Program-made: the position numbers and the translations under genes | Source of the DNA: a virus | DNA: 34,477 nt | Direction: 5' to 3' (one strand) | IMG/VR virus record: IMGVR_UViG_3300021952_000021 | Span: 1-34,477 of that record | Shown here: one piece after another, positions 1 to 34,477 of the stretch | How positions within the stretch are numbered: position 1 is the stretch's first letter | Layout of the letters: each line of letters begins with the position of its first letter | The notes under the pieces: generated by a model | Databases searched by the model: none | Told to the model about the DNA's origin: nothing | Seen by the model: only the letters and a program-made list of their open reading frames with translations

Positions 1-124
1 AGTAGGTTGCCATCTCTTTTATGAGTGTTTCTTTTTGTTCGTCAGCAATGTGGAAAGGAATGAGGACAAACTCCTGACCACCAAATAGGACAGCAAGATA
101 GATTTTGTCCACACCATAGACTGC
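1..124. repeat. Left copy of terminal direct repeat (circle closure)
   Basis: These 124 bases recur at the right end of the window with a single difference, T at 103 against C at 34456. The repeat lies inside the exonuclease gene, which continues in frame across the joined ends. This fits a circular or circularly permuted genome that was assembled linearly with an end overlap. A true short terminal repeat of the virion DNA is less likely because the repeat sits in the middle of a coding sequence. Confidence 0.93.
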
Positions 125-523
125 TGCTTCGTGGATGATTTGAGCAACATCAGCAGCAGGTGCGATGCCAGCAGTGTCAAACGAACTTCTAACCGCCGCA
201 TTGTAGTTCTTACACTCGACAAGAACTGTCTTGCCATTCTCTACCCCTACAAAGTCAAAATGAGAACGTAGCCAGGATTCTTTCTTGTGAGTTAGAGATT
301 CCTCTATCTTTGTGAGTTCTATCCCTAACTTGTCTTGAGCAAGCCTGCCTATAACGGGTTCCATCACATGACCCATCTGCACAGCTTCTATGTGAGACAG
401 GTCAGGTATGTCCATCTTTCCTAGCTTTGTGAGGATGACCTCACCAGCTTTACCGGAAGCTGCTCTGCGGCTGTCTCCAGACCACCAAGCAGAGTTTCTA
501 GTTTGTGGTGTGAAGTCAGACAT
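1..523 (-). CDS. YqaJ-type phage exonuclease, N-terminal part (cut by window edge)
   Basis: N-terminal 174 codons of a YqaJ/lambda-exonuclease-like nuclease, which in known phages resects dsDNA ends to load a RecT-type annealing protein. The PD-(D/E)XK core is visible: E55 in GHVMEPVI, D90 in SHFDFVG, E103 and K105 in VECKNYN, and the family glutamine in AQIIHEA (Q128). The remainder lies at 33983-34353; joined across the end repeat the gene is 894 nt (297 aa). The start ATG overlaps the upstream gene's stop by 8 nt, suggesting translational coupling. The recT gene lies further along the same early unit, which supports a two-component recombinase. Confidence 0.93.
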   Translation of the reverse strand, partial: MSDFTPQTRNSAWWSGDSRRAASGKAGEVILTKLGKMDIPDLSHIEAVQMGHVMEPVIGRLAQDKLGIELTKIEESLTHKKESWLRSHFDFVGVENGKTVLVECKNYNAAVRSSFDTAGIAPAADVAQIIHEAAVYGVDKIYLAVLFGGQEFVLIPFHIADEQKETLIKEMATY

Positions 524-767
524 TAGAGCCTCCCAGAGCGTTGAAAGCCTCGTCCTCAGGGGTAGGTACTGCCAAGCTAGAAGAAACGAACAGAGAGCCT
601 TCTAGACCGCATTCTGCGCCTACTCTACGCAGGTACTCGCAGTATTTGTAAGAAGGTTCACCAGTAACAAGGTTGTAGGACTTAGTGGCGTTGCACTTGT
701 CGTAGTTAGCGGTGATGTTGGATGCCGTGGAGGGCAGATAGTGAGCACAGTCTTTACAGAATTTCAT
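516..767 (-). CDS. Small cysteine-rich early protein
   Basis: An 83-aa protein not recognised by function. The N-terminus has a CxxC pair (C4, C7), with further cysteines at 25, 43 and 53, as in small zinc-binding folds. The C-terminus is acidic and probably flexible. An AGAGG Shine-Dalgarno lies 6 nt before the ATG. Its stop overlaps the exonuclease start by 8 nt, so the two are probably co-translated, which hints at a role near recombination or early takeover. That role is inference from position only. Zinc binding is a suggestion from the cysteine spacing. Confidence 0.8.
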   Translation of the reverse strand: MKFCKDCAHYLPSTASNITANYDKCNATKSYNLVTGEPSYKYCEYLRRVGAECGLEGSLFVSSSLAVPTPEDEAFNALGGSNV

Positions 768-824
768 GAGAACCTCTCTATGAGTTTGTTTGTGGAGATT
801 GGATTATAAGGTTATGTGTGGAGT

Positions 825-986
825 TCATTCATTTATTTCGTCAGTATTTTCCCCTATGTTGTTGGTAGGTGACAGTTCTTTCTGTGCTTGGTTATAGCCT
901 AGCTCGTAGGCTAACTCTACTGCTTGTATGCTGCTTTCAGGGCAACCTGTTACTTTCAGCAGGGTTATCAAATCATCTTTGTTCAT
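825..986 (-). CDS. 53-aa early protein, unknown
   Basis: A short gene of 53 codons. Its ATG overlaps the stop of the upstream 118-aa gene as ATGA, the coupling used through this early unit. The product begins MNKDDLITLLKV and carries an amphipathic helix around AVELAYELGYNQAQKEL, ending in an acidic Asn/Glu-rich tail. The Ala-x-Glu-x-Gly-Tyr pattern resembles C-terminal helices of many small phage proteins, but no function can be assigned. About 57 bases without a gene separate it from the next cistron. Confidence 0.7.
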   Translation of the reverse strand: MNKDDLITLLKVTGCPESSIQAVELAYELGYNQAQKELSPTNNIGENTDEINE

Positions 987-1339
987 GTGTTCTTCTCCTT
1001 GAGTTTGGCTTCAATTGCTCGGGCAAACCAATGGTGAAAAGGTTTATTCTCTGCTCCGCGCTTTACAATTTCTTCAAGTTCCTCATCCGTCAGCCCAACC
1101 CATTCGACAGCTTTAGCTGGCGCTTCGTCACGCTGTGGTTGTGGGGTGGTGTACAGATATTGTTGAGCGTAAAGTTTGTGCCTGCCAACAGGAAGCGACA
1201 TATATTCCAACCTCCAGTCTTTTCCGAACACTTCAACAATGACCACACACTTAGGCTCCTGCTTCTCAGCCTGCTCTCCATGTTTGGGTGACATACAGAC
1301 ATAGCATTCCTTAGTTGGCAGTCCATGTTCACAGCTCAT
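983..1339 (-). CDS. Early protein with N-terminal Cys/His cluster
   Basis: A 118-aa protein. The ATG at 1339 is preferred over an upstream in-frame GTG because a GAGAGG Shine-Dalgarno precedes it by 6 nt and it overlaps the upstream gene's stop as ATGA. The N-terminus has a Cys/His cluster (C3, H5, C12, C15) compatible with a small zinc site. The C-terminus carries LTDEELEEIVKRG followed by FARAIEAKLKEKN, a pattern I recognise from the ends of many unrelated small phage proteins, probably a helical hairpin. The function is unknown. It is coupled on both sides to other small early genes. Confidence 0.85.
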   Translation of the reverse strand: MSCEHGLPTKECYVCMSPKHGEQAEKQEPKCVVIVEVFGKDWRLEYMSLPVGRHKLYAQQYLYTTPQPQRDEAPAKAVEWVGLTDEELEEIVKRGAENKPFHHWFARAIEAKLKEKNT

Positions 1340-1488
1340 TTTGTACCTCTCAATTCCCATCCTAGAAGAAAGTATTTCCACCTTGTTTGCAGACTTGGGA
1401 CTGCATACTTGCCTGTATGTGTCTTACTGAAGTTGATATGTCCTGCTGACCTCATTACCGCTTCAAACTCTCTTTGTGCTTGTGTCAT
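1336..1488 (-). CDS. 50-aa early protein, unknown
   Basis: A 50-codon gene bounded on both sides by ATGA stop-start overlaps, which strongly supports translation. The product has an aromatic/basic pattern: FEAVMRSAGH near residue 8 and TRWKYFLLGWELRG at the end. It resembles the short phage proteins with spaced Phe/Trp residues and a closing W-x(4,5)-W-x-x-(R/A)-G motif. No catalytic motif, signal peptide or membrane span is seen. It may bind nucleic acid or a host protein, but nothing in the sequence decides this. Confidence 0.78.
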   Translation of the reverse strand: MTQAQREFEAVMRSAGHINFSKTHTGKYAVPSLQTRWKYFLLGWELRGTK

Positions 1489-1592
1489 ACCCAGTCTCCT
1501 GTTGTTAGTAGTGCTCTAGTGATGTTAGGCACTGTGTGGGGTATCCCTGCTTTCACTTCGTTGAGCAGCTTGTGTGCTTGTTCTTTTGACAT
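1485..1592 (-). CDS. 35-aa early peptide, overlapping upstream gene
   Basis: A 35-codon reading frame (begins MSKEQAHKLLNEV, ends TTGDWV). Its stop forms an ATGA overlap with the next gene, the main argument that it is translated. It begins inside the 3' end of the upstream 60-aa gene in another frame, overlapping by 68 bp. The ribosome-binding site is weak (GGA about 9 nt upstream). The product is one amphipathic helix plus a short tail. Longer in-frame starts exist upstream but would overlap the neighbouring gene almost entirely. Confidence 0.5.
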   Translation of the reverse strand: MSKEQAHKLLNEVKAGIPHTVPNITRALLTTGDWV

Positions 1593-1707
1593 AGACGTAT
1601 TCCAGCATTCGCTGTACTTCTTCAAACTTGTAGCGCCACTTACTGTCGCCTGTGTCTCTGTACTTGTCTCGTAGTTCATTCAGTCTTTCCTCTAAATAGG
1701 TGTTCAT
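1525..1707 (-). CDS. 60-aa helical early protein, unknown
   Basis: The first gene after the structured non-coding stretch of the early unit. The first 43 residues (MNTYLEERLNELRDKYRDTG and onward) are strongly helical and charged and look genuine. The last 17 residues are coded in the segment shared with the next gene and look less protein-like. The ribosome-binding site is modest (GTGAG). The function is unknown. Its position suggests its expression depends on the leader RNA upstream. Confidence 0.65.
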   Translation of the reverse strand: MNTYLEERLNELRDKYRDTGDSKWRYKFEEVQRMLEYVYVKRTSTQAAQRSESRDTPHSA

Positions 1708-2180
1708 GTTTACTCACATTCTTTTAGACAATACAAGGGCTACGATAGGGATGATGATAGGTTTAGTACCATTCTCCTTACCTCAACCTTGTTAACAGGT
1801 TGTCCACAATGGGGTTCTACCCTTATTGTGTTGCTCTGCTTTATTTATCGAACCAGAGAATTTGTCTCTGCAACAATCCTATCGTCAGCCTATCTGTTCG
1901 TTTATCACTTGGGGAGCAACCCTCGTGCAGCCGTCCCCCTTGGGTCAAGCTGAACCGCTTTTCTTCCACGCCACCACAGTCGGGGGTGCTTGCTATCGTG
2001 TGGAGTACGGATGATGTGACGGGGCAATAAAAAAACCGCTTGCAACTGCTCTCTGGTGATGGTCTTTCCTAAACCCACTACTACTGGGGCTTAGGAAAGA
2101 CAGAAAGCATGTGCAAACGGTCTTGGTTTTGTTACCCATCACAGCAACGGTTTGGAATTTAACAAAGGGGCTAACCTTTG
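1708..2180 (-). other. Structured non-coding leader in the early unit
   Basis: These 473 bases carry no convincing gene on either strand but hold several inverted repeats. There is a long hairpin at 2062-2101, a CAGAGA/TCTCTG hairpin at 1854-1870, a CACAAT/ATTGTG hairpin with wobble pairs at 1805-1830, and a TGTTAACA palindrome near 1794. A consensus-like minus-strand promoter sits at its upstream end. It could be a regulatory leader, a small RNA or part of an origin; the sequence does not decide. An orphan AAGGAG occurs near 1772 with no good start codon. Confidence 0.6.
2062..2101 (-). ncRNA. Long stem-loop in leader RNA
   Basis: The arms GTCTTTCCTAA and TTAGGAAAGAC extend through one mismatch into CCC/GGG. 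Read as minus-strand RNA, the mismatch becomes a G-U pair, giving a continuous stem of about 15 pairs around a 10-nt loop containing AGUAGU. The wobble favours function as minus-strand RNA rather than as a DNA palindrome. A T7 run follows about 25 nt downstream on the same strand, too far for a simple terminator. Confidence 0.6.
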
Positions 2181-2184
2181 TCAA
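2156..2184 (-). promoter_or_regulatory. Candidate sigma70-type promoter, leftward
   Basis: On the minus strand a perfect TTGACA -35 (2179-2184) is followed by a 17-nt spacer and TAAATT (2156-2161). The -35 overlaps the stop of the membrane-protein gene. A 7-bp inverted repeat (ACAAAGG/CCTTTGT, 2162-2181) fills the spacer and could be an operator or a weak hairpin terminator. It would drive the structured leader and the small early genes. Confidence 0.5.
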
Positions 2185-2369
2185 CCCCAGATAGCCATAA
2201 TAACCCCAAGAAGCACTAGGGCAATAGCACTACACACACTGACAACCCTGTCAGCATAAGAGTAATGCCACTCTGGGGGTTCTATCCAGGTGGCGTTTTT
2301 GGGGTCGTTAGGGAAGGCTTCATGCAGGGTTCTGGGGTAGCAGCGGGTGGTGGTGTTGAGTTCTTCCAT
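2181..2369 (-). CDS. Small early membrane protein
   Basis: A 62-aa protein with a strong ribosome-binding site, GGAGGAAAC directly before ATG. The N-terminal half is soluble and contains RCYPRTLHEAFPND and WIEPPEWHYSY, a pattern I recall from small proteins of proteobacterial phages. The C-terminus is one membrane segment (about residues 43-61, VSVCSAIALVLLGVIMAIW). No signal peptidase site is visible, so a C-tail-anchored inner-membrane protein with its N-terminus in the cytoplasm is likely. Its place next to ardC in the early unit suggests a host-takeover role, such as superinfection exclusion; that is inference. Confidence 0.8.
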   Translation of the reverse strand: MEELNTTTRCYPRTLHEAFPNDPKNATWIEPPEWHYSYADRVVSVCSAIALVLLGVIMAIWG

Positions 2370-2435
2370 GTTTCCTCCGGCAAGGGGTTTGGGGACGATT
2401 TAAAGTCTACAGGGGGTAAGTCCCCGATGACCCTT

Positions 2436-2464
2436 AAAAAAGGCCATACAGGGGCTTTTAAGGG
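2436..2464 (-). terminator. Candidate rho-independent terminator, leftward
   Basis: On the minus strand the 56-aa gene's stop is followed by AAAAGCC, a 7-nt loop, GGCC and a T6 run; the stem has one bulged base. The same bases also form an alternative CCCTTAAAA/TTTTAAGGG stem. It would end or attenuate transcription between the 56-aa gene and the membrane-protein gene. Confidence 0.5.
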
Positions 2465-2466
2465 GC

Positions 2467-2637
2467 TTACAGGCATACTTTGAAGGGAACCATAACAATG
2501 TCACGGTGACCCGCTAAAGTTAGCCTTGTGATTAGCTTGATAGCCCTCCACCTTGTGCGTAACTTTGACCCCATAGGACTAGAGTATGAATTGGGGGTTT
2601 TGTACTCTCTGATTTCATAGAGAATGCGTGTTTTCAT
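2467..2637 (-). CDS. 56-aa basic early protein, unknown
   Basis: A 56-codon gene whose ATG is preceded by a GAGGT Shine-Dalgarno at 7-nt spacing. The product (begins MKTRILYEIREYKTP, ends VMVPFKVCL) is strongly basic, with a run SKLRTRWRAIKLITRLT that could contact nucleic acid. No family is recognised. It lies between ardC and a likely leftward terminator, so ardC and this gene may form the most highly transcribed first segment of the early unit. Small early genes beside antirestriction genes are often anti-host factors, but there is no direct evidence here. Confidence 0.72.
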   Translation of the reverse strand: MKTRILYEIREYKTPNSYSSPMGSKLRTRWRAIKLITRLTLAGHRDIVMVPFKVCL

Positions 2638-2709
2638 GGTACTACCTCATAAGTGAAAGATGCGAGAGTGCATCCACTTGCCCACTGTCACTGAGCAAGT
2701 AGGGCATTC

Positions 2710-3567
2710 TCAGGCGGCTATAGGCATAGCTGTTGCATCAAGCCCGTTGATATAGTCAGCCGCCTTTTGTGCAAGTGCCGCCGCCTTGAATATCGCTTTG
2801 CTATCATCCTTACATGCTTTGAGCCATGATTGAATGTATCCGGCATGGCGTAACTCTCCCTGAATGCCGTAATCCTGACAGAGAAAAGCCGCTGTCATTT
2901 CCGCTACCAATTCCTCAAAAGCATAAGCCGGATTACCGAAACGCCCCTTATCTAGCTGTCGATCAAGGCGAGACTTAGCACCTGTCCAATGTCCTAGCTC
3001 ATGAAATGCCGTGGCATAGTAGCTGGATTCAGTGTCAAACGCTGTTTTATTCGGTAACTGGATTCGATCTTGCGAAGGCATGTAAAAGGCGGCATCGCCG
3101 CCGTGAGAGATAACAGCACCAGTCTTCACAATTCGATCTTCAGCACGTTCTATGCTGTTAAACGTGCCCTCTGTTGTCTCTGTTGGCACGATTTCAATCC
3201 CGTCAACTTGTGAAGCATTAAACACCCAGTAAGCCTTGAGAACAGCATAGGATTCAGTCTCTCCGGTTTGTTTGTTTTCTTTTGTGACTGGTGAAAAGAA
3301 AACGATACGTGTCCCCTTTTCACCCTTGCGAACGTTAGCCCCTAGGCTTTCCCATTGTTTGTAGCTAGCCCATACGGGTACTGTATAGCCCCTAGCCATG
3401 CTAGACATGCCAAGTATCAGGCGATTTATGCCCTGATAAGGTTTTTGTGAGAGTACGTTTTTGTCAGCGCTGTTATCCGCTTTCCACGGTTTAATCCACG
3501 GTGCGGCGCCTTTTTCCAATTCAGTAATGATTGAATCGGTAATCTCTTGGTAGATCGTGTTTGACAT
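2710..3567 (-). CDS. ardC: ArdC-type antirestriction protein
   Basis: A 285-aa full-length member of the ArdC family, known from plasmids and phages to protect incoming DNA from restriction and to bind ssDNA. The N-terminal ArdC-like ssDNA-binding domain spans about residues 1-125 (PWIKPWK, YQGINRLIL and GEKGTRIVFF are typical). The C-terminal zincin-like domain has the HELGH site at 189-193 and the downstream acidic helix FEELVAEM (217-224), which supplies the third zinc ligand in the family. It is the first gene after the early promoter, as expected for a protein needed at DNA entry. It starts at ATG 3567; an AAGGAAGG site lies 8 nt upstream. Confidence 0.95.
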   Translation of the reverse strand: MSNTIYQEITDSIITELEKGAAPWIKPWKADNSADKNVLSQKPYQGINRLILGMSSMARGYTVPVWASYKQWESLGANVRKGEKGTRIVFFSPVTKENKQTGETESYAVLKAYWVFNASQVDGIEIVPTETTEGTFNSIERAEDRIVKTGAVISHGGDAAFYMPSQDRIQLPNKTAFDTESSYYATAFHELGHWTGAKSRLDRQLDKGRFGNPAYAFEELVAEMTAAFLCQDYGIQGELRHAGYIQSWLKACKDDSKAIFKAAALAQKAADYINGLDATAMPIAA

Positions 3568-3587
3568 GGTTACTAACCTTCCTTAAA

Positions 3588-3597
3588 TGTTGCAACA
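3588..3597. repeat. 10-bp perfect palindrome in ardC leader
   Basis: TGTTGCAACA lies 20-30 bases upstream of the ardC start codon, between the promoter and the ribosome-binding site. It could be an operator for a dimeric regulator; as RNA it is too short to form a stable hairpin. Confidence 0.4.
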
Positions 3598-3613
3598 CTT
3601 TGCTGTGCTGTGC

Positions 3614-3632
3614 ATCTAGTTTAACACTAGAT
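3614..3632. repeat. Operator-like inverted repeat over early promoter
   Basis: ATCTAGT and ACTAGAT form perfect 7-bp arms around TTAAC. The repeat covers the spacer and -10 box of the ardC promoter, the classic place for repressor binding. ATCTAGT recurs at 3726 and ACTAGA at 3710 and 3768 in the same region. Confidence 0.55.
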
Positions 3633-3645
3633 AGAACGCTGTCAA
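3618..3645 (-). promoter_or_regulatory. Early leftward promoter (ardC operon)
   Basis: On the minus strand a perfect TTGACA (3640-3645) is followed by a 16-nt spacer and TAAACT (3618-3623). The ardC ATG is about 50 nt downstream of the -10. The perfect -35 and its place before the first early gene make it the best candidate for the main early promoter, read by host sigma70. Confidence 0.65.
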
Positions 3646-3866
3646 CAATTATTTTGTTAGGACAAACACCTAGAACGTTAGTATTCTCACCCCTAGTAGT
3701 AGCCTAGACACTAGAATAATGTAGAATCTAGTAAAGAGACTAAGTGTGTTTATATGTTAGTCTGTCTACTAGACACTCAATCGGGGTATCTGGATACTCC
3801 CGGGGGTATATGCCCCTATCCGTTCCCCTGTGTTGATAGGTTTTGACTATGGGGCTAGGGTCGCCC

Positions 3867-3901
3867 TGTGATGACGTGCTAGGCATGTGATGACATGCTA
3901 G
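3867..3901. repeat. Tandem 16-bp repeat, period 19
   Basis: TGTGATGACGTGCTAG (3867-3882) is repeated as TGTGATGACATGCTAG (3886-3901), one base different. Between the two CTAGs the sequence also folds into a bulged 10-bp stem (GCTAG/CTAGC outside, CATGT/ACATG inside). This is iteron- or operator-like. Confidence 0.55.
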
Positions 3902-4063
3902 CGTAGTGCTTGGCATGGGTAGGGACACCGACAGAGCGCACCAGACGCAAGCTAGCGAGACATGGCGCAGGAGTTGGGTTTGGGGATGGTGAAGGGCGTG
4001 CCCCCCACATTCATCCCCCCAAAAAAAAATACAGTTTTCTGGGAAGCAGTTGCCTGGGAGTTA

Positions 4064-4091
4064 GAGGAACCGTTGTGTTCCTCTTTTTTTT
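4064..4091 (+). terminator. Strong rho-independent terminator, rightward
   Basis: GAGGAAC and GTTCCTC form a perfect 7-bp stem around CGTTGT, followed directly by T8. It points rightward although no rightward gene lies upstream of it. It either insulates the late unit from antisense transcription or ends a short rightward RNA made in the control region. Confidence 0.85.
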
Positions 4092-4125
4092 GTTGTAGTA
4101 TGGAGTTATAGATAGAGGTGTTGAG

Positions 4126-4350
4126 ATGGTTATTACTGCGATAGAGGTTGTGAGGGGAGTTGATTTACCCAAGATGAGGGTTGTGTATGCCTACCCGTAT
4201 GAGGAGATGGAGGTAGGGGATTCGTTTGTTGTGCCTGTGAGTGCTAGGCAGAAGGTGTTGAATGCGAATTACAGGGCGGGGAAGAGGTTGGGGATGGGGT
4301 TTACTGCGAAGACAGAAGGGATGATGGTGCGGGTATGGCGAACAAGGTAA
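4126..4350 (+). CDS. Small phage protein, first gene of late unit
   Basis: A 74-aa protein. It carries the pattern YPYEEMEVGDSFVVP (residues 23-37) followed by a basic stretch with KRLGMGFTAK and a closing RVWRT, a layout I recognise from a widespread family of small phage proteins without assigned function. The VGDSF/FVVP strand and the basic C-terminal half suggest a small beta-barrel-like fold, possibly nucleic-acid binding. The ATG follows GAGGTGTTGAG, and the gene lies 35 bases past a terminator, so transcription must start in this short gap or read through. The next gene overlaps its end by 16 nt. Confidence 0.82.
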   Translation: MVITAIEVVRGVDLPKMRVVYAYPYEEMEVGDSFVVPVSARQKVLNANYRAGKRLGMGFTAKTEGMMVRVWRTR

Positions 4351-4565
4351 CGACGGATTGGTTGTGGATGAACGAAGATGAGTTGCGGGAGCAGTGTTGG
4401 TTGCTTCTGGGGGAGTTGTTTCGTTCTGAGACAAAGAGGTTGTTACAGGCGGTGGACATACAAAAGGCGGTGGAGCATGGATACAGAGAAGGATATGCAG
4501 ATGGCACTTTACGAATCCCGTTTGCGCTTGAAACGGGAGATGCAGAGGGCGTTGTCCTGCATTAG
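4335..4565 (+). CDS. 76-aa protein upstream of terminase, unknown
   Basis: An acidic helical protein (MANKVTTDWLWMNEDELREQ at the start; AVEHGYREGYADGT near residue 45). The second pattern is common in small phage proteins. The gene overlaps the preceding gene by 16 nt and the following one by 89 nt in a different frame. The ribosome-binding site is poor, so it probably depends on coupling to the upstream gene. Being just before the terminase genes it could contribute to packaging, but no HTH is evident. Confidence 0.6.
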   Translation: MANKVTTDWLWMNEDELREQCWLLLGELFRSETKRLLQAVDIQKAVEHGYREGYADGTLRIPFALETGDAEGVVLH

Positions 4566-4704
4566 GCCTAGCAGCAAGAGGAAGTTAGCTGCGGAGTGGC
4601 GGGAGAAGTACAGTGAGATTTTTTATCAAGAGTTGTTGAACTGTGCGAGGAACAAGGAAGTGGCGGCACATATTTCCCAGTGGGATGTTGAGAAGATGAA
4701 ATGA
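4477..4704 (+). CDS. 75-aa basic helical protein, candidate small terminase
   Basis: A 75-aa protein, all helical and rich in Arg/Lys (LYESRLRLKREMQRALS, KRKLAAEWREKYSEIFYQEL). The ATG at 4477 is chosen because AGGCGG precedes it and earlier residues in the frame look non-coding. Its stop overlaps the large-terminase start as ATGA. The position immediately before terL is the usual one for a small terminase subunit, but it is shorter than typical ones and no DNA-binding motif is certain. It overlaps the upstream gene by 89 bp in another frame. Confidence 0.68.
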   Translation: MDTEKDMQMALYESRLRLKREMQRALSCIRPSSKRKLAAEWREKYSEIFYQELLNCARNKEVAAHISQWDVEKMK

Positions 4705-6458
4705 ACTTTGATTTAAAACAGTTTTACAAGTTTTGTTCCGAACTCAAGATTGAGACAAAAGAGGAAGGCCTGAAAAAGATGGGCAAACTCTTGGGGACAC
4801 AAACTTACGTGATGGAAGAGATAGACAAGGGGTTAAAAGAAGATGTCCATTTTTTCGTCATCCTCAAAGGCAGGCAACTGGGTATTACAACTGTGTCCTT
4901 GGCTTTGGATTTGTACTGGCAGTTCACCCACCCAGGTTGGCAGGGAACTCTGGTTGCCGATACTGAAGAAAACCGAGACATGTTTAGATCAACACTTGGT
5001 ATGTATATCGAAGGTTTACCGAAAGAATTTAAGATTCCTTTGGTGGCACATAACCGTAACCAAATGGTGCTCAAGAACCGTTCCAGAATCTTCTACCAAA
5101 TTGCTGGAAACAAATCTCGTCTGGGGCAAGGGAAAGCAATTACATATCTTCACGGTACGGAAACAGCTTCCTGGGGGTCAGAAGAAGGTCTAGCCAGCTT
5201 GGTAGCTTCTCTTGCGGAAAAGAACCCTGAACGCCTGTATATGTTTGAGAGTACGGCGCAGGGGTTTAATATGTTCCACGACATGTACAAGACCGCTAAG
5301 AAGGCACGTACACAGAGGGCTATCTTCTGTGGATGGTGGAGGAATGAGTATTACACCGTTCCTGCTGAGTCCAACATCTACAAAGTCTACTGGGATGGCA
5401 AGCTAACCCCTGATGAAAAAGAGTGGGTGAGGGATATTAAGAAACTCTACAACGTCGAAATCAATTCTCGGCAGATGGCGTGGTGGAGATGGAAGATGCA
5501 CGAAGGTATCAAAGATGAGACTTTGATGTACCAAGAGTTTCCTCCTACAGAAGACTATGCTTTTGTGATGACAGGAACTTCCTTCTTTTCTCACAGCCGC
5601 TGTACAGAGTCTGCCAAAGAAAGTAAGAAGCTGGAGTACCAGAACTACCGCTATGTTTTCGGTCAACTGTTTCAGGACACAGAAGTTATCAAGAGCACAG
5701 AGCGCTTGGGGACTTTAAAAGTCTGGGAAGAGCCTGTAGACACCGCCTACTACGTTATAGGTGCTGACCCTGCCTACGGCAGTTCTGACTGGGCTGACAG
5801 GTTCTGTATCCAGGTCTACCGTGTCTACGCAGACGGGATGGATCAAGTTGCGGAGTTTGCAACCTCGGAGATGAACACCTACCAGTTTGCGTGGGTGATT
5901 GCTCACCTTGCTGGCGCTTACAAAAACTCTACCCTGAACCTAGAAGTGAATGGCCCAGGTCAAGCCGTGATTAACGAAATCAGGAACTTGAAACGCATGG
6001 CAAGTGCGATGGGTGGTGCAACAGGTCATGGCTTGATGGACGTGCTTGGCAGCATGACAAACTACATCTGGAGAAGGAATGACACCCTGGGTGGCCTGTC
6101 TAACTCTATCGGATACCTGACAACCACCAACAGTAAAGAGCGCATGTTGCAGTACATGAAAGATTACTTTGAGCGTGGCATGATGAAGATTAAGAGCATG
6201 GATACGCTGGAAGAGATGAAGGGTATCGTGCGGGAAGGTTCTTTCCTGGGTGCGCCTGGACGGGGTAAGGACGACAGGGTGATTGCAACCGCACTGGCAA
6301 CAGTTGCGTGGGCAGAGCAAGTTCAGCCAAGACTCATGGCGGCAAAGATTACCAGAGAGATTAGCAAGGCGATGGATGAATCCACACCTGAAGAACTCGC
6401 TGTAGGACGTAACGTATCTGATTACCTGAAAAGAATAGGCTTGTATGGCAGTGCATGA
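4701..6458 (+). CDS. terL: Terminase large subunit
   Basis: A 585-aa DNA-packaging motor and headful/concatemer nuclease. The ATPase domain shows a Walker A-type loop KGRQLGITT (56-64), a Walker B region around AITYLHGTETASW (146-158) and the coupling motif FESTAQGFN (182-190). The RNase H-like nuclease domain shows D356 in IGADPAYG, E415 in NLEVNGPG and D524/D525 in GRGKDDRVIATALA, the three-acid arrangement of terminase nucleases. The length fits the family. The start overlaps the upstream stop as ATGA, and the end overlaps the glycosyltransferase gene by 14 nt. The packaging type (headful or site-specific) cannot be told from the sequence. Confidence 0.96.
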   Translation: MNFDLKQFYKFCSELKIETKEEGLKKMGKLLGTQTYVMEEIDKGLKEDVHFFVILKGRQLGITTVSLALDLYWQFTHPGWQGTLVADTEENRDMFRSTLGMYIEGLPKEFKIPLVAHNRNQMVLKNRSRIFYQIAGNKSRLGQGKAITYLHGTETASWGSEEGLASLVASLAEKNPERLYMFESTAQGFNMFHDMYKTAKKARTQRAIFCGWWRNEYYTVPAESNIYKVYWDGKLTPDEKEWVRDIKKLYNVEINSRQMAWWRWKMHEGIKDETLMYQEFPPTEDYAFVMTGTSFFSHSRCTESAKESKKLEYQNYRYVFGQLFQDTEVIKSTERLGTLKVWEEPVDTAYYVIGADPAYGSSDWADRFCIQVYRVYADGMDQVAEFATSEMNTYQFAWVIAHLAGAYKNSTLNLEVNGPGQAVINEIRNLKRMASAMGGATGHGLMDVLGSMTNYIWRRNDTLGGLSNSIGYLTTTNSKERMLQYMKDYFERGMMKIKSMDTLEEMKGIVREGSFLGAPGRGKDDRVIATALATVAWAEQVQPRLMAAKITREISKAMDESTPEELAVGRNVSDYLKRIGLYGSA

Positions 6459-7272
6459 CCAACTTACCATCGTGTCTGTCTACGGACACAATAACGGCGC
6501 TAGTGCCATTCCTAGCATCATCAAGAGCATGGAAGAACTCCCAGGCTCCAGAGGCCTCCTTCTGTCCCTGGAGAAGCCTCCAAACCTTCCTAAATACATC
6601 CAGTGGAAGAAGATACACGCTATCAACTACTTGCAGTACAGCGTCTTCATGATGCACTGCCTACAAGCATTCATCAAAACAGATTACTGCTTGATTGTCC
6701 AAAACGATGGTTGGGTGCTTAACGGTAAGAACTTCAAAGATGAGTATTACAACTACGATTACATAGGCGCACCCTCACACTGTGCCTTTCAGTTTGGTGA
6801 CACCAACGAAGCAAGGCTCTTCCTGCACTTCTCATGGGTAGGTGAGAAGGATGTGCGGGTTGTTCAAAACGGTGGGTTCTCCCTGCGTAGCAAGAGGTTC
6901 TTGCAAGCATGTAACAAACATGGCATCGTGCATTTCAACAGCAATGAGATACACGGCTGGAACGAAGATGCACAGCTATCTTCTATCCTGCGTCCTACCT
7001 TGCAGTCTCTAGGCTACAAGTATGCCCCTGACCACATTGCCAAACTCTTTAGCATGGAGTACATGGGCAAGGGATTTCATGAAGATGACTTTGATTTCTC
7101 CCAGTTACTGGGGCATCACGCCCAAACACGTAAGCTGACAGGGGACATGCACGTTGTTGTTGACCGTGACATTACCAATGCTTACGGGGAAATAGAGTTT
7201 ATGGACTACTTGCAAGACAACGGATACACCGTGGAGTATGTGTATGCAGCCCCTGGCGAAGTCAGAGCTTAA
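6445..7272 (+). CDS. DUF5672 glycosyltransferase-like protein
   Basis: A 275-aa protein matching the DUF5672 pattern, a GT-A-like fold otherwise found in bacterial surface-polysaccharide clusters. Landmarks are QNDGW (86-90), YDYIGAP (104-110), NGGFSLRS (142-149), WNEDA (172-176) and LFSMEY (201-206). The Asp in NDGW and the Glu-Asp in NEDA are the likely metal/sugar-nucleotide and catalytic acids. The gene sits between terminase and portal in the late unit, with overlaps on both sides, so it is not a loose late insertion. It could glycosylate virion proteins or the host surface; the target is unknown. Confidence 0.85.
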   Translation: MAVHDQLTIVSVYGHNNGASAIPSIIKSMEELPGSRGLLLSLEKPPNLPKYIQWKKIHAINYLQYSVFMMHCLQAFIKTDYCLIVQNDGWVLNGKNFKDEYYNYDYIGAPSHCAFQFGDTNEARLFLHFSWVGEKDVRVVQNGGFSLRSKRFLQACNKHGIVHFNSNEIHGWNEDAQLSSILRPTLQSLGYKYAPDHIAKLFSMEYMGKGFHEDDFDFSQLLGHHAQTRKLTGDMHVVVDRDITNAYGEIEFMDYLQDNGYTVEYVYAAPGEVRA

Positions 7273-7633
7273 AAGACAGATAAAGAAGTTCCTGCAAGAC
7301 AAGGAAAGAGGTATCTCTGTGAACCTTTTTGCCGAACTTTGCGGGATTACAAGGGTTCATTTGTGGGATGTTTTTGTTCTTGAGCGGGAGCCACTGACAG
7401 AAACAGTCCAAACCCGTGTCAACAGAGCCTACATGCTGTGGAAACAGGGGTATGTGAAGGTCATGAAAAACAAGGACAACACCCGTTTTGTGGACTTCAG
7501 GAAGGTTGCACAACCCCCTGTAATGCCCTCAACGGGGCTAAAAATGACCTCAGAAGGCATCAAAATTCGTGTGGGCATGGTCAACCGACACGATTACAGT
7601 GAATTTGACCTTAACGAACGATTGAGAGGGTAA
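7244..7633 (+). CDS. Putative helix-turn-helix DNA-binding protein
   Basis: A 129-aa protein. Residues about 20-45 (ISVNLFAELCGITRVHLWDVF) have the spacing of a helix-turn-helix, followed by a helix ETVQTRVNRAYMLWKQG as in repressor-like domains. The ATG at 7244 is preferred over 7238 because GGAG lies 7 nt upstream. The C-terminal half is basic and ends in a charged tail. It overlaps the glycosyltransferase end by 29 nt. Between terminase and portal it may regulate late genes or act as the DNA-recognition part of packaging; both are inference. Confidence 0.75.
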   Translation: MQPLAKSELKRQIKKFLQDKERGISVNLFAELCGITRVHLWDVFVLEREPLTETVQTRVNRAYMLWKQGYVKVMKNKDNTRFVDFRKVAQPPVMPSTGLKMTSEGIKIRVGMVNRHDYSEFDLNERLRG

Positions 7634-7634
7634 C

Positions 7635-8120
7635 ATGGGCATTCTGCGAGACTATTACTGCGAATCACACGGTATTTTTGAGGCATGGGAGCCTAACTGC
7701 CCCATGAAACACTGCAAATCAGAAATATCTATCGTTCACCTCAAGCCTGTAGGCATTCGCTCTGACAAAACCAAGCGTACAGACAAGAGCGTCCAGAATT
7801 TAGCCCAGGATTTCAACATGACAGACGTGAAATCTACAAAAGAGGGGGAACACCAGACTGGCTACCTCGTCAGAAACAATAAAACTACCGCAAAAGAGCT
7901 TGCAGAGGCCGCAGAGCGAGAAAAGAACAATCCACGCCCTGGTGACGCAGCAATCTGGGGCGGTGGCGGCAATATCAGCATGAAATCCGTCCTGGGTGGA
8001 CAATTTAAGCCCGTTGCAGACGAATCTGTAGGTGTAAACCCTAAATCATCGGGGAATTTGACAGGGCCACGGGCGTCCACTATTATCAACGACCATGACA
8101 ACCTGCAAATCAAACCATGA
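7635..8120 (+). CDS. Zinc-ribbon-like phage protein
   Basis: A 161-aa protein. The N-terminus has a Cys/His set YYCESHGIFE...NCPMKHC (C9, H12, C22, C27) that could form a small zinc ribbon like the regulatory ribbons seen in many phages. The rest is polar and low in structure, with a Gly-rich patch (AIWGGGGN, about residues 106-113). It starts 1 nt after the previous stop and its stop overlaps the portal start as ATGA. The function is unknown; with the portal directly downstream, a head-assembly role is possible. Confidence 0.78.
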   Translation: MGILRDYYCESHGIFEAWEPNCPMKHCKSEISIVHLKPVGIRSDKTKRTDKSVQNLAQDFNMTDVKSTKEGEHQTGYLVRNNKTTAKELAEAAEREKNNPRPGDAAIWGGGGNISMKSVLGGQFKPVADESVGVNPKSSGNLTGPRASTIINDHDNLQIKP

Positions 8121-9757
8121 GAATCCCTACCAACCCGCTTGATAGGGAACTCTTTTACCTCGACCTGATACAAAAGTGTCTTGTATCACGGGAGGAGCGC
8201 AAGGTTGATAACGCATCTCTGCGAAGCTGGTACTTGTTTGGGAATGGCCCAGACGAAGCGCCAGCTTTGTACAACAAGATATTCCCGCATATTGACCAGC
8301 TAACCTCGTTTCTCTATTCAGCAGAAACCACAAGGTTCAGCATTGATGTTGGTGCTGCCGTTGCAGATTCCGAGCACACCAAAATCCCAACCCTCACCCG
8401 TGCCCTCAACGATGAGTGGCTCAACAGCAACGCAGACCAAGTTTTCTCGCAAGCTACCACCTGGGCACTGGTGTACAACTCCACATTTGTCAAACTCATT
8501 ATCAACAACGGTATCCATCCCTACATGGTTGAACCGTCTTGTATTGGGATGTTGCGGGAAGATACCCCGTACCTTGACAGACAAGAAGCTATCGTCCAGA
8601 CGTACTACATCACCAAGTCGGAACTGTATGCCCGTCTGTACAGTCATCCCAAGCGGGAAGAGATTGTCAACCGTGTGACCTCTACTCAGCATGAGCGCAC
8701 AGAAGTTGCCAACGGTATTGAGCGCATCATCCTCTCGCAATCAAACCCCACCATGTACGGTAACGTCAACCTTGACCTTGCCGGACAGAACCGCTACAAA
8801 GCTACAGTCTCTGAAGACACTGTTGAGATGACAGAGTTATGGGTGTGGAACGATGACACCCAGGACTACCAAGTCGTCACCAAGGCTGACCCCGACGTCA
8901 TCATCTATGACCGTCCTGGCGAACAGGTGTTTATGAAAGGTGAATTGCCTTTCGTTCAGATTTGTCCTAACCCACTGTATGACTACGCCTGGGGCGGCAG
9001 CGAGGTTCAGCGTTTGGTGTTCCTCCAGCAGTTGCGTAACAAGCGCATGACTGAGATTCTTGATTTGCTCTCTAAACAAGTCTCTCCTCCCACTGCGCTG
9101 ATTGGCTTTACAGGCATTCTGGATGAAAAGAATTTTGCTCTTAATCGAGCAGGCGGTGTGCTGGCAACAGACATGCCTAGCGCCAAAGTAGAAAAGATGG
9201 CTCCCACCATTCCTCCTGATTTGTTTAAGGAGATTGGTGAGATTGATTTGATGTTTGAAGAAGCATCAGGTATTGTTTCTGTGTTGCAAGGTCGAGGCGA
9301 GTCGGGGGTGCGCTCTTCTGGTCACGCCTCCCAGTTAGCACGTCTGGGAAGTAGTCGTGCTAAAAAGAGAGCGCTGGTCATTGAAGACAGTCTTGAGAAA
9401 TTAGCCACGCTGTATCTCAAGTGTATGCAGGTCTATGACAATACCCACTTCAAAGACACGAACGGCAACAAGTTTATTGCTGAACAGTTCACCAAAGATT
9501 TTGTTGTGAAAGTGGATGCCCACTCTAACAGCCCAATCTTCATGGAAGACCTGCGCCAGCTTGCTTTCAATTTGTTCAAGTCACAGGTTATTGACAAAGA
9601 ATCCTTGCTTGACCTGCTTGAGCCTCCGATGAAACAGTTGCTCAAAGACCGTCTGAAGAAGATGGAAGAGAAACAAGAGCAGGCTAAAGAAGAGAAGCAA
9701 GCGCAACAGCAAGCCCAAAAAGCTGAAGCTAAACCTCAACTTAAACAGGTGGGATGA
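8117..9757 (+). CDS. Portal protein
   Basis: A 546-aa protein in the position and length range of podovirus-type portals, which form the dodecameric ring for DNA entry and the adaptor docking site. Supporting segments are the mixed alpha/beta core with LFGNGPDEAPALYNKIFPHI near the start, a long loop region, GGSEVQRLVFLQQLRNKRMTEILDLL (the probable stem and clip helices, about residues 293-320), and a Lys/Glu/Gln-rich C-terminal coiled tail (KKMEEKQEQAKEEKQAQQQA). No catalytic motif is expected. The identification rests on context, size and C-terminal pattern; the order terminase-portal-scaffold-capsid is conserved in tailed phages. Confidence 0.9.
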   Translation: MRIPTNPLDRELFYLDLIQKCLVSREERKVDNASLRSWYLFGNGPDEAPALYNKIFPHIDQLTSFLYSAETTRFSIDVGAAVADSEHTKIPTLTRALNDEWLNSNADQVFSQATTWALVYNSTFVKLIINNGIHPYMVEPSCIGMLREDTPYLDRQEAIVQTYYITKSELYARLYSHPKREEIVNRVTSTQHERTEVANGIERIILSQSNPTMYGNVNLDLAGQNRYKATVSEDTVEMTELWVWNDDTQDYQVVTKADPDVIIYDRPGEQVFMKGELPFVQICPNPLYDYAWGGSEVQRLVFLQQLRNKRMTEILDLLSKQVSPPTALIGFTGILDEKNFALNRAGGVLATDMPSAKVEKMAPTIPPDLFKEIGEIDLMFEEASGIVSVLQGRGESGVRSSGHASQLARLGSSRAKKRALVIEDSLEKLATLYLKCMQVYDNTHFKDTNGNKFIAEQFTKDFVVKVDAHSNSPIFMEDLRQLAFNLFKSQVIDKESLLDLLEPPMKQLLKDRLKKMEEKQEQAKEEKQAQQQAQKAEAKPQLKQVG

Positions 9758-9912
9758 TGGCTAAAACCTCACAAGTTGCCCCCAAGTCTGACCAGCCTAG
9801 AGTGAATACCAGCGACCTTAAACGTCTGGATTCTGGCCCTAGCTTGACATACCGTCAGTCAGGGAGTAAAAACATGACAGGGCGTAGTCAGAGGGACTAC
9901 ACTCGTCGTTGA
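9757..9912 (+). CDS. 51-aa basic protein after portal
   Basis: A 51-codon gene beginning MAKTSQVAPKSD and ending SQRDYTRR. It is hydrophilic, Ser/Arg/Lys-rich and probably disordered. Start codons at 9754 and 9757 are in frame; 9757 is chosen for its 7-nt spacing from AGG. Translation is coupled to the portal stop. It is followed at once by two even smaller Arg/Lys-rich ORFs, so this short stretch makes three basic peptides. A DNA- or scaffold-binding role is a guess. Confidence 0.72.
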   Translation: MAKTSQVAPKSDQPRVNTSDLKRLDSGPSLTYRQSGSKNMTGRSQRDYTRR

Positions 9913-9937
9913 CAAACCGGAGAACGCAATGTACAAA
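9909..9937 (+). promoter_or_regulatory. Candidate internal promoter, rightward
   Basis: TTGACA (9909-9914), a 17-nt spacer and TACAAA (9932-9937). It overlaps the stop of the 51-aa gene and the start of the first 13-aa ORF. The identical -35, spacing and -10 recur at 10170-10198, which makes a chance match less likely. Confidence 0.4.
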
Positions 9938-9970
9938 GCTCACAAGCGTGGTCGCAAGACCCGTCGTTAA
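9929..9970 (+). CDS. 13-aa basic micropeptide ORF 1
   Basis: An ORF of 13 codons, MYKAHKRGRKTRR, with a GGAG Shine-Dalgarno 7 nt before the ATG. Eight of the 13 residues are Lys, Arg or His. It is followed 75 bases later by a second 13-codon ORF of the same character with an even better ribosome-binding site. The pair suggests real translated micropeptides, perhaps DNA-condensing or RNA-binding, or leader peptides that set translation of the capsid genes. No homologue is recognised. Confidence 0.5.
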   Translation: MYKAHKRGRKTRR

Positions 9971-10045
9971 GATTTCCGTAACTGGAAATAAGGGTGTGGC
10001 TGCTTCCCCTTGGAAGTAAGTGGCCGCTGCTAAGGAGTCGCTATC

Positions 10046-10087
10046 ATGGCACGTAAAGCACGCAAAGGTCGTAAGAGCCGCAAGTAA
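10046..10087 (+). CDS. 13-aa basic micropeptide ORF 2
   Basis: An ORF of 13 codons, MARKARKGRKSRK, with AAGGAG 8 nt before the ATG, as good a site as the capsid gene has. It resembles the first micro-ORF in length, charge and the K-x-R-K-x-R ending. It is directly followed by hairpins and a promoter for the scaffold/capsid genes, so it could also act as a leader ORF. Confidence 0.55.
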   Translation: MARKARKGRKSRK

Positions 10088-10137
10088 TTCTTGGGGCTAA
10101 CGCCCTTAGAATTGCGGTTTGACCGTTCAAGTTCCAC

Positions 10138-10164
10138 GGGGGGCTGGAATCAAAAATGCCCCCC
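10138..10164 (+). terminator. GC-rich hairpin before capsid cassette
   Basis: GGGGGGC and GCCCCCC form a perfect 7-bp stem around a 13-nt A-rich loop. A smaller GGGC/GCCC hairpin lies just upstream (10094-10105). There is no T-run after the stem, so it may be an mRNA processing or stability element or a pause site rather than a classical terminator. Confidence 0.45.
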
Positions 10165-10169
10165 ACCTA

Positions 10170-10198
10170 TTGACAAAAGGTTTGTAAGTAGTTACAAA
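10170..10198 (+). promoter_or_regulatory. Candidate promoter for scaffold/capsid genes
   Basis: TTGACA (10170-10175), a 17-nt spacer and TACAAA (10193-10198). The last 18 bases are a perfect inverted repeat, TTTGTAA-GTAG-TTACAAA, covering the spacer and -10, so it may carry its own operator or fold as RNA. The first gene starts 19 bases downstream. It sits right after a GC-rich hairpin, a good place for a separate capsid promoter. Confidence 0.5.
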
Positions 10199-10216
10199 CT
10201 CGCCTAAGGAGTCGTT

Positions 10217-10678
10217 ATGAGTGTACCGTCAGACAAGTTAATGGAGTTAATGCGTGGCAGCAGGTCTGCTAGTACGCCTGCTCCGTCGCCTGATGAAACT
10301 CCTATCGGCGGCTCCATGTCAGACGCTGAAACTCCCCCGATGGCCTCGCCCATGTCTACGCCTGAACCCAAGATGGGAAGCAAAGAGGCAGCGATGATTA
10401 ACATCGGTATGGCTATGGACTTGATTGAGCAATCTCTCCCCGCTCTCGGTTCTGAGTCTGAAGAAGGACAAAAAGCATTGTCTGCTATCCGTTCTCTCAC
10501 TGGCGTGATGGGGCCACGGAAAAACAAAACCAACGAATTACAGCAATCTGAGATTCTTCAGATGTTGCAAACTCTCCCCCAGGCAGGTGGCGCAACGCCT
10601 GAAGGAAGAGCGATGGCTCAAGCGCCCGTCCCTGGTATGCCCCCGCAAGGTGGCGCACCTACCCCACCTCAAATGTAA
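10217..10678 (+). CDS. Pro/Met/Ala-rich head-assembly protein, unknown
   Basis: A 153-aa protein with AAGGAG 6 nt before the ATG. The first 55 residues are low-complexity (Ser/Pro/Met/Thr). A helical middle (about 60-125, INIGMAMDLIEQSLPALG and NELQQSEILQMLQTL) follows, and the tail is Pro/Gly/Met-rich. No family is certain. Similar proteins lie between portal and scaffold in related phages and are virion-associated or assembly factors. The stop TAA is part of the next gene's TAAGGAG ribosome-binding site. Confidence 0.8.
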   Translation: MSVPSDKLMELMRGSRSASTPAPSPDETPIGGSMSDAETPPMASPMSTPEPKMGSKEAAMINIGMAMDLIEQSLPALGSESEEGQKALSAIRSLTGVMGPRKNKTNELQQSEILQMLQTLPQAGGATPEGRAMAQAPVPGMPPQGGAPTPPQM

Positions 10679-10688
10679 GGAGTCCAAA

Positions 10689-10871
10689 ATGGATTTGTTC
10701 AAGCCCCGTGGCGCAGCAGCCCCCCGTCGTCCCACTGATAACAATCAGCAGCATGGCGTTATTACCAACACCCCCCGTTTCTCGCAACTGGGTGGCCTGA
10801 ATGGTTCTAACAAGATTGCTAAAGGTGGCATGGCTGTTCAGAAGCCTGCTGACGGCAAAAAAGTCATCTGA
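10689..10871 (+). CDS. 60-aa basic structural-region protein, unknown
   Basis: A 60-aa protein; ATG 10689 is preferred over earlier in-frame starts because TAAGGAG lies 6 nt upstream and the earlier part overlaps the previous gene. It is Gly/Ala/Lys-rich without long helices (MDLFKPRGAAAPRRP, SQLGGLNGSNKIAKGGMA), probably flexible. It lies between two assembly genes in the capsid cassette, so a minor head or assembly protein is plausible. Confidence 0.75.
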   Translation: MDLFKPRGAAAPRRPTDNNQQHGVITNTPRFSQLGGLNGSNKIAKGGMAVQKPADGKKVI

Positions 10872-10892
10872 TAGTGTTAAAGAGGGTACATC

Positions 10893-11423
10893 ATGTCTTT
10901 AGAAAACATTTCTTTAGAAGCTCGTGACGAACTGGCAGCGCTGGCTCAACAGCTTGCCGAGAATCCGAGCACTCGTAAAGAGTTCCTCCGCATGACCAAA
11001 AAGGTCAAGCCGGACTTGCCTATTCCTGAATTGGAAATTGAAGAGTCCACTCACGCTGCTGTCAGCAAGGCAGAACAGCGTGTGCAGCAGCTTGAAGCCA
11101 AGTTGCGGGAGAAAGATGCTCTTGCCGAGTTAGATAAGCGTCGTCAAGCCCTGGTTAAAAAGGGTCTGATTGCGTCTGAAGATGAAGTTAAAGACGTGGA
11201 AAAGATTATGCTGGAGCGTGGTATTACCAATCACGAAACGGCAGCAGAATTTCACCAGTGGATGAAGCAGGCAGCAGTCCCGACTTCTTCTGGATACAAC
11301 CCTCAAGTCATCAACAAGTTTGACTTGAACAAGTATTGGAAGAATCCGGTGGGTGCAGCCCGTGATGAAGCGGTGAGAGCACTCGGTGATTTGCGTAAAC
11401 CTACGCGACCCATCGGTTTGTAA
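10893..11423 (+). CDS. Capsid scaffolding protein (putative)
   Basis: A 176-aa acidic, mostly helical protein directly before the capsid gene. Residues about 52-90 (KAEQRVQQLEAKLREKDALAEL and on) form a coiled coil, and the short basic C-terminus (RALGDLRKPTRPIGL) is the usual capsid-binding end in scaffolds of this type. No protease domain is present. Scaffolds guide procapsid assembly and leave before DNA packaging. The call rests on coiled-coil architecture and position, not on a conserved motif. Confidence 0.8.
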   Translation: MSLENISLEARDELAALAQQLAENPSTRKEFLRMTKKVKPDLPIPELEIEESTHAAVSKAEQRVQQLEAKLREKDALAELDKRRQALVKKGLIASEDEVKDVEKIMLERGITNHETAAEFHQWMKQAAVPTSSGYNPQVINKFDLNKYWKNPVGAARDEAVRALGDLRKPTRPIGL

Positions 11424-11462
11424 GAGGGTATTGTTTTGTCATTTTTGACGTAAGGAGGCCTT

Positions 11463-12464
11463 ATGGCTATTGGCGGCGGCATCCTACCAGCTACGGGGTC
11501 ATCTCAGTTTAATGAACTGACTTACGTAACTCGTAGAGCCTTTATCCCTAAGCTGGTTGTCCAGCTTTACAACTCGACCCCTTTGATGGCTGCACTGATT
11601 GCTAACAGTCAGCAAGCCAGCGGTGGTGTGTCTTCCGTAACCGTGCCTGTTCAGGGCGCTCAGTTTGTTAACGCTCAGTGGTCTGACTACAGCGGCTCGT
11701 TCGCTCAACCGTCTGTCCAGCAGGGTGCTTACAACGCTGAATTCGACCTGAAACTGATGATTTCTCCCGTGCCGTTCCTCGGTATGGAAGGTGCAGTTCA
11801 GCAAGACGCTGCCATTATTCCCCTGATCGAAGCTCGCATGAACGATGCGACCAACGTGATGATGGATGCAATGGCTACTGCCTTGTACAACAACTCTACC
11901 AATACTCAGCAGTTCATCGGTTTGCCTGCTGCCGTTTCTGCCTCTGGCACTTATGGCAACATCAGCCGCTCGTCCTACTCTTGGTGGCAGTCGAAGTCGT
12001 ACAGCGCTGGTGGTGTGAACCCCACCCGTCAAAACGTCCTGCAATACATTTCTGGCACTGTGAAGAACGGTGCTGAAATGCCTAGCTTTGGCGTTTGCGG
12101 CTTTGGTACTTGGACGCTGCTGGCTCAAGACTTTGTCGGTCAAGAACAGTACACCATTACCCCTGGCTCTGGTTTTGATGGCGATAACAACGGCCCTCAC
12201 GCTGCATTCCGTGCGCTGATGGTTGCTGGTGTGCCCATCTATCCTGACCCGTATTGCCCAGAAGGTACGATGTACTTCCTGAACAGCAACTACCTGTCGC
12301 TCTACATCCATGAGCAAGGTTCGTTCGTGTTCACCGGATTTGAGTCTACCCTCCCCAACTGGCAGATTGGCTATGTTGGTGCTGTGCTGATGATTGCCGA
12401 ACTGGTGAACGTCAAGCCTAAGAGCATGACTGTGGTGTCAGGTTACAACTACCTCTCACTGTAA
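11463..12464 (+). CDS. Major capsid protein
   Basis: A 333-aa protein with the best ribosome-binding site of the unit, TAAGGAGG. It has the layout of an HK97-fold capsid protein: an N-terminal arm, a long helix region (AAIIPLIEARMNDATNVMMDAMATALYN, about 118-145), an E-loop-like strand segment, and a beta-rich P-domain end. The length matches small podovirus capsid proteins, and there is no delta domain, consistent with a separate scaffold. Pro/Gly/Asn/Ser content is typical of virion proteins. Its stop TAA is fused to the next gene's Shine-Dalgarno. Confidence 0.9.
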   Translation: MAIGGGILPATGSSQFNELTYVTRRAFIPKLVVQLYNSTPLMAALIANSQQASGGVSSVTVPVQGAQFVNAQWSDYSGSFAQPSVQQGAYNAEFDLKLMISPVPFLGMEGAVQQDAAIIPLIEARMNDATNVMMDAMATALYNNSTNTQQFIGLPAAVSASGTYGNISRSSYSWWQSKSYSAGGVNPTRQNVLQYISGTVKNGAEMPSFGVCGFGTWTLLAQDFVGQEQYTITPGSGFDGDNNGPHAAFRALMVAGVPIYPDPYCPEGTMYFLNSNYLSLYIHEQGSFVFTGFESTLPNWQIGYVGAVLMIAELVNVKPKSMTVVSGYNYLSL

Positions 12465-12474
12465 GGAGTAAGTC

Positions 12475-12798
12475 ATGTCTTTAGCACTTAACAAAATCAT
12501 CCTGGCGGGTGCAACTACCAACTCGGCTGGTGCTTATTTCAGCAACACCACTGTTACGGCTACCAATGCTGGCGCAGTGATTCCTGCTGGTACGTACCTG
12601 ATGTTCCCCACGGCTAACGTGGTGGTGCAGGCTAACAACGGTTCTACCATCTCTACTGTCGTCGCCAACAACACTGGCGGTGTCATTATTTCTGATGGTG
12701 TGAACGTCTATGCCACCTCTACTGTTGCTGGCAACGGCACTGTTGTTCTGTTGACCACCAACGGTGGCATCAACGTCAGCAGCACCTACGCATCGTAA
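12475..12798 (+). CDS. Small Asn/Thr-rich structural protein (decoration-like)
   Basis: A 107-aa protein, almost all beta-prone, with Asn/Thr/Val/Gly repeats (NTTVTATNAG, TISTVVANNTGG). It starts 8 bases after the capsid stop behind TAAGGAG, so it should be made in quantity. Position, size and composition fit a head decoration or head-fibre protein. No sequence family is recognised. The following gene has a similar composition and may form a functional pair with it. Confidence 0.75.
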   Translation: MSLALNKIILAGATTNSAGAYFSNTTVTATNAGAVIPAGTYLMFPTANVVVQANNGSTISTVVANNTGGVIISDGVNVYATSTVAGNGTVVLLTTNGGINVSSTYAS

Positions 12799-12807
12799 GG
12801 AGTCGGT

Positions 12808-13221
12808 ATGAACTCGAACCATGTAGGCTCGTTATATCCCGATAGCTTTGGAAGTTTTGCCATTGGCACAACCGTTACGCCCGTCCCCCTGGGTTCAACG
12901 GGTAACGCTGTGGCAACCATTCCTGTTATCGGTAGCAGCTTCATTGTTCGCCGTATTACCGCCAATAACGCAAACGGAAGTGTGGCTCTTGCCAACGTGA
13001 CTATCATTACAAGCAATGATGGTAACGTGGCAAACGCCATCTCCAATGCTGTTGTGTTGAGCAACATCACTGCAACCTCGAAGTACCAAGACCTTGGTTT
13101 GACCGCTAACACGTCTACCAACATCTACACTTCTGGCGCACTGTATGTTTGTGTCAATACCGGAGCAGCCGCAAACAATACGGTTGACTTCACGGTTTAC
13201 GGTGATGTAGTGTCGCTATGA
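12808..13221 (+). CDS. Structural protein after capsid, unknown
   Basis: A 137-aa beta-rich protein with Asn/Val/Thr/Ala repeats (TTVTPVPLGSTGNAVATIPV, ANNANGSVALANVTIITS) and a TAAGGAG site 6 nt before the ATG, whose TAA is the stop of the previous gene. The sequence reads as alternating beta strands and turns, as in decoration or fibre modules. Its stop overlaps the next start as ATGA. It is probably a virion protein; the exact place is unknown. Confidence 0.75.
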   Translation: MNSNHVGSLYPDSFGSFAIGTTVTPVPLGSTGNAVATIPVIGSSFIVRRITANNANGSVALANVTIITSNDGNVANAISNAVVLSNITATSKYQDLGLTANTSTNIYTSGALYVCVNTGAAANNTVDFTVYGDVVSL

Positions 13222-13556
13222 GTGTTGTTTACGTAACCAACCATTCTGACAAACAGTTAGACGTCAGTTTTAACTATGCTAACTTGTCGTTTCCTGTCGG
13301 TAAAACGGTAGAAATTGCACAAGATGCCGCAAGGCATGTGTTTGGTTACGGAGACAATGACAAAGAACCGTATCTGGCTCGGTTGGGCTGGATACGGCTT
13401 CACTCTGAATTAGAACAAGGATTAGAGCGTCTGTCGCAGTTTCATATTTCGACAGAGGCTCTGGAAAAGAACCGCTCACTACCCTCGGCGGTTGGCGTGG
13501 TTGCTCTTCACGTTGAAAAACGTGTTGAGCAAAAACCCAACAAGAGGGCAGCTTAA
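13218..13556 (+). CDS. Conserved head-region phage protein, unknown
   Basis: A 112-aa protein coupled to the previous gene by ATGA. The region FPVGKTVEIAQDAARHVFGYG plus EPYLARLGW (residues about 26-58) is a pattern I recall from small proteins encoded between capsid and adaptor in many podophages. The C-terminal third is charged and ends in Lys/Arg-rich PNKRAA. It has no catalytic motif and no membrane segment. It is probably a minor virion or assembly factor. Confidence 0.8.
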   Translation: MSVVYVTNHSDKQLDVSFNYANLSFPVGKTVEIAQDAARHVFGYGDNDKEPYLARLGWIRLHSELEQGLERLSQFHISTEALEKNRSLPSAVGVVALHVEKRVEQKPNKRAA

Positions 13557-13568
13557 TATGGACGCTCT

Positions 13569-14411
13569 GTGGCTACACTCAATTCCTACATCACGGAAGT
13601 CCAACGGCTCTTGCACGATGCCAATGCTGTATTCTGGTCAACTGCTGAGTTAACCAACTACATCAACGAAGCACGGGAGCGTGTAGCCAGGGACACGGGA
13701 TGTTTGCGTACTCTGCAAATATCTTCTACTCCCATTTCCAGCACAGGTGTAGGTGCTGTACAGTGGGCAGAAGGTCTTGTTGTCTCCACTGGAAGTTTTG
13801 TTTTCAATAACATCTTCATTTACCAAGTCGTCAGCGGTGGAATCTTAGGGACAACTGCGCCTCCCTACCCTTCTGGCAACAACATCTTTCCTCCCAGTAC
13901 CAGCTTCACAGATGGCACGGCTACGTTGCAGTATTCTGGCCCTGCTGAGATTATTCCGTTCTCTACCCTGTCTACGGGTCAGACGCTGGATATTCTGAAC
14001 ATCACGCTGTATTGGGGTAACAGTCGTATCCCTCTGCGGTACTTGCCGTGGTCTAACTTTAATGCTCAGTTGCGTTATTGGCAGAACTATGTCGGGCGTC
14101 CCGTGTGCTTCTCTGTGTACGGGCAAAGCCAAATCTACATTTCTCCCGTGCCTGACCAGTCCTATGTGATTGAAATTGACACGACCATCTTGCCTGTGCC
14201 CCTGACGCAAGATAACGCCAACGCTGTTGACCCTATCAACGACCCTTACACCACGCCTGTGGCTTTCTATGCGGCTTACAAAGCCAAGTACAAAGAGCAG
14301 AGTTACGGTGAAGCGGAAATCTATAAACAAGAATACATGAAGCACGTCAACGCCGTGCAGAACTCCGTATTCACCAGACGCATCCCAGACCCTTACTCTA
14401 ATCCGTACTAA
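13569..14411 (+). CDS. Head-tail adaptor (connector) protein
   Basis: A 280-aa protein starting with GTG. The N-terminal helical bundle (LNSYITEVQRLLHDANAVFW, then STAELTNYINEARERVARDTG) is the hallmark of podovirus adaptors that dock below the portal, in the manner of P22 gp4-type connectors. A beta-rich insertion (about 60-200) and a C-terminal helix with DPYTTPVAFYAAYKAKYKEQSYGEAE follow. The helix with polar and aromatic residues fits a ring-forming adaptor. It lies between head genes and tail hub in the conserved order. The ribosome-binding site is weak (GGA). Confidence 0.85.
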   Translation: MATLNSYITEVQRLLHDANAVFWSTAELTNYINEARERVARDTGCLRTLQISSTPISSTGVGAVQWAEGLVVSTGSFVFNNIFIYQVVSGGILGTTAPPYPSGNNIFPPSTSFTDGTATLQYSGPAEIIPFSTLSTGQTLDILNITLYWGNSRIPLRYLPWSNFNAQLRYWQNYVGRPVCFSVYGQSQIYISPVPDQSYVIEIDTTILPVPLTQDNANAVDPINDPYTTPVAFYAAYKAKYKEQSYGEAEIYKQEYMKHVNAVQNSVFTRRIPDPYSNPY

Positions 14412-14413
14412 TC

Positions 14414-16432
14414 ATGGCAGCAGCAGAACAAAAAAAGTCCTATGCTGTCATCAAGAACTTCAAAGGCCTCAACACCAAGGCCAACAGAACGGCTATTGAT
14501 GAACAAGAGTTTGGTTGGCTAGAGAACGCCATGCCTATTGGGTATGGCAACCTCAAAATCACCCCAACCTACTCTAACGTCACAGTCTCTGGTAACGCTG
14601 CTGTTTTCTCCAACACAGTTACCTACCTCTCCAGCGTCAACCTTGATGTTAGTGATTACATACTTGCATTCCAGTCAGACGGTGCTGCACAGTATGTCAA
14701 GCTCATCACCAGCACGACAGGTACGCAGGGCAACATTGCCACTGCTGTGCAAAACAAGTTTTCAGGTGCAGGCGTATCCAGTGCTCAGTACAAGAATGAG
14801 CGGGTGATTATTGGTGACCCAGACAAAGGTTTGTACTCTTGGGATGGGACTAACTTAGTCTCTATCGGTAGCGTAGGCTTTATAGGTATCACAAACCCAG
14901 GCGCAGGCTACACCTCCACGCCTGCTGTCACCATCTCTGCCCCTAACGAAACTGGTGGTGTGCAGGCAGTTGCAGAAGCCACAATCACTGCCAACGCTGT
15001 CAGCGCCATCACCCTGACAGAAGCAGGTACAGGCTACACCTCTGCCCCCACCGTCACGATTACGGGCGGTGGAGCGACTACCAGTGCCACCGCACTAGCT
15101 TCTATCACCACGTTCAAGACAGGTACAGTGTCTGTGCTGGTCACAAACGGGGGTACGGGGTACAACAACGCTGCCAACATCACTGTGACTATAGGTGATG
15201 GTTCTGGCTGGACAACCCGTGCGGTAGGCAATGCTACCGTGTCTGGTGGTCAAATTCAGCAGGTGGTGATGACAAACGTAGGAGCGGGTTACACCTCTTC
15301 TTCCAACGTCACCGTGCTCATTTCTGACAGCAGTTCTCCCGCAGGGTCTGGTGCTACCGCTAAAGCTATCGTCAACACAGAGCAGATTATTGACGTAGCA
15401 ACCTTCTCTGGGCGCACCTGGGTGGCTGCTGGACGTACTATGTACTACTCTGCGGCAGGTACGTACTCAGACTTTGTGTCTGTGTCTGCTGGCAACTTTG
15501 TCCTGACAGATTCAACCTTGCACGGCAAGATTCAGGCTACCCTGTCTGCCAACAACTTCCTGTACATATTTGGTGACGACAGTATCAACGTGTTTTCTGA
15601 CCTGCGTGTCACCAGCACGGGAAGTACGCTGTTTACCAACACCAACGTAAGCGCCAGCGTCGGCTCTAGACGCCTGTATGCCATCTTTCCGTACTTCCGT
15701 TCTGTTCTGTTTATGAACGACTACGGTATGTACGCCCTGGTTGGCTCTACAACCAGCAAGATTTCTGACCCTATGGACGGTGTATTCCCGTACATAGACT
15801 TCACCAAGCCTGTTTCTGGTGGTCAGGTATTGCTGAACAACATTCTGTGCGCTGCATTCAACTTCTACCTTAACGACAGCTTCCCAGTAACGACTGGTTC
15901 ACGCTACGTTCAGGCTGTGTTTTTTGAGAAAAAGTGGTTTATCACCTCGCAAGGTTCTCTGTCTTACGTCACGTCTGTGCCTGTGGCTGGATTGATTAAC
16001 TTGTATGGCGTTAGCACAAGGCAGTTGTACCGCATGTACGGGGATAGCACTGCAAATGTCTCCAGCACAATTAAGACGTCTTTGTCGCCCATGTCCGACA
16101 ACATTAGGACAAAACAAGCGTTGAAATTCGGTGTGGAAGCGACGCTTTCTAACGCTGCGACGGTGACGGTGACGGTAGACAGTGAGACTGGTTCCAGCCC
16201 TGCATATACATTGACAAATGAGGTGTTGTGGACAAACAATGCTGGTAATGCCGTTCCCTGGAAAAACAACAGTAACGTGATATTGCCGTGGGTGTACACC
16301 GCTGGTTACGCTCTGTACAAATCAGACGCACAGCAATACGGCAAATATCTAGGTTTGACAATGACTTCCAACAGCGCAGGGTTTGTTGTCAACACGTTTG
16401 AGTTTGAACATGAATTAAGAGTGAGGTTCTAA
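14414..16432 (+). CDS. Tail hub/nozzle-like protein with four-repeat insertion
   Basis: A 672-aa protein starting 2 nt after the adaptor stop. N-terminal residues 10-50 (KNFKGLNTKANRTAIDEQEFGWLENA) and the long beta-propeller-like remainder (SGRTWVAAGRTMYYSA, FGDDSINVFSDL) match the tail nozzle/hub proteins that follow adaptors in short-tailed phages. Residues about 157-318 are an inserted array of four similar beta repeats, each with a GYT or GYN core (G165, G207, G249, G292; spacing 42-43). These probably stick out from the tail as a carbohydrate- or fibre-binding module. Function is inferred from order and repeat pattern. Confidence 0.82.
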   Translation: MAAAEQKKSYAVIKNFKGLNTKANRTAIDEQEFGWLENAMPIGYGNLKITPTYSNVTVSGNAAVFSNTVTYLSSVNLDVSDYILAFQSDGAAQYVKLITSTTGTQGNIATAVQNKFSGAGVSSAQYKNERVIIGDPDKGLYSWDGTNLVSIGSVGFIGITNPGAGYTSTPAVTISAPNETGGVQAVAEATITANAVSAITLTEAGTGYTSAPTVTITGGGATTSATALASITTFKTGTVSVLVTNGGTGYNNAANITVTIGDGSGWTTRAVGNATVSGGQIQQVVMTNVGAGYTSSSNVTVLISDSSSPAGSGATAKAIVNTEQIIDVATFSGRTWVAAGRTMYYSAAGTYSDFVSVSAGNFVLTDSTLHGKIQATLSANNFLYIFGDDSINVFSDLRVTSTGSTLFTNTNVSASVGSRRLYAIFPYFRSVLFMNDYGMYALVGSTTSKISDPMDGVFPYIDFTKPVSGGQVLLNNILCAAFNFYLNDSFPVTTGSRYVQAVFFEKKWFITSQGSLSYVTSVPVAGLINLYGVSTRQLYRMYGDSTANVSSTIKTSLSPMSDNIRTKQALKFGVEATLSNAATVTVTVDSETGSSPAYTLTNEVLWTNNAGNAVPWKNNSNVILPWVYTAGYALYKSDAQQYGKYLGLTMTSNSAGFVVNTFEFEHELRVRF

Positions 16433-16433
16433 A

Positions 16434-18185
16434 ATGCCAGTCCCGTATACATTTTCTACTGCGACTACAGCCATCCCGTTGTCGCAGCTAGATAACAACT
16501 TTGCTACTGCCATCACGCTTGGCAACACGGCTATCCAGCTTGGTAATACTGTCACGTCGCTCAACAACATGACGTTGGCGAACGTGACTATCTCTAGCGG
16601 CACTATCAACATCACTAACGTGGCTGTGAGTACGGCTAACGTGAGTGGTACTGCCAACATTTCTACGTTGGTTGTGGTGGGTAACACCACAGCAGGTGGT
16701 AACGTCAGTATCGGTGGTAATGTTAGTGTTTCTGTTAATGCTACTGTTAGCGGTAATGCAAGTGTGACTGGTAACGTCAGTGGTGCTGGTGGTTCTTTCT
16801 CTAGTATCACATCTTCTGGTGACCTCACGCTCTCCGGCGGCACAGCTAACGGTGTACTGTACTTAAACGGCTCTAAAGTTGCTACCAGTGGGTCTGCGCT
16901 TACGTTTGATGGGACTAACTTTGTTAATTCGGCTGGCGGTGTTCGTGCAGGCACTAATTCTGGAAGCGGTGGTGCTTTGTCAGCATGGGGCGGTGCAAGC
17001 GGAGCAACCATAGACATTACGCCAAGCGCAGTAAGCGGCGCAAATGGAGTGACGTATAACACCAGTTTTATTTCTGGCGGTTCTGGCCCGCACATTTGGT
17101 CTATCGGCGGCTCCGAACAAATGCGCCTGACCAGCACAGGGTTGGGTATAGGGACAAGTTCGCCTGGGTCTAAGTTGTCTGTCAACGGTTCGGCAAACAT
17201 GGCTTATTTCTATGATGGAAGTACGTCAGATTTGCAATTTCAAACCGTTTCGTCTGCCACGGTAATTGGCACGACGACAGCAACACCTTTGAAGTTAAAG
17301 ACCAGTAACACAGTGCAGGCCACCCTCGACTCCTCCGGCAACGTAGGCATCGGGACGAGTTCGCCAGCAAGCAGATTAAATTTGTTTTCCGCAACTGGGT
17401 CAACAAACGGCATTACTTTGCAAGCTAGTGGTTGGTCCTATTACGGGCGCATTGGGATGAACGGTTCATCTGGAGGCGAACAGTATTGGACAGCTAATTA
17501 CAGCTTTGCAACAAGTGCCGTAGATAACGCCAGCTACTACTCGACTTACATTCAAAATTCAGCTGCTCAAGGTATTGTTGCTTTTGGTACGTCTTCTGCC
17601 GTTAATACAGCACCAACAGAACGCGCCCGTATAGACAGCAGTGGGAACTTTCTGGTGGGGACGACGAGCAATTCTTTTGGTGAGCGATTTAATTCTACTG
17701 CCAGCGGTTTAACTGCAAACTGCGCTTATCTAAATTTCACAACATCAGATGACCGAGCTAACACAGTTATACAACATACTAGAGCATCAGGCGCTACTAG
17801 CGCGACAATGATATTATTTAGAAATTCATCTAGTACTAATGTTGGCAGTATTACATCAACTGGTTCTGCAACATCTTATGTAACTTCTTCAGACTATAGA
17901 TTAAAAGAAAACATTGCGCCAATGACAGGCGCTTTGGAAAAAGTTGCCCAACTAAAACCATGCACATACACATGGAAAGAAAGCGGAATTGCAGCGCAGG
18001 GTTTTATTGCTCACGAACTGCAAGCTGTTGTACCTGAATGCGTGACTGGTGAAAAAGATGCTGTTGATGCTGAAGGAAAACCCATTTATCAAGGCATTGA
18101 CACCAGCTTTTTGGTGGCTACATTAACAGCCGCAATACAAGAACTCAAAGCAGAATTTGATGCTTACAAGGCATCTCACCCTTAA
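16434..18185 (+). CDS. Tail fibre with S74 intramolecular chaperone domain
   Basis: A 583-aa receptor-binding fibre. The N-terminus (PVPYTFSTATTAIPLSQLDN) is a virion-attachment segment I know from many aquatic phage fibres. Residues about 42-122 are a Gly-Asn-Val-Ser repeat shaft, then mixed beta modules with GIGTSSPGSKL and GIGTSSPASRL. The C-terminal 99 residues are a peptidase S74 chaperone, with SSDYRLKENIAPM and catalytic Ser486 and Lys491 (S-x4-K), which releases itself after the trimer forms. From about 17600 on the DNA looks more AT-rich and the codon use shifts, suggesting module exchange. A GAGG site lies 6 nt before the ATG. Confidence 0.93.
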   Translation: MPVPYTFSTATTAIPLSQLDNNFATAITLGNTAIQLGNTVTSLNNMTLANVTISSGTINITNVAVSTANVSGTANISTLVVVGNTTAGGNVSIGGNVSVSVNATVSGNASVTGNVSGAGGSFSSITSSGDLTLSGGTANGVLYLNGSKVATSGSALTFDGTNFVNSAGGVRAGTNSGSGGALSAWGGASGATIDITPSAVSGANGVTYNTSFISGGSGPHIWSIGGSEQMRLTSTGLGIGTSSPGSKLSVNGSANMAYFYDGSTSDLQFQTVSSATVIGTTTATPLKLKTSNTVQATLDSSGNVGIGTSSPASRLNLFSATGSTNGITLQASGWSYYGRIGMNGSSGGEQYWTANYSFATSAVDNASYYSTYIQNSAAQGIVAFGTSSAVNTAPTERARIDSSGNFLVGTTSNSFGERFNSTASGLTANCAYLNFTTSDDRANTVIQHTRASGATSATMILFRNSSSTNVGSITSTGSATSYVTSSDYRLKENIAPMTGALEKVAQLKPCTYTWKESGIAAQGFIAHELQAVVPECVTGEKDAVDAEGKPIYQGIDTSFLVATLTAAIQELKAEFDAYKASHP

Positions 18186-18203
18186 CCCCTGAAAGGAAAC
18201 ATC

Positions 18204-18524
18204 ATGTCATCAACTATAACCTGGACGGTTACGTCCCTTGACTGCTACCCTCATGCTGACGGGCAAGCAGATGTTGTATTTGTTGTTCACTGGACATGCG
18301 CTGGTGTACAAGATACTTACAGCGCTTTTGTGTACAGCACGACTTCTATTCCTGCCCCTGGCACGTCTTTCACTCCTTATGAAGACCTTACTCAATCACA
18401 AGTTTTGGGTTGGGTGTGGGCTAACGGGGTAGACAAAACTGCTACTGAGGCTGCTGTACAGCAACAGATCAACAATCAAATTAACCCCCCTGTTGTTACA
18501 CCTCCCCTGCCTTGGAGTGCATGA
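18204..18524 (+). CDS. Small fibre-associated phage protein
   Basis: A 106-aa protein with AAAGGAAAC before the ATG. It contains TWTVTSLDCYPHADGQADVV, an HWTCAG strand and FTPYEDLTQSQVLGWVWANG, a pattern common to a small protein family found next to tail fibre genes in aquatic phages (I believe DUF7936). It ends in a Pro-rich tail (NPPVVTPPLPWSA). It is likely a fibre tip, accessory or assembly factor for the S74 fibre just upstream. Translation of the next gene is coupled by its stop. Confidence 0.78.
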   Translation: MSSTITWTVTSLDCYPHADGQADVVFVVHWTCAGVQDTYSAFVYSTTSIPAPGTSFTPYEDLTQSQVLGWVWANGVDKTATEAAVQQQINNQINPPVVTPPLPWSA

Positions 18525-18856
18525 TGGCTGTTAGCGCACCTTTCACCCCTTCTGGTAACACCGTTGTCTTCACAGCGGCTGTTACTGCTCCTACGCCCGT
18601 ACAAGCCGTTTCTACAACGCTTGGTGGTAATCAGTACCGTATCCTCAACGCAGGCTCTGTAACCGCCTTCTTGGGCGTTGCTAACACTGCTGCTGGCGCT
18701 ACATCCAACGCTGTTGTTGCCACGTCTTCACAGACTTGTCTGCCCCTGCTTGCAGGCACAGATGAAATCATCACGTTCTTGCCTAACGCCTATTTCACAG
18801 GTGTTACCGGAAGTAGCTCTGCTGTTATCTACATTACCCCAGGCGACGGTGACTGA
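18524..18856 (+). CDS. Beta-rich virion accessory protein, paralogue of gene at 28074
   Basis: A 110-aa protein. ATGs at 18521 and 18524 are in frame; the second has the better distance from GGAG. It is all beta, Thr/Val/Ala/Ser-rich, and ends YITPGDGD. The protein at 28074 has the same length and ends YFTPGEGL, with similar spacing of QYR/NQL and TCL/TCV segments, so the two look like distant paralogues, probably small virion decoration or fibre parts. The stop overlaps the next start by one base. Confidence 0.75.
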   Translation: MAVSAPFTPSGNTVVFTAAVTAPTPVQAVSTTLGGNQYRILNAGSVTAFLGVANTAAGATSNAVVATSSQTCLPLLAGTDEIITFLPNAYFTGVTGSSSAVIYITPGDGD

Positions 18857-19728
18857 TGTTAAAGACTGTCTCATCATTCCAGAATGCCATAGGTGCTCTT
18901 GTTTACAAAGGCACATGGAATGCTGCGACCAATAACCCAACACTTACCTCCAGCGTAGGTAATAAGGGTGATTACTACGTTGTCTCTGTTGCAGGTACGA
19001 CAAACCTCAACGGCATCACTGACTGGCAAGTTAACGACATAGCACTGTTTAACGGGTCTGTTTGGCAGAAGATTGACAACACAGATGCTGTCCTCTCTGT
19101 TAACGGTTATACAGGTGTTGTGGTGCTTAACGCCACAGACGTAGGTGCTACTGCCAACACCACAAATGTCATTGCTGGTAACGGCTTATCCGGTGGTGGT
19201 CAGTTAAATGCCAACGTCACTATTTCCTTGCCTGCAACTGGTGTTGGTACAGGTTCTTACGGTAACGCCAGCACTGTAGCTACTTTCACCGTAGATTCTT
19301 ACGGCAGGCTCACTGCTGCTGGAAACGCAAGCATTGCCATTTCTAACTCTGCTGTTTCTGGACTGGGCACTATGTCTATTCAGAACAGCAGCAATGTCTC
19401 CATCTCAGGTGGCAATGTTAGCGGCATTACTGGCAACATCACAGGTGCTATTCCTAACTCCAGTATCACCAACGTGATGTTGAAAAACAGCACAGCAACG
19501 CTTGGTAACGTCACTATTACGTTAGGTGAAACCACCAGCTCTGTAGGTAACCTGACGCTCTCTAACGTGACTGTCAGCGGTGGTAATGTGACTGCTAACG
19601 TGTCAATGACAAACGCTACCAACACAAGTGCTACGTTTGCTACTGCAAGCCTGCCTCTTGTGCCTGCTGGCTATATCAAAGTCAACCTGAGCGGTACTGT
19701 TGTACTTGTTCCTTACTACGCTCAATAA
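18856..19728 (+). CDS. Secondary tail fibre protein with Asn/Ser repeats
   Basis: A 290-aa protein. Residues about 12-75 (LVYKGTWNAATNNPTLTSSV ... WQVNDIALFNGSVWQKIDN) form a module found near the N-terminus of many phage fibres and thought to be carbohydrate-binding-like. The rest is a beta shaft with N-x-S/T-rich repeats (GGNVSGITGNITGAIPN, SGGNVTANVSM), the same style as the S74 fibre. There is no S74 domain and no enzyme motif. It is probably a second, shorter fibre or a fibre extension. The end is beta-rich (VNLSGTVVLVPYYAQ). Confidence 0.82.
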   Translation: MLKTVSSFQNAIGALVYKGTWNAATNNPTLTSSVGNKGDYYVVSVAGTTNLNGITDWQVNDIALFNGSVWQKIDNTDAVLSVNGYTGVVVLNATDVGATANTTNVIAGNGLSGGGQLNANVTISLPATGVGTGSYGNASTVATFTVDSYGRLTAAGNASIAISNSAVSGLGTMSIQNSSNVSISGGNVSGITGNITGAIPNSSITNVMLKNSTATLGNVTITLGETTSSVGNLTLSNVTVSGGNVTANVSMTNATNTSATFATASLPLVPAGYIKVNLSGTVVLVPYYAQ

Positions 19729-19729
19729 C

Positions 19730-20068
19730 ATGAACTTTGAGGCTCTGTCATACGTTAAGTTTGGTGACAAGGATGGCCTTGGGGAGATGCTATTTGAGAA
19801 CGGCATACAGCATCAGGTGTTTTACGAAATCCTTGCTGACAAAGGTATAGCTATCCAGAAGTACCCTTTGACAGACGCAGATATAGATAACCTGGATGAC
19901 TGGCTGCTCATTCATAACCAAGAGCATGAAAGTCTTGCTACACAGCTAGGACTGGATAACCCGTTTCAGTTGCTCGACAGTGACTGGAATGTGGAAGATG
20001 ATTTCTATGACTGGATAGGTGTTCACCAGACTATCCATCAACAGATTGCTGCGGCATTGGGGATTTGA
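19730..20068 (+). CDS. Acidic His-rich tail-region protein
   Basis: A 112-aa protein; ATG 19730 follows the previous stop by one base. The second half has a repeated pattern: DDWLLIHNQEHESLATQLGL and YDWIGVHQTIHQQIAAALGI, two copies of (D)DW-(L/I)-x-x-H-x-x-x-H with a terminal LG-(L/I), separated by about 40 residues. The paired helices with two His each could bind metal. I have seen this pattern in small proteins near podophage tail genes, but the function is unknown to me. The stop overlaps none; the next gene begins 1 base on. Confidence 0.78.
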   Translation: MNFEALSYVKFGDKDGLGEMLFENGIQHQVFYEILADKGIAIQKYPLTDADIDNLDDWLLIHNQEHESLATQLGLDNPFQLLDSDWNVEDDFYDWIGVHQTIHQQIAAALGI

Positions 20069-20069
20069 C

Positions 20070-22544
20070 ATGGCTACTACACCTACGCTATCTGATGTTC
20101 TGTATGCCCTAAAGATTACGACAGGCAAGCAACCGTTTGACGCTAAGTATGACGTCAACGGGGATGGCGTTGTAAACACAGAGGACGTTCTCGGTCTTCA
20201 GAAGGCGTATTTGGGTAAAGACCCTGGCTTTACTTTTGTAGGAGATACTTTTTCTTCTCCGTCTACAAAAACAGCCGCAGATTACGCTGCTGAAAATCAA
20301 GCTAACCAACAGCGTATTGCGGAAGAGCAAAAAGAAACCCAACGCAGGCAAACCCTTTTAGCAGATGCCCAAAAGATTTATGGCAATGTCAATGCCGATT
20401 TGGTTGCCAACAATCCCAATCTGACTGCTCAACAGTTAGCCAGCCTTGCCACACGCAACTACTGGGCTAACGAATCTGAGGCTTTTGCCCGTGTGTCAGA
20501 GGGCATGAAGAATGGCACGGCACAGCTCAAGCAGATGGTTACTGGCTACGATGAGAGCAACCAGCCCATCACCAAGCTGGCAATTACCACGGGTGAACAT
20601 CCTGGCTACGACACTTTGTTTTTGGAGCCTACTGCAAAAGCAGGTGTGTACAGTTTCTCTACCCCCAACCAAGTGGCTGGTGGCTTCATAAGTGGCGTCA
20701 TTGCTGCCAACCCAGAGACAGGTAAGTACCTTCCTATTGAAGACTACACCAAGCAAGTGCAGTACACGCCAGGGCAAGGTGGTGGTTTTGTAGGCGGGTT
20801 GGTTAGCACGCTAGGCAACATGATTGCTGACCTTGGGCCTATAGGTCAGATAGGTATTGCTTACCTTACAGGTGGTTTAGGTTCTGCCATTGCAGAGAAC
20901 TTGGTTGCCAACCAAATTGTGTCTTCCGCTGTGTCTGAAACAGTTGGTAACGCCATTGCAAAGACAGTGATAGACGTTGCACAAGGTAAAGATTTAGGTG
21001 AATCTTTACAAAACTCTATCGTTAACGCTGTTGTGCAAACAGGTCAACCTGAGATTGCAAAGACCATCTCTACCGTTGTTGACAACAAAGACATAGCAAA
21101 TGTGCTCACGTCTGCTGTTTCGTCTGCTGAATCCACGCTGTTAAAAGGTGGGGACTTGCAAGACGTGATAACCAGTGCTGTTGCTGGCGCTACTGGTACA
21201 GGCGTTGCAGGTGCTACTGACAACACGCTTGCTGGTGTTGTTGCTGCTAACTTGGCGACAGGTCAAGACCTGAACGCTGCAATTACAAATGCAGTTGTCA
21301 AGATGGGTGTTAGCGACGCCAAGAAGACCACCACAGAAACAGCAGATACTGTTACTGGCGTTACGGGTCAGGACACCATCACCGCTACGACAGACACTGT
21401 TGCGGGTGGCGGTGGAGAAGATACCGTAGCTGTAACCACTGACACAGTTACTGGGGCTGGTGGTCAAGATACAGTAGCCGCTGTTACCGACACGATTTCC
21501 GGTGCGGGTGGTGAAGATACTATCTCTGCCGTTACTGATACTGTGACGGGTGCAGGCGGTACTGACACGTTAACCAGCGCTACCGGATTAGACCTTATCC
21601 AGCAGGTTGGTCAAGATTCTGTTGTTGGCGGTGAGGCTACAACACAAGGTGGTGCTGGTGCTGACACCATCACAGGCGGTGGTGATGTTGTTGTTGGTGA
21701 AGACACCACTATAGGCACAGGTGGACAAGACACGGTATCTGCTGGCGCTGGCACAGACGTTGTCGCTGATGACGGTACTACCGCAGGCATTCAGGACGTT
21801 ATTGACACGCTTATAGGTGGTGCTGGAGAAGACACTTTATCCAGTGTCAGCGGTACAGATTTGCTCACACAAGTAGGTGCAGGTGGTGAAGACCTTATTG
21901 CTGATGATGGAACCACGCAGGGTATACAAGACGTTATAGATACTCTTGTTGGTGCTGGCGGTGAGGACACTGTATCTGCCGCAGGTGGCGAGGATACGGT
22001 TGTGTCTGGTCAAGACTTGGCTGCTGATGCCACTACTGGCAACACGCTGGATGACATAGCAGATACTCTTATTGCCAGTGGTGACCTTCCTAGCGGTCAA
22101 GACTTATCTGCTGACACAGGCGGTGGTGCTAACACGATTGACGATATAAGCACGGCACTTGATACTGAGGGCACAGATATTAGCGGTCAGGATTTGTCTG
22201 CTGATGCTGGCGCTGGTAATACTGTTGATGACGTTTCTACCGTTTTGGCGGGGGATGTTGCAGCAGAAGAACCGCCTCCGGTAGAGGAAGAACCTGCGGT
22301 AGAAGAGCCTACCGTTCCTGAAGATACGACAACAAAGCCGTTGGTGGTGACCGCTAAGAAGCCAAAGACTACGGCAGATAGTACATATTTATTAGGAACT
22401 GTTTTACAACAACCGTCCAGTTTGGCACAATCGTTAACATCGTACAGGGGTGCTGGCGAACTGGAATCTAAAACCACTGGCAAGCCACGCAAGAACGTGT
22501 GGAACGAAGCATCACTGCGTCTTAAAGATGCGTTAGGACTGTAA
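20070..22544 (+). CDS. Large repeat protein with dockerin/EF-hand N-terminus
   Basis: An 824-aa protein; ATG 20070 replaces an earlier in-frame start that lies inside the previous gene. Residues 28-39 (DVNGDGVVNTED) are a canonical calcium loop in a dockerin/EF-hand-like unit (about 6-50). A Gln/Ala helical segment and a Gly/Ala-rich hydrophobic region (about 230-300) follow. Residues about 425-645 are repeats of GAGG(E/Q/T)DT(V/I/L), similar to RTX GGxGxD calcium loops. Three 29-30-residue SGQDL-(S/A)-AD repeats and a Glu/Pro spacer complete it. It is probably a virion or ejected protein; no enzyme motif is seen. Confidence 0.82.
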   Translation: MATTPTLSDVLYALKITTGKQPFDAKYDVNGDGVVNTEDVLGLQKAYLGKDPGFTFVGDTFSSPSTKTAADYAAENQANQQRIAEEQKETQRRQTLLADAQKIYGNVNADLVANNPNLTAQQLASLATRNYWANESEAFARVSEGMKNGTAQLKQMVTGYDESNQPITKLAITTGEHPGYDTLFLEPTAKAGVYSFSTPNQVAGGFISGVIAANPETGKYLPIEDYTKQVQYTPGQGGGFVGGLVSTLGNMIADLGPIGQIGIAYLTGGLGSAIAENLVANQIVSSAVSETVGNAIAKTVIDVAQGKDLGESLQNSIVNAVVQTGQPEIAKTISTVVDNKDIANVLTSAVSSAESTLLKGGDLQDVITSAVAGATGTGVAGATDNTLAGVVAANLATGQDLNAAITNAVVKMGVSDAKKTTTETADTVTGVTGQDTITATTDTVAGGGGEDTVAVTTDTVTGAGGQDTVAAVTDTISGAGGEDTISAVTDTVTGAGGTDTLTSATGLDLIQQVGQDSVVGGEATTQGGAGADTITGGGDVVVGEDTTIGTGGQDTVSAGAGTDVVADDGTTAGIQDVIDTLIGGAGEDTLSSVSGTDLLTQVGAGGEDLIADDGTTQGIQDVIDTLVGAGGEDTVSAAGGEDTVVSGQDLAADATTGNTLDDIADTLIASGDLPSGQDLSADTGGGANTIDDISTALDTEGTDISGQDLSADAGAGNTVDDVSTVLAGDVAAEEPPPVEEEPAVEEPTVPEDTTTKPLVVTAKKPKTTADSTYLLGTVLQQPSSLAQSLTSYRGAGELESKTTGKPRKNVWNEASLRLKDALGL

Positions 22545-22546
22545 TC

Positions 22547-23554
22547 ATGGCATCAGCAATTCGACAACTGGCAGGTATGGGCGGGGACGTTCGCAAGATT
22601 GCGGCTCTTCTGAAGAAGAAAGCCCCTCCAGGGCATATTCTTGCCTACATTTCCCCGCAGGAAGCTCAGTTGCTGAAAGCCCGTGGTGGCTCTGGAAAAG
22701 AGCATGAAAACACTGGAATCCTGTCTTTTGAGGAAGATTCCGCAAATTTTGGTAGCGAGTTTCCCTCTGAAGAGGTTTCTCAAACGCCTGCTGCTGAACC
22801 AGGAAGCGCTGCTTATATGGCATCTGAGGCTCAAAATGTGAGCCTGCCAAACATTACTCAACAACTTCCGTCTGTAGATGTAAGCGCAGGTCGGACGCCT
22901 TACGGTGGCGGTGTAGACGTTACCGCTGGTCAACAGATTGAAACCCCCTCGTTTGCCCCTGGCAGAACCGCTGCGGATACAAGGGCAATTTTTGGGGAAG
23001 AAGGTTATGGCGCTGCTGCCTCCCCCGCTGAGATGGCTGCTGCCCCTGCCGCCAAGCCTACCGCTCCTGGCGAGAAGGGATTGAGCAAGGACATGATGGC
23101 AAAGCTCGGAATTGCGGGTGTTGGTGGACTGCTAGGCGGTTTGCAGGCACGACGTGCTGCCGCACAAGGTCAAGCAGGCAAGCAGGAGATGGCTGCACTT
23201 GCCCAACCTTACGCACAGAAAGGTGCAGAGTTGCGTGGTGCTGCCGAGCGTGGTGAACTTACTCCGCAGGCACAGAGGGCTGTACAAGCCGCACGTGCTC
23301 AGATTGCCCAGGGTGCAGAACGCAGGGGTGGGGTGGGTGTACAGCAAGCAGAATCACAGATTCAGGCGCTTACGCAGAACTTACTGCAACAGCAGTATGA
23401 CCTGGGGTTGAAGTTGTCCGGCATCTCTGACAACATCATGATGGGTGCTATTAAAACTGGCTTGCAGGCTGACCAGTACGCTAACCAGTTGACTTCCAGC
23501 TACTTCAATAATGTTGCACGTACTGTATACGGCTCTACCACTGCGAAAGAGTAA
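22547..23554 (+). CDS. Virion/internal protein with phage LAYISPQEAQLL motif
   Basis: A 335-aa protein starting 2 nt after the previous stop. The N-terminus has HILAYISPQEAQLLKARGG and TGILSF, a motif found in many phage virion proteins. The middle is Ala/Pro/Gly-rich and disordered, with a short hydrophobic segment (KLGIAGVGGLLGGL, about 184-198). The C-terminus is helical, Gln/Ala-rich (AAAQGQAGKQEMAALAQPYA). Together with the next two genes it forms a block with the look of podovirus internal (ejection) proteins that cross the envelope with the DNA. This role is inference from position and composition. Confidence 0.78.
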   Translation: MASAIRQLAGMGGDVRKIAALLKKKAPPGHILAYISPQEAQLLKARGGSGKEHENTGILSFEEDSANFGSEFPSEEVSQTPAAEPGSAAYMASEAQNVSLPNITQQLPSVDVSAGRTPYGGGVDVTAGQQIETPSFAPGRTAADTRAIFGEEGYGAAASPAEMAAAPAAKPTAPGEKGLSKDMMAKLGIAGVGGLLGGLQARRAAAQGQAGKQEMAALAQPYAQKGAELRGAAERGELTPQAQRAVQAARAQIAQGAERRGGVGVQQAESQIQALTQNLLQQQYDLGLKLSGISDNIMMGAIKTGLQADQYANQLTSSYFNNVARTVYGSTTAKE

Positions 23555-23556
23555 TC

Positions 23557-24930
23557 ATGGCTGAACCATTAGCAGAAGCACTACAAACAAAGATGCCCGT
23601 TGTCCCGAAAGGACAGCGTATGTCTGGTGAGCAGATTAGCTCTGCTCTTACCCAGTTTCAGCCTCAAAAAGCTCAGTTTGAGAAAGACATTGCTGGCGCT
23701 ACCGGAGAGGAAGCGTTGGCAAAACAACGTCAGGCAGAAATCAAAGCCCAGGGCGCTAAGACCGCTGAAGAGGCTTACGGTACTGCTGAACGTGAAGCTA
23801 TGCAGAAATATGAAGGTCGCAAAGAGAAAGAACCTTTGCCTGCCTTTGTTCCTACGCAAGACACTGCCCAAGACATGGCAGGTCTGTTTTCCTTGATTAA
23901 CGTCATCGGAATGGTGGTCGGTGGTGGCGGCAAGAACAATGCCCAGTTAGCCATGAACTCCATGAACGGTATGCTGGAAGGCTACCAAAAGGGACGTGGT
24001 GACTTGTACAAACGTGAACGTGATACGTTTGAAAAGAACTTTAAATCCATGATTCAGAAACATAAAGAGTTTCGTGAAGAGATGGAAGACGCTATCCGTT
24101 TGGCTGCAACTGACAAACGTGCAGGTCTTGCTGCCGCAGAGGAGGCTGCTGTCAAAGCAGGTAGCGACATTGTCAAAGCCCAGATTCGTAAGGGTGACTT
24201 GCTTGGCGCTTACAACAATCTGAAAGAGACAGAGAAAAGTGCTAACAAAGCTCTGGAGATGTACAACGCCAACATCAACGCAGAGCGGCAAGAGCAGGCT
24301 GCTGAACGTCGTCACCGTGAGAGAATGGCGCAAGCCAGAGATTTGGCAGCAATTCGGGCAGGCGTAAAAGATACCAAGCCGCCGCCAAAAGAAATTGTTG
24401 CTCAAAACCAGTTGAGAAACTCTCTTATCCCCAAGATTGAGGAAGCGTTGCCTGTACTGGATAGGCTGAACAAAGAAGGCAAATGGAACACGATGACAGC
24501 ATTGTTGGCTGTTGACCCACGTGCCGCTGAGATGCAATTCAAAGATGACAAAGAGGCTTTGAATCTAATTCTTACTCTTGCTTACTTCCGTTCTAAAGAG
24601 TTTGAGACTGCTGGTAAGGCTCTTACGAAGAAGGAAGACCAGATTCTTGCTCCTATCGTTCGTGGCGATTTACGTGCCTATGAGGGCATTAAGAACGCTA
24701 TGGAACAAGGCGTTAAGTCTCTCAAGCAAGAGCAAAAAGGCTTGGAAGCAACATATCCGTTTATTCGTGAATACAACAAAGCCATGCGTGGCGAGACAGA
24801 AGCGGAAACCCCTTCTCCATCGGTAAAACAAATGCCTACAGGCGATAAGCTAAAGGCGTATGCTGACCAACATTTTGATGGCGATGAAAATGCTGCACGT
24901 ACCTATCTGCAATCTCAAGGGTATCAATAA
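23557..24930 (+). CDS. Putative internal/ejection protein, coiled-coil
   Basis: A 457-aa helical, highly charged protein starting 2 nt after its neighbour. A Gly-rich hydrophobic patch (GLFSLINVIGMVVGGGG, about 109-125) interrupts long helices rich in Lys/Glu/Arg (LYKRERDTFEKNFKSMIQKHKE). A final helix KLKAYADQHFDGDENAARTYL resembles the C-terminal ends of virion proteins of this type. The combination of one membrane-active patch and long helices suggests a DNA-ejection protein. No lytic transglycosylase or protease motif is visible. The stop and next start share bases (TAATG). Confidence 0.78.
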   Translation: MAEPLAEALQTKMPVVPKGQRMSGEQISSALTQFQPQKAQFEKDIAGATGEEALAKQRQAEIKAQGAKTAEEAYGTAEREAMQKYEGRKEKEPLPAFVPTQDTAQDMAGLFSLINVIGMVVGGGGKNNAQLAMNSMNGMLEGYQKGRGDLYKRERDTFEKNFKSMIQKHKEFREEMEDAIRLAATDKRAGLAAAEEAAVKAGSDIVKAQIRKGDLLGAYNNLKETEKSANKALEMYNANINAERQEQAAERRHRERMAQARDLAAIRAGVKDTKPPPKEIVAQNQLRNSLIPKIEEALPVLDRLNKEGKWNTMTALLAVDPRAAEMQFKDDKEALNLILTLAYFRSKEFETAGKALTKKEDQILAPIVRGDLRAYEGIKNAMEQGVKSLKQEQKGLEATYPFIREYNKAMRGETEAETPSPSVKQMPTGDKLKAYADQHFDGDENAARTYLQSQGYQ

Positions 24931-27278
24931 TGGATATCAGCGACCTGCCAGCACCTACTAAAAAATCAGACATTTCTGATTTACCTACTCCTTCCCGTGC
25001 TTCTGTTCCGGCTCCTTCTCCTGAACCTGCAAAGAAAGATACGGCAAAGAAAGACTTTCTTGGAGAGGTAAAAGAGGTCGGGAAAGCTGGTGGTATCGGT
25101 GCTACTGTAGGTGCATTTACGCCTGAAATTTTGACGACCTTGGGATTGGGCGCTGCCGCTTTTCCTCCGGCTGCACCTGTCGCTCCTTTTCTTTTAGCTG
25201 GTGGTCAACTTGCACGTGGCGCTCGTTTAGGCGCTGCTGTGACTGGTGGTCTTGGCGCTGCCGCTGGTTCTGCTGCTGGCAAGATGGTTCCTGAGCCTGA
25301 AAAGGTTGAGGTAGACATTCCTGGCGTACAACTTACTCGCAAACAGCTTGCTGAAACTGCTGGTGAATTTGCTGGCCCTGGTGTTCTTAAAGGCGCTGAA
25401 ATTGGATTGAAGGGAACTCCTGTTTTGGGTTCTTTTGTCAGGGGTGTTGAGAAGTATGTAGGTCTTGGCGAGACTGAGTTTAAAAAGGCTGCTACCCGTC
25501 AGCTAGAAACCTTGCGTGGCAAACTGCCTGCAACCTTTACCGAGCCTTACCGAAAGATTTATGACGCTCTAGCTGGCTTTGATGAGCAAGAGCGCAGGGC
25601 TGCTTTGCAATCTGTAGGCGAGGCTACTCGTCGTGCAGAAAACATTTTGAACCACTACAACAATCAAGCCAGCCGAGTTATCAACTTCAACACCAAAGAA
25701 GCTGAACGGTTGAAACGGGTTGGTATGGATGAAGCCCAAAAAGTTCTAGATGATGCTGCCGCCAATGTAGAGCGTCGTAAAGCTACAGTGTCAAAAGCAA
25801 AGGCTTCTGGTGCTGCCGCTGCCGAGCGTGGTCAACAAGCGCTATCTCAGATTGGTCAACCGCAAACACCTACCCAGGTTGGTACAAGCATCAGGAATGC
25901 TGTTAGCCCTATTTTTGAAAAGCTGAAACAAACCAGAGCAGCTAACGCTGAAAAAAATAAAGGTGAAGCATTTGCCGAGGCTTTGCAAAAAGAACAAGCC
26001 GGACAAAGGGTTAGCACGACAAAAGCCTTTAGAGAAGCTATAGACACTATTAGCCGTGCCATTACTAATCCTGAAACGAAACTTACAAACGTATCTGTTG
26101 ACGAAGTAAAGAATCAGTTAACAAAAGTAAAGAGAGCGCTTGACCCCCGTGAGGTTGACCCGACTACAGGTATTGCAACAGGCAGACCTATCAGCTTTGA
26201 AGCACTGGAGAACCTGCGCCGTTTCTTGCGTGACCGTGCTTACGGTTTGCCAGCAGAAGGTTTTGACGCTATCGGTCAACAGCAAGCAGGCAAGTTGGCT
26301 GATGCTGTGGAGGCTATCCAGCGTGAGTTCTCTCCTAAGATTGGCAAATTCTTAGAGCAATACAAAGCTGACAGCCAACCTTTGAATGCTTTTAAAACCA
26401 AGCTCGGACAAGCCATTGTTGGCACGGAAGAGTTTGACATGGCTCGTTTTGCCACTGACCCTGCAACTTTGGGAGACAAGTTCTTCAAGAGCGAGACAGG
26501 TGTCAAAGACTTGATTAACCTGATGGGTGGTAATGTCCAGCAAGCAGAGCAGTTTGCCAGGGCGTATGTTGCTGACAAGTTGCGTGGCGGCAATGCAAAA
26601 GATGTAGAAAAGCTGTTGAGTTCTAGCCGTGACTGGATAGGTCAGTTCCCTGCTCTTGACCAACAATTACGTTCGGTCGCTCAACAGATGGGTGTGTCTG
26701 AGCGTGTTGCAGCCAAGCGAGGAAAGTTGGCAGAAGCGCTGAGAACAGAAATTAGTTCTATTCCTGATGTTGCCCGTCAGATGGCAGAAAAGAAAAGAGC
26801 AGAGGCTGAAACAGGTTCTTTGCAAAGGGTTGAGCGTGGGTTGAAACAAGCTCAAGACATTCGCAAGACTGGACAAAAGTTGGCAAAATCAGAGACTGCC
26901 CCTGCTGCTCCTGGCTTGCTTGGCAAGGGCGACCCTGTGGCTGAGATTGAAAAACTCATTACAGGTGGTGAAACTCAAAAGCTCAAAGATGCTGCGCCCA
27001 TCATCAAATCTGACCCTAACCTGATGCAAGCCTTCAATCAAGCTCTTGATGTGAGCCTGTCAAGGATGAACCCCGCAAATATCTCTGACGATTTTGAGAG
27101 GATTATCAAGCCTGCCTTGCTCAACACAAACATGATTACGCCACAGAAGGCGCAGGAACTGAGCACCAGGATTCGTACTGTACAGATGACGTTGGAGCCA
27201 AGCGTTGCCGCACAAACAGCCAGATGGATTATCAAAACGGGTATTTCTGGTGAGGCTGGATTGCAACTTACTGATTAA
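24930..27278 (+). CDS. Large putative internal/ejection protein
   Basis: A 782-aa protein with start overlapping the previous stop by one base. The N-terminus has two copies of (M)DISDLP(A/T)P (1-9, 13-20) and a Pro-rich linker. A Gly/Ala-rich hydrophobic region follows (about 52-125, IGATVGAFTPEILTTLGLGA, LLAGGQLARGARLGAAV) that could insert into the membrane. From about 200 on it is helical and coiled-coil rich. The order and composition fit the largest ejection protein of short-tailed phages; no transglycosylase motif is seen. A tape-measure protein is less likely because there are no tail-tube or chaperone genes nearby. Its TAA is fused to the next TAAGGAG. Confidence 0.75.
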   Translation: MDISDLPAPTKKSDISDLPTPSRASVPAPSPEPAKKDTAKKDFLGEVKEVGKAGGIGATVGAFTPEILTTLGLGAAAFPPAAPVAPFLLAGGQLARGARLGAAVTGGLGAAAGSAAGKMVPEPEKVEVDIPGVQLTRKQLAETAGEFAGPGVLKGAEIGLKGTPVLGSFVRGVEKYVGLGETEFKKAATRQLETLRGKLPATFTEPYRKIYDALAGFDEQERRAALQSVGEATRRAENILNHYNNQASRVINFNTKEAERLKRVGMDEAQKVLDDAAANVERRKATVSKAKASGAAAAERGQQALSQIGQPQTPTQVGTSIRNAVSPIFEKLKQTRAANAEKNKGEAFAEALQKEQAGQRVSTTKAFREAIDTISRAITNPETKLTNVSVDEVKNQLTKVKRALDPREVDPTTGIATGRPISFEALENLRRFLRDRAYGLPAEGFDAIGQQQAGKLADAVEAIQREFSPKIGKFLEQYKADSQPLNAFKTKLGQAIVGTEEFDMARFATDPATLGDKFFKSETGVKDLINLMGGNVQQAEQFARAYVADKLRGGNAKDVEKLLSSSRDWIGQFPALDQQLRSVAQQMGVSERVAAKRGKLAEALRTEISSIPDVARQMAEKKRAEAETGSLQRVERGLKQAQDIRKTGQKLAKSETAPAAPGLLGKGDPVAEIEKLITGGETQKLKDAAPIIKSDPNLMQAFNQALDVSLSRMNPANISDDFERIIKPALLNTNMITPQKAQELSTRIRTVQMTLEPSVAAQTARWIIKTGISGEAGLQLTD

Positions 27279-27289
27279 GGAGAGTAAAC

Positions 27290-27430
27290 ATGAAAGAAAC
27301 CAAAGACCAACGGGAAGCCCGTCAGGGCGGTGAACGTGAAGCCCAGGCAGGGCTGGAATACCACCGCCAGATGGCACGTAAGCAATCAGCGCCTGCCAAG
27401 CGTGCTATCGGACGCAAGCTCAAGCGATGA
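27290..27430 (+). CDS. 46-aa basic protein, unknown
   Basis: A 46-codon gene with TAAGGAG (its TAA is the stop of the ejection-like gene) 8 nt before the ATG. The product is one basic helix (MKETKDQREARQGGEREAQA ... AKRAIGRKLKR). The stop and next start overlap as ATGA. The composition suggests a nucleic-acid or acidic-partner contact; no family is recognised. Confidence 0.75.
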   Translation: MKETKDQREARQGGEREAQAGLEYHRQMARKQSAPAKRAIGRKLKR

Positions 27431-27639
27431 GCCGCAAAAAAGATAAGGGCATAAACCCTGAACTGGAAAAGCATATCAACCAGCTTTTGGCTGCTGTGAT
27501 GTCGGATGACACTGCCAGCATCACAGAGAAGATGAAGGTGGTTGACCGTGCCCTCAAATTGGAAGCCCTGAAACAGAAGGCTGACATGGATGAGTGGGGT
27601 TCAGGATTTATGGGATTAGACGATGATGAGGATAAGTGA
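27427..27639 (+). CDS. 70-aa helical protein, unknown
   Basis: A 70-aa protein coupled to the previous gene by ATGA. It contains LLAAVMSDDTASITEKMKVV and DRALKLEALKQK, then an acidic end with DEWGSGFMGLDDDED. The pattern SDDTAS(I/L)T-x-KMK-V-x-DRALKLE is familiar from small proteins in late regions of proteobacterial phages, but I know no function. It lies between the ejection-like genes and the lysis cassette. Confidence 0.78.
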   Translation: MSRKKDKGINPELEKHINQLLAAVMSDDTASITEKMKVVDRALKLEALKQKADMDEWGSGFMGLDDDEDK

Positions 27640-27668
27640 TAACATGATTATCCCTTTAGGAGTTAATC

Positions 27669-27881
27669 ATGGACGCTATCCAAGTTATCAAAGTGGCGCT
27701 TGCGGTCATCACAGACAGGCTTATCACAATCATGGCACTCTTGACCTCGTTTGGTCTGGGGTGCTGGACGATGGCAGAGCCGACCTGGGAAAGAGTTGTG
27801 ACGCTAGCAATTTATGTGGTTTTCGGCTATCTTGTAGTCATTGCAAAGGAGAAAAGTCATGGACATGATTCCAAAAGTTAA
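27669..27881 (+). CDS. Small two-span membrane protein, holin-like
   Basis: A 70-aa protein with TTAGGAG 7 nt before the ATG. Two hydrophobic segments (about 5-33, VIKVALAVITDRLITIMALL and following; about 43-59, VVTLAIYVVFGYLVVIA) and a short charged tail (KEKSHGHDSKS) give the look of a class II holin. The endolysin gene lies 1.8 kb downstream, so this is one of at least three candidate membrane lysis proteins in the cassette. It overlaps the next gene by 23 nt. Confidence 0.75.
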   Translation: MDAIQVIKVALAVITDRLITIMALLTSFGLGCWTMAEPTWERVVTLAIYVVFGYLVVIAKEKSHGHDSKS

Positions 27882-28074
27882 GTACACGAAACTGACGATG
27901 AAGGTGGGCACGGGCATGACCCAAGACCGCCTGTCTTATCCAGGTGAGTGCCCTATCGGTAAGTTGCCTTCTGGTGGTTTCCAGTCTGTCTGGAACTTCA
28001 AGAACAACCAGCCTAACGACTACTTCACTCGTAAAGAATCTCCTACCTCTGGTGGCGGCAAGAAGGTGTACTGA
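27859..28074 (+). CDS. 71-aa protein in lysis region, unknown
   Basis: A 71-aa protein; ATG 27859 is chosen because AAAGGAG lies 7 nt upstream, inside the end of the previous gene. The product is basic and probably beta-rich (KVKYTKLTMKVGTGMTQDRL, GGFQSVWNFKNNQPND) with a Gly/Ser/Lys end. No membrane segment and no known motif. Start of the next gene overlaps its stop by one base. Confidence 0.72.
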   Translation: MDMIPKVKYTKLTMKVGTGMTQDRLSYPGECPIGKLPSGGFQSVWNFKNNQPNDYFTRKESPTSGGGKKVY

Positions 28075-28427
28075 TGGCTAATAACATTGCTTTTCAGGCG
28101 ATGGGCAAAACGTACCAAGCCAACGCCACAACCACAAGCCAACGCATCAATGTTTTGTCTGATGTGCCTTGTAATCAGTTGTTGGTAGCAAGCCATGAAG
28201 GAACAAGTGGCACTGGTAAGCCTGTGTATTTCACTATTGGCAACTCTTCTGTAACCTGTGTGGCTCCTACCGCTGGCTCTCCGCAATACGCTTTTGTGGC
28301 TGTGCCAGGACAGAACATGGTCTATACAGTGCCCAAGCAATTTACGGCTACAGACGGTTTGTACATTGCTTTCATCACAGAAACCTCTACTGCTGAATGC
28401 TACTTTACCCCTGGAGAGGGACTGTAA
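28074..28427 (+). CDS. Beta-rich small protein, paralogue of gene at 18524
   Basis: A 117-aa, beta-rich, Thr/Ala-rich protein ending YFTPGEGL. The 110-aa protein at 18524 ends YITPGDGD and has a similar strand order, suggesting an old duplication now split between fibre and lysis regions. There is no signal peptide or membrane span. Possibly a virion decoration protein. The stop TAA at 28425 directly precedes an in-frame ATT that may start the next gene. Confidence 0.75.
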   Translation: MANNIAFQAMGKTYQANATTTSQRINVLSDVPCNQLLVASHEGTSGTGKPVYFTIGNSSVTCVAPTAGSPQYAFVAVPGQNMVYTVPKQFTATDGLYIAFITETSTAECYFTPGEGL

Positions 28428-28451
28428 ATTGACCCCATAACAGCCTTTGCA

Positions 28452-28982
28452 ATGGTTCAGGGCGCTATATCTGGCGTCCGAAAACTTTGCGCTGTTGTTA
28501 AGGAAGCCCAGGCAGCGGGTAAAGAAGTTGCCGACCTGACAGGGCAAGTGACAGGCTTTGTCAGCAAAATCCTTGAAGGTAACGACAAGTTACAAAAAGC
28601 AGAACAGGAACTGCGTGCAAACCCTCCTAAAGATAAGAGTTTGCAGGTTCTGGCTTTTGAAGAAGTTGCCAGAAAGATGGAGTTAAAAAAACAATATCAA
28701 GACCTGCGGAACATGATTATTTACGAACTGGGGTTGCCAGGGGGGTTCTGGGCAGACTTTGAGGCTACTTTGCACCGCATGGAAGAAGAAGATAGACTTG
28801 CGAAAGAGGGTGCTGAACTTCAAAGAAAGTTAGCAGAATGGCAACGCAAAAAGGTTCAGGACGACTTAATAGTCAGCGTGGCGCGAGTCCTTACGGTTCT
28901 TCTGGGTCTTCTGTATATAGCTCTTCTTCTGTGGGCAATTCGTCTACATCGGGAGAATCAACTGTCATTGCCCTGGGGTTGA
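28452..28982 (+). CDS. Lysis-cassette coiled-coil protein with C-terminal membrane span
   Basis: A 176-aa protein from the first ATG. The frame opens 24 nt earlier with ATT-GAC-CCC-ATA-ACA (28428). Read as M-DPITAFA, this matches the usual start of a phage family that begins M(I)DPI(T/S)A, and GGAGAGG lies 8 nt before the ATT, so a non-ATG start is likely. The body is helical and charged (about 15-135) with one membrane span at about 139-162, giving a tail-anchored layout like a spanin or holin-accessory protein. A second membrane protein is encoded out of frame over its last 145 bases. Confidence 0.8.
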   Translation: MVQGAISGVRKLCAVVKEAQAAGKEVADLTGQVTGFVSKILEGNDKLQKAEQELRANPPKDKSLQVLAFEEVARKMELKKQYQDLRNMIIYELGLPGGFWADFEATLHRMEEEDRLAKEGAELQRKLAEWQRKKVQDDLIVSVARVLTVLLGLLYIALLLWAIRLHRENQLSLPWG

Positions 28983-29119
28983 TAGTCTGTCTCATTCTGT
29001 TGACAACATTTGTCACCCTTATTGGATTCCTCTACGCAGACTTGCAAGCTGCCAGAGGCGCAAATAAAATGATTGAGAAGAAGATGCAGAGGGTAATAGA
29101 ACGGTGTGACCGTGAATAG
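28838..29119 (+). CDS. Overlapping small membrane protein (or -1 frameshift extension)
   Basis: A 93-aa reading frame in the -1 frame of the preceding gene. It has a Ser/Gly-rich N-terminus (YGSSGSSVYSSSSVGNSSTS), one membrane span (about 43-65, VIALGLIVCLILLTTFVTLIGF) and a charged helical end (NKMIEKKMQRVIERCDRE). Its own ribosome-binding site is poor. The upstream gene contains C-AAA-AAG at 28847-28853 in frame, a possible -1 slip site just before this reading frame, so a 222-aa fusion is an alternative. The overlap of two membrane proteins recalls spanin pairs, but no lipobox is seen. Confidence 0.65.
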   Translation: MATQKGSGRLNSQRGASPYGSSGSSVYSSSSVGNSSTSGESTVIALGLIVCLILLTTFVTLIGFLYADLQAARGANKMIEKKMQRVIERCDRE

Positions 29120-29127
29120 GGGCATGT

Positions 29128-29646
29128 ATGCTTACGTTACTCTCGACCTTGATTTCTTTCCTGATGAGTGGCACTCCCAAGATACTAGAGTTGCTGCAAG
29201 ACAGGTCTGACAAGAAGCACGAACTTGAACTTGCCAGGATGCAGACTGAGCGAGAACTGAAAATGCTGGAGGCTGGATACGCTGCCCAGGCAAAGGTAGA
29301 AGAAATAAAGACAGAGCAGATAGAGATGCAAACCTCTGCGGCTGTCACACAGGCTGTTATAGGCGCACAGCAAGCAGAGATGCAGGCACTGTATGCCCAC
29401 GACGTTGCAATAGGTAAAGGAGCCTCTCAGTGGGTTATAGACCTACGTGCAGCCACAAGGAGCATCCTGACGGTAGGTTTCTATGTCTTGCTGGTCTTGC
29501 TTGACATCGGTATCTTTTGGCACGGTATGGTTCACGGTGCTGACTTCAACGACATGGCTAACCAGTTATGGGATGAGGACACCCGCATCATGTTTGCGGC
29601 AATCATCACATTCCACTTTGGTGGAAGGGCGTTTGGCAAGTCATGA
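29128..29646 (+). CDS. Three-span holin-like protein
   Basis: A 172-aa protein directly before the endolysin, overlapping it by ATGA. It has a hydrophobic N-terminal segment (MLTLLSTLISFLMSG), a long charged coiled coil (about 22-95), a clear membrane span (about 112-131, SILTVGFYVLLVLLDIGIFW) and a weaker third one (about 152-166). This arrangement resembles the 3TM holins known from gene-transfer agents and aquatic phages. Holins permeabilise the inner membrane to release the endolysin. The call rests on topology and context. Confidence 0.75.
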   Translation: MLTLLSTLISFLMSGTPKILELLQDRSDKKHELELARMQTERELKMLEAGYAAQAKVEEIKTEQIEMQTSAAVTQAVIGAQQAEMQALYAHDVAIGKGASQWVIDLRAATRSILTVGFYVLLVLLDIGIFWHGMVHGADFNDMANQLWDEDTRIMFAAIITFHFGGRAFGKS

Positions 29647-30122
29647 ACGTCAGCCCTAAAGCTATAGACATGATTAAGCACCATGAGGGGGTGAGGTTCA
29701 AGCCTTACCGCTGTCCTGCTAAGTTGTGGACTATAGGGGTTGGGCATGTGATGTATCCCGACCAAGCAAAGATGCCTCTTGCTGACAGAGACACTTGCAT
29801 GTTGCGTGAGGAGGATAATCGTACTTTTACGAAAGAAGAAGTAGATGGGATTCTCAGAAGCGACCTTGCAAGGTTTGAACGTGGAGTGGCACAGTATTGC
29901 CCAGTTGCTCTTAGCCAAGGGCAATTTGATGCTCTTGTCAGCTTTAGCTTTAATGTTGGTTTGGGAACACTACAGCGCAGCACGCTCCGTCAAAAGATTC
30001 TTAGAGGCGATAAAGAAGGTGCTGCGGAAGAGTTCTTGAAATACTGTATGGCAGGTGGTAAGGTGTTGAAAGGCTTGCAGAACCGCAGGCTAGACGAAAG
30101 GGCTTTGTTCAATGGCACGTAA
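29643..30122 (+). CDS. Endolysin, GH24 lysozyme (T4/R21 type)
   Basis: A 159-aa muramidase that cleaves the glycan backbone of peptidoglycan. The catalytic triad E-8aa-(D/C)-5aa-T of the family is present as E15, C24 and T30 (HHEGVRFKPYRC ... WTIGVGH), with Cys in place of Asp, as in the R21/P22-like subgroup. The C-terminal part FDALVSFSFNVGLGTLQRST and GLQNRRLDERALF is typical of the fold. No N-terminal signal or SAR anchor is present, so release needs a holin, consistent with the gene just upstream. The end overlaps the next gene by 11 nt. Confidence 0.95.
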   Translation: MNVSPKAIDMIKHHEGVRFKPYRCPAKLWTIGVGHVMYPDQAKMPLADRDTCMLREEDNRTFTKEEVDGILRSDLARFERGVAQYCPVALSQGQFDALVSFSFNVGLGTLQRSTLRQKILRGDKEGAAEEFLKYCMAGGKVLKGLQNRRLDERALFNGT

Positions 30123-30345
30123 GAAACCAAATCTATCTGTGGGCAGGGGTGAGAAGCTCTCTGTCAAGGCTGGCGGTGGCTTGACCGCTAAAGGTCGTGC
30201 CAAGTACAACAAGGCTACTGGTAGCAAGTTAAAAGCTCCTACCAAAGATAAAAGTAACCCTCGCCATAAATCCTTCTGTGCCAGGAGCAAGAGTTGGACA
30301 GGTGAGCGTGGCAAGGCAGCTAGAAAGCGTTGGGGTTGCAGGTAA
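30112..30345 (+). CDS. Small basic phage protein (DUF6321-like)
   Basis: A 77-aa, strongly basic protein with GGLTAKGRAKYNKATGSKLK followed by KSFCARSKSW and a basic end. This matches a family of small phage proteins that I believe is DUF6321, found in many aquatic tailed phages and without known role. It overlaps the endolysin end by 11 nt and is the last gene of the late unit. Its 3' end overlaps that of the convergent methyltransferase gene by 26 bp, with no terminator between them. Confidence 0.82.
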   Translation: MARKKPNLSVGRGEKLSVKAGGGLTAKGRAKYNKATGSKLKAPTKDKSNPRHKSFCARSKSWTGERGKAARKRWGCR

Positions 30346-30799
30346 TCTTCTCAAGCTCCACCAGCAGGTGAGGCCCGTGATAGCGCATCTCGTTCACACG
30401 GAATGCGCCCTTAAACCCGTACTGTTTAGCCCAAGTCTTCTTGTCATCAAAATACTCGTAGAACGTATCTGGTGTGATGATGTTCACATGAGTAGGGTCT
30501 TGGAAAGCTGCTGAGTGTGGGAACGCAGGGGTAGAGGACAAGAACTTCCCTCCCACCTTCATCACCCTGTATATCTCTGACATGAGTTCCACAAACGGGT
30601 ATCTGCGATGTGGGACATACAACAACCTGGGGATATGCTCTAGGAAGTCGTAGGCAGTCACAAAGTCAAAGTGGTCATCAGGGTAAGGGATAGGCTCAAC
30701 AGCTAGGTCTGTGTCCCATATATCAAGTCCTACCACCTTACTTGCACCGTAAGGATTGCGGATTGTTTCACCGCATCCAAGGTCTATAGATATTGTCAT
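30320..30799 (-). CDS. SAM-dependent methyltransferase
   Basis: A 159-aa class I methyltransferase fold, short but complete. Motif I is DLGCGE (6-11), the acidic ribose-binding residue is D26 in GLDIWD, and the post-II motif is DFLEHIP (51-57). The end has PDTFYEYF and beta strands as in the Methyltransf_11/25 group. No DNA-methylase NPPY/DPPY motif is seen, so a small-molecule or sugar substrate is as likely as DNA. Its start overlaps the upstream glycosyltransferase stop as ATGA, so the two are probably made together and may act on one substrate. It is the last gene of the early unit. Confidence 0.88.
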   Translation of the reverse strand: MTISIDLGCGETIRNPYGASKVVGLDIWDTDLAVEPIPYPDDHFDFVTAYDFLEHIPRLLYVPHRRYPFVELMSEIYRVMKVGGKFLSSTPAFPHSAAFQDPTHVNIITPDTFYEYFDDKKTWAKQYGFKGAFRVNEMRYHGPHLLVELEKITCNPNAF

Positions 30800-31551
30800 G
30801 GCGCTGGTAACAGAGTACCTTCAAAGAGATATGTACCAAAGTGACCTAGAGTGACCCAGGGTGCTGCCCAGACCTTGATACCATTCTCTCTGGCTTTCCA
30901 GCAGAAGTAGTAATCTTCTGACAGAAGGCGCTCAGTCCCTGGTTCTATAGCGCAGGCAAAGAACTCAGCGATACGCTCATGCCCAATCTCTCCTGACAAG
31001 AACACTACATCGTTCAGGTAGGACGCTAACTTGTCTTGCAGTTGTTCAAACACCTCACGCTTGATAAGCATGAAGCCTGTGCCGCCATTCCAGATTTCGA
31101 TAGGTTCGTGGGCAGGTACGGTGACAGCGCCAGCATAGTCAACAAGGTTCACAACAAGTGAGCCTGTGCGTGTTTTCAGTTGGTCAACAGGCAGACCTTC
31201 TTTCACTGCTTGCTCAACGCCATGCCAGTTGATTTCCTTCTTAGGATAGATGCCGCAAATAATATCTTTGTCAGCCTCTACCATCTTCACTACATCTGCT
31301 GGATTGAAGCGAATGTCTGCATCTATAAACATCAGATGTGTGCATTCTGTCTTCTTGAGAAAGCCGTGGACAAGGGCGTTACGTCCTCGCTGGATAAGGC
31401 TTTCATTAAACATGCAAGAGAAGCTCATGTCTATGTCTGCGTTTCTCAGCGTAGAAGCCAGTGTTAACAGGGACTGTGTGAAGTACCCTGTACACATGCC
31501 GCCATACATAGGTGTGGCGACAAAGACGTGATTCTTTTTATCACTGGACAT
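30796..31551 (-). CDS. GT-A-type glycosyltransferase
   Basis: A 251-aa protein; ATG 31551 is preferred because AAGGA lies 8 nt upstream and the longer frame overlaps the previous gene. The N-terminus HVFVATPMYGG, the FNESLIQRGRNALV helix, and FIDADIRF (75-82) with a DxD metal/sugar-nucleotide motif (D77, D79) define a GT-A family-2-like enzyme. SEDYYFCWKARENG (about 216-229) corresponds to the acceptor/catalytic acid region. It overlaps the methyltransferase gene as ATGA. The likely target is a host surface sugar or DNA/virion component; the sequence does not say which. Confidence 0.87.
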   Translation of the reverse strand: MSSDKKNHVFVATPMYGGMCTGYFTQSLLTLASTLRNADIDMSFSCMFNESLIQRGRNALVHGFLKKTECTHLMFIDADIRFNPADVVKMVEADKDIICGIYPKKEINWHGVEQAVKEGLPVDQLKTRTGSLVVNLVDYAGAVTVPAHEPIEIWNGGTGFMLIKREVFEQLQDKLASYLNDVVFLSGEIGHERIAEFFACAIEPGTERLLSEDYYFCWKARENGIKVWAAPWVTLGHFGTYLFEGTLLPAP

Positions 31552-31747
31552 TTGTTTTTCCTTGGTCGGTCTTGACGATTTCCATAGCGTCTTCAAAGCC
31601 AGAAACGTAGGCAACATTCCAGATTTCTTGCAAGCTCATATTCAGGAACTTCTGTGTGTACTCAACAGCGTTACGTCCTTTTTCCAGAGATTTCTGGGAG
31701 GGCTGGAGTTGGATGCCTTTAGGTTCTTCTTTAACTTGTTCAGTCAT
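31541..31747 (-). CDS. 68-aa early protein, unknown
   Basis: A 68-aa protein coupled to its upstream neighbour by ATGA and overlapping the next gene by 11 nt. The first half is polar and basic (EEPKGIQLQPSQKSLEKGRN), the second an amphipathic helix (LNMSLQEIWNVAYVSGFEDA). No family is recognised. It sits between a nuclease-like and a glycosyltransferase gene, but nothing ties it to either. Confidence 0.75.
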   Translation of the reverse strand: MTEQVKEEPKGIQLQPSQKSLEKGRNAVEYTQKFLNMSLQEIWNVAYVSGFEDAMEIVKTDQGKTNVQ

Positions 31748-32067
31748 GATATGTCCTCTATTCTGATTACGTACTTGTTTGTCTTTGCTGACTTGCGCCA
31801 GCCATGAACTTCGATTCTGATTCCGGCATCTCTCACAAGAGCGAGTGTGTCGGAAGCCATAATCTTCTGTATGCGGTTGCTGACAGCAGAGGCTGTGACC
31901 TGCACTGCCAGCACCTCATTCTTGCGGATAGCGAGTATGTCGCACCACCCCCACAGGTCTTTACGTTGTTTAGTAAAGCTGTTCCACTTCTCTACGATTT
32001 CGCAGTGATAGCCTTGCTCACGCAGGTATGCTAGGGAACGCTGTGTAGGTGATGTTTTTGTCGCCAT
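31744..32067 (-). CDS. PD-(D/E)XK nuclease-like protein
   Basis: A 107-aa protein; the ATG at 32067 is chosen over a TTG at 32073. It resembles a phage family with SPTQRSLAYLREQGY at the start, then a nuclease-like core: E25 in CEIVEKW, D43 in WGWCDILAI and QVTA (56-59) where the ExK would be. This layout fits small Holliday-junction-resolvase or VRR-Nuc-like folds, but the canonical Glu-x-Lys is replaced by Gln-x-Thr, so activity is uncertain. It lies near RecT and the SSB-like protein, supporting a role in recombination. The start is about 40 nt after the previous stop. Confidence 0.75.
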   Translation of the reverse strand: MATKTSPTQRSLAYLREQGYHCEIVEKWNSFTKQRKDLWGWCDILAIRKNEVLAVQVTASAVSNRIQKIMASDTLALVRDAGIRIEVHGWRKSAKTNKYVIRIEDIS

Positions 32068-32104
32068 GTTCAAAGATGGTTTTTATAGAGGTTAGCCATC
32101 CCTC

Positions 32105-32407
32105 TTAATTAAAAGGTACGTCATCATCATCACGGCGTTTAGCATAGGCAGGACGTACTTCTGTAGGCTTGCCTTCTTCCAGGTTCTTTTTCTTGAAGTA
32201 GTTATCTTCTTTCAAAGACAGCAGGTTAGTGCCTCTGGATGTAGGCTTTTGCCAAGCAGCAATCTTGAGTTTCTCCCCTGCTCTGTAGTCCATCTCCAGG
32301 ACAAGAAAGCCTTTAAAGTCAGGAGATTTCTCTGACTTACGCATACTCTCATCTTCCCAGTACATGACCCCAGAACCTGGGATTTCCTTATGTGGATTTG
32401 TTGCCAT
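32105..32407 (-). CDS. Small protein with SSB-like acidic C-terminal tip
   Basis: A 100-aa protein; ATG 32407 is preceded by AAAGGAAAG. The body (about 10-68) looks like a small beta fold with VMYWEDES, FKGFLVLEMDYRAGEKLKIAAW and GTNLLSL, as seen in small phage proteins often placed with recombination genes. A basic stretch and RRDDDDVPFN follow; DDDxPF is the tip by which bacterial SSB recruits DNA-repair partners. Here one extra Asn follows the Phe. It lies in the same unit as RecT and exonuclease. It is probably an ssDNA-binding or SSB-mimicking protein; this is inferred from the tail and context. Confidence 0.78.
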   Translation of the reverse strand: MATNPHKEIPGSGVMYWEDESMRKSEKSPDFKGFLVLEMDYRAGEKLKIAAWQKPTSRGTNLLSLKEDNYFKKKNLEEGKPTEVRPAYAKRRDDDDVPFN

Positions 32408-32573
32408 CTCTTTCCTTTCGTAGTGTGTAACGGGCATACTCTCGCCCACCTTCTTTAACCATTGTTGTAAGGATTGGGTATCCTTGTTTTCGCAGAGCCT
32501 CGATATGTGCTGCCAGCCGGAAACTTCCATACAGCGTCAAAGCCTCTTTAGGTGTTATGGATGCAGTCTCCAA
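32388..32573 (-). CDS. Winged helix/HTH_39-like DNA-binding protein
   Basis: A 61-aa protein. The pattern ITPKEALTLYGSFRLAAHIE followed by ALRKQGYPILT and REYARYTL fits the small helix-turn-helix family HTH_39 (phage-encoded winged-helix-like). It starts 5 nt after the recT stop and overlaps the SSB-like gene by 20 nt, so all three are probably co-translated. It could regulate the early unit, perhaps through the CTAG sites, or act at replication sites; the target is unknown. Confidence 0.8.
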   Translation of the reverse strand: METASITPKEALTLYGSFRLAAHIEALRKQGYPILTTMVKEGGREYARYTLRKERDGNKST

Positions 32574-32578
32574 GTGAT

Positions 32579-33424
32579 TCAGGATACGGCCTCGTTGAGT
32601 ACCGTAGCGGCTTGTGTTTGGGACTGCTCCACCTTTGGGGATACGCCAACCTTTGCAAGTTCAGCTTTCAGCTTAATCTTGTCAACAGTCTTGAAGGTAG
32701 AGACTGTGTCTTCGTTAGCCTTGCGTAAAGCGTCCAGCTTCTCTTTCTTCTCTTCGTCTGAGAACTTGGGAGAGTTGTTTATCTTTGCGGCAAGGTTAGC
32801 GTAAGCGCTTGTCCACTCTTCTGTCGTGTGGTGAGATGAATATGTTTCTCCGTTAGGCATGAGGATTTTGAACGCACCATCTTCAACAACCTCTTCCACC
32901 ACAGGCGGTGTAGTTGTGTCCACTCTTTCTGCAACGCCCATGTCTTTAGGGGGTGTAAAGTCTGCCACCTCTTCTGGAGTGTATACCCCGACAACGCAGC
33001 CTGGGTAGACCGAACGTATGCCTTCTGAGAGGACACGGGCACGTAGCATCGCCCGAGGATAGTTGCGCCAGTTGTCTTTGTTTGCGATACCGATAGACTT
33101 AGCCTGCTGGAGAGTCCAAGTGACCTCAAGTGTGCCGCCTGACGGATGGCTAAATACTCCCGTGACTTGCTCATCTGTATATACCTTCCAGTTGACTTGA
33201 CCACCAGCTTGTTGGAAACGTGCAAGCATGGCATCTGCTTTCAGTGCAGGACGACCTTGAATGACATGGTAGTCACGCATGGCAACAGCAGGGTGTAGGT
33301 TTTCTGCTTGGCAAAGAAGCATGATTGCCATAGCTTCTTGAGGGTTCTTAAACCCGAACATGCGGCTGCTGGCAGCTACTTCTGCCATCTGCTGAATGTC
33401 TTGTAGGGGAACGATGTTAGACAT
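32579..33424 (-). CDS. recT: RecT-family ssDNA-annealing protein
   Basis: A 281-aa single-strand annealing recombinase; ATG 33424 follows AAGGAAG and is preferred over an earlier in-frame start. The conserved core has NPQEAMAIMLLCQAENLHPA (27-46) and VIQGRPALKADAMLARFQ (about 54-71), with DNWRNYPRAMLRARVLSEGI (about 117-136) as expected for RecT. The C-terminal 100 residues are acidic and variable (VVEEVVEDG, KFSDEEKKEKLDALRK), perhaps a partner-binding tail. The YqaJ exonuclease further upstream in the same unit would supply the 3' ends it anneals. With no phage polymerase visible, it may also help to build concatemers. Confidence 0.93.
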   Translation of the reverse strand: MSNIVPLQDIQQMAEVAASSRMFGFKNPQEAMAIMLLCQAENLHPAVAMRDYHVIQGRPALKADAMLARFQQAGGQVNWKVYTDEQVTGVFSHPSGGTLEVTWTLQQAKSIGIANKDNWRNYPRAMLRARVLSEGIRSVYPGCVVGVYTPEEVADFTPPKDMGVAERVDTTTPPVVEEVVEDGAFKILMPNGETYSSHHTTEEWTSAYANLAAKINNSPKFSDEEKKEKLDALRKANEDTVSTFKTVDKIKLKAELAKVGVSPKVEQSQTQAATVLNEAVS

Positions 33425-33434
33425 GGAAACTTCC

Positions 33435-33518
33435 TTATTTGAAATGTTGAACAAGAGCGAGAATGAAGTCTAGCGTTGAAGTTAACGCCATGATGTAGAT
33501 AGCGAGGTCTGTGTTCAT
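33435..33518 (-). CDS. 27-aa hydrophobic micropeptide
   Basis: A 27-codon ORF starting at ATG 33518, which overlaps the preceding gene's stop as ATGA, and ending 10 bases before the recT start, just upstream of its ribosome-binding site. The peptide MNTDLAIYIMALTSTLDF followed by ILALVQHFK is one hydrophobic helix that could span or lie on a membrane. The coupling to both neighbours is the main support. A leader peptide that controls recT translation is an alternative. Confidence 0.55.
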   Translation of the reverse strand: MNTDLAIYIMALTSTLDFILALVQHFK

Positions 33519-33754
33519 TTGTTTTGTGCTTTGAAGATTGCGTAATCAGCAGTTACTTTTGAACCAACCTGGATAGTAATTTTCATTACTGGATTGCCAT
33601 CTATCCATACAGGCAGAGAGAAACTGTCAGGCACAGGAACTTTAGCGTTGTTGTAAGCCTGAACTGTTCTCGCCACAATGTCAGATGCTGCTTCATAGAG
33701 TTTGTGCATAGGGTGCTCAGTTGTTACTTTGCCCCTAATCTTTGTGGATTTCAT
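33515..33754 (-). CDS. 79-aa early protein, unknown
   Basis: A 79-aa protein coupled to the upstream gene by ATGA and to the micropeptide by ATGA. It has a helical N-terminal part (HPMHKLYEAASDIVARTVQA) and a beta-like C-terminal part (SLPVWIDGNPVMKITIQVGS). No family is recognised. It lies between the exonuclease and recT, so a small recombination accessory is plausible. Confidence 0.78.
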   Translation of the reverse strand: MKSTKIRGKVTTEHPMHKLYEAASDIVARTVQAYNNAKVPVPDSFSLPVWIDGNPVMKITIQVGSKVTADYAIFKAQNK

Positions 33755-33975
33755 GCTTCAACTCCTAACTGTTCAGCTATTCTTTCAACAGCATCTGCAT
33801 AGCTTATGCCTAATGCTTTATCTATCAACCGCAAAGACTCATCTATGATTTCGTCATAAGTTCCAGGGTCTGCTTTCTTGATTGCATCAAGAGTGAAACG
33901 TGCATCTTCTAACGCTTCTATGTCTGCGGTATTTGCTTTGTAAATCAAATCAATATCTGCTTTAAAGCTATTCAT
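33751..33975 (-). CDS. 74-aa helical early protein, unknown
   Basis: A 74-aa all-helical acidic protein (NTADIEALEDARFTLDAIKK, RLIDKALGISYADAVERIAE) that starts 7 nt after the exonuclease stop; a GTGAGG site precedes the ATG by 5 nt. The C-terminal segment resembles a short three-helix domain. The next gene overlaps by ATGA. The function is unknown; it is probably co-expressed with the exonuclease and recT. Confidence 0.78.
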   Translation of the reverse strand: MNSFKADIDLIYKANTADIEALEDARFTLDAIKKADPGTYDEIIDESLRLIDKALGISYADAVERIAEQLGVEA

Positions 33976-33982
33976 GTGAACC

Positions 33983-34477
33983 TCACTTAATTAAGAACCT
34001 ACGTGAGCCAGGAACATTCACCATAAACTTCTGGTAGATGTCTGGCATAGAGGACTGGAACAACTTAGCGTCAAACTTCTCGCTAGTCTTTGCTGTTTTC
34101 CAGGTGGCTAGGACTTTGCCATCTATAGTTGACAGTGTTGCTGCATCTTGCATGTAGCCTGTTATCAACGTCTGTAAAGCCTCTTCCTGAGCCTCTAGCT
34201 GCTTTATTTGTGACTTCACCAGGGCTAGGTTATTACAGGCAAGTTCTACAGCTTGTGAGGCTGTTTTCACTGTCTCTGTGTGTTGAGGGTAGATAAGCCT
34301 AGCTTGTTCTGGAGACTCTGGCGGCAGGGGTGTACCTGCTTGTACATGCCCCCAGTAGGTTGCCATCTCTTTTATGAGTGTTTCTTTTTGTTCGTCAGCA
34401 ATGTGGAAAGGAATGAGGACAAACTCCTGACCACCAAATAGGACAGCAAGATAGACTTTGTCCACACCATAGACTGC
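33983..34477 (-). CDS. YqaJ-type phage exonuclease, C-terminal part (cut by window edge)
   Basis: C-terminal 165 codons of the nuclease whose N-terminus lies at 1-523; the first 124 bases here duplicate 1-124. It contains AVLFGGQEFVLIPFHI (the last core strands), a coiled coil (about 33983+150 to +300, NNLALVKSQIKQLEAQEEAL), and the end LATWKTAKTSEKFDAKLF and NVPGSRRFLIK, typical of the YqaJ phage family C-terminus. The full gene codes for 297 residues when one repeat copy is removed. Confidence 0.92.
   Translation of the reverse strand, partial: AVYGVDKVYLAVLFGGQEFVLIPFHIADEQKETLIKEMATYWGHVQAGTPLPPESPEQARLIYPQHTETVKTASQAVELACNNLALVKSQIKQLEAQEEALQTLITGYMQDAATLSTIDGKVLATWKTAKTSEKFDAKLFQSSMPDIYQKFMVNVPGSRRFLIK
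34354..34477. repeat. Right copy of terminal direct repeat (circle closure)
   Basis: Matches positions 1-124 at 123 of 124 bases. The one difference changes an Ile codon in the left copy to a Val codon in the right copy of the exonuclease reading frame. It may be a population variant caught in the assembly overlap. Removing one copy gives a circle of about 34,353 bp. Confidence 0.93.

Follow-up and report, generated by a model that had tools for sequence, protein, structure and literature searches.

The window analysed here, the whole stretch of 34,477 bases, is a tailed-phage record in which an SU10-like portal, a terminase and a phage lysozyme were recognised through profile matches. The two ends of the record (positions 1-124 and 34354-34477) have 124 nt in common, with 99% identity and 1 mismatch, and look as if they belonged to a circular or terminally redundant genome. 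The locus comprises gene A, gene B, which lies in the -1 frame of A, and then genes C and D downstream. The features are as follows.

28413..28421, + strand: SD-like GGAGAGGGA ahead of the ATT of gene A (anti-SD duplex of -7.4 kcal/mol; row L148)
28428..28982, + strand: gene A, 184 aa, all-helical with a C-terminal membrane anchor, predicted start ATT
28822..28829, + strand: weak SD-like AAAGAAAG 5' of gene B, -0.9 kcal/mol in the window
28836..28841, + strand: codons GAA-TGG of A, which form the ATG of B; codon usage was followed across relatives
28838..28982, + strand: A/B overlap of 145 nt, with reduced synonymous variation of A
28838..29119, + strand: gene B, 93 aa, in the -1 frame relative to A
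28847..28853, + strand: C-AAA-AAG, a proposed slip site, AAA and AAG being 0-frame codons; not conserved
28863..28874, + strand: GACT-TAAT-AGTC, a 4-bp stem with no significant folding
28866..28937, + strand: anchor codons of A (residues ~147-170), hydropathy 2.34 over 19 residues, helical in the AF2 model
28964..29035, + strand: membrane-span codons of B (residues ~43-66), the first part within the overlap with A
29128..29646, + strand: gene C, 172-aa membrane protein, phrog_6637 (uncharacterised)
29643..30122, + strand: gene D, endolysin, PF00959 phage lysozyme

Gene C is probably a holin, judged by its position. In relatives it is swapped for unrelated genes, and the genes following A and B comprise at least three holin-like types and two endolysin types, while A-B is kept. 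Relatives were collected by scans of IMG/VR confirmed by tblastn, in which A was recovered at 67 loci and C at 80, and queries based on B and on individual clades were added later. The contigs are metagenomic, some overlap one another, and all support is comparative. The A and B proteins of the window had no tblastn match among 50,697 named-phage records; distant relatives of A in named phages (MW202462, Limnohabitans phage DC31) were reached via cousins. Among bacterial and archaeal genomes, searched as one per prokaryote species, none was found with a relative of either protein.

The N-terminus of the A family carries the motif DP[IV][TS]AFA, and in the window the residues that follow the ATT are DPITAFA. 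Gene A almost certainly starts at this ATT (28428) and not at ATG 28452, as judged from the sequence context, because a TAA lies immediately 5', GGAGAGGGA is found just upstream and the DPITAFA downstream is family-conserved. No ATG, GTG or TTG occurs between the in-frame TAA and DPITAFA, leaving ATT as the first possible codon. ATT, ATA or GTT starts are likewise found in 17/53 family members with a non-canonical first codon, genes in which the interval from the in-frame stop to the conserved DP motif contains no canonical start. Such starts appear to stand behind a good SD in the window, L175, L179, L180, L191, L194, L108, L142, L171, L172, L013, L043 and L044.

The AF2 model of A is all helical (mean pLDDT of 75) and displays a single helix, from residue 105 to 178, that continues into the C-terminal span. 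The codons of this anchor encode, in the -1 frame, the Gly/Ser/Arg-rich N-terminus of B. The B protein itself combines a basic, Ser/Gly-rich N-terminus with one membrane span and a charged, helical C-terminal tail, in which a Cys is conserved in most members; in its model, the N-terminus is disordered and residues 38-92 form one long helix. The topology of both proteins was deduced from hydropathy, charges and structure models. Profile and fold searches with A and B returned only uncharacterised relatives and no functional match. A has a weak match to phrog_32327, an uncharacterised family that is matched by 19/44 of the A relatives, and the matches from a fold search with A were all to uncharacterised proteins from uncultured Caudovirales (best E of 2.5e-7), while the fold search with B had no match. 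It is likely that phrog_32327 and the uncultured Caudovirales proteins (BFVD A0A6J5KX90 and others) belong to the same family as A; their records as shown note no function, overlap or frameshift. The best PDB match for A, to the syntaxin Habc three-helix bundles with their tail-anchored SNARE layout, was not significant (E of 0.12) and was set aside.

The principal conclusion, to which a probability of about 0.85 is assigned, is that A and B are distinct genes, each with its own initiation site, which have 145 nt in common but are read in different frames. The original prediction of two membrane proteins in overlapping frames was borne out by the relatives, and its coordinates were right: the -1-frame ORF of 93 aa extends from 28838 to 29119 and the stop codon of A ends at 28982. 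The overlap, the start codon and the B protein are conserved across relatives far beyond chance. B lies in the same -1 frame in 48/83 A-family genes with an in-frame anchor, and in relatives at 59-84% A identity its register is exactly that of the window. The overlap is found down to ~20% A identity, with a length of 145-169 nt in most cases, and B begins with MAT or MAA in most members even at this distance from the window. A genes that lack B also exist. In the phage-collection record MW202462 (L152), the annotated start of B leaves out the whole overlap.

Synonymous differences in A fall from 0.67 of expectation upstream to 0.39 in the overlap in a set of 21 closer-related sequences, and from 0.94 to 0.77 in a more diverged set. 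The lowest value (0.20) is observed at codons 132-147, around the start of B, and a drop of this kind was matched by 0/5000 codon permutations. Codon usage at the B start is similarly restricted. Codon 137 of A is GAA in 30/30 sequences with Glu at this position, as against 43% GAA elsewhere, a choice that preserves an ATG, and not a GTG, in the -1 frame; the sole Lys variant uses AAA, which also preserves the ATG. Codon 139 is CAA in 30/30 sequences with Gln, as against 39% elsewhere. When sequences were grouped in clusters more than 20% apart, codon 137 was GAA in 9/9 (P of 6e-4); the counts at both codons come from related sequences and the probabilities are therefore rough. At the position of the weak SD-like element of B, most relatives carry AAAGGGAG, AGAGGAAA or AAAGGA, with duplex energies of -4.5 to -7.6 kcal/mol in most, and the strength of this element lies above that of synonymous shuffles, seldom being outstanding for any single sequence. 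That the open -1 frame is accidental and B not a gene is a negligible possibility. The -1 frame of the window A stays open in 26% of synonymous reshuffles and one genome therefore proves little, but in the closer-related set the part of B lying 3' of the A stop has a dN/dS of 0.04, and this stands together with the conserved start and the reduced synonymous variation of A.

A later start for B, at GTG 28931 or another downstream codon, would make the longer frame a by-product of A codon usage. Most close relatives have GTG or ATG at the codon equivalent to 28931, and in L007 and L008, where A has lost Glu-Trp and hence the ATG of B, a shorter B starts at the equivalent ATG downstream; the -1 frame ahead of it is closed by stops in L007. 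The N-terminal third of B is also poorly conserved. Within the overlap naive dN exceeds dS, and since the protein sequence of B changes quickly there, this third may matter little. A later start is nevertheless unlikely in the window, where the evidence favours ATG 28838: this ATG and the MAT it opens are conserved family-wide, and the synonymous constraint on A is strongest precisely there. GTG 28931 was dropped as a candidate, its equivalent not being a start codon in most of the L014-L047 group. The L007 (1367-2079) and L008 (6001-6713) loci constitute a natural experiment on the overlap.

The original prediction also proposed that ribosomes slip at C-AAA-AAG (28847-28853), ahead of a mini-hairpin. 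Both motifs lie where it had placed them, and the letters of the hairpin are indeed present, but the stem is only 4 bp long and folding of the region does not surpass that of shuffles (z of +0.92). A -1 shift at this site would fuse the first part of A to the span and tail of B and so produce A in a second form. The motif lies in phase, with the shifty tetramer A_AAG inside it; an identical motif is found in L001 and C AAA AAA in L002 and L003, and a sister clade of A very probably shifts at A-AAA-AAG, as described below. Against these points, C AAA AAG is confined in the alignment to the window and L001, and apart from L002 and L003 neither version was found in the remaining aligned homologs, though B and its ATG persist in them. 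Systematic tests in E. coli identified X_XXZ_ZZN or Z_ZZN as the active shift motifs (PMC4066793), and C AAA AAG falls outside the X_XXZ_ZZN rule, containing only the A_AAG tetramer. A search for stimulatory elements near the window motif found no structure and only the weak SD-like AAAGAAAG. In addition, the ATG of B is itself under synonymous constraint, and a stop codon stands immediately 5' of the ATG in the -1 frame of L009, which is open only from relative position 410. Since C-AAA-AAG lacks conservation, departs from the X_XXZ_ZZN heptamer and is not accompanied by structure, frameshifting in the window is unlikely, and a fused A-B product made at this site is highly improbable.

The situation is different in a sister clade of A (L153-L167 and L213-L278, first met as L069; example L154:2501-3051), which lies outside the window and has no B. 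The clade comprises 54 distinct sequences, 37 of them non-redundant at more than 3% divergence. GAGCGTGANNAAAAAAAG is in phase and invariant (37/37 non-redundant), and A-AAA-AAG was present in 47/47 sequences from a second query, whose contigs overlap those of the first search. In every sequence GAG CGT GAN NAA AAA AAG stands directly before the opening of the -1 frame, and in two sequences in which Gln is replaced by Glu the heptamer is retained. The 0 frame has no span (19-residue hydropathy of at most 1.1), while the -1 frame encodes one with a hydropathy of 2.0-2.6 that is homologous to the family anchor (LMYGIHLDYQKSK versus VLMYGIHLSYQEKK of L050). Synonymous differences at the slip codons are 0.13 of expectation, compared with 0.8-0.9 in most of the remaining gene. 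The entropy at the three codon positions changes from 0.49, 0.29 and 1.18 before the site to 0.70, 1.35 and 0.77 after it; up to the site the greatest variability is thus at position 3 of the 0 frame, and immediately beyond it at position 2, the third position of -1-frame codons. In many members the first 13 codons of the -1 frame include no start codon, which makes an independent start unlikely.

Upstream of the site, the SD-like GAGCGTGA pairs with the 16S anti-SD at about -8 kcal/mol with one bulge, and a search for downstream RNA structure found no conserved fold. In E. coli, A-AAA-AAG belongs to the motifs that shift most readily (PMC4066793), and bacterial -1 frameshifting at A_AAA_AAG with an upstream SD-like element is described for dnaX and IS elements, lambda G/GT being a phage case (PMC4066793, PMC5009743). 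The sister clade (L153-L278) resembles the dnaX type in its invariant in-phase A-AAA-AAG, its upstream GAGCGTGA and its two predicted products. It differs in that a lysis-module protein would acquire a membrane anchor through the shift and in that no conserved downstream structure accompanies the site; the window, in contrast, has no such motif. From these sequence patterns, a -1 programmed frameshift at A-AAA-AAG in the sister clade is considered highly likely, the main alternative being transcriptional slippage on the seven A's instead of a ribosomal shift, and it would very probably yield a soluble and an anchored A. The idea of a frameshifted two-form protein is thus not supported for the window and very probably holds for the sister clade at another slip site, where the anchor would be gained and not, as originally envisaged, swapped for another one. 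Phage frameshifts covered by a review include tail assembly genes and the T7 capsid gene, and in the literature no paper was found on a phage frameshift that gives soluble and anchored forms.

The alternative offered for the pair was a spanin-like function. Two-component spanins consist of an i-spanin anchored N-terminally and a lipoprotein o-spanin, and in an alternative form a lipoprotein carries a C-terminal span (PMC6139136). Like lambda Rz/Rz1 (PMC6139136), A and B are overlapping, different-frame envelope genes near a holin and an endolysin in the lysis region. B is probably N-in/C-out, and most members have a Cys close to the end of the protein. The Rz-like spanin phrog_89 is a weak match for one B homolog (E of 0.029), and in L152 a lipoprotein ORF follows B. 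The comparison breaks down in other respects. A lipobox is absent from both A and B, and a window-wide scan for an o-spanin with a signal-peptidase-II lipobox found no convincing lipoprotein partner. When the search for lipoboxes was extended to ORFs downstream in relatives, true spanins turned up in cousins only. Topology and size are also wrong. In contrast to an i-spanin, with its N-terminal span, N-in/C-out orientation and coiled-coil domain in the periplasm, the large and presumably cytoplasmic soluble part of A precedes a C-terminal anchor; the span of B starts at residue ~43 and is followed by an external tail of merely ~28 aa. A does have the C-terminal span of a unimolecular spanin, but no signal peptide or lipobox. 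Furthermore, A co-occurs with true spanins in related cassettes, adjoining Rz/Rz1-type pairs in L048, L155 and L156, and is therefore not their substitute there. That A and B form an overlapping two-component spanin pair, or that B is a short i-spanin, is accordingly very unlikely.

Several lipoprotein-like ORFs were observed in these cassettes. Downstream of A in L155 and L156 lies an Rz-like protein with an embedded, proline-rich lipoprotein-like ORF in another frame (Rz1-like). Small Cys-rich lipoprotein ORFs resembling each other (KCQD..HF) are found in L152 (3644-3847), directly after B, and in L255, directly after the frameshifted A. They are possible o-spanin-like partners, and B in L152, with such an ORF next to it, could be a short i-spanin-like protein, which is offered as a lead only. 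In the window, a 70-aa ORF (27669-27881) has two hydrophobic stretches and a lipobox-like GLGC; it was rejected as a u-spanin because the LGC and the second span are only about a dozen residues apart, which is too short.

B also invites comparison with the MS2-type lysis gene, which lies over the coat gene (PMC5009743), as both are small membrane proteins begun inside an upstream gene in another frame. In contrast to MS2, the phage carrying A and B has a dsDNA genome, and the gene with which B overlaps encodes a membrane protein too, the shared part being its anchor region; nothing in the analysis points to B lysing cells by itself.

The favoured reading, in which A and B are separately initiated, suggests how the locus might work. 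In the window, one late message would carry both genes. Ribosomes would start A at AUU 28428, whereas B would be initiated, as conservation supports, at AUG 28838, which lies within A in its -1 frame. No frameshift would be needed in this genome. A would be a cytoplasmic helical protein held at the inner membrane by its C-terminal anchor, as its span indicates. B would be a small single-span inner-membrane protein, with the basic N-terminus presumably in the cytoplasm and the short helical tail on the opposite side. Because A and B stay together while their holin-like and endolysin neighbours are exchanged, the two may form an inner-membrane complex that works with the following lysis module or regulates it, assisting or timing its action, a proposal with somewhat less than an even chance of being correct.

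As the sister clade very probably makes soluble and anchored A by frameshift, how much A is present at the membrane is suggested to be the regulated quantity. A more tentative and rather doubtful extension is that A is an undescribed lysis-module protein and that its presence at the membrane is governed through its 3' end, by recoding in one clade and by dual coding in the clade of the window, both of which would fix the ratio of A to anchor, possibly for the timing of lysis. On this proposal, the window clade would keep the anchor in frame and read that stretch a second time, in the -1 frame, to encode the separate membrane partner B.

Two uncharacterised phage protein families are thus revealed as a conserved, deeply overlapping unit ahead of exchangeable lysis genes. 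Gene A of the sister clade is a strong candidate for programmed frameshifting within a phage lysis region, with the gain of a membrane anchor as its outcome, and these findings offer a way into lysis cassettes of uncultured phages that are in part unexplained.
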